This document shows positions 1-64,000 of a stretch of 64,000 bases of DNA, in pieces; positions within the stretch are counted from its first letter, which is position 1, and every line of letters starts with the position of its first letter. This DNA comes from Methylobacter sp. KS41 (GTDB taxonomy: Bacteria; Pseudomonadota; Gammaproteobacteria; Methylococcales; Methylomonadaceae). The notes beneath the pieces are model-generated. The model worked only from the letters and a program-made list of their open reading frames with translations. It searched no databases and was not told where the DNA came from. The DNA is taken from positions 806,001 through 870,000 of the forward strand of contig PHSP01000003.1 of the NCBI GenBank assembly GCA_002862125.1. Direction: 5' to 3'. The position numbers and the translations under genes were made by a program.

Positions 1-1045
1 AACGGCCTGGGTGTTGCCTGTTTCCACGCCGGTTCGCAAATCCTTGATGCGCGATTGATCCAGCACATAGGAACGGATCTGGCTGCCCCAGCCTATATCT
101 GACTTGGTATCTTCCAGGGCTTGCTGGGTTTCGCTGCGTTTGCGAATTTCCAGCTCATATAGTTTGGCTTTTAATTGCTTCATCGCGGTATCGCGGTTTT
201 TGTGCTGCGAGCGGTCGCTTTGGCATTGCACGACAATTCCGGTCGGGTTGTGGGTCATGCGGACGGCGGATTCGGTTTTGTTGATGTGCTGACCACCCGC
301 GCCGCTGGCTCGATAAACGTCCACGCGCACATCGGCGGGATTGATGTCTATGTCAATATCGTCGTCAATTTCCGGCGCTACAAACACAGAGGCAAAGGAG
401 GTATGACGGCGGTTGCCGGAATCGAACGGCGATTTTCTGACCAGCCGGTGTACGCCGGTTTCAGTGCGCAGCCAGCCGAAGGCGTATTCACCTTCAAACT
501 TGATGGTGGCGCTTTTAATGCCGGCGACGTCGCCCTGAGATTCTTCAATCAGTTCTGTTTTAAAACCTTTGCGCTCGCCCCAGCGTAAAAACATCCGTTC
601 AATCATGGACGCCCAATCTTGCGCTTCGGTGCCGCCGGAGCCGGACTGTATGTCCAGGAAGGCGTTATTGGCATCCATTTCACCTGAAAACATGCGCCGG
701 AATTCAAGGTCAGCCACTCTTTTTTCAAAATGCGCCAAATCATCGACCACGGTATCAACGGTTTCTTCATCATTTTCGTCAATCGCCATGTGCAGCAATT
801 CTTCGGCATCCGTCAAGCCGCGTTCCAGCTCGTTAATGGTATTAACAATAACTTCCAGTTGTCCGCGTTCCTTGCCTAACGCTTGCGCCAGTTCGGGATT
901 GTCCCAGATTTTGGGGTTTTCCAGTTCCCGTAAAACTTCGACTAAGCGTTCACTCTTGATATCAAAGTCAAAGATACCTCCTAAGCGCGTCTCCACGGCT
1001 TTTCAGGTCGGTTATTTTATTTTTAATCGGGTTTATTTCTTGCAT
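1..1045 (-). CDS. prfB: Peptide chain release factor 2, 3' end cut by window edge
   Basis: RF2 recognises UGA and UAA stop codons and triggers peptidyl-tRNA hydrolysis on the ribosome. The reverse strand starts at ATG 1045-1043 ([11 protein letters not shown]...) with GAGGAGAT just upstream. It reads 25 codons to an in-frame TGA (970-968) and continues in the +1 frame from 969 to the window edge, so the coding segments are 1045-971 and 969-1. The continuation carries the stop-recognition tripeptide SPF (in [14 protein letters not shown]) and the catalytic GGQ (in [10 protein letters not shown]). It ends in the family's C-terminal stretch [20 protein letters not shown]. About 348 residues are present against roughly 365 in E. 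coli, so some 17-20 C-terminal residues lie outside. The gap between frames is the known RF2 autoregulatory frameshift, not damage. Confidence 0.96.
967..982 (-). promoter_or_regulatory. prfB: Programmed +1 frameshift site of prfB
   Basis: The minus strand reads AGGAGGTATCTTTGAC (982 to 967). It contains an internal Shine-Dalgarno-like AGGAGG, a short spacer, the slippery CTT codon, the in-frame stop TGA and a following C. This is the classical RF2 recoding signal. When RF2 is scarce, TGA is read slowly and the ribosome slips +1 to read GAC. When RF2 is abundant, translation stops after 25 codons. The seen sequence matches the well-known architecture closely. Confidence 0.96.
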
Positions 1046-1430
1046 GAGGAGATATGTTTAACCAATAACAGTCGAAGCCAAACGTTATAAAGGCGCGCCG
1101 GTCGATGAAAACTTTAAAAGAGGTTGATTATAAACCATAAGCCGGTTAGGTTCATGCAGAACTTGGCGGCAAGAAACAATAATGCGTTAATTCAATGGAT
1201 TACAAAAATTGTGAGCTTTTTAAATTTAAATTCTAGCAAGAAACCAACTGCTTTCGCGGGGAAAGACAGTCATGGCAGTCACTCGATAAATCGTCTCTCC
1301 GAGGAGTTAATTAATATAAAATACGCCATCGATCAGGAACCATGAGCGAATTCATCAGTTTCCACCATGCCGGCATCATCGGCTTGTTCGCGGTCTTTTA
1401 GAAACAGATTCATTAAAATAGAGGCATACG
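1046..1430. other. Intergenic region between divergent prfB and parA-like gene
   Basis: No convincing gene is seen in these 385 bases. The GAGGAGAT ribosome binding site of prfB lies at its left edge. A 73-codon TTG-start frame (1124-1345, plus strand) has no recognisable domain or convincing ribosome binding site. The promoters of both flanking genes should lie here, but I could not pick a -35/-10 pair with confidence. Confidence 0.5.
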
Positions 1431-2183
1431 ATGAAGATAGTTGCTTTGTATAGCATCAAGGGCGGCGTTGGTAAAACCTCGTGCGCGGTTAATTTGGCGT
1501 TTATTTCCGCCCGCAAAGGGTGCCGGACTTTAGTCTGGGATTTGGATCCGCAAGGGGCCAGCAGCTATTACTTTCGCATCAAGCCCAAGGTGAGAGGCGG
1601 CGGCAAGGATTTAATAGCCGGAAAGCGCGAACTGGACGGGCTGATCAAAGGCACTGATTTTGAAAATCTGGATTTGTTGCCGTCGGATTTTTCATTTCGG
1701 AATCTGGATCTGGTTCTGGATGCCAAGAAAAAGCCGACCCAAAGGCTTAAAAAACTTCTTAAACCGCTAGCGGCAGAGTACGACTTTATTTTTCTGGATT
1801 GTCCGCCGAATATTTCACTGCTGTCTGAAGCCGTGTTTGAAGCGTCTGATATTTTATTGTCTCCGGTTATTCCCACTACGCTGTCCTTAAGAACCCTTGA
1901 GCAACTGAAAGAATTCATCGAAGATAATAAACTGCATAATCTGGCGCTTATACCGTTTTTTTCGATGGCCGACCGGCGCAAAAAAATGCACAAGGATATT
2001 ATGGAAAATCTGGTCAAGAGTCATCCGGAGATTTTAAATGCAGTCATACCTTATGCGAGCGATATAGAGCGCATGGGACTGGAACGTATGCCATTGGGCG
2101 GCTTTATCCATAAAAGCCCTTCCACAATTGCGTACAATGAACTTTGGCAGGAAATGATGATTCGCTGCGATCTAACGCAATGA
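1431..2183 (+). CDS. ParA/Soj-family ATPase, orphan (no ParB beside it)
   Basis: The protein has 250 residues and is a deviant Walker-type partition ATPase. The N-terminal P-loop KGGVGKTSCAVNLA has the signature lysine of the ParA/MinD family near residue 10. WDLDPQGASSYYF follows as the Walker A' region, and YDFIFLDCPPNISLLS is the Walker B region. ParA proteins form ATP-dependent dimers on DNA or membrane and position cargo such as plasmids, chromosome origins or protein clusters. No ParB, MinC or chemotaxis gene lies next to it, so the cargo cannot be inferred. The start ATG follows AGAGGCATACG, a weak ribosome binding site. It stands alone between prfB and dtd. Confidence 0.88.
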   Translation: MKIVALYSIKGGVGKTSCAVNLAFISARKGCRTLVWDLDPQGASSYYFRIKPKVRGGGKDLIAGKRELDGLIKGTDFENLDLLPSDFSFRNLDLVLDAKKKPTQRLKKLLKPLAAEYDFIFLDCPPNISLLSEAVFEASDILLSPVIPTTLSLRTLEQLKEFIEDNKLHNLALIPFFSMADRRKKMHKDIMENLVKSHPEILNAVIPYASDIERMGLERMPLGGFIHKSPSTIAYNELWQEMMIRCDLTQ

Positions 2184-2244
2184 GCCATTTTCCTGGTTTA
2201 TAGCGCTAAATAGAAACAGTTGAATCCAAGTCAACCGGATACTT

Positions 2245-2697
2245 ATGATTTCAATCATTCAACGTGTAACCAGCGCAAAAGTCACTGTCAACAATCATGA
2301 CATAGGCAAGATTGACGAAGGTATTTTGGCGCTGGTCGCCGTGGAAAAAGAAGATGCACAAAAAGATGCCGAACGCTTGCTAGAGCGCATTCTTAATTAC
2401 CGGATTTTTGCCGACGGCAATGACCGTATGAATTTAAGTTTGAGGGATATCAACGGCGGCTTGCTGCTGGTCCCTCAATTCACGTTAGCCGCGGACACCG
2501 GGAAAGGCAATCGTCCCAGTTTTATTTCAGCCGCGCCGCCGGAACAGGGCAGGGAACTGTTTGAATGTCTGCACCGTCTCGCAACAACAATTTATCCTAG
2601 GGTTCAATCCGGCGAGTTTGGCGCGGATATGCAGGTGTCATTGATCAATAACGGTCCGGTAACGTTCATTCTGAGAACGTCCAAAGCGCATGGGTAA
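2245..2697 (+). CDS. dtd: D-aminoacyl-tRNA deacylase
   Basis: This 150-residue cytoplasmic enzyme hydrolyses D-aminoacyl-tRNAs (and glycyl-tRNA-Ala), preventing D-amino acids from entering proteins. The sequence has the full DTD layout: the N-terminal IQRVTSAKVTV, the central QFTLAADTGKGNRPSF active-site block and the C-terminal NNGPVTF block holding the Gly-cisPro motif. One small difference is Pro before QFTL, where Ser is usual. Length equals the family norm (about 145-150). It lies 61 bases after the ParA-like gene on the same strand and may be cotranscribed with it. Confidence 0.95.
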   Translation: MISIIQRVTSAKVTVNNHDIGKIDEGILALVAVEKEDAQKDAERLLERILNYRIFADGNDRMNLSLRDINGGLLLVPQFTLAADTGKGNRPSFISAAPPEQGRELFECLHRLATTIYPRVQSGEFGADMQVSLINNGPVTFILRTSKAHG

Positions 2698-3005
2698 GTC
2701 CTTAAACCGGGAAGCGCGTTTTCTCCTGCGCAATGTTTTTAGGGATCTCATGCAATCAAGTACGCTATTTTGTCATCTTGTAACATAACGTTCATTTACG
2801 TCTGTTAGGATCGTGATAATCTGGATAATTCCGGGGAAGCCTTTACCCTATATCTCGAATATTGCGCCTTTGATTTCATTGCCTTCCCGGATGATTCATT
2901 AAAATGATTTAAAGCCTTTGGCGAGCGATGAAGAGCCAATAAACATTGGTTAAGCAGCCGTCGGCAAAGTTCTTCTTGTTTGTACTAAATGTTAAAAGTT
3001 TGATT
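2698..3005. other. Intergenic region without a visible gene
   Basis: These 308 bases separate dtd from the LpxH-type phosphoesterase. No RNA gene, terminator or clear promoter stands out. An alternative TTG start for the downstream gene at 2946 is in frame. The ATG at 3006 is preferred because homology to the metallophosphoesterase family begins only four residues after it. Confidence 0.4.
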
Positions 3006-3791
3006 ATGAATTACACCTATCGAACCATCTGGATTTCCGATTTGCATTTGGGTTCCACCCAAAGCCAGGCCGATGTTTTACTTGATTTTCTAAAGCACAA
3101 CGAAAGTGAAAAGCTTTACCTGGTGGGCGACATTATCGATTTTTGGTCGCTTTCCAAGAAAATGTATTGGCCGAGGGATCATAATACGGTGATTCAGAAG
3201 GTTCTTCGCAAGGCCAGACACGATACCCAGGTTATCTATATACCGGGCAACCATGACGAAAATGTCAGGGATTACGACAATTATATCTTTGGCGACATCA
3301 TGGTCAAAAATTCGGATGTGCATACCACAGCCGACGGCAAGCAATTTCTGATTGTCCATGGCGATGAATATGACACCATTGCCCAGTGCCACAAGTGGAT
3401 TGCCAAGCTGGGCAGCGAAGGCTATGACTTCCTGCTTTGGGTTAATCGCATTCTCCGGGTGATTCGCCGCTGGTTTGGCATACAGTCAAATTTCTCCCTT
3501 GCCGCCTTTGTAAAATTCAAAGTCAAGAATGTGGTTCAGTTTATTTCCGATTACGAAGAAAGCATTGTCAATACGCTAAGGGACCAGGCCCTGGAGGGTG
3601 TCATTTGCGGACATATACACCATGCTGAAATTAAAGATATAGACGGATTTTTATATATCAACACGGGGGATTTTGTCGAAAGCTGCACGGCCATTGTGGA
3701 ACATTTCAATGGCGCTTTGGAGCTCGTGAAGTGGCAAAAGACTCCGGTTATTATTGAAAATGAGGCTCTGGAAACCAATGTTCACAAATAG
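3006..3791 (+). CDS. LpxH-type metallophosphoesterase (UDP-2,3-diacylglucosamine diphosphatase family)
   Basis: The 262-residue protein is a calcineurin-like metallophosphoesterase. Metal ligands appear in family order: SDLHLG near residue 12, GDIID, GNHDE, VHGDEYD and GHIHHAE near the end. Members of the YbbF/LpxH branch cleave UDP-2,3-diacylglucosamine to lipid X in lipid A synthesis. This protein belongs to a longer sister branch that many genomes hold in addition to true LpxH, so the lipid A role is probable rather than certain. The start is placed at ATG 3006; a TTG at 2946 would add 20 poorly conserved residues. It precedes lplT, another envelope-lipid gene. Confidence 0.85.
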   Translation: MNYTYRTIWISDLHLGSTQSQADVLLDFLKHNESEKLYLVGDIIDFWSLSKKMYWPRDHNTVIQKVLRKARHDTQVIYIPGNHDENVRDYDNYIFGDIMVKNSDVHTTADGKQFLIVHGDEYDTIAQCHKWIAKLGSEGYDFLLWVNRILRVIRRWFGIQSNFSLAAFVKFKVKNVVQFISDYEESIVNTLRDQALEGVICGHIHHAEIKDIDGFLYINTGDFVESCTAIVEHFNGALELVKWQKTPVIIENEALETNVHK

Positions 3792-4048
3792 ATGAACCGG
3801 CAAAGCGCATGCGCAGCGCCTGCATGTAAAGCGCCAATTAATATCAATGGCTTGTAGTAAAGCCACTGGCAAGCGCCTCGATAAGTTCAGGAGAACCCGA
3901 ACTCAATGTATGTCTGTAAGTAGCGCCTCAACAAGCGTAAGGTTAAGACCGGTTTCTTGTTGCCGGGGTAAGTCATAAATTAACCTTTTAACCATTTACG
4001 GTGAGATGATACCGGTCTTCGATAGAGTCGCACGGAACAAACAATCCT

Positions 4049-5275
4049 ATGAATCGCGGTTTCAACACTATTCTTTCGGCGCAGTTCTTTTCATCACTGG
4101 CGGATAATGCGCTTCTTTTCGCTGCAATTGCGCTGCTTAAAACCCTGAACGCTCCTTCCTGGCAAATCCCCGTGCTTCAGGAGTTCTTTGTCTTAGCTTT
4201 TATCGCGCTGGCTCCCTTTGTCGGCGCATTTTCCGATGCATTGCCGAAGGGACTGGTCATGTTTATTAGCAACAGCATCAAGACAGCCGGTTGCGCCGCC
4301 ATGTTACTGGGCTTGCACCCGCTGCTCGCGTATGGCTTGGTCGGCATTGGCGCAGCCATGTACTCACCGGCTAAATACGGCATTCTGACCGAATGTCTGC
4401 CGTCCCATAGATTGGTATGGGCTAACGGCTGGATGGAAGGACTGACTGTCGCGGCTATCATCCTGGGCGCCATATTCGGAGGTTTATTGATCGGTCACCG
4501 GGTTGAGCATCAGGTTGTTGAGCAACTGGGCGCGCTGGAGTTCAATGGCGGCATTGACACGGCTCCCGAATTTGCGATTTTGGTCATCCTGGGCCTTTAT
4601 ATCGTGGCGGCGATACTCAATTGTTATATCCCCAAACTGCCTATTGAACATGGCTTGCCGAGGCGGACCCCGGCTTTCCTGGTGGCGGATTTTTGGCGGA
4701 GTTTCCTGTCTTTGTGGAAAGACCCGTTGGGACAGGTTTCACTCGCGGTAACCTCACTATTTTGGGGCGCTGGAACGAGCCTGCGGTTAATTATTCTTGC
4801 CTGGTCAGCGGTAGCGCTAAAGCTCAATCTGGAGGAGGCGACTCAATTGACTGCTGTCGTCGCGGTAGGCCTTGCCATCGGTTCCGTGGTTGCGGCAAAG
4901 GCAGTGCCATTGGAGCATGCCGTGAAAGTATTGCCCTTGGGAATCGCCATGGGTTTTGTTGTTTTGGCTATGGTGTTTGTGACCGACTGGCGCATGGCGG
5001 TGCTGTTGCTGGTGCTGGTCGGCATTCTGGCCGGCAGCTTTTTGATACCGATGAATGCATTGCTGCAACACCGGGGGCACCAGCTTATGGGTTCCGGACA
5101 CTCCATCGCGGTGCAGAATTTCAATGAAAATCTAAGCATTTTATTGATGCTCGGCGCTTATGCGCTGATGATTAATGCCGGGTTTTCGATTCACGCCATC
5201 GTTATTGTGTTCGGGTTGCTGGTATCGGTTACAATGGGCTGGCTATTTAAAAAACATGGTCATGATCAGGATTAA
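4049..5275 (+). CDS. lplT: Lysophospholipid transporter LplT (MFS)
   Basis: This 408-residue inner-membrane protein has about 12 predicted transmembrane segments. In E. coli LplT flips lysophospholipids inward for re-acylation by Aas. The opening FNTILSAQFFSSLADNALLFAA and the segment GAAMYSPAKYGILTECLP match the LplT family closely. The motif MNALLQHRGHQLMGSGHSIAVQNFNEN late in the protein is also typical (given here only as a position marker near residues 330-355). No acyltransferase partner (aas) lies next to it in this window. Confidence 0.92.
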   Translation: MNRGFNTILSAQFFSSLADNALLFAAIALLKTLNAPSWQIPVLQEFFVLAFIALAPFVGAFSDALPKGLVMFISNSIKTAGCAAMLLGLHPLLAYGLVGIGAAMYSPAKYGILTECLPSHRLVWANGWMEGLTVAAIILGAIFGGLLIGHRVEHQVVEQLGALEFNGGIDTAPEFAILVILGLYIVAAILNCYIPKLPIEHGLPRRTPAFLVADFWRSFLSLWKDPLGQVSLAVTSLFWGAGTSLRLIILAWSAVALKLNLEEATQLTAVVAVGLAIGSVVAAKAVPLEHAVKVLPLGIAMGFVVLAMVFVTDWRMAVLLLVLVGILAGSFLIPMNALLQHRGHQLMGSGHSIAVQNFNENLSILLMLGAYALMINAGFSIHAIVIVFGLLVSVTMGWLFKKHGHDQD

Positions 5276-5341
5276 CAGAAGGGAAGTTTTCAGTGGGTTC
5301 CCAAATCCTGAGCCGCCACGTTCCTATTTCCGGAGTCTTTT

Positions 5342-5824
5342 ATGCCCAAACCCATCACCCCCTTGCTTGCCGCCGATGTCATTATTGAATTGAGCGACTT
5401 GCCTGGTCGGCCCATTGTATTGATAGAGCGCGCCAATCCACCTTACGGCTGGGCGATTCCAGGCGGGTTTGTCGATCTGGGCGAAATTGTCGAATTCGCC
5501 GCCGTGCGCGAGGCCCGGGAAGAAGTTGGACTGGATGTAAGGCTGCTTGTCTTGCTTGGAATCTATTCCGATCCGGTCCGCGACTCACGCGGTCATACGG
5601 TGACGGCGGTATATGTAGGCGAGGCGGCTGGAACGCCGGTTGCAGCGGATGATGCGAAAAATTGCCGCCTGTTCAGCCCGGATGAGCTGCCCGGGTTATT
5701 GGCGTTCGATCACGCCCAAGTGCTAGCGGATTATAAAAAATTCCGGGAAACCGGGCAGGTCGCGCCGCTGCGTGACAACCCTGTCCGGGTTTCAGATAAA
5801 TTAAACGGATCAGTTATGCACTGA
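5342..5824 (+). CDS. Nudix hydrolase
   Basis: The protein has 160 residues. It contains a complete Nudix box beginning with GGFVDLGE and ending with [10 protein letters not shown] around residues 38-61, which binds the catalytic divalent cations. Nudix enzymes hydrolyse nucleoside diphosphates linked to another moiety. This short single-domain type often acts as an ADP-ribose or 8-oxo-nucleotide pyrophosphatase, but the substrate cannot be read from the sequence. A weak GGAGTC ribosome binding site precedes ATG 5342. It lies 66 bases after lplT, possibly in the same transcript. Confidence 0.9.
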
Positions 5825-5993
5825 TGAAAAAGCTTTTTGTTGTATTTACGGAAGCTGAAACAGGTCGAATCATAGCCGCCAAGCTCTGGACATATCGGTG
5901 CCGCTGAAGTTATCAAATCAATAACGAAGCGCTCCGGTATATCAAAATCTCAGCCGATAATTTTACCATCCTCCGGTTAAATCAAGGCTCCTG

Positions 5994-8522
5994 CTATCCG
6001 TGTCTGTTAACCCAGAAAATATGTGTTGTTTCCAGCGGCGTCAGGCAGCCGGGATGATAAGGCCTGAGTCGCGGCGTGTAATCGGTGATGGGTCTTGCTG
6101 CCGGGATGCGCGCGCTGTAAATATAGCCATTGACCGCGCCTGTCAGGGCTTGTTCTATGCGCATGGATTGAATACAGAAGGTATCTTCCTCAGGGACTTC
6201 TGAAAACAGTTCAACCCGGACATCCTCGGACGTTAGTTCGCCAAGATAAATCTGCATTCTGAACAGATGTTGATTATCCTGGGTTTCCGTTACCAGATTA
6301 TCGACATGGATTTTGGGCCAGAAGTCGTCAATGCGTTTTAACCAGTTGATCAGGTCATGACCCAGTCCGGCACTATCCTTGATGCGTTTATGATAGCTTG
6401 CGGCCAAAGGCAGATAAAAACGGCTGGTATATTCGCGCACCATCCGGTTGGCCGAGAAATAAGGCGTCAGAGTTGCCATGCTTTCCCGCATAATGGCCAG
6501 CCAGGCTCTGGGAACACCGGCTTGATCACGGTTATAAAAGGCCGGCACAATCTCGTTCTCCAGGCGTTGATAAAGTATTTCCGCCTGTTCATGATCAGGA
6601 TGGTGAGATTCCAATCCATTCAGCGACCAGCCGACTTCCGGACGGTAGGCTTCAGCCCACCAGCCATCCAGTTCGGATAGATTCAAGCCGCCGTTAACCA
6701 GAATTTTCATGCCGCTGGTTCCGCAGGCTTCCCAGGGCCGGAGCGGGGTATTAATCCAGAGATCAACGCCCTGCACCAGATATTCAGCGGTGATCATATC
6801 GTAATCGCTCAGAAAAATTGCGCGTTCCCGGATTTCAGGCCGCCGAATAAAATGGTGCCAGGCCTTAATCAGTGCTTGACCGGGAAAGTCGGCCGGATGG
6901 GCTTTGCCGGAAATAACCAGTTGCACAGGCCGGTCAGGGTTGGTCAGAATGGCGGCGAGCCGGTCAGGGTCGGTTAAAAGTAAATTAGGACGTTTGTAAG
7001 TTGCAAACCGGCGGGCAAAGCCGATGGTCAATACATTGGGATCAAATAGCCGCTGGGTCAGGGCTTTTTGCTCTGCTTCCGGGATATTTGACTGCACATT
7101 AAGCTCTCGGGCAAATTCATCCCTGACATATTTAACCAGTCTGGTGCGATTTTTAGCGCGAAGATCCCATAACATTTCATCAGTGACCAGGTTGAAATGT
7201 TCAGGCAAATTAACATGCTCGCAACACCAGCGATTTTTTCCGCACAGATTGGTCCACAGTTCATCCGCTTCCATCGAATCCCAGGCGGGGACATGGACGC
7301 CATTGGTAACATGAGAGACGGGTATTTCATATTTTGACCAGTTGGGAAACAACGGGCTGAAAATTCGCCTGCTCACCGTGCCATGCAAACGGCTAACGCC
7401 ATTGATAGTAGCGCTGCCATGAATGGCAAGATAGGCCATATTGAAGGAAGAATCCGGATTGCTTGAATAGGGATTTCTGCCAAGCTCCAGCAACGTTTCT
7501 ATTTCTATACCCAGTTTTTGAGCATAAAGCCCAAGATAGTTTCGAATCAGTTGCGGGCTAAACCGGTCAAAGCCGGCTTCAACCGGGGTATGCGTGGTAA
7601 ACAGATTGCCCGCGCGGGTTACGGTCAAAGCGGTTTTAAAATCCAGGTTACTTTCTGACATCAAATCCCGTGCGCGCTCCAGCACTAAAAACGCCGCATG
7701 GCCTTCATTGAGATGACAGACATCAGGAGCGATTCCCATGGCCCGCAAGACCCGCCAGCCGCCAATACCCAGCAGAATTTCCTGGGACAGCCGGTGTTCC
7801 ACGCTTCCTCCGTATAGTTCGGAGGTTATGCAGCGGTCGACAGGATGATTGACGGGATCATTGGTATCCAGCAAATATAGCTTGATGCGGCCAATTTGCG
7901 CCTGCCAAACCCTGACCCACAATTCTTCAGGAGTATGCAGCTGGATACGCAGCCATTCACCTTTATCATTCCGCACCGGACAAATTGGCAAGTCGCCGGT
8001 ATCGCAGGAAGGGTAAAGCGCGATTTGATTGCCGTCATTATCAAAAGCCTGACGGAAATAACCGTTCTGGTAAAGGAGGCCGACGCCTATCAGGGGCAGT
8101 CCAAGATCATTCGATGCTTTCAGATGGTCCCCTGCAAGTAAACCCAGCCCGCCGGAATAAATGGGCAAGGCCTCGCTGAGGCCGAACTCCATGCTGAAAT
8201 AGGCAATTTGTTGCGGCCGGGTTGTTTGCTCAAGCTCCTTCTGAAACCAGCGTTGTTCAGCGAGCGATTCCCTATGCGCTGAAACAATACTCTTTAGTTT
8301 GCGGCAAAAAGTTTCATCATTTGCCAGTTCTTCAAGGCGGGTACTGGAAGCTGTCTGTAATACTAGCCAGGGATTGCGTGTCAGCTGGTATAAATTACTA
8401 TCCAGTTCGTGCCAGATGTCATCAGCGCGGTGGCTCCAGGAAAAATTACAGTCCAGGGCTAAATCGGGAAGTCCATCGAGTTTACGGATGAGCTCGGGAG
8501 AAAAATATCTTGGCGTAGACAT
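5994..8522 (-). CDS. Alpha-glucan phosphorylase, short bacterial/archaeal type with DUF3417 N-terminus
   Basis: The protein has 842 residues and belongs to GT35 (alpha-glucan phosphorylase). It releases glucose-1-phosphate from glycogen or maltodextrin using pyridoxal phosphate. The N-terminal 120 residues (LDCNFSWSHRADDIWHELD) are the DUF3417 domain typical of the Thermotoga/Mycobacterium-type enzyme. The segment YFSMEFGLSEALPIYSGGLG follows, and the PLP-lysine region EACGTSGMKILVNGGLNLS lies near residues 600-620. It differs from the second phosphorylase at 13.1-15.6 kb, which is of the E. coli/animal type. It is transcribed divergently from the pyruvate kinase-like gene. Confidence 0.95.
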   Translation of the reverse strand: MSTPRYFSPELIRKLDGLPDLALDCNFSWSHRADDIWHELDSNLYQLTRNPWLVLQTASSTRLEELANDETFCRKLKSIVSAHRESLAEQRWFQKELEQTTRPQQIAYFSMEFGLSEALPIYSGGLGLLAGDHLKASNDLGLPLIGVGLLYQNGYFRQAFDNDGNQIALYPSCDTGDLPICPVRNDKGEWLRIQLHTPEELWVRVWQAQIGRIKLYLLDTNDPVNHPVDRCITSELYGGSVEHRLSQEILLGIGGWRVLRAMGIAPDVCHLNEGHAAFLVLERARDLMSESNLDFKTALTVTRAGNLFTTHTPVEAGFDRFSPQLIRNYLGLYAQKLGIEIETLLELGRNPYSSNPDSSFNMAYLAIHGSATINGVSRLHGTVSRRIFSPLFPNWSKYEIPVSHVTNGVHVPAWDSMEADELWTNLCGKNRWCCEHVNLPEHFNLVTDEMLWDLRAKNRTRLVKYVRDEFARELNVQSNIPEAEQKALTQRLFDPNVLTIGFARRFATYKRPNLLLTDPDRLAAILTNPDRPVQLVISGKAHPADFPGQALIKAWHHFIRRPEIRERAIFLSDYDMITAEYLVQGVDLWINTPLRPWEACGTSGMKILVNGGLNLSELDGWWAEAYRPEVGWSLNGLESHHPDHEQAEILYQRLENEIVPAFYNRDQAGVPRAWLAIMRESMATLTPYFSANRMVREYTSRFYLPLAASYHKRIKDSAGLGHDLINWLKRIDDFWPKIHVDNLVTETQDNQHLFRMQIYLGELTSEDVRVELFSEVPEEDTFCIQSMRIEQALTGAVNGYIYSARIPAARPITDYTPRLRPYHPGCLTPLETTHIFWVNRHG

Positions 8523-8816
8523 GCTGTATCACCACCTGTAAACAGAACTAATGTTCATAAGCCACGGTAGCCGCGGCTAAAGATTTTCAAAAGAAAGCAT
8601 CTGATAGAAGCCATGAAGTTATAAGCTATCTGATACCGCGCCATTTTCATGGCGATATAATAACAAATTGTTAACTGATTAACGTCTATAATCTGCATCG
8701 GCAGGATTCCGGGATTGTTGCTTTTGCCGGCAAGCCCTTTAATTAACGCGCCGCGATTCCTTAATTAACCGCAATTTATTATAATACAGCGTCTTTTGAA
8801 TCAATAATCCACGCAG
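8523..8816. promoter_or_regulatory. Divergent promoter region between phosphorylase and pyruvate kinase-like gene
   Basis: These 294 AT-rich bases must carry promoters for both divergent genes. TATAAT hexamers on the plus strand occur at 8687-8692 and 8780-8785. Neither has a good -35 box at 16-18 bases, so the assignment is tentative. TTAATTAAC occurs twice (8739 and 8760 areas). No gene is seen. Confidence 0.35.
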
Positions 8817-10700
8817 ATGGTTGGCACTAAAAAAGTTATTCAGGATCCGTACCAGGATGTCTTGATACAAATTCTTGACGAGGTTGCCGAACTGCGCCGG
8901 AAAATTGAAATCAATGCCAATCAGCGCCTGCAAAAATACCAGGGCAACTATCATTCAGGCGCTTTTTCTAAAAGCGCCTGTAATCTTGCCTATTATCTCG
9001 CCATGCGGAAATTTGATTTGCGGCATTTACAGGATCGCCTGGCTCATGCCGGTTTATCTTCGCTGGGTAGGGCTGAAGCCTCGGTATTATCGACTTTGGA
9101 TTCGTTGCTGGATGTATTGAAAAGGGCGACGGACAAACACTATCAGCCGGGTGAAAAAAACCCCAGCGAATACGGCTTTAATCGAGGCAGGCAGCTGTTG
9201 GAACAGCATACCATCGAATTATTCGGCCCTTTCCACGAACAAGGCAGGGCGCATGTCATGGTGACCCTGCCCAGCGAAGCCGGCTGGGATTATGCACTGG
9301 TCAGTTCATTTCTGGAAAAGGGCATGACCTGCGCCCGTATTAATTGCGCGCACGATGACCCGGTTAGCTGGCAGGGAATGATAAGAAACGTCCGGCGCGC
9401 GGAAACGGAAACAGGCCGGTGCTGCCGTGTTCTCATGGATCTGGCGGGACACAAGATTCGCACATCCGCAATTGCGCCCGGGCCTTCGATTCACCATATC
9501 CGGGTGCAAAAAGACCGGAATGGCAGGATCATAGCTCCTGGGTATCTGATTTTATCTAGCAATCCGGAAAGTCCCTCGGATGACAGTTCATTATTCAGAG
9601 TTTCCATCCCAAACCAGTTGCATAAGCAACTTGCGCCCGGCATGCGCCTTGGTTTTATTGACAAGCGGAACAAACAGCGTTTGCTGAAAGTGGAAAAAGC
9701 CCTTTCCGGCACGGATTGGCTGGTGAGCTGTGACAAAGCAGCCTACCTTGTTTCAGGCTGCGCATTAACGCTGTCTACAGCCGGACAGACAGACAACGGG
9801 AAAGCAGTTGAGCAATTTACGTTGGGACGCTTTACCGGCGAGCCACTGGATATCCGGGTATTTAAAAACCAGTTGTTGCTGTTAACGACCGGTAATATCG
9901 ATGGAAAACCGGCTGAATATGATGATAGCGGAGTTTTGCTTCATCCTGCGCAAATCGGCTGTACGCTATCTTCGGCCATAAAAAAACTTGAAACCGGTCA
10001 ACCGGTCTGGATTGATGACGGCAAACTGGGAGCGATTGTCGAAGCGGTGAGCGGGCAGGGTGCTCTGTTACGTGTTACCGAGGCAAAAACCGGCGGCGTC
10101 CGGATACAAAGTGACAAAGGGATTAATTTTCCGGGAGCCGATTTAAATTTGCCCCCGCTCACTCAGAAAGATTTAACCGATCTGGACTTTGTTTGCGAGC
10201 ATGCCGATTTGGTCGGTTATTCATTTGTAGAAACACTGGCGGGAATGGAGTCTTTGATGTCCGAACTGGCAAAACGGAAGGCAACTGAACTGCCGATTAT
10301 TGCTAAAATCGAAACCAATCGCGCCGTAAAAAATCTGCCTGATATCATCTTGGGGACAATCGGAAGGCATAACCTCGGCATCATGATCGCCAGAGGTGAT
10401 TTAGCCGTGGAATTAGGCAGCGCCAGGCTCGCTGAAATCCAGGAAGAACTGCTGTGGTTATGTGAAGCGGCTCATGTCCCGGTTATCTGGGCGACCCAGG
10501 TGCTGGAGTCCATCGCCAAAAAAGGGGCCCGGTCACGGCCTGAGTTTACCGATGCGGCCATGGCGGTCAGGGCGGAATGCGTCATGTTGAATAAAGGCCC
10601 CTATATTCTTGACGCCATTGAAGCTCTGGTGAACGTTATGGTGCGCATGCACGAACACCAACGGAAAAAGTTTTCCCGGCTGAGGGCATTGCATTGGTGA
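8817..10700 (+). CDS. Pyruvate kinase-like protein with N-terminal extension and no C-terminal regulatory domain
   Basis: The protein has 627 residues. The pyruvate kinase barrel begins only after about 135 extra residues rich in charged helices. Recognisable motifs are ARINCAHDD (usual form RINFSHG), LMDLAGHKIRT, the catalytic lysine and metal ligand in IIAKIETN, MIARGDLAVE, and VIWATQVLES near the end. The chain stops at RLRALHW, right after the barrel. The roughly 120-residue C-terminal allosteric domain of ordinary pyruvate kinases is therefore absent, and the middle B/insert region is longer than usual. It probably makes pyruvate and ATP from phosphoenolpyruvate and ADP, but the altered HG of the SHG motif leaves activity unproven. 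It is followed by ppk. Confidence 0.85.
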   Translation: MVGTKKVIQDPYQDVLIQILDEVAELRRKIEINANQRLQKYQGNYHSGAFSKSACNLAYYLAMRKFDLRHLQDRLAHAGLSSLGRAEASVLSTLDSLLDVLKRATDKHYQPGEKNPSEYGFNRGRQLLEQHTIELFGPFHEQGRAHVMVTLPSEAGWDYALVSSFLEKGMTCARINCAHDDPVSWQGMIRNVRRAETETGRCCRVLMDLAGHKIRTSAIAPGPSIHHIRVQKDRNGRIIAPGYLILSSNPESPSDDSSLFRVSIPNQLHKQLAPGMRLGFIDKRNKQRLLKVEKALSGTDWLVSCDKAAYLVSGCALTLSTAGQTDNGKAVEQFTLGRFTGEPLDIRVFKNQLLLLTTGNIDGKPAEYDDSGVLLHPAQIGCTLSSAIKKLETGQPVWIDDGKLGAIVEAVSGQGALLRVTEAKTGGVRIQSDKGINFPGADLNLPPLTQKDLTDLDFVCEHADLVGYSFVETLAGMESLMSELAKRKATELPIIAKIETNRAVKNLPDIILGTIGRHNLGIMIARGDLAVELGSARLAEIQEELLWLCEAAHVPVIWATQVLESIAKKGARSRPEFTDAAMAVRAECVMLNKGPYILDAIEALVNVMVRMHEHQRKKFSRLRALHW

Positions 10701-10828
10701 TCCTATCCGGGGCGGACCGGGGTTTTTAAAAGGAAAGGGAACGAAACAAGGCGTCATGCTTCTGAATTAAGCGCCCTAAAAATAATTCCACTCCAACTCA
10801 ACTATTCGGAAACAACGATCTGACAAGC

Positions 10829-13000
10829 ATGATTATTCAAGCAAAACAAACAATAACAGTCGAGCCAAAAGCCCGTTCTTTCGACCTTAAAGCGCCGGAA
10901 TGGTATCTCAATCGCGAGTTAACCTGGCTGGAATTTAATAAGCGGGTATTATGGGAAGCCGAAGACGAGCGCACGCCCTTATTGGAGCGGGTTAAGTTTA
11001 TTGCCATTGTCAGCTCCAATCTGGATGAGTTTTTTATGAAACGGATAGGCGGGCTTAAACAACAGGCCGGCGCCGGGATCAGCGAGTTAAGCGTGGATGG
11101 GCGCAGTCCGCGGCAACAGATTGCTGAGTGTTATGCCGTTGTGCGTGAAATCGAAGCCAGGAAAGAAATGCTGTTGGCGCAAATTATCAACCTGCTCAAA
11201 CAGCAGGGTATTCGTATTTTACCTTTTCTTGAGCTGTCCAAGGATCAGCAGCAAACAATGCGGGAACACTATATTCGAAACATTTTTCCTTTGGTAACGC
11301 CTCAGGCGATTGATCCTGCGCATCCGTTTCCGTTTATTTCCAATCTGTCCCTGAATTTACTGACTGGCGTTTGCCATGCTGAAGCTGAAGACATGACTCT
11401 GGTGCGCATTAAAGTGCCGGTAAGCTCTAATGCTCCGCGTTTTATCCAGGTTGGCGATGAGCTGCTTTATGTTGCACTGGACGATTTGATTGCGAATAAT
11501 CTTGACTTGCTTTTCCCCGGTATGAAGATTGCATTTTGTGAACTGTTCCGGGTGACGCGCAACGCTATAACCGAACAAGATGAAGAACAGGCAGATGACC
11601 TTTTGCAAATGATCGAATCGGAATTGCGTGAGCGGAAATTTGCTCCGGTCATTCGTCTGGAAGTTGCGGCAACGATGGGAAAATTGCAAAGCGGCATGCT
11701 GGCGGCTGAACTGGGACTAAGCGCGGATCAGGATATTTTTGCCGTTGACCAGCGCCTCGCTATGAGCGATCTGTTCCAGATCGCGGGTATTTCCAGACCG
11801 GATTTACTCGACCCGCCTCACCATCCCTGTGAAAATCCAAAACTGGCGGGTGTTCCGAATATTTTCCACGCGATACGCGAGCAAGGCGCTATTTTGCTGC
11901 ACCACCCATACGAATCATTTGTCACTACCGTCGAGCGCTTTGTTAAAGAAGCCAGCCGTGATCCGAACGTGCAGGCGATTAAAATGACGCTTTATCGAAC
12001 CTCGGCGGGTACCAAGATAATTCAGTATCTGATTGATGCAGCTTTGAATGGCAAACAGGTTACAGTCGTTGTTGAGTTGAAAGCCCGCTTTGATGAATCG
12101 GCTAATATCACATGGGCTCATCGTATGGAGAGCGCCGGCATTCATGTAACTTACGGCGTGGTCGGGTTAAAAACCCACAGTAAAGTGATTTATGTCGTAA
12201 GGCAGGATTATAACGGCCTGCGCTGTTACGCTCATATCGGTACGGGTAATTATCATGCCGGAACAGCACGGCTTTACACCGATCTGGGTCTGTTGACTTG
12301 CGATAAAAAAATCGGCGATGAATTAACTGAATTATTTAATTACCTGACTACAGGCCTAGTACCCAAGCGTAACTATCAAAATTTGCTAATCGCACCCCAT
12401 AAGTTGAAGACTAAACTCCTGGAAAAAATCGAGCGGGAAATGAGTAAGCATACAGTAAATTCACCCGGCTTAATCCAGTTTAAAATGAACGCCCTGGAGG
12501 ATATGGACATTACGGCGGCGCTCTATCGAGCGGCTCAGGCCGGAGTAAAAATTGATCTGATTATTCGCGACACCTGCCGGTTAAGGCCAGGCATAGCCGG
12601 ATTATCTGATAACGTGCGAGTTATCAGTATCGTTGGGCGTTTTTTAGAGCATTCCCGCATATTCTATTTCCAAAATGGCGGAGAGGAAGAATATTTTATC
12701 GGCTCGGCCGATTGCATGAAACGTAATCTGGAGAGCCGCGTAGAAGTGGTCACGCCTGTGCAGAAGTCCGAGCTTCAGGCGGTCTTGCGGCAAATATTAA
12801 ACGTGATGCTGAGCAATCAACGGAGCGTTTGGGAAATGCAGGCGGATGGCAAATATATTCAATTACGGCCTAAAGATAAGCAGATAGGAGCTCAAGAAAC
12901 ATTGATTAAATTAGCAGGCAGTTGTTGTAAAGAAACAAAAAACAGAAAACTCCATAAAAAAGCTAAAAAGAGATATGCCGCCGCCGGAAATAGTGTTTGA
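10829..13000 (+). CDS. ppk: Polyphosphate kinase 1
   Basis: The protein has 723 residues. Ppk1 reversibly transfers the ATP gamma-phosphate to polyphosphate. The N domain opens with WYLNRELTWLEFNKRVL and SNLDEFFMKRIGGL. The head domain has HPFPFISNLS. The catalytic C1 domain holds HHPYESF and the autophosphorylated histidine in KTHSKVIYVVR. The C2 domain has SADCMKRNLESRVEVVTPV. Length is close to the family norm with a basic lysine-rich tail. It lies downstream of the pyruvate kinase-like gene and upstream of glgP, linking phosphate and glycogen storage. Confidence 0.96.
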   Translation: MIIQAKQTITVEPKARSFDLKAPEWYLNRELTWLEFNKRVLWEAEDERTPLLERVKFIAIVSSNLDEFFMKRIGGLKQQAGAGISELSVDGRSPRQQIAECYAVVREIEARKEMLLAQIINLLKQQGIRILPFLELSKDQQQTMREHYIRNIFPLVTPQAIDPAHPFPFISNLSLNLLTGVCHAEAEDMTLVRIKVPVSSNAPRFIQVGDELLYVALDDLIANNLDLLFPGMKIAFCELFRVTRNAITEQDEEQADDLLQMIESELRERKFAPVIRLEVAATMGKLQSGMLAAELGLSADQDIFAVDQRLAMSDLFQIAGISRPDLLDPPHHPCENPKLAGVPNIFHAIREQGAILLHHPYESFVTTVERFVKEASRDPNVQAIKMTLYRTSAGTKIIQYLIDAALNGKQVTVVVELKARFDESANITWAHRMESAGIHVTYGVVGLKTHSKVIYVVRQDYNGLRCYAHIGTGNYHAGTARLYTDLGLLTCDKKIGDELTELFNYLTTGLVPKRNYQNLLIAPHKLKTKLLEKIEREMSKHTVNSPGLIQFKMNALEDMDITAALYRAAQAGVKIDLIIRDTCRLRPGIAGLSDNVRVISIVGRFLEHSRIFYFQNGGEEEYFIGSADCMKRNLESRVEVVTPVQKSELQAVLRQILNVMLSNQRSVWEMQADGKYIQLRPKDKQIGAQETLIKLAGSCCKETKNRKLHKKAKKRYAAAGNSV

Positions 13001-13067
13001 AACAATTGACAGCGCTTTCAATCGGAGCCATTTGGCTTATAAATTTACAAACTTTCAGGATTAGCTT

Positions 13068-15608
13068 ATGCCCACTAACGAATTTGTTATCAGCAAGCCC
13101 AAATCATCAATAATCACGCTCCCCGGACTGGATATGAAAAAACATGATTTTATTGATGATTTCAAACAATATTATGTCCATTTACTGGGCCGTGATGAAA
13201 ACTGCCAATCACCATTTTATGCTGGGGAAGCCTTATCGCTAGCGATTCGCGACCGCTTGCTGGAGCGTTGGAAAGTCACCCATCAGACCTATAAAGACAG
13301 TGACTGCAGACGGGGTTTTTATTTGTCCATGGAGTTTTTGATGGGGCGCACGTTAAGTAATGCCATGCTTAATCTGGGAGTAACCGATACGGTGACTCAG
13401 GCGATGTATGATCTCGGTATTGAAATTGAAGAGTTGATCAGCAGTGAGTACGATGCAGGCTTGGGTAATGGCGGCCTGGGCCGTCTTGCCGCTTGCTTTA
13501 TCGACAGTTGCGCCACCTTGCAACTGCCGGTTATAGGTTATGGCTTGCGTTACGAATATGGCATGTTTACCCAGACTATTGTTAATGGCGAGCAGGTTGA
13601 AAAACCCGATCATTGGCTGCGTCATGGTAGCGTCTGGGAAATTGAGCGGCTGGAATATTCGCATTGCATTAAATTTGGCGGTCATACTGAAATTCAAATC
13701 GATGAAAGCGGCGAGGAGCGGAATTGCTGGATAGCCACCTGTAATGTGCTGGCAGTGCCTTTTGACACCCCGGTGCCCGGCTATCAGAATGGCACCGTTA
13801 ATACCTTGCGGCTGTGGAAGGCGGTGGCAACTGAAGAGTTCAACCTGGACGAATTTAATGCCGGCGATTATGCGGAAGCCGTTGCGGCCAAAATAACGGC
13901 TGAAAATATAACCATGGTGCTGTATCCCAATGACGCCAATGAAAATGGCAAAGAGCTGAGATTACGGCAACAGTATTTTCTGGCTTCCGCCAGTTTGCAA
14001 GATGTTATCCTTCACTGGACAGGCTTGCACGGCAATGATTTTAGCCGCTTTGCTGAAAAAAGATGTTTCCAGTTAAACGACACGCATCCGAGCATTGCCA
14101 TTGCCGAACTGATGCGCCTGCTGATGGATAAAGGTTTAACGTGGAATGAAGCCTGGGCTATCACGAAAAACACCATGGCCTACACGAATCATACCTTGTT
14201 GCCGGAAGCGCTGGAAAAATGGCCGGTTAAATTGATGCAAAAGTTATTGCCCCGGCTGATGGAAATTATTTTTGAAATTAACGCCCGCTTTTTGATTGAA
14301 GTTTCCATGCATTGGCCCGGAGATAATGAGCGTTTGCGGAGAATGTCGATTGTCGAGGAAGGTGAAGAGCAGCAGGTAAGAATGGCCCATCTTGCGATTG
14401 TGGGCAGTTTTTCCGTGAACGGGGTTGCCCGCTTGCATACTGAATTATTGCAAAATGGTTTATTCAGCGATTTTTATGCCTTATGGCCGCATAAATTTAA
14501 TAATAAAACCAATGGGGTGACCCCGCGCCGCTGGTTGGCCGCCTGTAATCCGGAGCTGGCAAGTCTGATAACAGAAACCATTGGAGACCGCTGGGTTACT
14601 GATTTAACGCAACTAAAAAAACTGGAACCCTATGCCGAGGATGCGCAATTCCGGCAACGCTGGCATGAAATCAAACGGGCCGCAAAACAGCGCCTGATTG
14701 ATTATAAAGCACGTAAGGGCGATACCGGCATGCAATTTAATGTTGATGCGATATTCGATGTGCAGGTTAAGCGCATTCATGAATACAAGCGTCAGATTCT
14801 AAATGTATTGCATGTAATTCATCTTTATAACTGCATTAAAAAAGGCGGCAACGATAGCCGGGCGCCAAGAGTCGTATTAATAGGCGGCAAAGCAGCGCCC
14901 GGTTATCGCATGGCAAAAAAAATCATCAAACTGATCAATAATGTCGGCCAGATTATTAATTCCGACCCTGAAACAGATAAGAAGCTGGCCTTGCTGTTTT
15001 TAAAGGATTATCGCGTTTCAGCGATGGAAAGAATATGTCCCGGCGTTGATTTATCGGAACAAATATCCACGGCTGGCAAGGAAGCATCGGGAACTGGCAA
15101 TATGAAACTGATGATGAACGGCGCGATTACTATTGGCACGCTGGATGGCGCCAATATCGAAATCCGTGAAGAAGCGGGCGATGAAAACTTCTTTCTGTTC
15201 GGTTTGACAGAAGCGGAAGTTGAAGCGAAGCGAGGCCGCTATGACCCGATCGCTATTATCAACCAGGATGAAGACTTGCAGCAGGTCATGCATCTCCTGG
15301 AGTCCGGCTATTTCAACCAGTTTGAACCAGGCATATTCGATGATCTGATCCAGTCCATTAAAAGCCGGCACGACCCCTGGATGACTATTGCTGATTTTCG
15401 AAGTTTTGTAGACGCCCAAAAACGCGTTGAAGACGCGTACCGGGATAAAGATAAATGGACCAGAATGAGCATTCTGAATTGCGCGAATAGCGGCAAATTC
15501 TCTACCGATAGAACAATCAGCGAATACAACCGGGATATCTGGAAATTGGAACCGCAAGTTGCCGGATTATCGCGTTTCAGTAATGGAAAGTATGTGTCCG
15601 GGAGCTGA
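13068..15608 (+). CDS. glgP: Glycogen phosphorylase (E. coli/animal type)
   Basis: The protein has 846 residues and releases glucose-1-phosphate from glycogen ends. Typical blocks are RGFYLSMEFLMGRTLSNAML near residue 85, DAGLGNGGLGRLAACFIDS, FDVQVKRIHEYKRQ near 560, and the PLP Schiff-base lysine in EASGTGNMKLMMNGA near 680. It is a full-length GT35 enzyme of the classical subfamily, clearly distinct from the shorter DUF3417-type phosphorylase nearby. It lies 67 bases after ppk, on the same strand, suggesting a pyk-like/ppk/glgP transcription unit. Confidence 0.97.
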   Translation: MPTNEFVISKPKSSIITLPGLDMKKHDFIDDFKQYYVHLLGRDENCQSPFYAGEALSLAIRDRLLERWKVTHQTYKDSDCRRGFYLSMEFLMGRTLSNAMLNLGVTDTVTQAMYDLGIEIEELISSEYDAGLGNGGLGRLAACFIDSCATLQLPVIGYGLRYEYGMFTQTIVNGEQVEKPDHWLRHGSVWEIERLEYSHCIKFGGHTEIQIDESGEERNCWIATCNVLAVPFDTPVPGYQNGTVNTLRLWKAVATEEFNLDEFNAGDYAEAVAAKITAENITMVLYPNDANENGKELRLRQQYFLASASLQDVILHWTGLHGNDFSRFAEKRCFQLNDTHPSIAIAELMRLLMDKGLTWNEAWAITKNTMAYTNHTLLPEALEKWPVKLMQKLLPRLMEIIFEINARFLIEVSMHWPGDNERLRRMSIVEEGEEQQVRMAHLAIVGSFSVNGVARLHTELLQNGLFSDFYALWPHKFNNKTNGVTPRRWLAACNPELASLITETIGDRWVTDLTQLKKLEPYAEDAQFRQRWHEIKRAAKQRLIDYKARKGDTGMQFNVDAIFDVQVKRIHEYKRQILNVLHVIHLYNCIKKGGNDSRAPRVVLIGGKAAPGYRMAKKIIKLINNVGQIINSDPETDKKLALLFLKDYRVSAMERICPGVDLSEQISTAGKEASGTGNMKLMMNGAITIGTLDGANIEIREEAGDENFFLFGLTEAEVEAKRGRYDPIAIINQDEDLQQVMHLLESGYFNQFEPGIFDDLIQSIKSRHDPWMTIADFRSFVDAQKRVEDAYRDKDKWTRMSILNCANSGKFSTDRTISEYNRDIWKLEPQVAGLSRFSNGKYVSGS

Positions 15609-15919
15609 CTTAATCAGAACAATAATTCACAGCCGGTAAAAAAATCCTGGCTCGCTGCAGAGCCGCGTTGAACACCGGGATAAGTCATTGAGTTGAAGAA
15701 TAACTCCGGATTTGTTGGACGCGGCTATAGGCAGCGTCTTTGCGGGATCGTGGCGAGGGTGCCGGGCGGGTGTAATAAGTTGAGTTTAAAGCCTTATAGC
15801 TCCATGTTGTTGGGGCGCGAAAGCGCTTTTTCCAGGAAGGATCTTAAAACGTGTTGCTGCCGACGGTAAGACTGGCGGAATAAGAATCGTCAGGGATTCT
15901 CCTTAGAAAATAAACGCTT
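15609..15919. other. Intergenic region, nothing identified
   Basis: These 311 bases between glgP and tonB contain no gene, RNA or clear terminator that I can support. Confidence 0.4.
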
Positions 15920-16645
15920 TTGTTCAAACAAACCAAGCCGCTTCTTATATGCGCCACTTTGGTGTTGCTGCTGCATGTTATGGCAATATTACAACTGCGG
16001 CAACGTACAGACGTGTCTGGCGAACAAATCCCGCCCGTTCCTTTAAAGCTGGAAGTCACTTTTCTGGGTGAAGATAATCCCAAGCCCAGCGTGACGCCGC
16101 CAGCCCAGCCTCAAGCGGCTAAGCCCAAACCGGAGCCCAAACCGGAGCCGAAGCCAAAATCGAAACCAAAACCGGAGACCGGGAAAAAAGCCGCTGTAAA
16201 GGAAAAGTTGCCGGATTTAGGCGAGATTGAGCGCTTGATTAAGTCCCAGTCGGTCAAACCGGTTAGCAAAAGCGTCAAATCCAAACCGGGCCAGCAAACA
16301 GTGCAGTCTGTTTCCTCGTCCATGGTCATGCCCCAAGGCGGCAAATCATCAGTCAGGGACAATTTTCCGGTTAGCGATATTCATAATCCAAGCCCGGAAT
16401 ATCCGGAAATGGCTATATTTCTGGGTTATCAAGGCAACGCGATAGTGCGGATAAAAGTCTCCGCCCAGGGTTTAAGCAAAGGCGTTGAAATATTACGCAG
16501 CAGCGGCCATAAAATTCTTGATGAATCAACCATCAAGGCCCTGAGAAAATGGCGGTTTACGCCTGGCAAACAAGGCAATGCCCCGATGGCGGGCTCGGTG
16601 ATTATCTCGGTATTTTATGTTTTGTATGAAAAGAAAGCTGATTAA
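15920..16645 (+). CDS. TonB-family energy transducer
   Basis: The protein has about 241 residues if it starts at TTG 15920. The architecture is TonB-like. An N-terminal membrane anchor (LLICATLVLLLHVMAIL, about residues 8-24) leads to a periplasmic Pro/Lys repeat stretch of KPEPKP type near residues 70-90. A C-terminal TonB domain follows with YPEMAIFLGYQGNAIVRI and LDESTIKALRKWRFTPG. TonB couples the inner-membrane proton gradient to outer-membrane receptors. No exbB or exbD is adjacent, so it must use partners elsewhere. The TTG start is chosen because the anchor helix begins there; an ATG 20 codons later would cut it. Confidence 0.87.
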   Translation: MFKQTKPLLICATLVLLLHVMAILQLRQRTDVSGEQIPPVPLKLEVTFLGEDNPKPSVTPPAQPQAAKPKPEPKPEPKPKSKPKPETGKKAAVKEKLPDLGEIERLIKSQSVKPVSKSVKSKPGQQTVQSVSSSMVMPQGGKSSVRDNFPVSDIHNPSPEYPEMAIFLGYQGNAIVRIKVSAQGLSKGVEILRSSGHKILDESTIKALRKWRFTPGKQGNAPMAGSVIISVFYVLYEKKAD

Positions 16646-16699
16646 GGGGCTGCAACTTTCCAAAGCGTAGGATGCCATCTGTAGCGGGTGATAGTGAAG

Positions 16700-16733
16700 C
16701 GTGACGGGTTTCAAGCCCGCCACTCACGTTTTG
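16700..16733 (+). terminator. Possible intrinsic terminator after tonB
   Basis: An imperfect hairpin (CGTGACGGG pairing with CCCG and TCACG, with an unpaired CCAC on the 3' side) is followed by TTTT. It lies about 55 bases downstream of the TonB stop and before the convergent synthetase gene. The bulge makes it a weak candidate. Confidence 0.35.
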
Positions 16734-16808
16734 TAACAATCACGACTTCAAACGTTCCGGTCATGCTTGCAAAGTCAGGCCGCCTCCGGAGGATTAACTG
16801 GTAAAAGC

Positions 16809-19490
16809 TTATTGCCTTAAGTCTTTAACAACACGCACGACTTCATTGTCATCCGGAATTGTTTCCACGCTGAAGCCAAGTTTCTTAACCAGCGATAACA
16901 TAGGCTTGTTAACCACCAATACTTCTCCTTCAAAAAATAATATGCCTTTGGATTTGGCGGACTGTATCAACGCTTTCATGATCCGTGTGCCTATGCCCAA
17001 ACAATGGCTGTCATCAGCCACCACCAGAGCAAACTCCACCGAATTGCCGTCAGGGTTCATCAGGTAGCGGCCAACACCCAATTCACTAGGCATGTTTTCA
17101 TCCTCGGTTACCGCAACGAAGGCCATTTCACGATCGTAATCGATTTGGGTGAAGCGGACTATCATTTCCGGCGTTAATTCCTGCAGCGCCTGCATAAACC
17201 GGAAATATTTCGTGCGTTCGGACAAGCGATTGTGAAAATCCTTTTCCAGATCGGCGTCTTCGGGACGGATAGGGCGGATAGTGATATTTGCGCCGTTTGA
17301 TAATTGAAATTGCCGCGTTAACTCGTAAGGATAAGGATGTATCGCCATGTGGGAATACGGGGTCAGCTGATTGGACAGCTGTGCTTTAATGCGGGCATCC
17401 ACTGCGATTACGCCGTGTTCATCGACGATCAACGGATTAATATCCAGCTCCAGAATTTCCGGCAGTTCACTGACCATGCTTGATATATTCAGCAGTGCTT
17501 CAATCAGGGCCTTTTTATTCGCCGGAGGTAATTGACGAAATGCTTCCAGATATCTGGCCGCCTTGGTTTTGGCAATCATTTGCTCAACCATATAGGCGTT
17601 AAGAGGAGGCAGGGCGATGGCATTATCCTTTAATATTTCGACCATAGTGCCGCCCAGGCCAAAGCTGATGGCAGGACCAAACACGGGATCCCTGACTACG
17701 CCTATCATAAGCTCCCGGCCGTTGGGAGAATGGAACATGGGTTCAACAGTCATGCCTACTTGAGTTATCTCCGGATGATTGCGCTTGATGGCGGCTTCCA
17801 TTTCCACATAGTCACGGGAGACATCATGAACGCTGTTAATGTTAAGCCTGACGCCGCCTATATCGGACTTATGGCTGAATTCAGACATATTGACCTTCAA
17901 AACAACAGGAAATCCCAGTGTTTCAGCGGCAATCATGGCATCTTTTACATTACACGCCCGGATGGTTTGCGTGACCGGGATATGGAAGGCGGCGAGTATG
18001 GCTTTTGATTCCTGAGCAGTCAAAACCTGGCGTCCTTCTGAAAGTACGCGCTCAATGATTAAACGGGAACCTTCTACATCGGGCTTTGCAAGTTCATTAC
18101 TAGGCGAAGGGATTTGTTTCAGCAGTATCTGATTCTGGGCATAATTAGCCAAAAAGGAAAATGCATCGACAGCGGTTTCAGGAGTGCTAAAGTGGGCGAC
18201 TTTGCTGTTCGCAAAAAGATTCCGGCCTTCCTGAACTCTTGCGCCGCCCGTCCATGAGGCTAAAACCGGCTTTTTGCTGGCTTTGGCGCCCTCGATAATG
18301 CATTCAGCCACCTGTGTTGGATTGGTCATTGCCTGAGGCGTCAAAATGACCAGCACGCCGTCGGCGTTTTTATCTTTAAGGCAAATTTCCAGCGCTTTCT
18401 GGTAGCGTTCAGAGGTTGCGTCACCCAGAATATCAACAGGATTGGCATGAGACCACTGTGCGGGCAAAACCGCATTTAACGCTTCAATGCTGGCCGGACT
18501 CAGCTCAGCCATAATTATGCCGACGTCTTCAGCCCGGTCAGTACACATGACGCCAGGGCCGCCGGCATTGGTGATGATGGCCAGATGATCTTTTTTGACC
18601 ACATAATTATTAGCTAAAACCCGTGCCGCGGAAAACAATTCGGTGATGCTGTAAACTCTGACGACGCCGGCTCGCGCAATGGCCGCATCAAAAACATTGT
18701 CGCCGCCCACCATGGCTCCGGTATGCGACATGGCGGCTTTGCAACCCGCTTCATGACGGCCTGATTTAATCAGGATAACCGGTTTTAAACGGGCGGCTGC
18801 TTTAAGTCCGCTCAAAAAGCGGCGGGCGTCGCGTATGCCCTCCACATACATCAGGATGCCGGTGGTTTTACTGTCGGTCGCGAGGTAATCCAGCACTTCG
18901 CCAAAATCAATATCGGCTGCGCCGCCCATCGATACCACCGTGGAAAAGCCGATGTCCTGCACTTTAGCCCAGTCCAGGATTGCCGTGCAAACCGCGCCAG
19001 ATTGAGATAACAGCGCCAGACTGCCGTCTTTAACGGCGCCGTCGCCGAATGTCGCATTAAGGTGTCCACTGGGACGGATAACGCCCAGGCAGTTCGGACC
19101 TATAATCCGGATACTGTAACGGTGAGCAATATCCAGGACCTCCTGCTGCAGGCGCTTGCCTTCCGGACCCAATTCACCAAAGCCTGCGGTAATTATAATG
19201 ACCGAGGTAACGCCCATCTCGCCGCATTGCCTGAGAATGCCGGGAACGCTGGGCGCGGGCGTGGCGATAACCACCAGATCCAGATCCTCAGGAACGGAAT
19301 TCAGGTCAGGATAGGCTTTTAAACCTAATAATTGCTCGCGTTTGTTGTTGACTGGATAAAGTCCTCCCCTAAAGCCGGCTTCCTGCATGTTAAGCAGCAG
19401 CCGGTAACCAACGCTGTTTTCGCGTTCTGAGGCGCCGACAATGGCAACTGATTTAGGGGTGAAAAAACGATTTAAATAATGAGGGCCCAT
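16809..19490 (-). CDS. ADP-forming acyl-CoA synthetase fused to GNAT acetyltransferase (Pat/YfiQ type)
   Basis: The protein has 893 residues. Domain order is a CoA-binding Rossmann domain (SVAIVGASERENSVGY), a succinyl-CoA-ligase-like domain with the histidine region ALLSQSGAVCTA, an ATP-grasp domain around 490-700 (VLKVNMSEFSHKSDIGGVRL), and a C-terminal GNAT domain around 735-893 (YLMNPDGNSVEFALVVADDSHCLGIGTRIM). This layout matches Pat/YfiQ protein lysine acetyltransferases, which acetylate acetyl-CoA synthetase and other enzymes. In those the synthetase half is often inactive, and I could not verify the catalytic histidine here. It converges with tonB and is monocistronic. Confidence 0.93.
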   Translation of the reverse strand: MGPHYLNRFFTPKSVAIVGASERENSVGYRLLLNMQEAGFRGGLYPVNNKREQLLGLKAYPDLNSVPEDLDLVVIATPAPSVPGILRQCGEMGVTSVIIITAGFGELGPEGKRLQQEVLDIAHRYSIRIIGPNCLGVIRPSGHLNATFGDGAVKDGSLALLSQSGAVCTAILDWAKVQDIGFSTVVSMGGAADIDFGEVLDYLATDSKTTGILMYVEGIRDARRFLSGLKAAARLKPVILIKSGRHEAGCKAAMSHTGAMVGGDNVFDAAIARAGVVRVYSITELFSAARVLANNYVVKKDHLAIITNAGGPGVMCTDRAEDVGIIMAELSPASIEALNAVLPAQWSHANPVDILGDATSERYQKALEICLKDKNADGVLVILTPQAMTNPTQVAECIIEGAKASKKPVLASWTGGARVQEGRNLFANSKVAHFSTPETAVDAFSFLANYAQNQILLKQIPSPSNELAKPDVEGSRLIIERVLSEGRQVLTAQESKAILAAFHIPVTQTIRACNVKDAMIAAETLGFPVVLKVNMSEFSHKSDIGGVRLNINSVHDVSRDYVEMEAAIKRNHPEITQVGMTVEPMFHSPNGRELMIGVVRDPVFGPAISFGLGGTMVEILKDNAIALPPLNAYMVEQMIAKTKAARYLEAFRQLPPANKKALIEALLNISSMVSELPEILELDINPLIVDEHGVIAVDARIKAQLSNQLTPYSHMAIHPYPYELTRQFQLSNGANITIRPIRPEDADLEKDFHNRLSERTKYFRFMQALQELTPEMIVRFTQIDYDREMAFVAVTEDENMPSELGVGRYLMNPDGNSVEFALVVADDSHCLGIGTRIMKALIQSAKSKGILFFEGEVLVVNKPMLSLVKKLGFSVETIPDDNEVVRVVKDLRQ

Positions 19491-19897
19491 CGGTGCTCCT
19501 TAGTAAGAAAAATGGTTAAAATAGTTTTGATAAGATATAGGGCGGCTCACAGTTTGAGCATTGACATTGGATTTTACGGCAAAGTGTTTATCACTTAATT
19601 ACAGATTGTAAGTAAAGGTAACTTAAGGGGTATGGGCATTTCCGTATGGCCCTATTGAAACGCCCGTATCTTCCATTAACGGTAAAATGAGCTTTCGTTT
19701 TCACTGGCAACATCACAAGAGCTATTCTGTAATTCAATGCTTATTGATAAATGCGTTCATTATGTAGAAGATTAACGGTAATGGAAAGTGAAAAATGACC
19801 CGGTTTTTCAGGAGCCGTGTGCAGTCAGGGTAAAGGATTGTTAAAAATCACCTGCTTCAGAAGCTTCGTAAATACTACGGCAATACTCAGATTCGGT
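19491..19897. other. Intergenic region upstream of the synthetase/GNAT gene
   Basis: These 407 AT-rich bases separate the synthetase/GNAT start from the end of the broken symporter gene. A minus-strand promoter is expected here, but no confident hexamer pair is visible. No gene is seen. Confidence 0.4.
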
Positions 19898-21148
19898 CTA
19901 AACTTCTGCAATGTTCTCCGGATTGAGCATGTCATGCAGTTTTTTTTCATCCAGTTCATTTTCCCATTTGGCGGCAACCACGGTGGCAACGCCGTTGCCA
20001 ATAATATTGGTCAGCGCGCGTGCTTCGGACATGAAACGGTCAATGCCGAGTATAAGCGCAAGTCCGGCAACCGGAATGGTTGGAATGGCTGACAGGGTTG
20101 CAGCTAGCGTAATAAATCCGCTGCCCGTCACTCCCGCTGCGCCTTTTGAAGTGAGCAGAAGCACGCCGAGCATAGTCAGTTCCTGCGTCATGGCCAGCTC
20201 CGTGTTGGTGGCCTGAGCAACAAAGATGGAGGCCATCGCGAGGTAAATTGATGTGCCGTCAAGATTGAATGAATAGCCGGTTGGAATGACTAGGCCGACC
20301 ACTGGTTTTGAACAGCCCGGTTTTTCCAGTTTGGTCATCATGCGCGGAAGCACCGATTTCGAAGACGACGTGCCGAGCACGATTAAAAGTTCATCTTTTA
20401 TGTAAATAATAAATTTGACAATGCTAAAGCCGGTAAATCTGGCAATAAACCCAGGACTATAAAAATAAACAGCAGGCAGGGGTCAAATAAAAACTGCCCA
20501 TCAATTTTGCCAGCGGCGCAAGCGAGGCAATACCGTACTTGCCGATGGTAAACGCCATGGCGCCGAAGGCTCAAATGGGGGCCAGCTTCATAATCGTCTC
20601 GACTACGCCGAACAGCGCCTGGGAAAATTTATTGATGAACACAGAACCACTTCAGCGCCTGTTTCTTTCATTGCCGCCAGGGAAAAGCCGAACAGCAAGG
20701 AAAACAGCAAGACTTGCAATATATCGCCCTTGGCAAAGGCGTCAACGGCGCTTTGGGTTTTTGCCGCGCCGGTAAAAGCGCTCAGGCCTTGGGCATCCAG
20801 GGTGCTTGCGTCGACATTCATGCCTACGCCCGGTTGAATGACATGCGCCACAAGCAAGCCGATAAGCAATGCCAGCGTGCTTACAACTTCAAAATAGAGC
20901 AGGGCTTTAACGCCGACGCGTCCAGCTTTGTCCATATCCCGCATGCCTGCAATACCCGTCACCACCGTGCAGAAAATGATAGGCGTGATAATCATTTTGA
21001 TCAGTTTGATAAAGCCGTCACCGAGCGGCTTCATGCTTGCCCCCGTTTCAGGATAAAAATGACCGAGCACAATGCCGGCAGTGATGGCGGTCAATACCTG
21101 GACATAAAGGTGTTGATACAGTTTTTTGGGGGATAGGGTAATTTGCAT
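19898..21148 (-). pseudogene. dctA: Degraded C4-dicarboxylate/proton symporter DctA
   Basis: The reverse strand from ATG 21148 ([19 protein letters not shown]) reads as DctA-type symporter for about 165 residues, then shifts frame near 20640-20645. The homologous frame continues ([20 protein letters not shown]), hits TGA at 20573-20571 where GGA (Gly) is expected, and shifts again near 20480 and near 20442. It then runs cleanly to the stop at 19898 with [38 protein letters not shown] and [13 protein letters not shown]. Three frameshifts plus one stop make a functional product very unlikely. The surrounding genes are intact, which argues against poor sequence quality. An intact paralogue lies 50 bases upstream. 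Confidence 0.9.
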
Positions 21149-21198
21149 GGATAGACTTAAAAATTGTGTGATGGCTGAGCGGTTTTTGTTTTTGCCTT

Positions 21199-22464
21199 CT
21201 ATCGCAACGCCTTTTCCCACCGGCTGACCAAAGCCGCCGCAATGCTGTTACCAAACACATTGGTGGCGCTGCGTCCCATATCCAGAATCTGGTCAATACC
21301 CAGCAACAGCAGCAAACCGGCTTCGGGAATATGAAACATAGACAGGGTTGCGGCTATGATTATCAGCGAGGCTCTGGGCACGCCCGCCACGCCCTTGCTG
21401 GTGAACAGCAATATCAGCAGCATGATGAGCTGATCGGCGAGAGGCATGTCGATACCGTAAGCCTGGGCGATGAATAAAACGGCGAAGGTCATATACATCA
21501 TGCTGCCGTCGAGGTTAAAGGAATAACCCAAAGGCAGCACCAGTCCACAGACTTTTTCATCACAACCAAAACGCTCCAGTTGCTGTAATAACTTGGGGTA
21601 AGCGCTCTCGCTGCTGGCCGTGCCGAAAGCCAGCAGCATAGGTTCGCGGATGTGGCGCAGCAAAGAAAACGCTCTGCGGCCCAGGAACAGGAAGCCAATG
21701 CAGCCGAGCGCGCTGCAAAGCATCAATAGTCCAAAATAGAATTCCCCGATAAATTTGCCGTAAGACAGCAGTACGCCGATGCCCTGTTGCGCGATAACCG
21801 AGGCGATAGCGGCAAACACCGCGACCGGTGCATAATACATGACGTAGCCGGTGACTTTCAGCATGATGTGCGCCAGGGAATCGAGCAACTTGACCGTTGG
21901 CCGTGCCAGATCGCCGATCGAGGCGCACGCTATGCCAAAGAACATGGCAAACACCACAATCTGCAAAATTTCATTAGTGGACATCGCTTCGATGATGCTT
22001 TTCGGAAATATATGCGCGACGAAAATCCCCAAAGCCGGCTTGACTTGCGCTAGTCCTGTTTCTGATCCAATTGGGGGCAATTCGATATGCAGGGAACTCC
22101 CCGGCTCAAATACGTTGACCAGCAACATGCCCAGTAACAGGCTGAAAAGTGAAGCCGAGAAAAACCATAGCAGCGCCTTGATGCCGATGCGTCCGACGGT
22201 TTGAATGTCGCCCATTTTGGCCATGCCGGCCACCAGCGTGGAAAACACCAGCGGCGCGATGATCATTTTGACCAGGCGGAGAAAAATATCGGTTAATACG
22301 GTAAAAATCTCAATGATCTGACTCAGCGCGGGGTTTGGCTTGGTCATCCCGGAACCGCCCAGCGTCAGATTGAGCAGTTCGCCTACCGCAATGCCGAGAA
22401 CGAGAGCTAGAGCGACATACAGCGTCTGGCGATTGGCTTGCGGGTTCTGAGGATGGCTGGTCAT
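21199..22464 (-). CDS. Dicarboxylate/amino acid:cation symporter (DAACS family), intact
   Basis: The protein has 421 residues with multiple transmembrane segments of the GltP/DctA fold. The serine-rich re-entrant loop appears as [15 protein letters not shown] near residue 275, and [19 protein letters not shown] near 310 carries the NLDG substrate/cation motif. It probably imports glutamate, aspartate or C4-dicarboxylates with protons or sodium; the exact substrate is not readable. The gene immediately downstream is a degraded member of the same family, so this copy may carry the remaining activity. It is transcribed divergently from dnaB. Confidence 0.9.
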
Positions 22465-22521
22465 TAGTTAAGATCCTTCAATTATTGGGTGATATTGTTT
22501 GTATCGAAGCTTCATGCATAT

Positions 22522-22537
22522 ATAGTGTGCAATATAC
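22522..22537. repeat. 16-bp motif ATAGTGTGCAATATAC, copy 1
   Basis: This motif lies between the divergent symporter and dnaB genes. A second copy with one mismatch (G for A at position 10) is at 25265-25280. Copy 1 sits inside a larger palindromic context, flanked by CGAAGCTT on both sides (22505-22512 and 22537-22544). It may be a protein-binding site; the factor is unknown. Confidence 0.4.
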
Positions 22538-22716
22538 GAAGCTTTTATCCTAACGCTATATGCCAGATGTTCTATAACTGCAGGGCGCTCAGTGCATGCC
22601 TTAGCTTCCAAGGCATGCAGGACGCCCAGCAGCGGCTGCGCTTATCCATTGAGCAGTGCGGCCGATGACTGCTTACCCTCATCGTGTTACCATTGGTCTT
22701 TTTTTCACACATAACC

Positions 22717-24114
22717 ATGCCTGAAAATTATTCCATCGAACGTGATTATTCACTTGATGCCATGAAAGTCCCGCCCAATTCCATACAAGCCGAGCAATCG
22801 GTTTTAGGCGGTTTGCTGCTGGATAATCAAACCTGGGATTCAATCGCCGACAAGGTTGTTGAAACAGATTTTTATCGCCGGAGCCACCAGCTTATTTTTA
22901 GGAAGATTGAAGAGCTCGCGGAAAAACAGATTCCTTTTGATGTTATCACGCTGTCGGATGCGTTAAAAGCCGTAGGCGAGCTGGAAAATATCGGCGGCTT
23001 GTCTTATTTGATCATGCTGGCGAAAGATACGCCAAGCGCCGCAAATATTGCAGCTTATGCCAATATTGTCAGGGATCGCTCGGTGCTGCGGCAGCTGATT
23101 CACATCGGAACTGAAATATCGGATTCCGCCTTTAATACCGAAGGCCGTGACACTGCTGACCTGCTCGAGAATGCGGAGCGGCAGGTTTTCCAGATAGCGG
23201 AACAGCGGCAAAAAGGGCAGGGCGCTGGTTTTATAGCCATTAAATCGTTGCTGGCTAAAGCCGTTGATAAAATTGAAACGCTGTTTGAACAGGAAAGCGC
23301 TATTACCGGCGCCGGTACCGGATTTACCGATTTTGATGAATTAACTTCCGGTTTGCAACCTGCCGATTTGATTATTGTGGCGGGCAGGCCGTCGATGGGT
23401 AAAACCACTATCGCCATGAACATGGCTGAAAATATTGCCTTGAAATATGATAAACCGGTCGCGGTATTCAGTATGGAAATGCCGGGCGACGCGCTGGCCA
23501 TGCGCATGATGTCTTCATTGGGCCGCATAGATCAGCATAAAGTCAGAACCGGCAAGCTGGAAGATGATGACTGGCCGCGTCTGACTTCGGCCATTAATCT
23601 ACTGGCGGGCACGCAATTATTTATTGATGATTCGCCCGCCCTGACGCCGACCGAAGTCCGCGCCAGAGCCAGACGGCTGGCGCGCGAGCATGGCCAGCTG
23701 GGCCTGATCGTCGTGGATTATCTCCAGCTTATGCAATCGCCGTCCAGCGGTGAAAACCGGGTGCAGCAAATTTCCGATATTTCCAGGGGCTTAAAAGCAT
23801 TGGCCAAGGAATTGAACGTGCCGGTTGTAGCGTTATCGCAGCTTAACCGTAATCTTGAGCAACGGCCCAATAAACGCCCGGTGATGTCCGACTTGCGCGA
23901 TTCGGGCGCGATTGAGCAGGATGCCGATTTGATCGTGTTTGTTTATCGCGACGAAGTCTATAACGAAGACAGTCCGGACAAAGGCATTGCCGAAATTATT
24001 ATCGGCAAGCAACGAAATGGCCCGCTGGGAACCGTCAGGCTCACTTTTCTGGGGCAATATACGCGGTTTGAAAATTTCGCCGGAAATTCCTATAACTCGG
24101 GAGACTATGAATGA
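22717..24114 (+). CDS. dnaB: Replicative DNA helicase DnaB
   Basis: The protein has 465 residues from ATG 22717. DnaB is the hexameric 5'-3' fork helicase. The N-terminal primase-interacting domain opens with PPNSIQAEQSVLGGLLLDN. The RecA-like domain has Walker A AGRPSMGKTTIAMN near residue 215, Walker B LIVVDYLQLM near 330, LSQLNRNLEQRPNKRP and SDLRDSGAIEQDADLI. An upstream in-frame start at 22684 would add 11 non-conserved residues. The stop overlaps the start of alr by four bases, a translationally coupled pair common in gammaproteobacteria. Confidence 0.97.
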   Translation: MPENYSIERDYSLDAMKVPPNSIQAEQSVLGGLLLDNQTWDSIADKVVETDFYRRSHQLIFRKIEELAEKQIPFDVITLSDALKAVGELENIGGLSYLIMLAKDTPSAANIAAYANIVRDRSVLRQLIHIGTEISDSAFNTEGRDTADLLENAERQVFQIAEQRQKGQGAGFIAIKSLLAKAVDKIETLFEQESAITGAGTGFTDFDELTSGLQPADLIIVAGRPSMGKTTIAMNMAENIALKYDKPVAVFSMEMPGDALAMRMMSSLGRIDQHKVRTGKLEDDDWPRLTSAINLLAGTQLFIDDSPALTPTEVRARARRLAREHGQLGLIVVDYLQLMQSPSSGENRVQQISDISRGLKALAKELNVPVVALSQLNRNLEQRPNKRPVMSDLRDSGAIEQDADLIVFVYRDEVYNEDSPDKGIAEIIIGKQRNGPLGTVRLTFLGQYTRFENFAGNSYNSGDYE

Positions 24115-25214
24115 TACCGGCTGCCTACGCGCTAATTAATGTCGATTCCGCGCAGCATAATCTGCAAATGGTCCGGCGTTTCGCGCCGGATGCAAAGATC
24201 ATGGCGGTTATCAAGGCTAATGGTTATGGGCATGGTTTGCTGCGCATTGCCGATGCCTTGCTGAATGCCGATGCCTTTGCCGTGGCGCGGGTTGATGAAG
24301 GCGTTCGTTTACGCAAGGCGGGGATAAAAAACAGGATTGCTGTTTTGGAAGGTTTTACCTGCGGCGAAGAATTGGACGAATTGGTGGCTTATTGCCTGGA
24401 CGCAGTGGTGCATTCATTTGCCCAACTGGAAATTCTTGAAAGCAGAGAAGGGCAAGATGCTTGCGCTATCTGGTTAAAGCTTGATACCGGTATGAACCGG
24501 CTGGGCTTTAAACCCAAGGAATTTAACGCGGCCATTCAACGGTTAAGCCAGTGCTCCATCATCAGGAAGCCGATCAGCCTGATGACGCATTTAGCCAATG
24601 CGGATGATAAACAGGATGCCGCCACCCTTAAGCAAATCAGCTTGTTTAATGATACTCTTGCTGGGCTTGCTCCGGGCCTTTCGCCTAAAAATGAACGCAG
24701 CATTGCCAATTCAGCAGGCATTTTAGCCTGGAGAGAAGCCTTAACCGATTGGGTGCGTCCAGGCGTTATGTTGTATGGCATTTCACCGTTTCCGGATAGC
24801 GCGGGCGAGCAGTTGGGATTAAAGCCGATTATGAGCCTGCATTCACGCTTGATTGCAGTAAAGTCCATAGCAAAAGGCGATAAAGTTGGTTATTCAGGGG
24901 CGTGGGTGTGCGAAAAGCCGACGACTTTGGGCGTTGTGGCGATAGGTTATGGCGATGGTTATCCACGCTATGCCAAAGCCGGAACGCCGGTGCTGGTTAA
25001 TGGGCGGCGCGCGCCTCTGATTGGCAGGGTGTCAATGGACATGATCACCGTTGATCTGGAAACGCAGCCTCATGCCAAACCCGGCGATCCAGTGACTTTG
25101 TGGGGCGATGGCCTGACCGTTGAAGAAATCGCCCTCTGCGCGGATACAATTCCTTACACCCTGGTGTGCGGCGTTACCCAGCGGGTGCAGATCGTCGAGA
25201 AATCAGCGTTGTAA
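24111..25214 (+). CDS. alr: Alanine racemase
   Basis: The protein has 367 residues. This PLP enzyme makes D-alanine for peptidoglycan. The PLP lysine is K35 in MAVIKANGYGHG, and the second catalytic base lies in the KVGYSGAW region. GRVSMDMITVDL is the conserved C-terminal domain motif, and the length is standard. The ATG overlaps the dnaB stop (ATGA), showing translational coupling. Confidence 0.97.
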   Translation: MIPAAYALINVDSAQHNLQMVRRFAPDAKIMAVIKANGYGHGLLRIADALLNADAFAVARVDEGVRLRKAGIKNRIAVLEGFTCGEELDELVAYCLDAVVHSFAQLEILESREGQDACAIWLKLDTGMNRLGFKPKEFNAAIQRLSQCSIIRKPISLMTHLANADDKQDAATLKQISLFNDTLAGLAPGLSPKNERSIANSAGILAWREALTDWVRPGVMLYGISPFPDSAGEQLGLKPIMSLHSRLIAVKSIAKGDKVGYSGAWVCEKPTTLGVVAIGYGDGYPRYAKAGTPVLVNGRRAPLIGRVSMDMITVDLETQPHAKPGDPVTLWGDGLTVEEIALCADTIPYTLVCGVTQRVQIVEKSAL

Positions 25215-25264
25215 AGGCGCGGTTGGATTGAAAAACCGGCATTCGAGATTGTTGTTTTAACCGC

Positions 25265-25280
25265 ATAGTGTGCGATATAC
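25265..25280. repeat. 16-bp motif ATAGTGTGCGATATAC, copy 2, inside a hairpin
   Basis: This near-identical copy of the motif at 22522-22537 lies 50 bases after alr. Here it forms part of a symmetric inverted repeat GCATAGT...ACTATGC (25263-25285) with a 9-base spacer. No U-run follows, so it is not an obvious terminator. The two copies bracket the dnaB-alr pair. Confidence 0.4.
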
Positions 25281-25421
25281 TATGCAGCAACATAACTACC
25301 TGATTTTACGGGTGACAACAAGTTGCCGGAGCAATTTTGATCGATTTTTCAAAAATAATGCAAATGTGCCAAAAATCCGGGCAATATCAATTTATCAAGC
25401 AGATTTGCATGATATTCAATA

Positions 25422-25428
25422 GTTAGGC
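25422..25428 (+). repeat. GTTAGGC, possible attC/attI-type core upstream of murI
   Basis: The heptamer fits the integron R' core pattern GTTRRRY and sits 15 bases before the murI start, the usual spacing at the front of a gene cassette. I cannot find a paired R'' box (RYYYAAC) upstream. An 8-base inverted repeat ATGCAAAT/ATTTGCAT does lie between about 25358 and 25412. Taken alone this is weak evidence. Confidence 0.25.
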
Positions 25429-25443
25429 CTCCGAATCAACGCC

Positions 25444-26289
25444 GTGGTTAAACCATCCGCTTCTCTTCAAACGGTCGGAGTATTTGATTCCGGGGTAGGC
25501 GGATTATCCGTGTTAAAAGCGCTTCGCCGGGAGTGTCCGTCAATCAACTTTATATATATTGCGGATTCTGGCAATGCGCCGTATGGAAGCCGTCCCCCGG
25601 AATTCATCGAAAAACGCATCATCGAAATAGCAGACTATTTAGTTGGCGCGGGAGCGCAAATAATTGTCGTTGCCTGCAATACCGCCACCACCGTAGCCAT
25701 CGAAAAGCTTCGAGCGCGAATAGCCATCCCGGTCGTCGCCGTGGAGCCCGCGATTAAGCCTGCGGTCGCCCGCACGAAGACCGGAGTTGTCGGGGTCCTG
25801 GCAACCGAAAGAACGATAGAAAGTGCGGGAATAGCCAAACTCTGCCGGGAGTTCGGCCAAGGAGTCGCTCTGCTTTTACAGCCCTGCCCGGGCTTAGTGG
25901 AGCGTGTCGAACGCGGAGAGTTGGCAACGGACTCCACCCGGGAACATCTCTGCAAGCTTATCCAGCCGCTGTTGGCTCAGGGAGCCGACACGCTTGTGCT
26001 CGGATGTACGCACTATGTATTTTTGGAGCCTGAGATCCGGAGAATTACAGGACCAGAGATCAATATCATTGAGTCATCGGAGGCCGTGGCCCGTCAAACT
26101 ATGCGGCGGCTTGGCGACTGTGAAGCCGTTGACCTGGACCTGAAGCCGGGCGATGAGACGTTTCTGACAACAAGTTTGCCGGAAGTGGCTCAGCCAATAT
26201 TTTCGCTATTGTGGGGTGGGTCTGTTGAGGTGCGTAAGCTTGAAAATAGAAGCGCCTGCGCGTCTAACCTTGCCTGCATTCGAGCGTGA
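25444..26289 (+). CDS. murI: Glutamate racemase
   Basis: The protein has 281 residues with a GTG start at 25444. MurI interconverts L- and D-glutamate for peptidoglycan, without a cofactor. The family motifs are present: GVFDSGVGGLSVL at the N-terminus, VVACNTATT with the first catalytic cysteine, and LVLGCTHYVFLEP with the second cysteine. The last ten codons run into an attC-like palindrome (26262-26327), as often happens for cassette genes. It follows alr, which would be a natural functional neighbour, but the flanking repeats suggest it could instead be a captured cassette and a second genomic copy. Confidence 0.93.
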   Translation: MVKPSASLQTVGVFDSGVGGLSVLKALRRECPSINFIYIADSGNAPYGSRPPEFIEKRIIEIADYLVGAGAQIIVVACNTATTVAIEKLRARIAIPVVAVEPAIKPAVARTKTGVVGVLATERTIESAGIAKLCREFGQGVALLLQPCPGLVERVERGELATDSTREHLCKLIQPLLAQGADTLVLGCTHYVFLEPEIRRITGPEINIIESSEAVARQTMRRLGDCEAVDLDLKPGDETFLTTSLPEVAQPIFSLLWGGSVEVRKLENRSACASNLACIRA

Positions 26290-26327
26290 CAGGCCAGAAG
26301 CAGCCGTCCTTAAATTTAACGTTATGT
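26262..26327 (+). repeat. attC-like site at the murI 3' end
   Basis: A left core GTCTAAC (26262-26268) fits RYYYAAC. TGCATTCGAGCG follows, then a spacer, then TTAAATTTAAC before a right core-like GTTATGT (26321-26327). The right core deviates from GTTRRRY at one base. Overall layout and the TTCGAGCG/TTAA internal boxes resemble integron recombination sites. The murI stop codon lies inside it. Confidence 0.4.
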
Positions 26328-26470
26328 CTAATTGCCGATGTTGCAATAGATTAGAAGAGAGAACCGCAGAGCTAAGAACGCAAAATGCTCAGGAGAATGT
26401 TCCGGCGCACCCGACATGGAGGAAAAGTATGAAAAATGGTTTTACTTGGTTGGCTGTAGGCCGCTGTTGA
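26324..26470 (+). CDS. Small 48-codon ORF, possible cassette gene
   Basis: The frame starts at ATG 26324, which overlaps the right core of the preceding attC-like site, and ends at TGA 26468-26470 just before the next attC-like site. The product is Cys-rich at the start (MSNCRCCNRLEE) with a charged middle; no family is recognised. It is listed only because it fills the space between two candidate recombination sites, as small hypothetical genes do in cassette arrays. Coding potential is unproven. Confidence 0.25.
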   Translation: MSNCRCCNRLEERTAELRTQNAQENVPAHPTWRKSMKNGFTWLAVGRC

Positions 26471-26471
26471 C

Positions 26472-26539
26472 GCCAAGCCCGTCATGCGAGCGGACCGGGC
26501 GCGAAAAACCGCGAAAGAACGCTTATTCAAACATTGGGC
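26472..26539 (+). repeat. attC-like site upstream of the GFA gene
   Basis: GCCAAGC (26472-26478, degenerate RYYYAAC) is followed by GTCATGCGAGCGGACC and GGGCGCGAAAAACCGCG. The site ends with CGCTTATTCAAAC and ATTGGGC (26533-26539, one base off GTTRRRY). The order and sequence of these boxes are very like environmental integron attC sites. The next gene starts 32 bases later. Confidence 0.45.
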
Positions 26540-26571
26540 TGACAAGCCCGCTCTACAGCGAGGAAACGAAT

Positions 26572-26988
26572 ATGAATGAAAGGATGGGACATTGCCTTTG
26601 TGGAGCCGTGCGCTACCGCATTTCGGGTGAACCGCTTTTAACCCGTGTTTGCTGGTGCAGAGACTGCCAGCATCTGGCTGCCAACGGCACGGTTAATGTA
26701 TTTGTTCCGACGAACGCACTGGAAATTTCAGGCGAGCTGAGCGATTTCACCAGCACAGCGGATAGCGGGAACCAGATCAGCCGGCGATTCTGCCCGCATT
26801 GCGGATCACACCTTTTTGCTAATTCTTCAGCCCGGCCGCAGTTCACCGTAGTCCGCGCTGGCACCCTCAACGATCCGTCCTCCGTGCAACCTGCGATGAA
26901 TATTTGGGCGGGCAGCGCACCCGAATGGGCATGCCTCGATTCCACCTTGGAGCGCGTCGAGCAACAACCCTCACCCCCGCCTGGATAA
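26572..26988 (+). CDS. GFA-family zinc protein (formaldehyde-activating enzyme-like fold)
   Basis: The protein has 138 residues from ATG 26572, with GAGG at a good distance. The CENP-V/GFA zinc fold is shown by HCLCGAVRYRI at the N-terminus, CWCRDCQHL near residue 28 and RFCPHCGSHLF near 75, giving CxC, CxxC and CxxC metal ligands. The family name comes from glutathione-dependent formaldehyde activation, but most members have no proven activity. A role in formaldehyde handling would suit a methylotroph but is inference. The gene sits between two attC-like sites. Confidence 0.87.
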   Translation: MNERMGHCLCGAVRYRISGEPLLTRVCWCRDCQHLAANGTVNVFVPTNALEISGELSDFTSTADSGNQISRRFCPHCGSHLFANSSARPQFTVVRAGTLNDPSSVQPAMNIWAGSAPEWACLDSTLERVEQQPSPPPG

Positions 26989-27029
26989 GTATCTGATAAC
27001 CGGGGGCAGGGTTAAGTTTCTACTTTATA

Positions 27030-27123
27030 GCCTAATATTGCGTTCAACCGGAGCGCGGTTAAAATTGCGGTTTTATTTTCCAGCCTTACGGGCCGCCTGG
27101 TCTGCTTTAAGTTGGCATTAGGG
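27030..27123 (+). repeat. attC-like site between the GFA gene and the hydrolase gene
   Basis: The left core GCCTAAT (27030-27036) and right core ATTAGGG (27117-27123) pair at six of seven positions. Internal boxes TTGCGTTCAACCGGAGCGCGG and CCGCCTGG...TTTAAGTTGGCA (positions 27038-27058 and 27093-27117) are arranged as in attC sites. The total of 94 bp is within the known attC size range. The hydrolase gene starts nine bases after the right core. Confidence 0.5.
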
Positions 27124-27132
27124 AGCAATATC

Positions 27133-27945
27133 ATGATTAGTTCATATTTTACTCGCGTCTTCCTGTGTTTTGGCGTCTTGCTTTCGATAGTTGTTTCCGG
27201 GTGCGCATCCCTCCCAAATGAAAAAATAGTGTATGTTGACCATCGGCAGGTTGAGTTTTCCTTGATTAAACATAAAGCCGCAACGGCGACAGTGGTCTTT
27301 GAGAATGGTCTCGATGGGAAAATGTATTGGTGGAATAAGGTCATTCCGGAAATTTCAAAAGATACCACTACATTTGCCTACAATCGTCCGGGTTACGGAA
27401 GCAGTGATCCAGTATCAACTCCACGCGACGGCCTTCACATCATCGATGAATTGAAGTCGCTTCTTAGTAGCGAGGGATTGAAGCCTCCCTATGTGCTAGT
27501 CGGGCATTCGCTCGGCGGCCTGTACATGCAGCTCTACGCTCGCCGTTATCCTGAAGAGGTCGCTGGTCTTATTCTTGTGGATTCGACTCATCCGGATCAA
27601 TTCAAAAACCAGGGAGCCATCGAAAACTGGCCGGCTTGGTTTCGCGTTGCTTTTCACATGTACTTGTCTTCGGCGGCAAGAGAAGAGATGGATTTAATTA
27701 ATACAACGGGAGATGAGGTGTCGGCCTTGCCGACCCTTACTGGAAAGCCCTTGATTGTATTGAGTGCTCGGCAGCCGATGAAAGAAAAATCAGAGCTGGC
27801 GGATTATGCAAACGAAAAACGGAAAGATATAGCCCATCTTTATCCAGGTTCTAAGCAGGTCTGGGTCGATAGCGGTCACGGTATTCCGATAGAGAGTCCC
27901 GGATCGGTTATCGAAGCCATTCGTGAAGTTTTGCCTGGGCAATGA
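27133..27945 (+). CDS. Alpha/beta hydrolase lipoprotein
   Basis: The protein has 270 residues from ATG 27133. A signal peptide with lipobox VSGC (Cys24) suggests attachment to a membrane. The alpha/beta-hydrolase fold shows YNRPGYGSSDP, the nucleophile elbow GHSLGGLY (Ser near residue 135), an acidic residue in the strand after it, and the catalytic histidine in VDSGHGIPIE. It is likely an esterase or lipase-like enzyme; the substrate is unknown. The TTG at 27112 is in frame but has no better ribosome binding site. It may be the last cassette of the small array. Confidence 0.85.
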   Translation: MISSYFTRVFLCFGVLLSIVVSGCASLPNEKIVYVDHRQVEFSLIKHKAATATVVFENGLDGKMYWWNKVIPEISKDTTTFAYNRPGYGSSDPVSTPRDGLHIIDELKSLLSSEGLKPPYVLVGHSLGGLYMQLYARRYPEEVAGLILVDSTHPDQFKNQGAIENWPAWFRVAFHMYLSSAAREEMDLINTTGDEVSALPTLTGKPLIVLSARQPMKEKSELADYANEKRKDIAHLYPGSKQVWVDSGHGIPIESPGSVIEAIREVLPGQ

Positions 27946-28092
27946 ATTCCGTAGAAAATGCCAAGAGCCATCAATAAAGTTATGAAGCGCGACCGGCGAG
28001 TCACTGGAAATTTTGGTGCTTCGGGCGATTTCAGATTATAAACTCTCTATTTACCAGCCAATAGTTCCCGCAGGTAAACCGCTGAACACAAT

Positions 28093-28099
28093 GTTGGGT
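28093..28099 (+). repeat. GTTGGGT, possible right core closing the cassette run
   Basis: The heptamer fits GTTRRRY and lies 148 bases after the hydrolase stop. No matching ACCCAAC left core is found between them, so this is a weak candidate for the end of the array. Confidence 0.2.
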
Positions 28100-28112
28100 G
28101 TTTTCAAAGGGG

Positions 28113-28166
28113 CTGCTCTTATAGCTATGGCCTTAGTTCAGCGGCGAACTAAGGCATAAGAAGAGC
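28113..28166. repeat. Long inverted repeat downstream of the Lpp-like gene
   Basis: A perfect 10-bp stem GCCTTAGTTC/GAACTAAGGC (28130-28139 and 28146-28155) has a 6-base loop. It is extended outward by GCTCTTAT and ATAAGAAGAGC arms with internal mismatches. There is no T-run on either side. It could be a transcription end structure for the convergent genes or a mobile palindrome. Confidence 0.5.
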
Positions 28167-28214
28167 CTGGCGATTATTCCGCCGGACTATTTTCCGCTAT
28201 AAAGCGGCAATGAT

Positions 28215-28493
28215 TTATTTCATCATTGATCTTTTAAATCTTTTATCCAATTTTTTATTGGCATCTTCGGATAATTCAGCTGCGCGATTAGCCTCGGCTT
28301 CTGCGGCTGCCGCCTTTGCAGCTGCATCAGCAGCGGTAGCTTGTGCGCTTGCCGCATTGGATGATGCTTGTTTAACAGAAGTATCCAGGCCATTAACCTG
28401 AGACTGTAAATTTTCAATATCTGAGGTAGTTGCGCAAGCTGTAACCAAACTTAAAGCCAGAGCAATCATTGATAACTTTATTACTTTTTTCAT
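28215..28493 (-). CDS. Lpp/OprI-like small outer-membrane lipoprotein with Ala-rich coiled coil
   Basis: The protein has 92 residues. A signal peptide ends in lipobox LVTAC (Cys20). The mature part is an alanine-rich helix with heptad-like spacing (IENLQSQVNGLDTSVKQA, then AAAKAAAAEAEANRAA), as in the trimeric Lpp of E. coli and OprI of Pseudomonas. The C-terminus ends in basic residues with lysines, which could allow linkage to peptidoglycan, although the exact terminal pattern differs. An AAGGAAAAG ribosome binding site precedes ATG 28493. It probably supports envelope integrity. Confidence 0.8.
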   Translation of the reverse strand: MKKVIKLSMIALALSLVTACATTSDIENLQSQVNGLDTSVKQASSNAASAQATAADAAAKAAAAEAEANRAAELSEDANKKLDKRFKRSMMK

Positions 28494-28945
28494 ATTCTTT
28501 TCCTTAACTCAAGATTATTACTACAAAAAACATTGGCATAGCCGTTAAATCCCTGTTCTGTCCGTATTCAGTAATGAAGGATGAAAGCCATGCATCCTCC
28601 AAGTCATCGCGATTCGCTTTAAGCGCAAGTCGTAACGGCTGCGTAAAGTTTACATAAACAAGATGAGAGGAAGCCTGCAGGATTGATTAAGATCAGATGA
28701 AGATAGTAAAAATTTTGGGAGGCTCGCACTGGGGCGGGTGCGGCAAATATTTATAACGAGTCCGCCCGTTTTAATGTGTAAATCCGGAAATAAATACGAA
28801 ATCGAGAGGTTGAGCAAAATATCCCGGCTATTTTTCAAGCGCTTTTTTACCTTTAAAGTAAAACTGCGCCTAACTTGCTTTTTGTTAATCAGGCATTTTT
28901 GCCGTATAAAGCTAACAGCAATTTCCATATCCGATATTAATAAAG
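28494..28945. other. Intergenic region, no gene identified
   Basis: These 452 bases lie between the Lpp-like gene and the end of the four-gene sugar operon. They must hold the Lpp-like promoter. No RNA gene or clear intrinsic terminator for the operon is visible. Short frames seen here lack homology and good starts. Confidence 0.4.
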
Positions 28946-29686
28946 TTAAAGTTTGACAGCGATAATGCAGGCGAAATTAAACCACTGGAAATAGGTGCCG
29001 ATGCGCGCAAATCCGGCTCTTGTCAATAATTCATAGTTTTCATCCAGGCGATAAGGGATCAGAACATTTTCCAGGGCTTCGCGTTTGCGCTGGTTTTCAA
29101 CATCCGTATAACCGCTTTGAGATTTTTTAAATTGCAGGTGATGATCAATGTACAAGCGGTTTAATACCGGGTCATTAACCAGAATTTTTTCGGATAACAG
29201 GACAATTCCACCCGGTCTGAGTGCGTCATAAACTGCTTTCAGCAACTGTCCTCTGTCAATGGGACGGACAAATTGCAAGGTCCAGTTAAGGATGACGACA
29301 TTGCAAACGGGCAAATGGGGAAGATGGTTCAGATCGGCGGTAATCAGCGCCACTTTTCCGGCGGCAATTTGCGAGGATAATTTGTCACGCGCTTTATCCA
29401 GCATCGACTCGGAATTGTCATAGCCAATAAACCGGGCGCTTTCGGGACATTTCTGATGTTTCGTCAGGTACTCCAGGGTTGTTCCTGTCGAACATCCCAA
29501 ATCGCAGACTACTCCGGAATCTTCAGGTAAAAAATCCATGACAAGATCTGACTGAATGCGCTGGACTTCAATATAAAAAGGCACGCTCCTTGAAACCATA
29601 TTATCAAAAACGTTAGCGACACGTTCGTCAAAAGCAAAATCTTCCGCCCGATCTATCTGTTGAAATACTCTGTCTTGTTCTGTCAT
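28946..29686 (-). CDS. CmoA-like SAM-dependent methyltransferase family protein
   Basis: The protein has 246 residues. The class I methyltransferase motif I is VCDLGCSTGTT near residue 60. The N-terminal FDERVANVFDNMVSRSVPFY and the later NWTLQFV, LSEKI and GYTDVENQRKREALENVLIP closely follow CmoA. CmoA makes carboxy-SAM from SAM and prephenate for tRNA uridine-34 modification with CmoB. No cmoB is adjacent; instead the gene is the last member of a sugar-lipid operon and overlaps the GT2 stop by four bases. It may be a true CmoA that joined the operon, or a relative that acts on the operon's product. Confidence 0.8.
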   Translation of the reverse strand: MTEQDRVFQQIDRAEDFAFDERVANVFDNMVSRSVPFYIEVQRIQSDLVMDFLPEDSGVVCDLGCSTGTTLEYLTKHQKCPESARFIGYDNSESMLDKARDKLSSQIAAGKVALITADLNHLPHLPVCNVVILNWTLQFVRPIDRGQLLKAVYDALRPGGIVLLSEKILVNDPVLNRLYIDHHLQFKKSQSGYTDVENQRKREALENVLIPYRLDENYELLTRAGFARIGTYFQWFNFACIIAVKL

Positions 29687-30663
29687 ACAGCGGGCCGACC
29701 GGTTATTCCGGATTTCTTGCTGACGCCAACGCTGGCTTTCACCAGGTAATGAGGTCTTTCCTTAACTTCCTCGTAAATTTTGGCAATGTATTCTCCGATG
29801 ATGCCCAAGCTGATCATAATGAAACTGCCAATTAACAGCAAGGTTATGATGATGGTGGCAAAGCCTGAAACCGCCTGACCGTTTATCAAGGATATAATAG
29901 TGTCGCCGGCGATGAAAAAGCCCAGTATCAGCGTTGCAAACCCCAAAAAGGTCACTATCCTCAGCGGCAATGACGTGAACGAGGTCAGCGCCGTAATGGA
30001 TAATTCCAGCAACGACCAGAAAGACCATTTGCTCTCATCGCCCTGGCGGCTGGCTACGTCAAAATAAATGTATTCTTCTGAAAAACCAAGCCAACTGGTC
30101 AATCCGCGGAAAAATCGCTCTCTTTCCGGAAGCTTATAGACGATGATATCGACAATCTCTCTATCCAATAATTTGAAATCGGAAGAGTTCTTGATATTGA
30201 TGCCGCCAAGACTTGAGATCAGATGATTGATGCAATAGGCGGCGGCTTTTTTTCCTGCCGAGTCTTCTTTGCGGCTGCGTTTTACCGCATGAACTATTTG
30301 CGCGCCCGCGCGCCACTTTTCTATCATTTCAGGAATAAAGCCGGGCGGATGCTGAAGATCGGCATCCAGGATAAAAACCGCCTCGCCCGCGGCGTATTCA
30401 AGTCCCGCCAGCATGGCCGCTTCCTTGCCAAAATTGCGGCTAAGCGAAATACCCTTGATTCTGGGCTCTGTCTCGGAAAGCTGGCAGATGTGCTGATAAG
30501 TTTGATCGCGGCTGCCGTCATCGACGATAATAATTTCCCACGAGCTTTCACAAGCGCTTAGAATTCCGGCAATTTGTGTTATGGCTTCTTTCAGCCCTTG
30601 ACTTTCATTGTAAGCTGGAATCACTGCGCTGATTACGGGGTTTTCTCGGGTTTTTAAATGCAT
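29683..30663 (-). CDS. Family 2 glycosyltransferase with two C-terminal membrane segments (ArnC/DPM-synthase-like)
   Basis: The protein has 326 residues. The GT-A nucleotide-binding motifs are IIVDDGSRDQT and the DXD-like FILDADLQHPP, followed by ERERFFRGLTSWLGF, typical of polyprenyl-phosphate glycosyltransferases. Two hydrophobic segments (about 230-255 and 265-290) anchor it to the inner membrane. Such enzymes move a sugar from a nucleotide donor to undecaprenyl phosphate on the cytoplasmic face. In this operon it would supply the substrate for the YdjC deacetylase and the ArnT-like transferase. Confidence 0.9.
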   Translation of the reverse strand: MHLKTRENPVISAVIPAYNESQGLKEAITQIAGILSACESSWEIIIVDDGSRDQTYQHICQLSETEPRIKGISLSRNFGKEAAMLAGLEYAAGEAVFILDADLQHPPGFIPEMIEKWRAGAQIVHAVKRSRKEDSAGKKAAAYCINHLISSLGGINIKNSSDFKLLDREIVDIIVYKLPERERFFRGLTSWLGFSEEYIYFDVASRQGDESKWSFWSLLELSITALTSFTSLPLRIVTFLGFATLILGFFIAGDTIISLINGQAVSGFATIIITLLLIGSFIMISLGIIGEYIAKIYEEVKERPHYLVKASVGVSKKSGITGRPAV

Positions 30664-30676
30664 AGTTTTATTTGTT

Positions 30677-31507
30677 CTAATTTTGATAATGGCTCAAACG
30701 GATGCCAAATTTATCATACAGGTCATGAACCTCTGGACTTTGTAATAACATTAGTTCCCCCTCCCAATCATGATAAGACCGCAGCCTGATATTGGTAATT
30801 TCATCGGGGTCGAAACGTCCGGGATGACACATCAGCTCATAGCTGGTGCCCGGCTTAAGTTTTGAAAAAACCGTTACTAAGTAATCGTAATCGAGTTTTC
30901 CGCTTCGACCCAGGCCTAAAAATACCGGCGCTTGCACTTTGAGAAGGGGGCGATTGAAGGTTTGCATGGCTTGTATCAGGGTATTGCGCGCCAGCGCCTG
31001 GATTCTAAAAGGCGCAAGCCATTCGGCTTCGGTGAGCCGTACATGGGGAATGTCAAATTCCTGAGCCAATTCTAGGACCAGCGGAAATAAAACCGGCAGC
31101 ATATGAATATGTTCATGGGAATTCAAGAACAGCAAATTTTGCCGCTGACAGGCTTCAATCTGTGCCCGCCATTCGGCGCGAACATCTTTAAGACTGATTT
31201 TGCCGGTCATGATCATCACGCTCATCGAGTAAGCTCCAGGAAAACAGCCCCCCCAATGCGACAGCTTTCCGGTCATGCTGGCGGTCAACGGCTGTCTGAA
31301 AGTCAGGTTTAGATGCACTCCTAAATCCAGATCTTCCACTGAATTCAGCCATTCCAGCTGGGCTTTTAAACCGGGGCTATTCGCCAATATGCCGGTTGCG
31401 GTAAGAGCTCCGGAATTCGCCGCTTCCAGTATCCCTCGGCTGATACAGGGGAAATAACCATAGTCATCAGCATTGATGATTAAATGGATTGGTTCGCGCG
31501 TAGTCAT
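30677..31507 (-). CDS. YdjC/ChbG/HpnK-family carbohydrate deacetylase
   Basis: The protein has 276 residues. The metal-binding motifs of the YdjC fold are visible: INADDYGYFP at the N-terminus, HLNLTF near residue 65, SHEHIHMLP near 130 and MCHPGRFD near 225. Family members remove acetyl groups from N-acetylated sugars: ChbG on chitooligosaccharides, HpnK in hopanoid loci, and NaxD on undecaprenyl-phosphate-GalNAc in Francisella. Because it lies between a polyprenyl GT2 and an ArnT-like transferase, a NaxD-like role is the best guess. It overlaps the upstream stop by four bases. Confidence 0.88.
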   Translation of the reverse strand: MTTREPIHLIINADDYGYFPCISRGILEAANSGALTATGILANSPGLKAQLEWLNSVEDLDLGVHLNLTFRQPLTASMTGKLSHWGGCFPGAYSMSVMIMTGKISLKDVRAEWRAQIEACQRQNLLFLNSHEHIHMLPVLFPLVLELAQEFDIPHVRLTEAEWLAPFRIQALARNTLIQAMQTFNRPLLKVQAPVFLGLGRSGKLDYDYLVTVFSKLKPGTSYELMCHPGRFDPDEITNIRLRSYHDWEGELMLLQSPEVHDLYDKFGIRLSHYQN

Positions 31508-33333
31508 CTTCTGTCAACGCTGCGGGCATGAAAAAGCGCGTACGATCCATAGTCATGAACCCGTTCAAGACGTGATTTGACAGCTTCGGGCAAACTGCTA
31601 GCCAAATCTTCCTTGAGCGCATAAAAGTCGTGACTGGAATCTGTCAAGCTGTCTTGCAATGCATCAATACCCGTTAATTCCAAGGCCTCGCCTTGCAGAT
31701 AAAATTGCGCCGAATAAGGCCTTTCAGTTGAATAGATCAAGCGCTCGCCTGGTTGCGATGCCTGCCGGTAGGCCGCCACTAACCGCTTTTGCGACCTGAA
31801 AAAATCCACATTGGGAAAATGGTAAGCGGTCACCAATCCCAAAAACGATACCGGTACGCATAAAGCCAAAGCCGTCCGGTATCTGGATTGATTCAGCCAA
31901 TCGGCAAGCAGTAAGGCGAAACCCGGCAATCCCGGTAAAACATAAGTCCAGATGATGTTGGCCGAGAACGTGAAGAAAACCAGCGGCGACGCCATCCAAA
32001 GAGAACAATACAGACGCCAGCCATCGTTGGATTGAAGCAACTTGACCGGCTTCTTTTTCACCAGGGCGTTCATGAGCGTATTCAGAAAAATCAAAGACCA
32101 GGGAAATGCCGCAGCCAGCCAATAAATCCAGATCATGCCGTGCGCGTGGGCATGGCCGTTGCCATAAAGGTCACCGGTCCAACCACTCTCAGTGAATCGT
32201 TTCCAGTGTTCGCCGATGAAAAAATATTCCAAAAATCCTGGAGTTTTATGTTCCGCGATCAAGAACCAGGGAACGCTGATGCATAGCATCAACAGCGTGC
32301 CTTTGAACCAGGGCAAACGTTTCCAGACCTTCAGCCATTCACCGGAAATTGCCGTCCAAAGCCCTATGCTAATTCCGGATAAAACGATGACAATGGGGCC
32401 TTTCGCTATCAGGCCTATGCTCAAGCCGATAAAGAATAGATAAGACCGGAAAGAGTTGGCTTGTTGACGCAATGCAAGCCAGAACGAGGCGAGAGCCAGC
32501 GTGATGCCGAAACTCATGCACACGTCCATCGCCACCGTGCCCGACATCACGAAAAATAATACGGTGCTGGAGAGAATAATTACAGAGCTCCACGCATTAT
32601 CCCGGCCTCGCTGTATGCCGGCAATATAAAAAATAATCCAGGCTATTCCAAAACTCAATAAAACCGATGGCAATCTGGCGGAAAAGTCATTGATTCCGCC
32701 CAGCCATAGGCTTGATGCCGTCATCCAGATCGTTAACGGCGGTTTTCCCCAGAACGGCACGCCATAATCAATCAATGGCGTCACCCAATTTCCGGTTTCC
32801 AGCATCTTGCGGCTCATTTCCGCATACCTTGATTCAGAAGGGTCATATAGCGGATAAAGTCCTAGTGTAATTACCCGTATTACTAAAATAAGCGTGAGCA
32901 AACCGGATACCGTGAATATGCTTTGCCTAATTTGCTTAGGCGCATCACCGCACGTCTTTTCCGGTATATCCGTTTGAAAAGTCCAGAAGCTGTTGGCAAA
33001 AAAATTCCAGATCAAAACTACCCCGGTGGTCAGAACCTGCGCATAAAGATAATAGAGATGAGGAGTCAACAGCGCCATTAATGCCAGGTTTAAACAAAAA
33101 CCAAGCGAGGCGATTAACGCAAACTTGGGGAAAGTTTGAACATGTGACTGTTGGCTTTTAAATGTCAGCGAATAATTCAAAATATAGTTGACTATCAAGC
33201 CTGCCAAAGCTCCCCAGCCTGATGCCCAGACCGGATTATAGCCAAAGAATTCAACCAGAGCATAAAGTATCGAATAATGCGCCAAGGTTCCGATGACGCC
33301 GACTAGCGAAAAGGTTAAAAAATTAACGATCAT
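31504..33333 (-). CDS. GtrA-type flippase domain fused to ArnT/GT39-type glycosyltransferase
   Basis: The protein has 609 residues with two units. Residues 1-125 form a four-helix GtrA domain (FLTFSLVGVIGTLAHYSIL at the start, LNYSLTFKS, NFFANSFWTF at the end). GtrA proteins are thought to flip undecaprenyl-phosphate sugars. From about 145 onward is an integral-membrane GT39/ArnT-type transferase, with the conserved acidic loop YDPSESRYAEMSRKM and the WGKPPLTIWM segment. ArnT transfers an amino sugar from undecaprenyl phosphate to lipid A in the periplasm. Fusing flippase and transferase is unusual. It is the first gene of the operon and probably sets its promoter at 33334 onward. Confidence 0.88.
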   Translation of the reverse strand: MIVNFLTFSLVGVIGTLAHYSILYALVEFFGYNPVWASGWGALAGLIVNYILNYSLTFKSQQSHVQTFPKFALIASLGFCLNLALMALLTPHLYYLYAQVLTTGVVLIWNFFANSFWTFQTDIPEKTCGDAPKQIRQSIFTVSGLLTLILVIRVITLGLYPLYDPSESRYAEMSRKMLETGNWVTPLIDYGVPFWGKPPLTIWMTASSLWLGGINDFSARLPSVLLSFGIAWIIFYIAGIQRGRDNAWSSVIILSSTVLFFVMSGTVAMDVCMSFGITLALASFWLALRQQANSFRSYLFFIGLSIGLIAKGPIVIVLSGISIGLWTAISGEWLKVWKRLPWFKGTLLMLCISVPWFLIAEHKTPGFLEYFFIGEHWKRFTESGWTGDLYGNGHAHAHGMIWIYWLAAAFPWSLIFLNTLMNALVKKKPVKLLQSNDGWRLYCSLWMASPLVFFTFSANIIWTYVLPGLPGFALLLADWLNQSRYRTALALCVPVSFLGLVTAYHFPNVDFFRSQKRLVAAYRQASQPGERLIYSTERPYSAQFYLQGEALELTGIDALQDSLTDSSHDFYALKEDLASSLPEAVKSRLERVHDYGSYALFHARSVDRR

Positions 33334-33807
33334 GCAATATTTATTTGGCTATATACAATGAAACTGTCGTGTTATATAAAATGCCCGGGTCTTTTGTCTC
33401 TGTTGAAAGGGTGGGGGCATTCTAAGTAAAGATTGCTTCAAAAGCAAAAGAAACGCTTTACAGCAGGCGTGATTTAAAAGTACGGTTTTGTACATCAGCA
33501 TTCATCAGATTGCCCTCCGAAACCAATACGATCTCGATTACAAGCAGATTGTCTCTCTTTGCTGACTTAGAATGCGTTAAAAGTTTTGAATAGCCGGGCA
33601 AGCGAAAGCGAGTGCGCAAAAAGACTTTGGAGCGATTTTCTATGTTGTAGCTTAATTGGGGAGATAGAAATGGACGGGGGAAATAATTGCCGGCTTTTTT
33701 GTATCAATAGCCGCGCTAATAACGGTCAAGTTATACAAAATCTCAAGGAAGGGAGAAGTCAACCCTATCAGAAAGCTGAAAGGCATTCTAATAGGGTCTA
33801 TTGCCGT
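33334..33807. other. Intergenic region upstream of the sugar operon
   Basis: These 474 bases should contain the operon promoter (minus strand). A short inverted repeat ACCCTAT/ATAGGGT lies around 33761-33798, just beyond the stop of the small secreted protein, without a T-run. The short frames here have no recognisable product. Confidence 0.4.
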
Positions 33808-34194
33808 TTAGAGTAAGCTTTTCAGACCTTCAAAATCTTTTTTGGCATTTCTCAATTCTGACTCGGCTTCTTGTAAAGCAGATTCTTTAGCATGTGCTAT
33901 TGCGGCTTTCAACTTTCTATTAGCTTTTGCGCGTGCATTATCCACTTTATCATTCGCATTGATTTCTTTACTTAAATCACTTGCCTTTTTGATTTGCGCC
34001 GCTGCTTCTTCGCCGCTTGCACCTTTGCTGATCGCTTCAATAGCTACTTGTATTTGAGCAACCACCATGTCAATGGCTTGAGAAGGTGCGTAGGTAATTC
34101 TACCTGGATCGACTTCGGCGAACGCTGAAGTGGAGACAGCGCCCACAGAAGCGGCAATGATTAAAGATAGCAAGATTGTTTTCAATGTTTTCAT
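33808..34194 (-). CDS. Small secreted helical protein, paralogue A
   Basis: The protein has 128 residues. A clear Sec signal peptide (LLSLIIAASVGAVSTSAFA, cut after residue 26) precedes an all-helical, Ala/Lys/Glu-rich mature region with internal repeats of A-x-x-K-A pattern. No Pfam family is recognised with confidence; a resemblance to periplasmic small metal-binding protein-type helix bundles is possible but not supported by histidines. GAGG lies ahead of the ATG. A protein of identical length and layout is encoded 212 bases upstream, indicating tandem duplication. Confidence 0.75.
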   Translation of the reverse strand: MKTLKTILLSLIIAASVGAVSTSAFAEVDPGRITYAPSQAIDMVVAQIQVAIEAISKGASGEEAAAQIKKASDLSKEINANDKVDNARAKANRKLKAAIAHAKESALQEAESELRNAKKDFEGLKSLL

Positions 34195-34406
34195 ATTTCA
34201 CTGATCCTCAAGTTGTTGTTATTTATAGTTATACTGGCAAAATAACCGTTCCAGCATTTGCCGGTGGTAATTCTAACACATCTGGCAGGCTTTTAACCTA
34301 CTAAGATGGTTAAAAGGCAGGTGTTAAGATATTTTCAAGTTCTACAAATCTTGATGCATCAGATGCAATTACATCACTTGATGTAATCGAATCTGATCGG
34401 GTATTA

Positions 34407-34793
34407 TTATTTATGAGTTAAGTCGTACTTAGCTTTCATTTCTGTAAATGATTTTAAAGCTTCAGCCAAGCCGACGTCTCCAGCAGCGGTATCACCTTTT
34501 TCAAAAGCTTCACGAGCTGCTCTCAATTTATCATTTGCTTTTTGACGTTGACGTTCAGTGCCTTCGAAACGAAATTCTTTTTGCGCTTGACGAGCGTCCG
34601 CTATATCTTTTGAAATGCCTGACAAGTCGCCACTTTTAGATGCAGCTTGTGCAGCTTCTATGGAAGAAATTGTATTTTCAATGGCTGCTTTAACTTCAGC
34701 CTCGCCTTTTGGCGCAGCAAAAGCGGCTGTTGAAACTATGGTTATTGATGCTGTCATAACAAGAGAAACCAGAACTTTTTTTAATACTTGCAT
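34407..34793 (-). CDS. Small secreted helical protein, paralogue B
   Basis: The protein has 128 residues. A signal peptide (VLVSLVMTASITIVSTAAFA) is followed by a helical Ala/Lys/Glu-rich domain. It shares length, signal-peptide style and the pattern RAKANRKLKAA / RQKANDKLRAA with the product of 33808-34194. Function is unknown; a periplasmic helical bundle is likely. A GAGG ribosome binding site is present. The gap between the paralogues (34195-34406) is AT-rich and contains TGATGCATCAGATGCAATTACATCA-like short inverted repeats around 34350-34380 but no obvious terminator. Confidence 0.75.
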   Translation of the reverse strand: MQVLKKVLVSLVMTASITIVSTAAFAAPKGEAEVKAAIENTISSIEAAQAASKSGDLSGISKDIADARQAQKEFRFEGTERQRQKANDKLRAAREAFEKGDTAAGDVGLAEALKSFTEMKAKYDLTHK

Positions 34794-34954
34794 TACTTAT
34801 TAACCTCAGGGCTGAAATTTAAATTATTTTAGAACCGGCAAATTGAAATGAGTTTTTTTCATGCGCAAACATTCAAATTGATTTACCAGGTACTGCGAGG
34901 ATTCTAGCACAGAAAAATTAATTAAGGCTTTATGATAAAAATTAAAGCAAAAAA

Positions 34955-35146
34955 TCATTCATCATCTCTTTTTACATCAATTATCATTTCTCCCGTATCA
35001 TCTTCAGACACAATAAACAGGATTGGCGCGCAACAAACCGCGCAATCCTCATAATATTGTTGCGGCCCCGCCGAGGTATCCACTAAAACATCAAGCGCTT
35101 CGCCGCAATAGGGACAAAAAATAATGATTTCGTCGAGTTCGTGCAT
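34955..35146 (-). CDS. CPXCG-motif cysteine-rich protein
   Basis: The protein has 63 residues. CPYCGEAL near residue 11 and CAVCCAPI near 36 give two CxxC pairs for a small zinc ribbon. The spacing, an acidic C-terminus (SEDDTGEMIIDVKRDDE) and total length match the CPXCG family, widespread in gammaproteobacteria and of unknown function. It starts two bases after the SDR stop and is probably translationally coupled to it. Confidence 0.88.
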   Translation of the reverse strand: MHELDEIIIFCPYCGEALDVLVDTSAGPQQYYEDCAVCCAPILFIVSEDDTGEMIIDVKRDDE

Positions 35147-35148
35147 GA

Positions 35149-35979
35149 TTAAACCTTTCTGAGCAGGGCGTCCAGCCAGGACATAGGCAAAATGCGTTTA
35201 AGAACAGCAAATAGATAGGTTGGGAAAGTGACGTAATAGCGCATTTTAGGCTGTTTGGCTTCCAGCGCGTGTATTACTTTTCCGGTAACCGCTTCGGCAG
35301 GCAGGGTAAATGCTACGGCAGCGCCTTCTTTCTGCAAGCGGGCTTCCATCGCTTCATAAGCAGCTTTATGATAACTGTGCGAGGGATCAATATTTTTTTT
35401 ATACAACGCATACGAATTATTTCTGAAGTTACTTAGGATAGGCCCCGGTTCAATTAGTGAAATATGAATATGAGTCCCATAAAGTTCCAGGCGTAAGGTA
35501 TCAGCCAGACCTTCAAGAGCAAACTTGCTGGCGTTATACGCGCCGCGATACCTCATGGCAACCAGCCCCAATACCGAACTGTTATAGATAATCCGGCCAT
35601 GACCTTGCCTGCGCATTAGCGGAACGAGCAGATTAGTCAGTTCGTGAGTGCCAAACAAGTTGGTTTCAAACTGATGCCTGAGAACATCCCTGGTTAAATC
35701 TTCAACAGCGCCCGGTTGACCAAAAGCGCCATTATTAAACAATGCATCAATTTTGCCGTCTGTTAATTCAATCGCCTGATCGACGGCTTGTTGTATGCTT
35801 TGACTGTCAGCCAAATCCAGTTGTAATGCGCTGAATCCTTCCTGAGTTAAACGATCTACATCCTCTGATTTTCTTGCTGTCGCAATGACATGATGGCCTC
35901 TTTTTTTTAATTCTCTGGCGGTGCTGTAACCGATACCGGAAGAACATCCGGTAATTAAGATTGTTTTTGCTAATTTCAT
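35149..35979 (-). CDS. Short-chain dehydrogenase/reductase (SDR)
   Basis: The protein has 276 residues. The classical SDR signature is present: TGCSSGIGYSTA at the N-terminus binds NAD(P), NNGAFG replaces the usual NNAG, and YNASKFALEG holds the catalytic Tyr and Lys with the Ser in YNSSVLG. An Arg in KRGHHVIATARKSED suggests NADPH preference. The substrate is unknown. It lies in a tight operon with the DUF4124 gene (8-base gap) and the CPXCG gene (2-base gap). Confidence 0.92.
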   Translation of the reverse strand: MKLAKTILITGCSSGIGYSTARELKKRGHHVIATARKSEDVDRLTQEGFSALQLDLADSQSIQQAVDQAIELTDGKIDALFNNGAFGQPGAVEDLTRDVLRHQFETNLFGTHELTNLLVPLMRRQGHGRIIYNSSVLGLVAMRYRGAYNASKFALEGLADTLRLELYGTHIHISLIEPGPILSNFRNNSYALYKKNIDPSHSYHKAAYEAMEARLQKEGAAVAFTLPAEAVTGKVIHALEAKQPKMRYYVTFPTYLFAVLKRILPMSWLDALLRKV

Positions 35980-35987
35980 GCCGGCAG

Positions 35988-36575
35988 CTACTTCTTTAAT
36001 TCCTGTTCTTTAAAATAGAAAGACTTCCCGCTGCTGCAATTGATTAAAAACATGAGCGCATCTTGAGTGCTTTGACTATTTAATTCTACGGATTCAACGC
36101 GGATACACTGACCAGATGCAAGCGCTTTCTCTGCGGCTTCCCTTCTTAACCTTTCAATTTCAGGCAGCCTGTCCTGGTAGGTCTTGACTAAATCCGGCAA
36201 TTTATCAGGAACATAGGGCGGAATGGCATAAGCTGAAAACTTGTCCGGGTTGTTTTTGATTAGAGACTGATTTTTTACACTTTCAATTACGGCCTCCATA
36301 TTTGCATTAGCTTGTTTTTTTAGTAACGCCTCCTGTTCAAGCTTTTGTTTTTCGAGTGCAGCCTGCTGTTCTTTTTGCGCTATAGCCTGTTCTTTCTCTT
36401 TGTAATCCAGGTTAGTGGAGGTGCCCGTTTTAACGTTGATTTGAACATTGCTATGTCCTTCTTTACAGGGGCCTGAGCGGTACTCTGTCTTGCCATTTGC
36501 GTCCCTGCATTTATAAATGCCGGCAGATGCATGGGCAGAAAAAAGGCTGGCCAGAATAAGCAGTGCATATTTCAT
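35988..36575 (-). CDS. DUF4124-domain secreted protein with coiled coil
   Basis: The protein has 195 residues from ATG 36575, chosen because TTGGAAAACAA gives a ribosome binding site and the signal peptide (YALLILASLFSAHASA) then starts properly. A GTG 15 bases upstream is the alternative. The mature N-terminus is the DUF4124 motif IYKCRDANGKTEYRSGPC, with two cysteines likely in a disulphide. A Glu/Gln/Lys-rich coiled coil (about 60-105) and a C-terminal domain with two more cysteines follow. Periplasmic; function unknown. Confidence 0.83.
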   Translation of the reverse strand: MKYALLILASLFSAHASAGIYKCRDANGKTEYRSGPCKEGHSNVQINVKTGTSTNLDYKEKEQAIAQKEQQAALEKQKLEQEALLKKQANANMEAVIESVKNQSLIKNNPDKFSAYAIPPYVPDKLPDLVKTYQDRLPEIERLRREAAEKALASGQCIRVESVELNSQSTQDALMFLINCSSGKSFYFKEQELKK

Positions 36576-36680
36576 TTGTTTTCCAATCACGCTAAGTAAA
36601 AACCAAACCTAAGATAAGAGAAGCTTCCTGCAATGGAGACGCCAAAATATTATATGAAATTTATGATTTGATGGCATTTA

Positions 36681-38033
36681 TCATTTCTCTTCATGGTAAC
36701 GGTTACTAACAAATAAAAACAGCACTGAATTAATCAGCATTAATCCTGTAAAAAACCAGAAATAATGAGCGCCTGCAAGTTTGCTTGTGCCATCGTCGTT
36801 TTGAATACAAAAATTGACTGCGCTGGTAAAAAGGTTGCCCATGGCCACTGAAAGAAAATAAAACGCCATAACAAAAGATTTCATGGTCTTAGGGGCTTGA
36901 GTATAAGAAAACTCAAGACAGGTAATGGAAACCATGACTTCGGAGGAAGTTAAAAATACATAGGCCAATAACTGCCAGGCAATATGGGGAGTAAAGCCGC
37001 TGTCAAGCTGCATTTGTACGCAGGAGGGGATGGCAAATGCAATAACTGTCAGGAATAGACCGATAGCCATCTTTCTTAACGCCGTTAAAACAAAAAAACG
37101 GCTTAAAAATGGATAAATTACGTATGAAAATAAAGGGACGAGCAACATGACCAGCAGGGGGTTGGCGGCTTGAATTTGTGACGGAAGCAATTCAAAGTCA
37201 AATACCACGCGATCCATTTTCCGGGCCTGTAATATCCAGGAAGACCCGGTTTGGTCAAACAATGCCCAGAAAACGGCAATAAATGCATAAATGGATGCCA
37301 GTTTGCCCAAGCTTGTCATACCGATGCGGCTGAACATTTCTTTAATAAAATTTATCCCGGCAGGCTGAATATGAACAAAGCGATAACGTCCTGACCAGAA
37401 AGTTATTGTTGCAATCAGCATTAAAATGCCGGGAACAGCAAAAGCGATGGAAGAGTCATAGTGATCGAGTAACCAGGGAATAATCAACATGGCGGTAAAC
37501 GCGCCAAAATTGATGGAAAAATAAAACCAGCTAAATACTTTAGTCATTAAATGCCGGTTGGCGATGCTGAACTGATCGCCGATATGCGCTGAAACACAGG
37601 GTTTTATTCCCCCCGCCCCCATGGCAATAAGACCTTGTCCGATTAATAGACCCATGCGGGTATTATCAATGGTCAAAGCAAAATGGCCCAGGCAATAAAT
37701 CAGCGATAAAATAATAATTGTCCGGTATTTCCCCCAAAGACCATCCGCCAATAACGCCCCGAGCAGCGGCATAAAGTACACGGTCGATACAAACAGATGA
37801 AAATAGCCCTGGGCTTCATTTTCCGGCATGACATCCGGTTCACCCGCGCCATTCACCAGATATTGGGTCATAAAAATCACTAATATTGCCCGCATCCCGT
37901 AATAACTGAATCGTTCGGCTGCTTCATTGCCAACAATATAAGGTATGCCGGAAGGTAATTTATTAGACTGGTCTGGCCGGGTTTTATAGGTGCTCATTTT
38001 CCTGGTTTTGCCGTTCTTCAAATTCGCAGTCAT
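36681..38033 (-). CDS. POT/PTR2-family proton-dependent peptide transporter
   Basis: The protein has 450 residues with about 12 transmembrane segments. The POT signature appears as NEAAERFSYYGMRAILVIFM near the N-terminus (the ExxER proton-coupling motif) and GAGGIKPCVSAHIGDQF in helix 4-5. It imports di- or tripeptides, or other POT substrates, with protons. An internal ATG 12 codons later (37997) is an alternative start. Members of this family with an enlarged loop also occur in bacteria with little peptide use. Confidence 0.9.
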   Translation of the reverse strand: MTANLKNGKTRKMSTYKTRPDQSNKLPSGIPYIVGNEAAERFSYYGMRAILVIFMTQYLVNGAGEPDVMPENEAQGYFHLFVSTVYFMPLLGALLADGLWGKYRTIIILSLIYCLGHFALTIDNTRMGLLIGQGLIAMGAGGIKPCVSAHIGDQFSIANRHLMTKVFSWFYFSINFGAFTAMLIIPWLLDHYDSSIAFAVPGILMLIATITFWSGRYRFVHIQPAGINFIKEMFSRIGMTSLGKLASIYAFIAVFWALFDQTGSSWILQARKMDRVVFDFELLPSQIQAANPLLVMLLVPLFSYVIYPFLSRFFVLTALRKMAIGLFLTVIAFAIPSCVQMQLDSGFTPHIAWQLLAYVFLTSSEVMVSITCLEFSYTQAPKTMKSFVMAFYFLSVAMGNLFTSAVNFCIQNDDGTSKLAGAHYFWFFTGLMLINSVLFLFVSNRYHEEK

Positions 38034-38406
38034 TATGATACCGGCAAAAAGCTGCGCTTTACTCCAGATTATTTAGGGCGTTTGGGATTGAGCGTTAAAA
38101 ACGTGGCTAGTGGAAGTTGAGTAACAAATGCTGAAGAATATTCAGAACGGACCCTTGGTTGTTTGGTATTTGAACCGAATAAACAGGGCATGACCCGCTT
38201 GAACGCCACGCTTGTCCACAATCTCTTCCTGGTCCGCGGTAAGATAGGCCATAACGGACATGGAAAAGTACAGCGTACAAAATGACATCTTTTGGAGAAT
38301 GCGCAGCTTTAAAACTAATCATTGAATTTTTCAATTTTACCCTGAGCCCATTTATCATGAAAATTACATTTTCTGATGCTATGCTAATTGCCCGAAAAAC
38401 AACTGG
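38034..38406. other. Divergent intergenic region between POT and alkB genes
   Basis: These 373 bases hold the promoters of both genes. A 39-codon minus-strand frame (38261-38142, starting MSVMAYLTADQEEIVDKRG) has protein-like composition but no recognised family and no good ribosome binding site. It might be a gene remnant. Confidence 0.35.
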
Positions 38407-39045
38407 ATGAACGAACATACCCCATTCACTGAAGATGCGCAAAGCGCACTTTACAACACTGGCAATAACCTTGCTCCCTTCGATGGGGAGTTGTACCTTT
38501 TTAAAAAATTTTACTGTGCGCAGAAATCTGACCAATTATTTGCTGCGTTTGAAACAGGTTTGGCCTGGCAGGAAGAAGACATTTTTATTTTCGGACACTG
38601 GCATAAGGTTCCACGCTTGATGTGCTGGTATGGCGATCCTGATGCTTATTATCATTATTCAGGGGTTGATCATCAGCCGAGGCCGTGGACTCCGGAATTG
38701 CAATTAGTCAGGGCAGAGGTAGAGAAACAATGCCGGTGCGCCTTTAATAGCGTATTGGCGAACTTGTACCGTGACGGTAGAGATTCGATGGGTTGCCATG
38801 CGGATGATGAAAAAGAACTGGGACTCAATCCGGTGATTGCATCGTTAAGTCTGGGTGATGAACGGTTGTTTAAACTGCGCCATAAAAAGCGCAAGGAAAC
38901 CTTGGATATCATTCTTGATCACGGAGATTTGCTGGTGATGGCGGGCGCTCTGCAGCGCCATTGGCTGCATTCGGTGCCAAAAACCAGGAATTTTAAAAAG
39001 CCGAGAATCAATTTGACGTTTCGCAAGATCTTGGAGCGATATTGA
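38407..39045 (+). CDS. alkB: Alpha-ketoglutarate-dependent dioxygenase AlkB (DNA repair)
   Basis: The protein has 212 residues of the Fe(II)/2-oxoglutarate dioxygenase fold. Iron ligands appear as HADD (His and Asp, near residue 137) and the distal His in HWLHSVPKT. The 2-oxoglutarate-binding arginines lie in PRINLTFRKI. PRLMCWYGDPDAYYHYSG and SLSLGDERLFKLRHKK match the AlkB2/3-like branch. It repairs 1-methyladenine and 3-methylcytosine by oxidative demethylation. It is monocistronic and unlinked to ada. Confidence 0.93.
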   Translation: MNEHTPFTEDAQSALYNTGNNLAPFDGELYLFKKFYCAQKSDQLFAAFETGLAWQEEDIFIFGHWHKVPRLMCWYGDPDAYYHYSGVDHQPRPWTPELQLVRAEVEKQCRCAFNSVLANLYRDGRDSMGCHADDEKELGLNPVIASLSLGDERLFKLRHKKRKETLDIILDHGDLLVMAGALQRHWLHSVPKTRNFKKPRINLTFRKILERY

Positions 39046-39132
39046 TTTTGTTAACCGGCATTGATTGAGGTGTTGTTGTTTAAATTCAAATTAAGCGAAG
39101 TTTCCTTAATTAGGCTTTTTTTTAAGTTAACA

Positions 39133-39138
39133 TATAAT
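39133..39138 (+). promoter_or_regulatory. Possible -10 box (TATAAT) for the exporter operon
   Basis: TATAAT at 39133-39138 lies 53 bases before the GTG start of the outer membrane factor, in an AT-rich patch unlike the GC-rich coding region after it. The -35 position (TTAGGC at 39110-39115, 17-base spacing) matches poorly. Tentative. Confidence 0.3.
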
Positions 39139-39190
39139 GGAACTCTAACTTTGCGCCAGCGCAACCGGGAACAATCGGCATAATTTTTTA

Positions 39191-40792
39191 GTGAAAGTCT
39201 TGACTGATAACACACGCTCAACAAGATCATGGCTTAAAGGACTTCATTGGCTGTTTGCGGTGAGCCTTTGCGCCTGCGCGGTGGGACCGGACTTCGAGAA
39301 GCCGAAAGCCATCACGCCGTCAAGCTGGTCCGCCTCGCCAGTCCGCTCGAACCCGGCGTTTACGCAACTGCCGAGCCGGGTGGTGACGGGGCCGATGGAC
39401 GCGACCTGGTGGCGACAATTCAATGATCCGGTTCTGACCTCACTGGAGGAACGCGCCGCAAAAGCCAACCTTTCGCTCCGCACCGCCGCGATCAGGCTGA
39501 CCGAGAGCCGCGCACAACAGGGCATCTCGGCCGCCGATCAGTTTCCTTTGCTGCGCGGCAACGCCTCATATACCCGCGCCAAGCCGAGCGAAAAAGGCGT
39601 CTTCAGTATCATGAGCAGTCTCCTGGGCGGCGGCGGCTCCGCCGCCAGCACGGCGAGCGGAGCGGGCGCCGGTGCCGCTGCGAACGGCGCCGGCATCGGG
39701 GTGATCGCCGCCCCCGCGGCCAACATCAAGCCTTTCAACCTCTGGCAGTACGGCTTCGATGCTGCCTGGGAACTGGATCTTTGGGGACGGGTCCGCCGCG
39801 AACTCGAGTCCGCCGACGCCAGCGTCGAGGCCTCCGCCGAGGCGCATCGGGATTTGTTGATCTCCGTCATGGCGGAGGTAGCGCGCGATTACATCGAACT
39901 GCGCCGGATCCAGCGGTCGCTGAGCATTGCGCAGGAGAACCTGGCGACGGCGCAGGAGAGCCTCGCGCTGACAGAACAGCGGGCGGCGAGCGGCGTGGTG
40001 AACGATTTGGAAGTCGCCGAGGCGCGGACACAGCTCGCCAACATTCAGGCACAGGTTCCTCAGCTGGAGCAACAGGCGGCCCAGGTCGTCAACCAGCTCA
40101 GCCTGTTGCTGGACGAGCCGCCGAGAGCATTGCAGGCGGAGCTGACGGCGTCCCGCCCGGTGCCGCCTGTTCCCCCGCGCGTTCCCATCGGTCTCCCGTC
40201 GGAATTGACTCGACGCCGGCCCGACATCCGCCAGGCCGAAGCGCAGTTGCATGCGGCGACGGCCGATATCGGCGTGGCGGTCGCCGATTTCTATCCGCGC
40301 ATCACCCTGTCCGGCAGCGTCGGAATGCAGGCCTTGCAGTTCCAGAATATCGGCAATTGGGCGGCCCGGCAATATGCGTTGGGCCCCAGCATCACCCTGC
40401 CGATTTTCGAGGGCGGCCGCCTCAAGGCTACGCTGGAATTGCGCGAAGCCCAGCAACAGGAAGCCGCCATTGCTTACCACAATACGGTGCTGCTGGCCTG
40501 GCACGAGGTGGACAACGCCCTGACCGCCTATGCCGACGAGCAACGGCGAAATGATGCGCTGGCCCAGTCCGTGCGATCGAGCCGACAGACACTTGAGCTG
40601 GCGCAGCGACGCTACCGTGCCGGGATTTCCAACTTCCTGCCGGTGTTGGACGCCCAGCGCACGGTTCTTCAGGTGGAACAGGATTACGCCAACAGCGCGA
40701 GCACGCTGGCGGCGGACCTGGTGGCGCTCTACAAGGCGCTGGGGGGCGGCTGGGAGGAAGCGGGAACCGGCGAAGCAACCCGAATTCAATGA
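39191..40792 (+). CDS. Outer membrane efflux lipoprotein (OprM/NodT type)
   Basis: The protein has 533 residues with a GTG start. A signal peptide ends at LCAC (Cys29 as the lipid site), followed by GPDFEKP, a standard opening of NodT-type outer membrane factors. Two TolC/OEP repeats are visible, the second with TRRRPDIRQAEAQLHAATA and RRYRAGISNFLPVLDAQR. A low-complexity Gly/Ala loop (about residues 140-180) is longer than usual. The protein forms the outer-membrane duct of a tripartite exporter whose other parts are the four genes downstream. The GC content is visibly higher than in flanking DNA. Confidence 0.93.
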   Translation: MKVLTDNTRSTRSWLKGLHWLFAVSLCACAVGPDFEKPKAITPSSWSASPVRSNPAFTQLPSRVVTGPMDATWWRQFNDPVLTSLEERAAKANLSLRTAAIRLTESRAQQGISAADQFPLLRGNASYTRAKPSEKGVFSIMSSLLGGGGSAASTASGAGAGAAANGAGIGVIAAPAANIKPFNLWQYGFDAAWELDLWGRVRRELESADASVEASAEAHRDLLISVMAEVARDYIELRRIQRSLSIAQENLATAQESLALTEQRAASGVVNDLEVAEARTQLANIQAQVPQLEQQAAQVVNQLSLLLDEPPRALQAELTASRPVPPVPPRVPIGLPSELTRRRPDIRQAEAQLHAATADIGVAVADFYPRITLSGSVGMQALQFQNIGNWAARQYALGPSITLPIFEGGRLKATLELREAQQQEAAIAYHNTVLLAWHEVDNALTAYADEQRRNDALAQSVRSSRQTLELAQRRYRAGISNFLPVLDAQRTVLQVEQDYANSASTLAADLVALYKALGGGWEEAGTGEATRIQ

Positions 40793-40826
40793 ATATTACT
40801 GCTAGCGAGTGTTCAAGGGGACTCTT

Positions 40827-41873
40827 TTGAAAAAAAAGATTTTAATAATAGTCATTATTGGTGCTGTGGCAGCCGGACTAGCGCTCGCCTATTGGCATTG
40901 GTCTCATAAAAATGAACAGCCTGGGACATTGGTGCTGTATGGCAACATGGATATTCGGGAGGCCGACCTGGGGTTCGGTGTCGACGGTCCGATTGACCAG
41001 GTTCTCGTGGATGAAGGCGACCGCGTGGAGGCCGGGCAGACGCTTGCTATTTTAGAGCAGGATGCTTTCCTGGACGTCGTTGCAAACGCCGAGGCGACAC
41101 TGAAACAGACTGAGGCGCGACTGGCCGAAGGGGTGCATGGGCCGAGGCCGCAGGAAATCAAGCGGGGGCGCGCCGCCGTGCAGGCCGCCGAGGCGTCGCT
41201 GGCGAATGCCGCGCTGATCTATAACCGGCGCGCGAGTCTGATCGACGAGCACGAGCGCGCCACCTCCAGGGAGGAGGCGGATACGACAAAATCCGAGCGC
41301 CTCGTGGCCCAAGCGAACCTGAAAAAGGCGCGCGAGGATCTGTCCTTGCTGTTGGAAGGAACCCGCCGCGAACAGTTGGATCAGCAACGTGCGGACGTCG
41401 AAGCGCAGCGCGCCAATCTGGCGCTGCTGCGCTACCGTCTGAGCCGCGCCACGCTGAAGGCGCCCAATGCCGGCGTCATTCGCACCCGTATTCAGGAACC
41501 GGGCGCCGTAGTCACGGCCAACAGCCCCGTGTTCACGCTGGCGCTCACCGATCCCTTGTGGTGCCGGGTCTATGCGGACGAATCCGATCTGGGCAAGGTA
41601 CGCATGGGGATGCCGGCGCGCATCACCACCGATAGCTATCCCGGAAAATCCTATCGCGGTTGGGTCGGCTATATTTCCCCGGTCGCCGAGTTTACCCCGA
41701 AAGCTGTCGAAACGCCGGAGCTGCGCACTAACCTGGTTTACCAGACGCGCATCTATGCCTGCGACCCCGATCAGGAATTGCGCCTCGGCATGCCCGCCAC
41801 CGTCACCCTTTCCCTGCACGAGGAATTTCGCACACCGCCCGCTTCGCTGTCGGATTACTGTAAAACTCCATGA
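40827..41873 (+). CDS. HlyD-family periplasmic adaptor (YbhG type)
   Basis: The protein has about 348 residues from TTG 40827, preferred because AAGGGG lies six bases ahead. A GTG at 40809 would add six residues. An N-terminal anchor (ILIIVIIGAVAAGLALAYW) is followed by the biotinyl-lipoyl-like half VDGPIDQVLVDEGDRVEAGQ and a long alpha-hairpin rich in Ala, Arg and Glu (about 85-200). The second half is LKAPNAGVIRTRIQEPGAVV, and a beta-barrel domain completes it. It links the inner-membrane ABC transporter to the outer membrane factor. Confidence 0.92.
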   Translation: MKKKILIIVIIGAVAAGLALAYWHWSHKNEQPGTLVLYGNMDIREADLGFGVDGPIDQVLVDEGDRVEAGQTLAILEQDAFLDVVANAEATLKQTEARLAEGVHGPRPQEIKRGRAAVQAAEASLANAALIYNRRASLIDEHERATSREEADTTKSERLVAQANLKKAREDLSLLLEGTRREQLDQQRADVEAQRANLALLRYRLSRATLKAPNAGVIRTRIQEPGAVVTANSPVFTLALTDPLWCRVYADESDLGKVRMGMPARITTDSYPGKSYRGWVGYISPVAEFTPKAVETPELRTNLVYQTRIYACDPDQELRLGMPATVTLSLHEEFRTPPASLSDYCKTP

Positions 41874-43711
41874 CCGGGATGCTGGATTCAGCCGCGAACA
41901 ATTCTATAGTTGCCGTGGCAGCGACCGGCCTAGGCAAACATTTTACCGTGGGCCAGCGACAGATTACTGCGCTTGAAAGCATCACGCTGAGTATCCGGGC
42001 CGGCGTCGTTAGTGCGCTGATCGGTCCGGATGGCGCGGGTAAAACTACCTTGCTGCGTCTTCTCGCCGGTTTGCTGGTCCCGGATCACGGCGTAATTTCG
42101 GTATTCGGCCTGGATCCGGTGACGCAGCCTGATGCCGTGCATTGCATCACCGGTTACATGCCGCAGCGATTCGGCCTCTACGAAGATCTGACAGTGCAGG
42201 AAAATCTCGATTTATACGCCGATCTGCACGGCGTTCCCTCCCGTCTCAGACCGGCGCGGTTCCATGAACTCCTGGAAATGACCAAGCTGTCCGCATTTCA
42301 GGGTAGGCTGGCAGGAAAACTGTCCGGCGGCATGAAACAAAAGCTTGGGCTTGCCTGCACGCTGGTGGCTCAACCACGGCTGTTACTGCTGGATGAACCG
42401 ACGGTAGGCGTCGATCCGGTATCGAGGCGCGAACTGTGGCTTATCATTGAACGCATGGTAGCGACTGGAACTACTGTGCTAATGAGCACGGCCTACCTGG
42501 ATGAGGCCGAACGCTGCCACGAGATTTTCATGCTCCATGCCGGAAAATTGCTACGGCAAGGCGCTCCCGGCGCTGACCACTCCATCTTGGCAGGGCGTTG
42601 TTTTGAAATTCATGGCGCGGAAAGCTTTACCCGCCGCCTGCAAAGCCGGCTCGCGGAACGTCCAAACATTGTCGATGCCGTTATTCAAGGGGATACGGTG
42701 CGCGTGGTAACCGCCCGGCCCCAAACCCCAAAGCTCGATGATCTCGCTGCCGAGTTTCCGTCACTGAGCGTTACTCCAGTGCCGCCCCGTTTCGAAGACG
42801 GTTTCATCGCGCTGCTTAAGCCCCTGGTGGAACAGGTCAATTTGGGAAGCGCGCTATCGCCTTCCACTGAAGCCGTTGACAGAGAAGACGTCGTGATTGA
42901 GGTGCGCGAGGTGGAACGCTGGTTTGGCGATTTTCATGCAGTCAAACGCATCAGTTTCGACGTAAAGCGTGGCGAGGTCTTCGGACTCCTGGGCGCCAAT
43001 GGCGCCGGCAAGACCACCACTTTCCGGATGTTGTGCGGACTGTTGCCGCCAAGCCGCGGTCAGCTCCGGGTTACCGGTGTTGACCTGCGCAGCGCGGCAG
43101 CCAAAGCCAGAAGGCGGATTGGCTATATGTCGCAGAAGTTTTCACTTTATGGCGCTCTAAGCGTCCGCCAAAATCTGGAATTTTTCGCAAGCGCCTACCG
43201 GCTGGACAGTAGACTACGCAGGATTCGCCTGGACTGGGCCTTGGAGAGATTTCAGCTGACAACCTATGCTGAAAGTTCCAGCGGGGACTTGCCCTTGGGG
43301 CACAAGCAGCGTTTAGCTTTGGCCTGCGCCCTGCTGCACGAACCGGAGATTTTGTTCCTCGACGAGCCGACTTCCGGCGTCGATCCCTTGATGCGGCGCG
43401 CCTTCTGGTCCGCGATTAATGCCCTGGCGGAACAGGGCGTCACCGTGCTGGTGACCACGCACTTCATGGAAGAGGCCGAATATTGCGACCGCTTGGTGAT
43501 CATGGCAGCGGGAAGCCTGCTTGCCGCCGGCCGGCCCCAGGAAATTCGCGCCCAAGCTCGCAGCCCCGATCAGCCGAACCCGAGTCTGGAAGATGCCTTC
43601 ATCCGGTTGCTTCACAACATCGCCGGGAGCGATGTTGGAGCGCCGCAGGCGGGCCTGAAGGGCGGACTCCAGGGACGGAGTCCGCAGCAATCCGAGCAAA
43701 CGCCATCATGA
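41870..43711 (+). CDS. ABC exporter ATPase with two fused nucleotide-binding domains (YbhF type)
   Basis: The protein has 613 residues. The first NBD has Walker A GPDGAGKTTLLRLLAG, signature KLSGGMKQKLGLA and Walker B LLLLDEPTVGVD. The second (from about residue 345) has GANGAGKTTTFRMLCG, a degenerate signature DLPLGHKQRLALA and LFLDEPTSGVD. This double-NBD form drives the YbhFSR-type exporters of drugs and cations. Its start overlaps the adaptor stop by four bases (ATGA) and its stop overlaps the next permease start, so the operon is translationally coupled. Confidence 0.95.
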   Translation: MTGMLDSAANNSIVAVAATGLGKHFTVGQRQITALESITLSIRAGVVSALIGPDGAGKTTLLRLLAGLLVPDHGVISVFGLDPVTQPDAVHCITGYMPQRFGLYEDLTVQENLDLYADLHGVPSRLRPARFHELLEMTKLSAFQGRLAGKLSGGMKQKLGLACTLVAQPRLLLLDEPTVGVDPVSRRELWLIIERMVATGTTVLMSTAYLDEAERCHEIFMLHAGKLLRQGAPGADHSILAGRCFEIHGAESFTRRLQSRLAERPNIVDAVIQGDTVRVVTARPQTPKLDDLAAEFPSLSVTPVPPRFEDGFIALLKPLVEQVNLGSALSPSTEAVDREDVVIEVREVERWFGDFHAVKRISFDVKRGEVFGLLGANGAGKTTTFRMLCGLLPPSRGQLRVTGVDLRSAAAKARRRIGYMSQKFSLYGALSVRQNLEFFASAYRLDSRLRRIRLDWALERFQLTTYAESSSGDLPLGHKQRLALACALLHEPEILFLDEPTSGVDPLMRRAFWSAINALAEQGVTVLVTTHFMEEAEYCDRLVIMAAGSLLAAGRPQEIRAQARSPDQPNPSLEDAFIRLLHNIAGSDVGAPQAGLKGGLQGRSPQQSEQTPS

Positions 43712-44859
43712 ATGCTGAACATTACGTGTCGCCCGATACAAGTGCTAAACGGCTTCGTTTATTAGGCCTGATACGCAAGGAGTTCCTGCAGATCCGGCGC
43801 GATCTTTCCAGCATTGCCATCGCCTTCCTGTTACCCATCGTGCTGCTGATAATATTCGGTTACGGGGTTTCCCTGGACGCCAAGCATGTACATGTAGGCC
43901 TGGTTGCCGAGAATCCGGGACCGGAGACAGCGGATTTTTTTTCAGGGCTGCAGCGCTCCGAGTATTTCCAGCCGGTCTATTTCAGCGGCCAGCGCGCGGC
44001 GCAAAAAGCCTTAGATCAGCGCCGGATCAGCGCCATTGTGCGTTTGCGTAGCGATTTTTCCCGGCAATTGTTAAACGGGCATTCAGCACCGATTGATGTT
44101 ATCGTGGATGGCGTTGACGCCAATACGGCCCGCTTGGTCTCGGGTTACTTACAGGGCGTTTGGGCCGGATGGCTGCAACGGCGGCTGGATGAAAGAGCAG
44201 GAGGTTCAGCCCAGGCCGTGCTGATGCAACAGCGCATCTGGTTCAACCCGGCGGTGCGCAGCAGGGATTATCTGGTTCCGGGGCTTATCGCAGTTATCAT
44301 GACGCTGACTGGCGCCCTGCTGACCGCAATGGTCGTGGCCCGCGAGTGGGATCGCGGCACCCTGGAGGCGCTATTGGCGACGCCGGTCAGCGTCGGCGAA
44401 GTGCTGACCGGCAAGCTTGTCCCCTACTATTTGTTGGGGATGGGCGGCATGGCGCTAGCCATCGGCATGGCCATCTTTCTCTTCGAAGTGCCGTTGCGCG
44501 GTTCACTGTGGGTGCTGTTCGTAACCGGCTCTTTGTTTCTCTTAGCCGCCCTGGGGATGGGGCTTTTGATCTCGATCATCGCACAAAATCAGTTCGTCGC
44601 CGGACAAATGGCGATCATCACTACCTATTTGCCGGCTTTCATCCTGTCAGGCTTCATTTTTGACATCGACAGCATGCCCGTTGCTGTGCAGACTTTCACC
44701 TATCTGATTGCGGCCCGTTATTTCGTCGCCATTTTGCAAACCGTGTTTCTGGCTGGCGACGTTTGGGAGGTGATCGTCCCCAATGCCCTGGCTTTGGCGC
44801 TGATGGCGTTGGTTTTCCTGGCGCTGGCCGCGCGGCGCATGCCTCGCCGTTTGGGCTAG
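43708..44859 (+). CDS. ABC-2 type permease (YbhS type)
   Basis: The protein has 383 residues from ATG 43708, overlapping the ATPase stop. ABC-2 layout: an N-terminal transmembrane helix (SIAIAFLLPIVLLIIFGYG), a large periplasmic domain (about 50-190) and five C-terminal helices. AREWDRGTLEALLATPVSVGEVLTGK is the conserved coupling loop. It forms the transport channel with the next gene's product. Confidence 0.92.
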   Translation: MNAEHYVSPDTSAKRLRLLGLIRKEFLQIRRDLSSIAIAFLLPIVLLIIFGYGVSLDAKHVHVGLVAENPGPETADFFSGLQRSEYFQPVYFSGQRAAQKALDQRRISAIVRLRSDFSRQLLNGHSAPIDVIVDGVDANTARLVSGYLQGVWAGWLQRRLDERAGGSAQAVLMQQRIWFNPAVRSRDYLVPGLIAVIMTLTGALLTAMVVAREWDRGTLEALLATPVSVGEVLTGKLVPYYLLGMGGMALAIGMAIFLFEVPLRGSLWVLFVTGSLFLLAALGMGLLISIIAQNQFVAGQMAIITTYLPAFILSGFIFDIDSMPVAVQTFTYLIAARYFVAILQTVFLAGDVWEVIVPNALALALMALVFLALAARRMPRRLG

Positions 44860-44863
44860 AGTC

Positions 44864-45973
44864 ATGTTATACGCTATGCTCGGTTTGTTGAAAAAGGAAT
44901 TTCTGGCGTTGCTCAGAGACAAGAAAAGCCGCTTCGTACTGATCGGCCCACCCCTTATCCAGTTGCTGGTGTTCGGCTACGCCGCGACCTTCGATCTCAA
45001 TCGCGTGCCCATCGCCATCTATAACGAAGACTCAGGCTCAGCCTCGCGGGAACTGATAGCCCGCTTTACCGGCGCCAAGGCTTTCCGCGAGGTAGGCCGG
45101 ATTACAAGGCAATCCGGCATCGCTGAATTCATCAATCCGAAAAAAGCCTTGCTGGTCTTGCATATCGGGCGCGAGTTCAGCCGTGATCTTTCCAAGCGGA
45201 AGCCCGCGAGCATTCAGCTTATCGTGGACGGGCGCAACTCCAACACGGCCTTGATCGCCCTCAATTACGCACAAACGATTCTGGCCGGTTTCAACCGCAC
45301 CTGGACGGAGCAACAGCGTCTTGCAATACCGCCGGCCCGGCTTGAAATCCGCGCCTGGTTCAACCCCAATCTGAACAGCCAGTGGTTTATCGTGCCGGGA
45401 ATCGTCGGCCTTTTGACCCTGGTCGTCACCATGCTGGTCACGGCGCTGTCGGTGGCGCGGGAGCGGGAACAGGGCACCTTCGATCAACTCCTCGTCACTC
45501 CGTTCACGCCGCTGGAAATACTCATTGGCAAGGCTCTGCCCGGTGTGCTGATCGGTCTGGTCGAATCCTCTTTCATCGTTCTGATGGCCGTGTATTGGTT
45601 TCACGTGCCGTTCGTCGGGGACGTCGCTGCGCTTTACCTCGGCATCGTCTTGTTCGTAGTCGCGACCGCCGGTGTCGGCTTGATGATCTCCTCGCTGGCC
45701 ACCACGCAACAGCAAGGATTACTGGGGGCGTTTCTGTTCATCGTGCCGTCCATCATACTTTCAGGTTTCGCCACGCCGATCGCCAACATGCCCGAGACCG
45801 TGCAAACCCTCACCCTGCTGATTCCGTTACGCTATTTCCTGGTCATCGTGCGCGGCGTGATGCTGGAAAGCATCCCGTTGTCTCTGCTGTCGGACCAGTA
45901 TTGGCCTATGGCCGTGATTGGCTTTGCAACGCTCGGCCTGGCGGCCTGGATGTTCCGAAGGCGGCTTTATTGA
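44864..45973 (+). CDS. ABC-2 type permease (YbhR type)
   Basis: The protein has 369 residues and the same fold as the preceding permease. It has an N-terminal helix (RFVLIGPPLIQLLVFGYAATF), a periplasmic domain and five C-terminal helices, with AREREQGTFDQLLVTPFTPLEILIGK as the coupling loop. It starts four bases after the previous stop and completes the exporter set (outer membrane factor, adaptor, ATPase, two permeases). No regulator is adjacent; substrates are unknown. Confidence 0.92.
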   Translation: MLYAMLGLLKKEFLALLRDKKSRFVLIGPPLIQLLVFGYAATFDLNRVPIAIYNEDSGSASRELIARFTGAKAFREVGRITRQSGIAEFINPKKALLVLHIGREFSRDLSKRKPASIQLIVDGRNSNTALIALNYAQTILAGFNRTWTEQQRLAIPPARLEIRAWFNPNLNSQWFIVPGIVGLLTLVVTMLVTALSVAREREQGTFDQLLVTPFTPLEILIGKALPGVLIGLVESSFIVLMAVYWFHVPFVGDVAALYLGIVLFVVATAGVGLMISSLATTQQQGLLGAFLFIVPSIILSGFATPIANMPETVQTLTLLIPLRYFLVIVRGVMLESIPLSLLSDQYWPMAVIGFATLGLAAWMFRRRLY

Positions 45974-46365
45974 TGCGCCGCAAGCTCTCTTTCGGTTTTT
46001 TGGATTCGGCCATTCTTGCATTGATTGCCTCTTTAACGGATAGGTATTTATACCTGTTGTAAAGATGAGTAAATTAATGAACAATAATATTGATCAATGC
46101 AGGACCTATTGAAAGTCAGGTGCGGAAAGCGGCGGATTCCATGCAAAGGCGGCCTGCTTTTTTCGCGCCAAGGCAGGTTTGTGGGCACGGTACTGGGCTT
46201 GCCTGTTTCAATATAGGAAGAAGTAAATGCCATCATTCTTCGACCCAAATGAGAGTGTCATGAAAAGTAATCGACCAAAACGGCGCGAATCCAACATTTT
46301 TTCATTATCAATCGAGCCTGTTTCCATTGTTTTAGTGTCTTGATTGAAAAATAAAGGGTTTCAAT
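45974..46365. other. Intergenic region after the exporter operon
   Basis: These 392 bases show the base composition falling back to that of the chromosome. No terminator with a T-run and no gene is seen. A 29-codon frame at the left edge (from ATG 45973) has no recognisable product. Confidence 0.4.
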
Positions 46366-47808
46366 ATGAATGAAAACCAACTGATTTACTCATTTGCCAA
46401 GAAACACATGATCAGCCCTTCAGGTCTGCTGTCACTGATGATGCCACATACCTCGGGAGTTGGAATTGGAGTCAAGGGGCTGGATGGTCATTATCTGCTG
46501 GTCAACAAGGCCATGAACGCCATGTTCGGAAAGAGTGACGGGCAGATCAAAAACATGACCGACACAGATATATTCCCGCCCGAAGTCGCCGCGAAGCTCC
46601 AGCGTTCAGACCGGAAAATCTGCGATGGCGCAGTGGCGGCAAGCGATGAACTGGATTTGTCGATCAACGGGGCGCCGATGAGATGCTTATCGCTCAAGTT
46701 TCCAGTAATGGGGAATGACGGAAGGATTCTTTTTATCGGCACAGTGATGCTTGACATCTCAGGCCAGGAAAATGTTGCAGAAATGCGGCAAACCATGGAT
46801 AAATTGCAGCTACTGAATCAGCAATTACAGATAACCTTGGTTGAACTTGATAGGCTGGCCAGTACCGACAAGCTAACCGGGGCCTGGAACAGGCGGCGGC
46901 TCGAAGAAGCCGTGGTAAACGAGATGGATCGTCTGAGACGATATGGCCACCCATTGAGCATGCTGATCATCGACATAGATTTTTTCAAAAAGGTTAACGA
47001 TGATTACGGACATGTAGCCGGCGATCAGGTTCTGGCGTTACTTGCGGCCATTATTCGATCATCCTATCGCGCCACGGATGCGCTGACGCGATGGGGGGGT
47101 GAAGAGTTTGTCGTACTGAACCCCAATACTACGTTGCTAACCTCGGCGATTTTGGCTGAACGGTTGCGCGAAAGGATTGCCGGGGAGGACTTCCCGGAAG
47201 TGAAAAATATTACGGTGAGCATCGGGGTGGCCGAATGTGTAAATGGGGAGACTTGGGAGCAGTGGTTTAAGCGGGCCGATGACGCCCTTTATCAGGCCAA
47301 AGTCGGCGGGCGCGACCGGGTTCAGCTTGCGCCAGAAAGAAACGATCGAGCCAGAGGCGGTGAAATTGCCTCGGCGAATTTCGTCCAGCTTTCCTGGCAT
47401 TCCGCGTACGAATGCGGTGATTCTTTAATTGACGCTCAACACCGTAATCTTTTCGGTGACGCCAACAACCTGCTCACGGCAATGCTCTCCGAGCGTCCGG
47501 CTGATGAGGCGGGTGCTGTGATTGAAGCCCTGATTCATGATGTCGTCCAGCATTTTCAAGACGAGGAAGCCATATTTGCGGCGGCCGGGTTTCCCGGTGC
47601 GGAGGAACATGCCGCCATCCATCGGCAACTCGTGGATAGAGCAGTCATCTTGGTTGCTCGTTTTCATGCCGGAACGCTTACAATCGGAGAGCTGTTCCAG
47701 TATTTGGCCCACGATGTGATAGCCAAACATATTCTTGGGTCTGATCGCGAGTACTTTCCTTATTTGAAAGGTTCGGAGCCGACAGAATCGGCTGTCAAGG
47801 ATCAATAG
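46366..47808 (+). CDS. PAS-GGDEF diguanylate cyclase with C-terminal hemerythrin domain
   Basis: The protein has 480 residues. An N-terminal PAS domain (about 25-130) is followed by a short helix linker. The GGDEF domain spans about 165-320, with the active-site variant GGEEF near residue 244 and an RATD inhibitory site five residues upstream. The C-terminal bacteriohemerythrin domain is about 345-470, with di-iron ligands visible as WHSAYECGD, IDAQHRNLF, HFQDEEAIF, EEHAAIH and LAHDVIAKHILGSD. It should make cyclic di-GMP in response to oxygen or redox state, as shown for a Vibrio cholerae hemerythrin cyclase. Cytoplasmic; no transmembrane segment is seen. Confidence 0.93.
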   Translation: MNENQLIYSFAKKHMISPSGLLSLMMPHTSGVGIGVKGLDGHYLLVNKAMNAMFGKSDGQIKNMTDTDIFPPEVAAKLQRSDRKICDGAVAASDELDLSINGAPMRCLSLKFPVMGNDGRILFIGTVMLDISGQENVAEMRQTMDKLQLLNQQLQITLVELDRLASTDKLTGAWNRRRLEEAVVNEMDRLRRYGHPLSMLIIDIDFFKKVNDDYGHVAGDQVLALLAAIIRSSYRATDALTRWGGEEFVVLNPNTTLLTSAILAERLRERIAGEDFPEVKNITVSIGVAECVNGETWEQWFKRADDALYQAKVGGRDRVQLAPERNDRARGGEIASANFVQLSWHSAYECGDSLIDAQHRNLFGDANNLLTAMLSERPADEAGAVIEALIHDVVQHFQDEEAIFAAAGFPGAEEHAAIHRQLVDRAVILVARFHAGTLTIGELFQYLAHDVIAKHILGSDREYFPYLKGSEPTESAVKDQ

Positions 47809-48255
47809 GCCGGATTTCGTTGATTTCTGGCTGTTATCGTGCGAATACCTCAATCTCAGGCGCAATTGCGGCAGGTCCGTTATAACCTTGTCAGCGTTTA
47901 AATAAGGGACAGGTATTTCCGGCGCATCGCCTTCCCGGAGGTGCTGTGCAAGACTTGGATAGAACCCCCTGCGTTAATTCGTATACCTCTGCTTTTTGTT
48001 TAACAACTTGAAGCACAGGCATGCTGAAAAAATATAGCAAGTAGAGTTCAGCCGGCTTGCTTAACCCGGAGCTTCATGGCTCCCGTATCCGGCAATCTTC
48101 TTACCTGTTACGCTGCTTTTAGATGCATAGATAATGGAAGGCGTCCTAATTAAAGGACTCAACGAGTATCCAGTCTGGCTAAAAAGCCAATTTGATGTGA
48201 GAATAGTTCTGCTTAATTTACTCGCTTATTACCTGAAGTTTTTCCTGATCAACAA
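47809..48255. other. Intergenic leader region upstream of draT
   Basis: These 447 bases contain two hairpins: GGAGC/GCTCC near 48068-48084 and TGGCT/AGCCA near 48176-48190. I tested by eye for a cyclic di-GMP or other riboswitch and found no convincing consensus. No gene is seen. Confidence 0.4.
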
Positions 48256-49065
48256 ATGTCTGATACTTCCCTATATGGACACAGCACCAACTTAATAGGT
48301 TTGGCGACTGCTTGCATGGCCAGCCATGCTTTTAACGAAAACCCCAAGCCGCTGCATATTGCAGGCGTCCGGGAGGCGGCTTCGGGTTTGTTTGAGAAAT
48401 TGCCCGGACAGCCAACACTGGCTGACTGCGGCCGGGTATTTCAAGACTACATGTGTGTCGTCTTCGGCTTTGAAACAGAGCAAAGACTCGGAAACGATCA
48501 TTCGGGAAGACGGCGTTACCGGAATAGTTATCTCCGGTTAATTCAGGATTGGGGGCGGGATTCAAACAATGCCCAGGGCGCGGTTTTTAAAGGCTGGGTG
48601 GAAAGCCGCTTTGGACTGTTTCCTACTTATCATAAACAACGCATAAGCAGTTTCATGAGTAAAGACTGGATAATGTATATCGAAGAAAAGATGAGCAGCC
48701 GTTATCATAACAACTGCATTTACATGCAACTGGATCTTCTTTACGAATTCTGTCAATGGGTTATCGAACGTTTTCAGTTTCCTGCGTCAACCCATAAAAC
48801 CCTCTATCGCGGCGTTAACTCACTGGATGATCATTGGGTTGATCAGAATGAGGATAAGCTGCATAAAATCGTGCGCTTCAATAGTGTTGTTTCTTTTACC
48901 GACCGCCGCAGTATTGCGAGTGAATTCGGAGCTTATATTCTGGAAGTTGAGGTGCCCATGGTTAAACTGATTTTTTTTAACGAACTGTTGCCATGTCATG
49001 CTTTACGCGGCGAAGCAGAATATTTGGTGATTGGCGGCGATTATCGCGTCAAAGTGCAACGTTAA
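48256..49065 (+). CDS. draT: NAD+-dinitrogenase-reductase ADP-ribosyltransferase
   Basis: The protein has 269 residues. DraT switches nitrogenase off by ADP-ribosylating an arginine of the NifH iron protein when ammonium rises or energy falls. The sequence matches DraT throughout: GHSTNLIGLATACMASHAFN at the start, FKGWVESRFGLFPTYHK in the middle, and LYRGVNSLDD and SFTDRRSIASEFG in the catalytic half. Its partner draG follows 14 bases after the stop. This implies a nitrogenase elsewhere in the genome. Confidence 0.95.
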   Translation: MSDTSLYGHSTNLIGLATACMASHAFNENPKPLHIAGVREAASGLFEKLPGQPTLADCGRVFQDYMCVVFGFETEQRLGNDHSGRRRYRNSYLRLIQDWGRDSNNAQGAVFKGWVESRFGLFPTYHKQRISSFMSKDWIMYIEEKMSSRYHNNCIYMQLDLLYEFCQWVIERFQFPASTHKTLYRGVNSLDDHWVDQNEDKLHKIVRFNSVVSFTDRRSIASEFGAYILEVEVPMVKLIFFNELLPCHALRGEAEYLVIGGDYRVKVQR

Positions 49066-49079
49066 AGAAGGAGGCGGAA

Positions 49080-49964
49080 TTGTCAGCTGAGCACGTATTA
49101 GACAGAGCGCTGGGAGCCTATTTGGGCTTTGCCTGCGGCGATGCGCTCGGGGCTACGGTGGAGTTTATGACGCCGGAACAAATCCAAAGACGCTACGGAG
49201 TGCATCAGGATATTACCGGGGGCGGCTGGCTGGGGCTTGAAGCGGGACAAGTCACTGATGACACGCAAATGTCACTGGCAGTGGGGCAAGCAATCATAGA
49301 TAATCAGGGCTGGAACATCCGGGCCGTTGCAGATAATTTTGTCGCATGGCTGGAAAGCGATCCGCCTGATGTAGGTAATACCTGCCGGCGCGGTATCATG
49401 CGCTATAGGGAAAATGGTGAATTATCCGGTCCGTCTCGCGTTGATGAAGCGGGAAACGGTGCGTGCATGCGTAATTTGCCGGTGGTGCTGTCGACATTAA
49501 ACCGGCCTGATTATTTTAGCGAATGGAGTTTGCAACAAAGCCAAATTACCCATAATAATCCTTTGTCTAATGCCGCTACCTTAACACTGGGGCGGATCGC
49601 CAGTCATTTGATTAACGGGCGGGATATGGACGCCTGCATACAGGAAACCGGACGCTTGATCAGTCAATACAGCGAATTTGCTTATAGCCCTTATTCAGGT
49701 AAAGCTTCAGGCTATATTGTCGATACCGTGCAGACGGTTTTACATTATTTTTTTTGTTCAGACAGTTTTGAGTCCTGTCTGATTGCAACCGTTAATCAGG
49801 GCGGCGATGCCGATACTACAGGTGCGTTGGCGGGAATGCTTGCAGGCGCTAAATATGGCGTTCAACAGATTCCGGGGCGCTGGTTAAAGCAATTAGATCC
49901 GCAGATTGCAACCCAAATACGTAAGCAAACGCCGGAGCTTATCCGGCTTGCGGGATTGCGCTGA
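49080..49964 (+). CDS. draG: ADP-ribosyl-[dinitrogenase reductase] glycohydrolase
   Basis: The protein has 294 residues from TTG 49080, chosen because AAGAAGGAGG ends five bases upstream. No ATG is better placed. DraG removes the ADP-ribose that DraT adds and so reactivates nitrogenase. The dinuclear-metal site is visible in VTDDTQMSLA near residue 60 and in GGDADTTGALAGM near 240, with GDALGATVEFM at the N-terminus. DraT and DraG are in the usual order. Confidence 0.95.
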   Translation: MSAEHVLDRALGAYLGFACGDALGATVEFMTPEQIQRRYGVHQDITGGGWLGLEAGQVTDDTQMSLAVGQAIIDNQGWNIRAVADNFVAWLESDPPDVGNTCRRGIMRYRENGELSGPSRVDEAGNGACMRNLPVVLSTLNRPDYFSEWSLQQSQITHNNPLSNAATLTLGRIASHLINGRDMDACIQETGRLISQYSEFAYSPYSGKASGYIVDTVQTVLHYFFCSDSFESCLIATVNQGGDADTTGALAGMLAGAKYGVQQIPGRWLKQLDPQIATQIRKQTPELIRLAGLR

Positions 49965-50105
49965 AATTATTTGCTGCGAGCTTTTAAACTTATTCGCGTT
50001 AGCCGCCAAGTGTTGTTTGTTTTGATTCATTCCTTACGTCCGGCAGGAATTCAATGACGTTTCCTGATACACTTAAAATCCATACTTAACTACAGGGTGT
50101 AAGGC

Positions 50106-51341
50106 ATGTCCTCATCAGTAAAAAAAAATATTCTTTACGTTGAAAATGGTATTGGCTACGGTGGGGCGATTATTTGTTTACGTCATTTGGTGCGCAATTT
50201 AGATCGCAGCCGTTATACGCCGCTAGTAGTTACAGGACGGACCGGACCTGATTACCAGGACATCGCCAATGAGTCACAATGGCAATATATTGCGGACCGC
50301 CATATCGATAATGTTGGTTTGCGCTTGCGTTTGGCAAAAGCGGCATGGCCAAAGAATTTTCTGCCATTGCGTTTTGTGCTTGCCCAGTTGCTTGCCAGGG
50401 CCGACGATGTGTTCAATTTTTTACCCTTTTTTCTCCGGCTATTGTGGGCGGCAAAACGCTTTCGCGTCGACCTGATTCATGCCAATAATGATCCGTTTTC
50501 TAACCGGGCTGCTTTGCTGGCCGCTAAAACGCTGGGCATTCCCTGCGTTTGCCATGTCCGCGGCGGCGATTATGAGGGTTCAGGGTTTATGCAATGGACG
50601 TATACGCTGCCGGATCATTTCATTTCGGTATCGCGTTGGATAGCGAAGAGCATGCAGGACAAACTGCGCATTCCAGATGAAAAAATCAGCGTGGTTTACG
50701 ACGGCATCGCCTTGGAAAAACTCAACACCCATGCCGACGGGGCGGAATTCAGGCGAGCCCATCAGATTCCCGGTGATGCATTTGCAGTCGGCTTGGTTGG
50801 TTTGTTGATTCCGTGGAAAGGGCAGGCGCTATTTCTCGATGCGGCAAAATTGCTGCGAGAGAAAATCCCCCGCCTAAAATTGCTGATTATTGGCGGTACG
50901 CCGGATGACTGCGTATCTTATGAAGCCATGCTGCGGCAACGGGCCAGTGACGAGCAGTTAACCGGACTGATTGTTTTCACCGGACATGTATCGGCGATGG
51001 AAGCCGTGTATAACGGACTGGATGTTGTATTATCGGCTTCCATCGACCCGGAGCCTCTGGGCACAGTGGTTATCGAAGCCATGGCGATGGGTAGGCCGCT
51101 GATTGGGCCCAATCACGGCGGCGCAGCGGAAATGATGCGGCATGACGAAACTGGCTTGTTATTCACTCCGCGTGATGCCCAGTCTTTAGCGGATGCGATC
51201 GAAAAGTTTTATCTCAGTAAAACATTACGCGATACATTAGGCGCAAACGCGCGTTCGGAGGCTTTAAAGACTTTCGCGGTTGAAACCCATGTCGAACATG
51301 TTCAAAATATTTACCAGCAATTATTGCTAAAACCACGCTAA
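50106..51341 (+). CDS. Family 4 glycosyltransferase
   Basis: The protein has 411 residues with a GT-B fold. The N-terminal acceptor domain has NGIGYGGAIICLRHLV. The donor domain includes VGLLIPWKGQALFLDAA, and the E-x7-E motif falls within EPLGTVVIEAMAMGRPLI followed by GGAAEMM. It probably adds a sugar to a polysaccharide or lipid-linked glycan. A broken family 2 glycosyltransferase lies directly downstream, suggesting this was part of a larger polysaccharide locus before an insertion sequence arrived. Confidence 0.9.
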   Translation: MSSSVKKNILYVENGIGYGGAIICLRHLVRNLDRSRYTPLVVTGRTGPDYQDIANESQWQYIADRHIDNVGLRLRLAKAAWPKNFLPLRFVLAQLLARADDVFNFLPFFLRLLWAAKRFRVDLIHANNDPFSNRAALLAAKTLGIPCVCHVRGGDYEGSGFMQWTYTLPDHFISVSRWIAKSMQDKLRIPDEKISVVYDGIALEKLNTHADGAEFRRAHQIPGDAFAVGLVGLLIPWKGQALFLDAAKLLREKIPRLKLLIIGGTPDDCVSYEAMLRQRASDEQLTGLIVFTGHVSAMEAVYNGLDVVLSASIDPEPLGTVVIEAMAMGRPLIGPNHGGAAEMMRHDETGLLFTPRDAQSLADAIEKFYLSKTLRDTLGANARSEALKTFAVETHVEHVQNIYQQLLLKPR

Positions 51342-51380
51342 GTTTCCGTTTTAGTCACAGAGTCTCGTCCTATACCAAGG

Positions 51381-51569
51381 AAAACGATTTTCCATGAAAA
51401 TGCTCCATTAGTTTCCGTCGTTATTCCAGCCAGCAAACGCGCGGGTTTGCTGCTGGATGCAGTAGCAAGCGTGGCTGTTCAAATCATGATTAACTGGGAA
51501 GCCAAAATTGCGATTGGATGTTATGCGCAACGCCCAATAATGTATGCGGCACGCCCAATGCGGGCTTAT
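51381..51569 (+). pseudogene. Truncated family 2 glycosyltransferase remnant
   Basis: A frame through 51381-51569 reads NAPLVSVVIPASKRAGLLL then DAVASVAVQIMINWEAK, which is the start of a GT2 domain (usual form VSVVIPAYNRA...NWE). It has no plausible start codon with a ribosome binding site. The conserved region stops after about 45 residues, and the frame then runs into the left end of the insertion sequence. No GT2 continuation is seen to the right of the element (53679 onward), so more DNA was lost than just the insertion. Confidence 0.7.
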
Positions 51570-53678
51570 CCCATCTTCGTGACTCCAGTCTCCCTAAGTT
51601 ATTGATTTTTGGTTACCGGCGGTTTTCATTTCGAAAAAACCCTTTAAAATCAATGCTCATTTTTCGCTCTCTCTTGTAGTGCCATCCATTTAGGTTTGCA
51701 TCTTGATTTTTTCCGGAATAGCGCCCATGCTAGAGCCATGTATATTCGAAGAACCAAAACTAAAACAGCGGATCATGGCGAAGATTCCTATACCTATCGG
51801 ATCGTTGAATCCGTGCGTGAGGGAACACAAGTCAAGCAACGTACGCTACTCAATCTAGGCAAAGACTTTGCCATTGAGCCCGCGCACTGGCCCTTGCTTG
51901 CGGCCAGAATTGAACAGCTTCTGCAAGGCTCAGCGCCGCGCCAAGACGAGTTGTTTCATTTAGAGGATGATGCCGGTCAACTTCTGGAGGCCGCCGCCGT
52001 GCGCTATAGCGACCTCATCATCGCGAAACTGGCGCAACCGGTGGCGGCAGCGACGCCCGGGCAGGATTATCATAGTGTCGGCATTAATCATATCGAAGCC
52101 CATCAAGCCCGCAGCATCGGCGGGGAAACGTTGGCGTTGCATGCGGTCATGCAGTTGCAGCTGGATCAGAAGCTTGCCGCACTGGGCTTTAACAAAATCG
52201 ATGCCGCGGCGGCATTGGGCAGCATCATAGGGCGCATGATTTCACCCGGCAGCGAACTGCAGACCCATGACTGGCTGCAAGCGCGTACCGGCCTGGGTGA
52301 ACTGCTTGATCATGACTACGGCAGCACCAGTCTGACGCGCCTGTACACCATCAGCGATAAGTTGCTCAAACACCAGTCGGCGCTGGAAACTTTTCTGGGT
52401 GCTCAGGAGCAGACCTTATTCGATTTAAACCGGAGCATCGTCTTGTACGACTTGACCAACACCTATTTTGAAGGCCAGTGCGCCCAAAACCCCAAGGCCC
52501 GGTTCGGCCGCTCCAAAGAAAAACGCCGTGATTGCCCATTGGTGACCTTAGGTCTGGTTCTGGATGGCAATGGCTTCCCGCTCAGCAGCCAGGTCTTTCC
52601 AGGCAACGCCAGCGAGCCCGCCACGTTGGCGCTGATGCTGGACGGTCTGCAGGGGAAAAATCCATTAGCCGGAGAAAAACCGGTCATTATCATGGATGCC
52701 GGCATTGCCAGCGCTGACAATCTCGCCTGGTTAAGCGCGCGCGGTTATCTTTACCTGGTGGTCAGCCGGGAACGCTACCTACAAGATCCCAGAGACCAGG
52801 ATAATGCCGTACTGGTTAGGGAAACCGGACAGAGCAAAGTCAGCGTTTACCGCACAATCGATGCAGAAACCGGGGAAACCCGGCTCTATTGCCACTCCGA
52901 TCAAAAAGCCAAAAAAGAACAGGCCATCCGCAACCGCTTCCACGTTCGTCTGGAAGAGGGGCTCGACAAGCTCCATGCCGGTTTGGACAAAAAAGGCACG
53001 ATCAAAAACTACGCGAAAATACTCGAACGCATTGGCCGGCTGCGCGAAAAAAACAGCCGCGTCGCGCAAGACTACCGCATTGAAGTCATTGCTGATGACG
53101 CGAAAAACAACGCCATCCGTATTGAATGGCAGCGTGAACCCAAAAGTGAACAAAAAGACCGGCACTGCGGAGTTTACTGCCTGAGAACCACTACTCCGGA
53201 CTGGTCGGAAGAACAATTGTGGTCAACCTATATCATGCTGACCGAGATCGAAGCCACGTTCAGAAGCTTGAAAACCGACCTCGGCTTACGTCCAGTTTTC
53301 CACCATAAAGAAGAACGCGTCACCGGACACTTGTTCATTACTTTAATGGCCTACCATCTGGTGCATACCCTGCGCTATCAACTCAAGCAGCAGGGTATCC
53401 ATTTAAGCTGGGACAGCATACGCAACATTATGTCGACCCAACAACGCCTCACGATTACCTTGCCGACAGAGGATAATAAGACCATTCACCTGCGCACAAC
53501 AACCCAAGCCGAAACACGCCAAAAACAACTATACGCAGCCTTAAGTATCAAACCTGACCTGATAGGTAAATGTAAGACGATTATTGATAAGAAAAAATAT
53601 GTAGTGCCATTTGAGATAAATTAAAATTTTAACTTATTGAAATAACAAGAAATTATCAGTAGAATTCACGAAGATGGG
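51570..53678 (+). mobile_element. IS1634-type insertion sequence, complete
   Basis: The element is bounded by perfect 13-bp terminal inverted repeats: CCCATCTTCGTGA at 51570-51582 and TCACGAAGATGGG at 53666-53678. The flanking bases are TTAT on both sides (51566-51569 and 53679-53682), consistent with a short target duplication. It is 2109 bp long and carries one transposase gene. It sits next to a truncated glycosyltransferase. Ends were found by eye; the duplication could be longer if the true tips differ by a base. Confidence 0.85.
51738..53624 (+). CDS. IS1634-family (IS4-superfamily) DDE transposase
   Basis: The protein has 628 residues from ATG 51738 (MYIRRTKTKTA), the usual beginning of IS1634-type transposases; a start 42 bases upstream is possible. 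The segments SYTYRIVESVREGTQVKQRT, VLYDLTNTYFEGQ, PVIIMDAGIASADNLAWL and TEIEATFRSLKTDLGLRPVFH give the DDE acidic residues and the C-terminal E region with YREK-like context. There is no frameshift, so the enzyme may be active. Confidence 0.93.
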   Translation: MYIRRTKTKTADHGEDSYTYRIVESVREGTQVKQRTLLNLGKDFAIEPAHWPLLAARIEQLLQGSAPRQDELFHLEDDAGQLLEAAAVRYSDLIIAKLAQPVAAATPGQDYHSVGINHIEAHQARSIGGETLALHAVMQLQLDQKLAALGFNKIDAAAALGSIIGRMISPGSELQTHDWLQARTGLGELLDHDYGSTSLTRLYTISDKLLKHQSALETFLGAQEQTLFDLNRSIVLYDLTNTYFEGQCAQNPKARFGRSKEKRRDCPLVTLGLVLDGNGFPLSSQVFPGNASEPATLALMLDGLQGKNPLAGEKPVIIMDAGIASADNLAWLSARGYLYLVVSRERYLQDPRDQDNAVLVRETGQSKVSVYRTIDAETGETRLYCHSDQKAKKEQAIRNRFHVRLEEGLDKLHAGLDKKGTIKNYAKILERIGRLREKNSRVAQDYRIEVIADDAKNNAIRIEWQREPKSEQKDRHCGVYCLRTTTPDWSEEQLWSTYIMLTEIEATFRSLKTDLGLRPVFHHKEERVTGHLFITLMAYHLVHTLRYQLKQQGIHLSWDSIRNIMSTQQRLTITLPTEDNKTIHLRTTTQAETRQKQLYAALSIKPDLIGKCKTIIDKKKYVVPFEIN

Positions 53679-53984
53679 TTATATTTGCAACGCACTTCCG
53701 GGCCTGTTACTACCCCCCCAGTCAGCTCATCAGGCACGCTTTATTGGGTTTTGACATGAAAAAACTGTTGCCAGCCTGTCGACAGCTGCAGCCTGAAAAA
53801 AATCAATTAACTAAAGCGGTTGGAAGCAGGGTGCAATGTGCGTAGGATTACATGACGCAATAAAAGGTTTCAAGGAATTGCCTTTTTGCTAGGCGGCTTG
53901 GGTTACGGTATCAGCGTGTCGCATAGTTGCGCCAGAAAAAAATAATGCTGTATGTGTATTAACAAATCTGACTTCAGCGGGTAT
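53679..53984. other. Intergenic region between the insertion sequence and the porin terminator
   Basis: These 306 bases show no gene. A hairpin with AAAAGG/CCTTTT arms lies around 53859-53887. The DNA just right of the element does not continue the glycosyltransferase frame seen on its left. Confidence 0.4.
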
Positions 53985-54013
53985 AAAAAAATGCGCCATC
54001 GGGCGCATTTTTT
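53985..54013 (-). terminator. Intrinsic terminator of the porin gene (bidirectional)
   Basis: Stem ATGCGCC/GGCGCAT with a 4-base loop is flanked by a run of A on the left and T on the right, so it can work in both directions. It lies 25 bases past the porin stop on the minus strand. Confidence 0.9.
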
Positions 54014-54038
54014 AGAAGTAATCCAGGCGGATGCCGGA

Positions 54039-55472
54039 TTAAAAGGTGATATTGAAATCGTTGGAGAATAGAAATTGAGCCGTTTTGCCGTCGGCAAAAG
54101 TACCGGCAGCGCCATTGGCTCCATCGACCCAGTCATAGCGGATGTTCGGACGCAAGTTCAGCCATTTCGTGGGTTTCCAGTTTAAACCCGCCGTGACTTC
54201 ATAATAACTGGCGGCGTTACAGGCGGCAGCCCCGCCAGGCATGGCGTAACTGTAACCTGTACCGTTGGTGGCAGCGCCTACGCGACCAGGAGAGCAGACC
54301 CGGAGACCGTTCTGATCGCGAAACCATTCAGCCCGCATGCCTATCGCCAAATTATCCTTCAGGTCATAGTACAAATGCGAGTTAATGCCATACCATTGCG
54401 CATTTACCGAGTTCGGAGTTTGCGTCGCAAAGTTGTAGACATTATCGGCAAAACCGTGGTCGTGTTGCAGGACCAAGTGGGTTTTATCAGTGATATTGTG
54501 TTTTATGACTATGCTGTACAGCGCCCAGGGACTGCTGTTTTGTTCAGAAGTTGCGCCATAGGTGCCGCTGACGTTGGCAGATGTTCCCTTGTCGTCGCTG
54601 GTCCAGGTTACGCCGGCTAATCCTCCCCAGTTACCCAGCTGATTATTCCAGCCGCCATCCCAGCCGCCGGTAGCGCTGCCGGTTGTTAAGCCTCCCATAA
54701 GAGCCCAGTTTTTATCGACGTTATAGTTACTTAAAAGCCCGGTATGCGTGAACGGTTCGCCATATTGCATGGTGTAAGCATGGGTGTAGAAAAAGTTGTC
54801 AGGAGCAGGAACTGTTTCATAACCGATCGGCGTATAAAAGTGACCCGCCTTAACATTCAGGCCATTGCCGATAGGCACATAGGACTCCAGATAGGCCTGA
54901 GGCAATGCTATGCCGTAGAAACGATTGCCTGATGTACCGTTAATATTTAGATCCCAAGTGCTTCTGGGCTTTGGTTCGGCGGTATTGACATCGAATGCCG
55001 GAACGCCGTAAGCCTGGGTAAAAATTGCATCCGTACCGTACATGAAGTCGAAACGGCCGCCGAAATCCCACTTGTCGCCTTCCGTCGCCACAGCGCGCTG
55101 CACAAACAGATTTAACTGATCCATCTGAAATTCACTTGAGCGGTCGCCGAAAGTAACCGGACCATTAAAGCCGTTTGATGGATCATTCGCATTATAGGTA
55201 ATGCCAGCGTTGGTCCAGCCGCCAACGGTAATTCCGTTATCTTTTAAAAACTTGGTTTCGTTAATATCATATTTTGTCAGTGCCGCGATAGCTCCTTTTG
55301 CGGGCTCCGGCTCGTACTGTTCAGTTTTTCCATTTAGTTCAAGTTCAGCCTCTGTTGGCTCTGCGGCTGTTTCTGATGCGGCATAGGAGTTAGACGCTCC
55401 CAAAGTAATTGATAAAAGACCGCTCGCAGCCGCGATAATCATCGGATTCTTGCGTTTTGGCATAAATTTCAT
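54039..55472 (-). CDS. Outer-membrane beta-barrel porin (BBP2/OmpL-like)
   Basis: The protein has 477 residues from ATG 55472, preceded by AAGAGGAAATAAA. An ATG 15 codons upstream lacks this spacing. A signal peptide (IIAAASGLLSITLGASNSYA) is followed by a Glu/Pro-rich linker and a long barrel with alternating aromatic strands (GGWTNAGITYNAND, FGGRFDFMYGTD, QAYLESYVPIGNGLNVKAGH). The final strand ends in Phe (FSNDFNITF), the signal for outer-membrane assembly. It fits the beta-barrel porin-2 family. It shares an intergenic region with glnA, and expression under nitrogen control is possible. Confidence 0.88.
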   Translation of the reverse strand: MKFMPKRKNPMIIAAASGLLSITLGASNSYAASETAAEPTEAELELNGKTEQYEPEPAKGAIAALTKYDINETKFLKDNGITVGGWTNAGITYNANDPSNGFNGPVTFGDRSSEFQMDQLNLFVQRAVATEGDKWDFGGRFDFMYGTDAIFTQAYGVPAFDVNTAEPKPRSTWDLNINGTSGNRFYGIALPQAYLESYVPIGNGLNVKAGHFYTPIGYETVPAPDNFFYTHAYTMQYGEPFTHTGLLSNYNVDKNWALMGGLTTGSATGGWDGGWNNQLGNWGGLAGVTWTSDDKGTSANVSGTYGATSEQNSSPWALYSIVIKHNITDKTHLVLQHDHGFADNVYNFATQTPNSVNAQWYGINSHLYYDLKDNLAIGMRAEWFRDQNGLRVCSPGRVGAATNGTGYSYAMPGGAAACNAASYYEVTAGLNWKPTKWLNLRPNIRYDWVDGANGAAGTFADGKTAQFLFSNDFNITF

Positions 55473-55638
55473 TTTATTTCCTCTTGAAAGGCGTGGATAA
55501 ATGTGCCTTTTTGTCAAATGACAACCAACACAAAGTCGGCATAAAACACTGAAAAATTAATAGCAGATAATGTGCCATCAATTTATTGCTCAATATAACA
55601 AGGGGTTGAAAGCGCTTGCTCGATCTTTTTCTTTATGA

Positions 55639-55655
55639 GCGCACTATTGTGGCGC
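55639..55655. promoter_or_regulatory. NtrC-like binding site 1
   Basis: GCGCACTATTGTGGCGC is a palindrome close to the enteric NtrC consensus (GCACTA...TGGTGC). It lies about 290 bases upstream of the glnA start, a typical enhancer distance. The assignment is by similarity. Confidence 0.5.
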
Positions 55656-55817
55656 GTTAGAGGTGGGACATTGACTTAATTATGTGCGCTTTAACCAACT
55701 TTGTTGCTTATTAACAAAATAACCAGCAACACTAATTTAACTTTCATCTAGCTGTAACTGCTCACTGTGGACGCTGGGCATTGATATGATTAAGATTCAA
55801 GCTGTTTTTTTAATGAA

Positions 55818-55834
55818 TGCACCAAAGTGGAACA
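55818..55834. promoter_or_regulatory. NtrC-like binding site 2
   Basis: TGCACCAAAGTGGAACA matches the NtrC pattern TGCACC-N5-GGTGCA in the left half and partly in the right. It lies 111 bases upstream of glnA. With site 1 it suggests nitrogen-regulated transcription. Confidence 0.5.
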
Positions 55835-55944
55835 ATTTGTTATCGTTGTTTTTTTTGTGGCTAAATCATCAAAAAAAGTGGTATCGTTACAGGGCTTGGC
55901 ATAAAACACCGATCCCATACTAACAATTTCAGGAGACAACATAG

Positions 55945-57354
55945 ATGTCTGCAAAAAAAGTACTTAAAATGATTGAAGAAAACGACGTAAAATTCGTCGA
56001 TTTCCGGTTTTGCGATACCCGCGGCAAAGAACAGCATGTCACATTCCCTGCTCATACTATTGATGAAGATACCTTTGAAGAAGGCAATATGTTTGATGGT
56101 TCTTCGGTTGCCGGCTGGAAACACATCAATGAATCAGACATGATTTTGATGCCTGATCCATCAACTGCGGTCATGGATCCATTCTTTGATGACAACACCC
56201 TGATCTTGCGCTGCGACATTATTGAGCCCAAAAACATGCAGGGTTACGAACGTGACCCGCGTTCATTGGCCAAACGCGCGGAAAAATACTTGCAATCAAC
56301 CGGCATTGCGGATACTGCATTCTTCGGTCCTGAAAATGAATTCTTCATTTTTGATGATGTCCGTTGGGGCACTGATATGAGCGGTTCATTCTATAAAGTC
56401 GATTCAGAAGAAGCAGGCTGGAACTCGGAAAAAGTCTATCCGGATGGGAATACGGGCCATCGCCCAGGCGTTAAAGGCGGTTACTTTCCCGTGCCGCCTG
56501 TCGATTCTTTTCAGGACATGCGTTCTGCGATGTGCTTGACGCTGGAAGAAATGGGCATGGTTACCGAAGTCCATCATCACGAAGTCGCAACCGCCGGTCA
56601 ATGTGAAATCGGCGTAAAATTCAATACACTGGTTAAAAAAGCGGATGAAGTGCTGGAATTGAAATACGTTATTGCCAATATTGCTCATGCTTATGGCAAA
56701 ACAGCGACCTTCATGCCTAAACCTATAGTGGGCGATAATGGAAGCGGTATGCACGTTCACCAATCATTGGCTAAAAACGGCGTTAACCTGTTCACCGGTG
56801 ATTTGTACGGCGGCTTGTCTGAAACAGCCCTGTTCTATATCGGCGGCATTATCAAGCACGCAAGAGCGCTCAATGCATTTACCAACGCCTCAACCAACAG
56901 CTACAAACGTCTGGTGCCCGGCTTTGAAGCGCCGGTAATGCTGGCTTATTCAGCGCGTAACCGTTCAGCTTCCATTCGTATTCCTTTCGTGAACAATCCT
57001 AAAGGCCGCCGTATCGAAGTGCGTTTCCCTGACTCGACAGCAAACCCATATTTGGCGTTTTCCGCGATGTTGATGGCGGGTCTGGATGGCATTCTAAACA
57101 AAATTCATCCTGGCGATGCAATGGACAAGGATTTGTACGACCTGCCAGCCGAAGAAGCTAACAACATCCCGCAAGTTTGTCACGCATTTGATCAAGCCTT
57201 GGATGCCTTAAACAATGATCGTGAATTTTTAAAACAAGGCGGTGTTTTCACTGATGATGTGATCGACGGCTACATTGCCCTGAAAATGGAAGAAGTTACC
57301 CGTATTCGCATGAGCACGCACCCGGCAGAATATGATATGTACTATAGCTTGTAA
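55945..57354 (+). CDS. glnA: Glutamine synthetase type I
   Basis: The protein has 469 residues. GlnA makes glutamine from glutamate, ammonia and ATP as a dodecamer. Signatures are [16 protein letters not shown], the N-terminal part of the metal site [49 protein letters not shown] and the adenylylation tyrosine in LYDLPAEE near residue 398. The last shows control by GlnE. Length equals the proteobacterial norm. A strong terminator follows, then the attachment region of an integrated element. Confidence 0.98.
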
Positions 57355-57392
57355 TTTTTAGGGCTGTTTCATACAGTCCCACACAAGCTCAC

Positions 57393-57427
57393 AACCCCGC
57401 AAGTTTCCTGGCTTAGCGGGGTTTTTT
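57393..57427 (+). terminator. Intrinsic terminator of glnA
   Basis: Stem AACCCCGC/GCGGGGTT, with an inner AAG/CTT pairing, is followed directly by TTTT. It starts 38 bases after the glnA stop. It marks the end of the chromosomal gene before the inserted element. Confidence 0.92.
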
Positions 57428-57468
57428 ATGCCCGGACGTTCCCACGCAAAACCACTGAAACCCGTTAT

Positions 57469-57535
57469 TTTTGTCCCCTATATTGTCCCCGGCGTCGGTC
57501 TGGGGGTAGAATGCTCAAAAAAATAGGGGACAAAA
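57469..57535. repeat. Inverted and direct repeats upstream of the integrase (possible arm sites or attL)
   Basis: A perfect 13-bp inverted repeat TTTTGTCCCCTAT (57469-57481) / ATAGGGGACAAAA (57523-57535) flanks a further direct copy of TTGTCCCC (57483-57490). The right copy ends one base before the integrase ATG. Such repeats commonly serve as integrase arm-binding or autoregulatory sites, and attL may lie among them. The matching right-end site is outside the window. Confidence 0.65.
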
Positions 57536-57536
57536 C

Positions 57537-58796
57537 ATGTTAAAAGATACAGAAATCAAAAAGTTAAAGGCCACAGGGAAGGAATATCAAAAGCCTGATA
57601 CTAAGGGACTGGTTTTAGTTATACGAGCTAAGGGAAGCAAGATTTGGCGCTATGAATATCGGATAGACGGCAAAAAGGATAAATACCATTACGGTAGCTA
57701 TCCTGAAATCAGTTTAGACAATGCCCGCAAAATCCACACAGTAGCAAGACAGCTTGTCGAGTTTGGCAAACATCCATCCACGCTTCTTGATAACCCCGAA
57801 GCAAAGCAGATGGCTATTGATGGTTGCAGCATTAAAGAGATTGAAGCCAAAGCTGCGGCAACCAAAGAAGCGGAAGCAGTCAAAGCCCTAATGACTTTTG
57901 GTGATGCCGCCGAAATATACAAAACTGAATGGGTTAATACTCACTGGAAAGACCCCGATAAAGGATGGACGCCGGTAAGACTGCACCTGTTACCCAAGCT
58001 GGCAGACTTGCCCCTGGAAACAATAGATGTTTCCATGCTGAGAGAATTGATTTATGACATTCGGGAATATAAGGGCGTAGCTATTGCTCTTCTATGTCAT
58101 GGCTGGGCGGATCGGATTTTTAGTTATGCCGTGGAGCATGATTATTGCAAACAAAATCCAGCTTCATTGATTAAAGCGGCGCGTGTTGGCATTCGCAACA
58201 AAAGAACCAGATGGCTAACAACACCGGAGATTAAGCGATACTTAACCGGGCTATATCAATCCAGTGCTTATCGAGGCTATAAGCTGGCCTTGCATTTGCT
58301 CTTGATGCTGGCGCTAAGAAAGGCTGAGTTATGCGGCGCGGCGTGGAGTGAAATAAACTTTGAAAAAGGGGAAATGCTGATACCGGCGGGCAGGATGAAA
58401 ACCAAAAAAGATCATCTTGTTATGCTTCCAGCTCAGGCAATAGAAATGCTTCAAGAGCTGCAACGATTAGGCGGCGGTAGTCCTTGGGTGATGCCGATGC
58501 CTACAAACCCAAGCCAAGCAATGCGAAGTCAAAACATAGACGGCGCACACAATGCCGCGCTTATGGCTGGGGATATTATCGATTACAACATCCACGACCA
58601 CCGGCATACCGCAAGTACACATCTCAGAGAGCAAGGCCATTCGCCCGAAGTGGTAGAAACAGCGTTAAGTCATGCTATCCCTGGCATGGCGGGCACATAT
58701 TCACACGCTCAGTACAAAACCCAACGGCTTGAAATGCTGCAATCATGGGCTAACTTTCTTGATACTGTGATGACTGAAAGAACCGTGATACAATAA
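57537..58796 (+). CDS. Tyrosine recombinase, P4-type integrase
   Basis: The protein has 419 residues. An N-terminal DUF4102 arm-binding domain has KGLVLVIRAKGSKIWRYEYR and YHYGSYPEISLDNAR. A core-binding domain follows, then a C-terminal catalytic domain. Catalytic residues seen are the Arg in MLALRKAELCGAAWSEI, HDHRHTAST (His-x-x-Arg), LSHAIPG (His) and the nucleophile Tyr in GTYSHAQY. It integrates and excises the island. The start is fixed by ATG 57537, directly after the repeat arm. Confidence 0.95.
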   Translation: MLKDTEIKKLKATGKEYQKPDTKGLVLVIRAKGSKIWRYEYRIDGKKDKYHYGSYPEISLDNARKIHTVARQLVEFGKHPSTLLDNPEAKQMAIDGCSIKEIEAKAAATKEAEAVKALMTFGDAAEIYKTEWVNTHWKDPDKGWTPVRLHLLPKLADLPLETIDVSMLRELIYDIREYKGVAIALLCHGWADRIFSYAVEHDYCKQNPASLIKAARVGIRNKRTRWLTTPEIKRYLTGLYQSSAYRGYKLALHLLLMLALRKAELCGAAWSEINFEKGEMLIPAGRMKTKKDHLVMLPAQAIEMLQELQRLGGGSPWVMPMPTNPSQAMRSQNIDGAHNAALMAGDIIDYNIHDHRHTASTHLREQGHSPEVVETALSHAIPGMAGTYSHAQYKTQRLEMLQSWANFLDTVMTERTVIQ

Positions 58797-58916
58797 ACAT
58801 TCAGAAAAACAATGGCTTAAACAAAAAATCGAGGGTAATGCCCGAGCTTGAAATATAAAAGATTAGACAAGTATCATTCTATTGCCTATAATTTTTATAG
58901 GTAAAAAGGATAATTC

Positions 58917-59231
58917 ATGAAAAAGATTTTATCAATTGATATGTCGGCTAATACGGCATTGAAAATTATCAAGGGCTTGGCTATCGATTCTGCCAATGTT
59001 TTTTTAATTGACCATGCCAAGAAAAGCATGAAGAAGCGGCACATTACGCTTTCTCAAATTATCCAATGCTTATTAAAAGGCGCAATCACAGAAGGCCCAT
59101 ATCGAGACATAGGATCGGGTAATTGGCGCGTCAGGATGGAGCACTATTCTTCTGGACAGTGCATTAAGGTTGTTGCCGAATTAATGACAAATAGCAATAA
59201 CGAAAAAATAATAGTCATAACCACATTTTAG
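58917..59231 (+). CDS. DUF4258-family putative toxin
   Basis: The protein has 104 residues. The second half fits DUF4258, a compact RelE-like fold: DHAKKSMKKRHITLSQII, then the glycine turn GSGNWRVRMEH and the strand KVVAELMTNSNNEKIIVITTF. In many genomes DUF4258 genes are followed by an HTH antitoxin, as here, so an mRNA-cleaving toxin of a type II pair is likely. Its stop overlaps the AGGAGG of the next gene. This is a family-level inference; no activity has been shown. Confidence 0.7.
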   Translation: MKKILSIDMSANTALKIIKGLAIDSANVFLIDHAKKSMKKRHITLSQIIQCLLKGAITEGPYRDIGSGNWRVRMEHYSSGQCIKVVAELMTNSNNEKIIVITTF

Positions 59232-59241
59232 GAGGTTTGAA

Positions 59242-59679
59242 ATGTACCATTATCAAGAATGCGGGTTAAAAAATATTTATCTTGTCAACGGTTATCAAGA
59301 GATTGATACGCCTCATGGAAAGGCGGTTTCAATTGCGGATGTTGACGGCTTAAATCGGGTTATTGCACATAACCTTATTACATACAAGCCAAAATTGACA
59401 GGTAGTGAGTTTAGATTTTTACGTAAATTCTTGGATATGTCTCAAGCTAAGCTTGCACTACTGCTTGGCAATAATGAACAGGCCGTAGCGCTATGGGAAA
59501 AGAAGAGCAATATTCCAAGGTGGGCAAGTAATATGCTTAGAAAGTTGGTTGGTGAATATCTTGGTGAAAACAAGACACTTATGGAAATTATTGAGCGATT
59601 CAATAATTTGGATCAAGATGAATATGGAGAGTCAATGCGCCTAGAAGAACAGAATCATGAATGGAAGATTGCTGCTTAA
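59242..59679 (+). CDS. HTH antitoxin/regulator paired with DUF4258
   Basis: The protein has 145 residues. The N-terminus YQECGLKNIYLVNGYQEIDT with a single CG motif resembles MqsA-like antitoxins that have lost part of the zinc site. The C-terminal Xre-type HTH reads SEFRFLRKFLDMSQAKLALLLGN with QAVALWEKKSNIP. AGGAGG lies at the ideal distance and overlaps the upstream stop, so the two genes are coupled. It likely neutralises the DUF4258 protein and represses the pair. Confidence 0.75.
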   Translation: MYHYQECGLKNIYLVNGYQEIDTPHGKAVSIADVDGLNRVIAHNLITYKPKLTGSEFRFLRKFLDMSQAKLALLLGNNEQAVALWEKKSNIPRWASNMLRKLVGEYLGENKTLMEIIERFNNLDQDEYGESMRLEEQNHEWKIAA

Positions 59680-59794
59680 ACGAATCTTGCTAACCACATA
59701 AGCAAGACCAGTTCGGTTTTTCATGCCTCAAGATTAATACCGTTGCCTTTCATCAAAGCAAATATTCGTTGGGGCAACTGGCGAATAACCTAAT

Positions 59795-59851
59795 TTAACC
59801 GGATAGCTCGACGGAGCAACAAGCGGGACTCATCCCCCCGCTTCCGGTTAA
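59795..59851. other. Three-way-junction DNA/RNA element
   Basis: An outer perfect 9-bp stem TTAACCGGA/TCCGGTTAA (59795-59803 and 59843-59851) encloses two inner hairpins: GCTC-gacg-GAGC (59806-59817) and AAGCGGG/CCCGCTT (59821-59827 and 59837-59843). The result is a clover-like fold. It is in a non-coding stretch (59680-59967) of the island, upstream of the replication genes. It could be a small RNA, a protein-binding cruciform or part of an origin. It is not a tRNA and has no terminator tail. Confidence 0.6.
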
Positions 59852-59967
59852 TCCCTTTTAGGATGGCTTACACTTTGATGGAGTGTTGATTGATGTAAGA
59901 AATATTATCAAAATTTAAGCGTGATGATATTACCATTACTGAAGCCATAGAACAGATAGAGAAATTT

Positions 59968-60354
59968 TTGCAAGTTAAACCCAAAGGAAAACGTGGCAGA
60001 CCAGAAAAGGCAAAAGTACCTCCTAAAAAGAATGGCAGGCCACGCCGTCTTTCAACATACCAAAAGAAGATTGCAATTATGACGGCTATAGTTGCTATAG
60101 ATGTTGAAAAAATACCATTGAGCAAAATGGAACAAAGGAAGATGTTGAGTGAATTATTTTGCGTTTCAGAAAGCAAGATTGATGCAACAATAACTGAATT
60201 AAACAAACGCGCTAATAATGGCGAAGTGGACGTTTGTATGGAAACCCGCGAAGTTAGATTTTTGCCTAAACAAAAAACGAAGAAAGTCAAACTACGAAGA
60301 TTTATGTTGTCCGAATATGCCAAAGCCGATCCTAAAAAACCCCCAATAAAATAA
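59968..60354 (+). CDS. Basic hypothetical protein of the island, possible truncated start
   Basis: The open frame runs from after a stop at about 59896 to 60354. No ATG or GTG exists before TTG 59968, which gives 128 residues. The stretch before it (GAA ATA TTA..., reading ITITEAIEQIEKFLQ) is protein-like, so the N-terminus may start at a non-standard codon or have been lost. The product is very basic (KGKRGRPEKAKVPPKKNGRPRR) with a helical middle and is probably DNA-binding, reminiscent of small regulators in satellites. No family is recognised. Confidence 0.5.
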   Translation: MQVKPKGKRGRPEKAKVPPKKNGRPRRLSTYQKKIAIMTAIVAIDVEKIPLSKMEQRKMLSELFCVSESKIDATITELNKRANNGEVDVCMETREVRFLPKQKTKKVKLRRFMLSEYAKADPKKPPIK

Positions 60355-60463
60355 AGAAATTTTCGGAGATTTATTTAGGACGACAACGATAAAAATATTC
60401 CCATAATACCGTAACCATAAGCCCACGTAATCCCACGGGGGCACATGCCTTAATAGGAATGAA

Positions 60464-60730
60464 ATGGTTATGACATCCAACATCTTGCCCATCATCAACC
60501 CCTTATATCGCCGCCCTATTGTCGAGCAGGCAACCGGCGATTCCAAGTCAACACTCTATCGCAAAATCAACCAAGGATTATTCACAAAGCCGGTCAAGAT
60601 AGGCGGCGAAAGAGTTGCATGGCCTGCAAATGAAGTACAGGCAATTAATAAAGCCCGCATTGCTGGAAAATCAGACGAGGAAATAAAGGCGCTGGTTATT
60701 GATCTGGAAGCGGCGCGGAAGGATTGTTAA
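60464..60730 (+). CDS. AlpA-family phage/satellite transcription regulator
   Basis: The protein has 88 residues. The wHTH of AlpA shows RRPIVEQATGDSKSTLYRKI and GERVAWPANEVQAINKARIAGKSDEEI. AlpA-type proteins activate integrase or replication genes of P4-like elements. An AGGA ribosome binding site lies at nine bases from ATG 60464. Upstream, CCCACG occurs twice 10 bases apart (60422-60437), a possible operator in one helical turn. Confidence 0.85.
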   Translation: MVMTSNILPIINPLYRRPIVEQATGDSKSTLYRKINQGLFTKPVKIGGERVAWPANEVQAINKARIAGKSDEEIKALVIDLEAARKDC

Positions 60731-60733
60731 AAC

Positions 60734-61642
60734 ATGGACAGATTAAGCACCGGGGCACCACACCCCGGCAGAACAAACGAAATACAGCGAGTCAATTATA
60801 CCAACGGCGATCTTACCCAGCAATTCAAAGACGCCATGCTGGATGCCGGAATAACTCCACCTGATGAAATCATTGCTGATGGCAAATTACACAGATTCAA
60901 AATTGATGGCAAGCTCAATGGAGCTTATAACTTACACCTGGACAATAGAGCAGCCGGTTACTTCCAGGACTTTCGGCAGGGTATAAAGCAAACCTGGAAG
61001 CAATCCGGTAATTTTATTCCTTTGTCTAACTTCCAGCGACAAGTCTTTAAAGCACAATGCCAACGCGAAGCAGAACAACGCCAAGCAGAAGAAGCAGCCA
61101 AGCACAAAGCGACAGCAAGCAAAGCAGTTTTTATCTGGAAGCCTGCACCGCCTGCGCCCTCTAACAATCCATATCTTGTAAAGAAACGTATCGGCACACA
61201 TGGCACACGTTTAGGCCGTGACAATGCGCTCATTATTCCTATTTACAACGCCAAGAACGATTTGGTTAATCTTCAATTTATCAGCGAGACGGCCGGCAAA
61301 AGGTTCTTGTCTGGCGGTCAGAAAAAAGGCTGTTTTTATTGCATTGGAGATCCCACAAATAAAATTCTGATTGCTGAGGGCTTCGCAACCGCAGCGAGTC
61401 TGTTTGAGTCTACCGGACTTCTAACGGTTGTGGCGTTCGATGCTGGCAACCTTAAAGAAGTAGCCATAAATATTAGGGCTTTATATCAAAATGCCGAGAT
61501 TGTTATTTGTGGCGATAATGACTTAAGCGGAGTTGGACAGAAAGCAGCGATTGAAGCGGCAGCAGCCATAAACGGCAAGTACATCATACCCGCGACACCG
61601 GGGCATGACTGGAACGACTCAATAACCGCGGAGGCCGTGTAA
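60734..61642 (+). CDS. Toprim-domain primase-like protein
   Basis: The protein has 302 residues. An N-terminal zinc-free primase/AEP-like region (HRFKIDGKLNGAYNLHLDNR) is followed by a Toprim domain with ILIAEGFATAASLFE (catalytic Glu) and IVICGDNDLSGVGQKAA (the DxD pair). It resembles the N-terminal half of P4 alpha primase/helicase. Here primase and helicase functions are split between this and the next gene, which overlaps by one base. It should prime island replication. Confidence 0.85.
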   Translation: MDRLSTGAPHPGRTNEIQRVNYTNGDLTQQFKDAMLDAGITPPDEIIADGKLHRFKIDGKLNGAYNLHLDNRAAGYFQDFRQGIKQTWKQSGNFIPLSNFQRQVFKAQCQREAEQRQAEEAAKHKATASKAVFIWKPAPPAPSNNPYLVKKRIGTHGTRLGRDNALIIPIYNAKNDLVNLQFISETAGKRFLSGGQKKGCFYCIGDPTNKILIAEGFATAASLFESTGLLTVVAFDAGNLKEVAINIRALYQNAEIVICGDNDLSGVGQKAAIEAAAAINGKYIIPATPGHDWNDSITAEAV

Positions 61643-63153
61643 TGAAACCGGATTTTGTATCTATTCTCAATTCTGCTCAATCCGCAACATTTGAGCCGGA
61701 GCCATTACGCGCACCATTACCCAAGGCTGAACCCTATCCAGTCGAGAGTTTAGGCAATGTTTTAGGATCGGCAGCACAGGCGTTACATGAAACCGTTAAA
61801 GCTCCACTGGCGTTATGTTGTCAGTCTGTACTTGCAGCCGCATCACTAGCAGCACAGGCGCATTTTGATGTTATGTTGCCTTGGGGACAGAAAAAGCCAT
61901 TATCATTATTCTTGCTTTCGGTTGCTGAATCAGGCGAGCGTAAGTCCGGAATTGATGATGTAGTCCTTGGCGCAGCAAAAGCACAAGAACGCCTGGACAT
62001 GGAAGGCTATCAAATGGAACTGGAAAGGTACGAGGCAGACTTGGCAAGGTGGAAGGCCGAAAGCGACCAGCAGAACAAAAAATCAGCAGGGGCTAAAAGT
62101 CAGGCGGCGAGTGATTACGAAGCCGAAGCAACGTACAGTAACCCGAAGCCCAAAGCACCCGTCATGCCGTTACGGTTTGTCAGTGAACCAACGGTAGAGG
62201 GTTTATATAAATTGCTGGCAGCTGGTCAGCCCAGCGTAGGCTTGTTTTCCGATGAAGCGGGCTTGCTGATTGGGGGCCATGCCATGAATAGTGATAACGC
62301 TCTAAAGACCATGGCGCGGTTATGTAAATTTTGGGACGGCGCGTCATTTGATCGGGTAAGGGCTGGCGATGGTAGCGGCAGCCTATACGGTAGGCGGCTG
62401 GCTATGCACCAACAAGCGCAACCTGATGTTATGGCTAAACTGTTAAGTGACCCTATGGCTAATGGGCAGGGCTTTCTTGCCCGTTGCCTGGTTGCATGGC
62501 CTGAATCAACTATAGGCAGTAGGTACGTAGCTAATTTTGAATGGGCCGGGGAACGGCAGGAATTAAAACGCTTATTTGTTGTACTGATAACATTATTTCA
62601 AGCGGAACCACGAACCGCAAAATCAGAGCAGGAACTTGATCCGGTAGAGCTTCCGCTTGATGAAGATGCAAAACAAATGGCAATGGCGGCAATAAATGAA
62701 TTTGAAACGCTTATGCAATCTGGTAATGATTTATTTGAAATCCGAGAACGCACAGCTAAAGCGGTTGAAAATGCGTGTCGTATCGCTGGCGTACTGGCGG
62801 TAATTGATGACGGGATGGCTACCCGTGCAATCAGCGCAAAGCACCTTGGACAGGGCTTAATATTGATTCAATGGTATTTGAAAGAAGCATTACGCATACG
62901 CGGCGCGGCGGTTGTTCCTCAATCTACTACCGACGCTGAATCATTATCAAAATGGCTTAATGAACGCGGTTATAGGGCGTTTAGATCACGACAGGTACTA
63001 ACCAAAGGGCCGAGTCAATTACGCAACAAAAAGCGCCTAGATGACGCCATAAAGGAACTTGTAGAAAATGGTTATCTTAGTCCTAACGAGCCTGGAACCA
63101 TCATCGATGGCGTAAGCACGAAGAAATCATGGAGCGTTCGCCATGTGGTTTAA
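61642..63153 (+). CDS. DUF3987 (YfjI-type) helicase-like protein
   Basis: The protein has 503 residues. It has the DUF3987/YfjI organisation with a P-loop variant SVAESGERKSGID near residue 100, where the usual Gly/Lys context GxxxxGKS is replaced by GERKS. It also has GLFSDEAGLLIGGHAM (Walker B-like) and ARCLVAWPESTIGSRYV. A charged linker (about 125-165) splits the motor. It acts with the Toprim protein in island replication; helicase activity is inferred from P4 alpha analogy. Confidence 0.82.
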   Translation: MKPDFVSILNSAQSATFEPEPLRAPLPKAEPYPVESLGNVLGSAAQALHETVKAPLALCCQSVLAAASLAAQAHFDVMLPWGQKKPLSLFLLSVAESGERKSGIDDVVLGAAKAQERLDMEGYQMELERYEADLARWKAESDQQNKKSAGAKSQAASDYEAEATYSNPKPKAPVMPLRFVSEPTVEGLYKLLAAGQPSVGLFSDEAGLLIGGHAMNSDNALKTMARLCKFWDGASFDRVRAGDGSGSLYGRRLAMHQQAQPDVMAKLLSDPMANGQGFLARCLVAWPESTIGSRYVANFEWAGERQELKRLFVVLITLFQAEPRTAKSEQELDPVELPLDEDAKQMAMAAINEFETLMQSGNDLFEIRERTAKAVENACRIAGVLAVIDDGMATRAISAKHLGQGLILIQWYLKEALRIRGAAVVPQSTTDAESLSKWLNERGYRAFRSRQVLTKGPSQLRNKKRLDDAIKELVENGYLSPNEPGTIIDGVSTKKSWSVRHVV

Positions 63154-63583
63154 TCCGGCTGAATTATCCAAAATTCAAACAACACCCCTTGCTAATCCTG
63201 CTAATTACGAACCGGATATAGGAGAAACAAAGTCTACGATTAGCAGGATTAGCAGGATTAGCAGAATTAGCAGCACCCTTGCCAGCGAGAAGCCTGTTAA
63301 TTGTGGGCAATGTCTGCACTTCAAAAGCTATAGCTTACATGGTAAGGGTTCTGGTATCTGCACCAATAGCGGGGACTATGGGTCATGGAGCGAAACACAG
63401 CACCAGTGCGCTAAATTTGATGCAGCCGTTGAATGGTTGGAGTTGCCCGAACCATCACCGGGCGCTTTGATAGTTACTTGTTACACGCCAAACGGAAAGG
63501 CTATCGAGGTTGAGTCAACCAGCCCGGAACATGCAGAAATTTTGCAGCGAATGAACCCAAAGAGGCCAGAAAATGGCGAATAA
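63143..63583 (+). CDS. Island protein with NPAN...ISRISRIS low-complexity stretch and cysteine motifs
   Basis: The protein has 146 residues and overlaps the preceding gene by 11 bases. The N-terminal part encodes LANPANY and then ISRISRISRISS, produced by 9-bp repeats that are inverted relative to each other (see the repeat entry). The rest has a CGQCLHF pair, CTNSGDYGSWSETQHQCAKF, suggesting a small zinc-binding fold. No family name is recognised. Similar composition next to DUF3987 genes is something I recall from other elements, but I cannot verify it here. Confidence 0.6.
   Translation: MWFNPAELSKIQTTPLANPANYEPDIGETKSTISRISRISRISSTLASEKPVNCGQCLHFKSYSLHGKGSGICTNSGDYGSWSETQHQCAKFDAAVEWLELPEPSPGALIVTCYTPNGKAIEVESTSPEHAEILQRMNPKRPENGE
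63191..63274. repeat. Iterated 9-bp repeats forming a perfect 15-bp inverted repeat
   Basis: GCTAATCCTGCTAAT (63191-63205) is the exact reverse complement of ATTAGCAGGATTAGC (63239-63253), with a 33-base loop. The right arm continues as four tandem 9-bp units, ATTAGCAGG twice, then ATTAGCAGA and ATTAGCAGC (63239-63274). The element lies within a coding frame just after the replication genes and may act as iterons or a DNA/RNA hairpin. Confidence 0.85.
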
Positions 63584-63839
63584 ATATCCTGTGGAAATAG
63601 ACGGCACAACGGGCGAGGTTGAGAGCATACCCCCCGCCAAAGAGAAACGATACCGCTGCAAATTAGATACATTGGCGGATGTTAAAGCAGAAATGGCGAA
63701 AGTCTATCGTGAGTCAAGATCGGAACTGATCGAACCAGTGACCGGCACAAAATTAATATGGATGCTGCAATCGGTGGCGCGAGTTATTGAGGGTAGCGAT
63801 TTAGAAAAGAGAATTGAAACATTGGAGAATAAAAGATGA
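63573..63839 (+). CDS. Small hypothetical island protein
   Basis: The protein has 88 residues and overlaps the previous gene by 11 bases. The product has a helical middle (LADVKAEMAKVYRESRSEL) and a C-terminal coiled-coil-like end (SDLEKRIETLENKR). No recognised domain. Its layout and coupling suggest a real gene in the satellite operon. Confidence 0.55.
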   Translation: MANKYPVEIDGTTGEVESIPPAKEKRYRCKLDTLADVKAEMAKVYRESRSELIEPVTGTKLIWMLQSVARVIEGSDLEKRIETLENKR

Positions 63840-64000
63840 GCATTAAATCCAGATTGTTAAAACTTGAATCGGTATCAAATACCGAGCCAAGACCAGTTCA
63901 CATTATGCGTATCATAGCTGATGTCGGCGATATTATTCCTATCGGCTACAGATGCGGAGAGGTCGAGATAATTCGGCATCCGAACGAATCAGAGGAAGAA
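63836..64000 (+). CDS. Hypothetical island protein, cut by window edge
   Basis: The frame starts at ATG 63836, overlapping the previous stop by four bases, and continues to the window end (55 residues visible, MSIKSRLLKLESVSNTEP...). No family is recognised. The coupling with the upstream gene supports it as genuine. Confidence 0.45.
   Translation, partial: MSIKSRLLKLESVSNTEPRPVHIMRIIADVGDIIPIGYRCGEVEIIRHPNESEEE

What the first reader, a model, noticed from the sequence alone, without database searches (positions are those of the whole stretch)
63191..63274. Iteron-like repeats forming a perfect 15-bp inverted repeat inside a gene
Four tandem 9-bp units (ATTAGCAGG type) and an upstream segment of the same unit in reverse orientation give a long potential hairpin. 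All of it is in frame, so the protein reads LANPANY and ISRISRISRISS. It lies just after the primase and helicase genes, as replication origins do in P4-like satellites. The DNA may be selected as an origin, protein-binding site or packaging signal, with the peptide as a by-product.
Basis: partly seen in the sequence, partly recalled or inferred. Interest (0 to 1): 0.7.

Follow-up and report, generated by a model that had tools for sequence, protein, structure and literature searches.

The report
Helicase landing site inside a gene
The repeated DNA is most likely the start site from which a small mobile element copies itself, recognised by the element's own helicase, and across many relatives three amino acids of that helicase largely predict the DNA letters of the site.

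Summary
In detail: four tandem 9-bp units (63238-63273) and two inverted units (63189-63205; perfect 16-bp arms) lie inside ORF 63143-63583, just after a Toprim primase and a DUF3987/YfjI helicase, in a 6.9-kb integrative element at glnA. Relatives keep the DNA, not the peptide: beside the most similar helicase the same repeats are read in another frame. Of 132 distinct helicase relatives, 75 have inverted clusters of short units near the helicase stop (70 centred within 250 bp after it; nearly none elsewhere). The unit's letters differ by element; the gap between the arms follows the helical repeat (10.5 bp); and unit bases 2, 4 and 6 covary with helicase residues 450, 454 and 461, in its predicted C-terminal winged helix. 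The rule predicts bases in 23 arrays not used to find it (20/23, 22/23, 22/22). Best reading: an iteron origin, or crr-like cis site, read by the helicase's own C-terminal domain; it works like SaPI Rep/ori and P4 alpha/crr, in another helicase family and embedded in the next gene. Binding is strongly inferred; origin activity only by analogy. The window's own R450 breaks the rule for base 2.

The parts
57340..57427 (.). left attachment repeat: 3' end of glnA plus its terminator; second copy at L020 8270-8333, which is window-scale 64269-64332, beyond the window
   Evidence: 12-bp exact plus 52-bp 90% direct repeat; in one congener locus (L223) the ntrB-like gene follows glnA
57537..58796 (+). 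tyrosine integrase of the element
   Evidence: Pfam Phage_integrase 8.1e-23
59796..59863 (+). int-alpA RNA (RF02996)
   Evidence: 52.3 bits, gathering 35.8
60464..60730 (+). AlpA-type regulator
   Evidence: Pfam Phage_AlpA 6e-09
60734..61642 (+). Toprim primase
   Evidence: Toprim_3 1.8e-12; PHROG DNA primase 1.5e-59
61642..63153 (+). DUF3987/YfjI helicase, the proposed initiator; predicted MCM-like core
   Evidence: Pfam DUF3987 1e-87; AF2 mean pLDDT 87.3; best fold matches are MCM helicases, E 2.5e-5
62920..63138 (+). codons of the helicase's C-terminal winged-helix domain (residues 427-499)
   Evidence: helix 427-442, strand 446-448, helices 449-455 and 463-475, wing strands to 499
62989..62991 (+). 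codon of residue 450 (R), covaries with unit base 2; the window is an exception to the rule here
63001..63003 (+). codon of residue 454 (T), covaries with unit base 4
63022..63024 (+). codon of residue 461 (R), covaries with unit base 6
63143..63583 (+). ORF that hosts the array in its N-terminal part; C-terminal part conserved among relatives
   Evidence: no Pfam or PHROG family at E 0.001
63189..63196 (-). left-arm unit 1 (reads ATTAGCAA on the minus strand)
63198..63205 (-). left-arm unit 2 (ATTAGCAG)
63206..63238 (.). 33-bp gap between the arms, in the three-turn class
63239..63246 (+). right-arm unit 1 (ATTAGCAG)
63248..63255 (+). right-arm unit 2 (ATTAGCAG)
63257..63264 (+). right-arm unit 3 (ATTAGCAG)
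63266..63273 (+). right-arm unit 4 (ATTAGCAG, preceded by A instead of G)

Best explanation
The repeats are iterons: binding sites for the C-terminal winged-helix domain of the element's own DUF3987/YfjI helicase, and most likely its replication origin (or a crr-like cis site). Helicase monomers dock on the 9-bp units through the C-terminal domain. The two inverted arms lie on one face of the DNA, about a whole number of turns apart, which would allow two oppositely oriented helicase assemblies to form. The MCM-like ring then opens the DNA and the neighbouring Toprim primase primes synthesis. The array sits in the N-terminal codons of the next gene, whose peptide there is a by-product. Shown by sequence statistics: DNA-level conservation, position, inverted layout, helical phasing, residue-base covariation. 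Inferred: physical binding. Inferred by analogy with SaPI Rep and P4 alpha: origin function, two assemblies, order of opening and priming.
For: (1) Frame-independence: L022/L026 keeps both arms but reads QLAGLAGLAE, not ISRISRISRISS. Of 72 elements examined, 67 right arms are in a mechanical ORF of at least 60 aa; 48 have one phase (35, 8 and 5 in the three phases) and 19 change frame within the array. In L073 the left arm is in the helicase's last codons and the right arm is in no ORF of 60 aa. (2) The array goes with the helicase, not with the ORF: of 30 loci found by the ORF, 11 of 12 with the helicase in the stretch held have an inverted array, against 5 of 18 without. (3) Position: inverted 2+2 clusters near the stop in 75 of 132 distinct loci; 70 of 132 in the first 250-bp bin, at most 5 of 129 in any other bin, 0.00089 per bin in first-order resampled loci. 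(4) Helical phasing: 59 of 75 arm gaps are 11-12, 22-23 or 32-33 bp; R=0.81, peak at 10.5 bp; R=0.67 after thinning to 21 elements, 0 of 5000 jittered sets as large. (5) Covariation, 68 elements: residue 454 Q/T in 42 of 44 elements with base A, R/N/K/H in 24 of 24 with C; residue 450 R/K in 33 of 35 with G; residue 461 R in 63 of 63 with C, T/D in 5 of 5 with G. Columns 450, 454 and 461 top the protein (z 17.8, 17.7, 22.5; next 5.8, 5.8, 11.9). Same-branch switches: 13 of 15 for 454 (best other column 8), 12 of 17 for 450 (best other column 7). (6) Arrays not used in discovery: 20/23, 22/23, 22/22. (7) Precedents: P4 crr; SaPI Rep C-terminal domain and downstream iterons (passages of PMC7581432).
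Against: No replication or binding was measured. The window's own helicase has R450, for which the rule expects G at base 2, but its units have T; 63 of 67 scored elements agree, the other three exceptions being L145, L071 and L182. Base 6 has only two switches on the tree and at least five other columns also match both. Bases 1, 3 and 7 have their top columns outside the C-terminal domain. Under strong thinning (24 or 20 elements) column 450 is no longer on top and 454 is first or tied only narrowly, although the 2x2 tables hold. Of 132 loci, 34 had no array by either detector. E. coli K-12 yfjI showed none. L154 has its units in the opposite orientation. 16 of 75 gaps are outside the three main classes; several of these (0, 8, 15, 26, 30, 30, 34, 72) do not fit well. 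No second array was seen in the window's element, whereas P4 has ori1 and crr. AT enrichment between the arms is slight, 0.06.
Confidence: 0.82

Rival explanations
1. The repeats matter as protein: a repeated tripeptide with a structural or binding role, and the DNA repeat is a side effect of recent tandem duplication.
For: The array is in frame without stops, and 9 bp is a multiple of three. In 67 of 72 elements the right arm is inside an ORF of at least 60 aa.
Against: Relatives read the same DNA units in different frames, 19 of them within one array through steps that are not multiples of three (8, 10, 11 or 17 bp). In L073 the arms are in the helicase's end and outside long ORFs. Gaps follow 10.5 bp better than 3. 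The unit covaries with another protein, the helicase.
Confidence: 0.03
2. The arms form a hairpin or cruciform (DNA or RNA), for example an origin stem-loop as proposed for pRN1, or an mRNA structure.
For: In the window the arms pair perfectly over 16 bp. Spacer triplets of mirrored arms pair somewhat more than re-dealt ones (0.54 against 0.44, 11 of 2000 as high). pRN1's proposed origin is a large stem-loop 3' of its primase-helicase gene (PMC4234260, passages).
Against: Mirrored unit spacings are unequal in 36 of 71 elements and only 12 of 59 spacer triplets pair perfectly. A hairpin does not call for helical phasing or residue-base covariation.
Confidence: 0.05
3. The helicase binds here, but the site is a control site (autoregulation, copy-number handcuffing, incompatibility, or a crr-like enhancer) and replication starts elsewhere.
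For: P4 has both ori1 and crr with type-1 repeats. 8 of 73 loci have a second cluster of the same unit, several about 1.4-1.5 kb upstream of the helicase stop.
Against: No second ATTAGCA cluster was seen in the window's element and 65 of 73 loci show none in the stretch held. SaPI origins are at the same place relative to rep (PMC7581432, passages).
Confidence: 0.12
4. A partition (centromere-like) or packaging site bound by another protein.
For: Tandem and inverted repeats occur in such sites too (recalled).
Against: Covariation is with the helicase's C-terminal residues. I recognised no parA/parB or terminase gene among the element's ORFs, of which eight were scanned against families.
Confidence: 0.03

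Closest known systems
SaPI Rep initiator helicase and its downstream iteron origin (and SCCmec Cch2)
   Same: Self-loading initiator helicase whose C-terminal domain recognises short iterons directly downstream of its gene; [quoted passage not shown]
   Different: Those helicases are related to DUF927 or Primase_Cterm/D5 proteins, not DUF3987. The window's array is inside the next gene, and helical phasing and a residue-base rule were not in the passages I read.
Satellite phage P4 alpha protein with crr/ori1
   Same: crr lies just 3' of the alpha gene and has inverted clusters of 8-bp type-1 units, some 9 bp apart. [quoted passage not shown]
   Different: Alpha is one 777-aa protein with primase and helicase activity; the unit is TGTTCACC; there are two sites (ori1 and crr); unit orientations in crr are mixed, not left-reverse/right-forward.
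PICMI satellites
   Same: Small integrative elements with int, alpA and a DUF3987/DUF5906 'primase'; PICMI115 is 6,110 bp and deleting prim lowers its circular copies (passages of PMC10803314). The window's element is about 6.9 kb with int, alpA and DUF3987.
   Different: PICMIs sit at fis; this one is at glnA. The word 'iteron' does not occur in that paper's main text.
PLE RepA and its ori (Vibrio cholerae)
   Same: The origin-binding domain covaries with the ori, and replication needs the cognate pair (passages of PMC8263062).
   Different: RepA_N-type initiator, not predicted to be a primase or helicase (passage of PMC7145576); different iterons (about 30 bp, semi-palindromic).
pRN1 ORF904 and its downstream origin
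   Same: Proposed origin just 3' of the primase-helicase gene; inverted repeat; C-terminal winged helix (PMC4234260, passages).
   Different: Archaeal plasmid, AEP/SF3 enzyme; read there as a stem-loop without iterons.

Membership tests
SaPI Rep/ori-type replicon | Iteron array directly downstream of the initiator helicase gene | tested here: met
   Window array starts 35 bp after the stop; 70 of 132 relatives have one centred within 250 bp
SaPI Rep/ori-type replicon | C-terminal domain of the helicase determines iteron recognition | tested here: inconclusive
   Strong statistical support: covariation at residues 450, 454, 461; no binding assay, and the window's R450 is an exception
SaPI Rep/ori-type replicon | Helicase is a DUF927 or Primase_Cterm/D5 protein | tested here: not met
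   Only Pfam hit at E 0.001 is DUF3987, 1e-87
SaPI Rep/ori-type replicon | The site drives replication | not testable with these tools
   Needs a replication assay
P4 alpha/crr replicon | cis-required region with inverted short units just 3' of the primase-helicase gene | tested here: inconclusive
   Position and inverted short units match P4's annotation; whether the window's site is cis-required was not tested
P4 alpha/crr replicon | One fused primase-helicase (alpha) | tested here: not met
   Separate Toprim and DUF3987 genes
P4 alpha/crr replicon | Type-1 unit TGTTCACC and a second site (ori1) | tested here: not met
   Unit is ATTAGCAG; no other ATTAGCA cluster in L020 1400-17900
PICMI satellite | int, alpA and DUF3987 gene in a compact element | tested here: met
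PICMI satellite | Integrated next to fis | tested here: not met
   Flanking repeats are at glnA
PICMI satellite | Packaged by a helper phage | not testable with these tools
   No induction or particle data
Classical iteron plasmid (Rep_3/RepA-type initiator) | Plasmid-type Rep initiator gene next to the iterons | tested here: not met
   No such family at E 0.001 among the 8 element proteins scanned, which include all neighbours of the array inside the window except the partial last ORF

The most novel reading that the evidence does not exclude
A large family of mobile-element helicases (DUF3987/YfjI), found here mainly in Proteobacteria, reads its origin through a simple, largely predictable protein-DNA rule (residues 450, 454, 461 for bases 2, 4, 6) located not in the canonical recognition helix but in the predicted preceding helix and turn. 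The origin is a helically phased inverted array, often 3+3 units, hidden in coding sequence, which seats two MCM-like rings in opposite orientation. Repeated switching of rule and array together would create mutually exclusive replicons, driven by incompatibility or by phage attack on origins.
Probability: 0.45. Interest if true: 0.86.

Novelty: new variant of a known kind. Interest (0 to 1): 0.74.

Why it matters
DUF3987 was only predicted to be a helicase (PMC5862659, passage). This gives the family a concrete binding site, a probable origin and a testable recognition rule, so that origins of uncharacterised islands, satellites and plasmids could be located and typed from sequence. It also explains odd tripeptide repeats (VATVATVAV, ISRISRISRISS, GIAGIAGIAG) as shadows of DNA sites. 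The repeated co-switching of protein residues and DNA bases is a natural experiment on how an initiator changes origin specificity; in PLE satellites such change is linked to escape from a phage nuclease (PMC8263062, passages). The inverted, phased arms beside a predicted MCM-like helicase suggest a simple bacterial model for loading two rings.

Tried and rejected
Exact search of GATTAGCAGGATTAGCAG in viral contigs gave 17 stretches; by eye most are isolated double units in other contexts, often readable as AGLAGLAG/A, and only L018 looked like a repeated array. Protein searches with the ORF and with the helicase in phage records found nothing; the ORF in viral contigs and plasmids found nothing. 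A helicase relative (L131) found one weak phage record. Sequence searches of the PDB with the helicase and with the profile of its C-terminal part gave nothing better than E 0.2. Fold search of the C-terminal domain alone gave generic winged helices, best E 0.03; P4 alpha's domain was not among the rows shown, which excludes nothing. E. coli K-12 CP4-57 yfjI as a test case: no array seen. Incompatibility: one genome (G041) has two such helicases with different unit classes (L057 TTAGC, L103 AATCGC), but another (G336: L084, L095) has two with the same class, so not supported either way. Hairpin test weak.

Rows dropped before counts: of 162 loci (L054-L215), 148 had a helicase match, 144 a closed ORF, 132 were distinct. 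Of 75 arrays, L148, L150 and L154 were left out of the alignment and of the frame count (helicase ORFs of 7 and 23 aa; reversed orientation), and L083, L090, L091 and L138 from the residue analysis (C-terminus not aligned, or unit unlike the rest), leaving 68. I chose these drops by hand. The collection is biased: relatives were fetched by similarity to the window's helicase and to an alignment of eight helicases that I already knew to have repeats, and genome contigs kept 80 of 396; 75 of 132 is not a prevalence. The detector needs the same 6-mer at least twice on each side, so divergent units are undercounted. The confirmation scan only considers NTNG[C/G] units and called 23 of 57 loci; three of the 57 had no aligned C-terminus. 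Its misses are L074 (two array classes; the one next to the stop, ATAGC, would fit the rule), L111 and L193. A majority guess would score 13/23 for base 4 and 12/23 for base 2; for base 6, 21 of the 22 scored units have C, so 22/22 is weak. Paper searches: I recognised no listed paper on iterons of DUF3987/YfjI helicases. The library is open access only and I saw listings; passages were read only of PMC10803314, PMC7145576, PMC4234260, PMC7581432, PMC5862659 and PMC8263062.

Full report
What is there. The array reads as two inverted 8-bp units (63189-63196, 63198-63205) and four direct ones (63239-63273), all at 9-bp steps, with 33 bp between the arms. It is inside ORF 63143-63583, which starts 11 bp before the end of the helicase gene. 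The surroundings are a compact element: integrase, three small ORFs, an int-alpA RNA (RF02996), AlpA, Toprim primase, DUF3987 helicase, the ORF and two more small ORFs. A direct repeat of the glnA 3' end and terminator marks its probable ends, 6.9 kb apart; the right copy begins about 270 bp beyond the window. In one of five congener loci compared (L223) the alignment resumes after glnA at the ntrB-like gene, so everything between is absent there, the element as well as a defence region to its right. The genus is probably Methylobacter: a same-genus genome (G039) has a 62,002-base contig with this helicase, as does Methylobacter psychrophilus (inference).

DNA or peptide? The homologue beside the most similar helicase (L022/L026; ORF 47% identical, helicase 85%) keeps both arms but reads the right one as QLAGLAGLAE instead of ISRISRISRISS. 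L027 and L031 have two right arrays in one ORF, read in two frames (EISRISEISS and KLAELAELAT in L027). Among 72 elements, 67 right arms are inside a mechanical ORF of at least 60 aa; 48 use a single phase (35, 8, 5) and 19 change frame inside the array, through steps of 8, 10, 11 or 17 bp. In L073 the left arm is written in the last codons of the helicase itself and the right arm lies outside any 60-aa ORF. Relatives of the ORF itself also occur without an array: of 30 loci found by the ORF, 11 of 12 in which the helicase is seen have an inverted array, against 5 of 18 in which it is not (the loci are only about 2-3.4 kb long). The array goes with the helicase, and the peptide is the by-product.

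How general? I collected helicase relatives from whole genomes of the order and class, GTDB contigs, viral contigs and plasmids: 132 distinct loci with a complete helicase end. A detector that knows no unit sequence (any 6-mer at least twice, then its reverse complement at least twice) finds a structure centred between -250 and +500 of the helicase stop in 75 of 132. By 250-bp bin it is 70 of 132 in the first bin after the stop, 5 of 129 in the next, and 0 to 2 in every other bin; first-order resampled loci give 0.00089 per bin. The aligned units share a pattern, [A/T][G/T]T[A/C]GCA[A/G], but differ by element: ATTAGCAG, AGTAGCAA, TGTCGCAA, AATAGCAG, ATTAGGAn, TTTCGCCC and others. Arms most often show three units (48 left, 52 right of 75). 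Titles of the fetched GTDB contigs are mainly Proteobacteria, with a few from other phyla.

Helical phasing. The gap between the arms is 11-12, 22-23 or 32-33 bp in 59 of 75 elements; the others are 0, 8, 15, 26, 30, 30, 34, 41, 42, 45, 54, 55, 72, 75, 76 and 85. The mean resultant length is 0.81 at 10.5 bp, the peak of the scan from 8 to 13.75 bp; at 3 bp it is 0.31. With relatives thinned to below 45% identity (21 elements) it is 0.67, and none of 5000 sets with gaps jittered by up to 5 bp reaches it. This is expected if proteins on the two arms must face the same side of the double helix.

Who reads it? Similarity of units between elements correlates, after accounting for the helicase core, with similarity of the C-terminal part (72 elements, partial r 0.12, 0 of 2000 permutations as large); in a sliding window the signal peaks at residues 440-479 (0.22), then 420-459 (0.15), with all other windows between -0.19 and 0.08. 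Column by column, in 68 elements: residue 450 for base 2 (z 17.8, next column 5.8), residue 454 for base 4 (17.7, next 5.8), residue 461 for base 6 (22.5, next 11.9); for bases 1, 3 and 7 the top columns are outside the C-terminal domain, base 5 does not vary and base 8 had too few rows. The rule: R/K450 in 33 of 35 elements with G, other residues in 30 of 32 with T or A; Q/T454 in 42 of 44 with A; R/N/K/H454 in 24 of 24 with C; R461 in 63 of 63 with C; T/D461 in 5 of 5 with G. On a tree of the helicase core, base 4 and the residue-454 class each change 15 times, 13 of them on the same branch (best other column 8); base 2 and residue 450 each 17 times, 12 on the same branch (best other column 7); base 6 changes only twice and says little. 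Thinned to 49 elements the three columns remain on top; with 24 or 20, 461 is on top, 454 is first or tied, 450 is fourth or lower, and the 2x2 tables for 450 and 454 still give p 0.0002 to 0.0014. In 57 loci not used for discovery a restricted scan called 23 arrays; the rule gave base 2 right in 20 of 23, base 4 in 22 of 23, base 6 in 22 of 22. Gln with A and Arg with G are classical contacts (recalled); for base 4 = C, Arg would read the G of the other strand.

Mechanism and known systems. [quoted passage not shown] By analogy the window's site is an origin or a crr-like cis site. A 19-kb circular Pseudomonas plasmid (L098), with no Rep-type gene that I recognise among its 15 annotated genes other than a YfjI helicase, has three GTCGC units downstream as the rule predicts, which fits a self-sufficient replicon; its gene table is incomplete and no inverted arm was called there. 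The window's system works like SaPI Rep/ori, but it is not filed as that family: the helicase family differs.

Weak points. Nothing was measured. The window's own R450 does not fit its T at base 2. 34 of 132 loci have no array by either detector, and K-12 yfjI showed none. One locus (L154) is reversed. Prevalence cannot be read from this biased set. Whether the site is the start point or a control site is open; in 8 of 73 loci a second cluster exists, in five of them about 1.4-1.5 kb upstream of the stop.

Novelty. Initiator helicases with downstream iterons are known. New here, as far as the searches named in Tried and rejected show, are: the assignment to the DUF3987/YfjI family, the placement inside the next gene's coding sequence, the helical phasing, and the residue-base rule.

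Noticed in passing
L056, L076, L077, L081, L095, L119, L148, L184: 8 of 73 loci have a second cluster of at least three of their own units; in L056, L076, L077, L081 and L184 it lies about 1.4-1.5 kb upstream of the helicase stop, close to where the helicase part begins - a possible second site like P4's ori1/crr pair.
   Followed up: partly
window 62989-63024 (helicase residues 450, 454, 461): The covarying residues fall in the second helix and the turn before the third of the predicted winged helix, not in the usual recognition helix.
   Followed up: partly
L074, around and downstream of the helicase stop: Two array classes in tandem: ATAGC units around the stop and GTCGC units about 100-180 bp on, as if two origins had been joined.
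   Followed up: no
L018 (viral contig), 2400-2750: Many GATTAGCAG-like units in both orientations; whether a DUF3987 gene lies nearby was not checked.
   Followed up: no
L020 8599-17744 (right of the element): Defence region: type I methyltransferase and specificity subunits, then DndD-, DndE- and DndH-like genes; the methyltransferase, DndD and (C-terminal part only) DndH matches are each spread over two ORFs.
   Followed up: no
window 59796-59863: int-alpA RNA (RF02996) between ORFs 59242-59679 and 59968-60354, upstream of alpA.
   Followed up: no
window 63300-63583: The C-terminal part of the host ORF, with a Cys-x2-Cys...Cys...Cys pattern and a VTCYTPNGK-like stretch, is conserved while the N-terminal part is exchanged between relatives.
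   Followed up: no
L098 (Pseudomonas putida T25-27 plasmid, 19 kb): Circular plasmid in which a YfjI helicase is the only likely initiator I recognise among 15 annotated genes, with GTCGC units downstream that fit the rule.
   Followed up: partly
pRN1-type plasmids (paper PMC4234260): Their proposed origin stem-loop, 3' of the primase-helicase gene and unconserved in sequence, might be re-read as an inverted array with plasmid-specific units; not tested.
   Followed up: no
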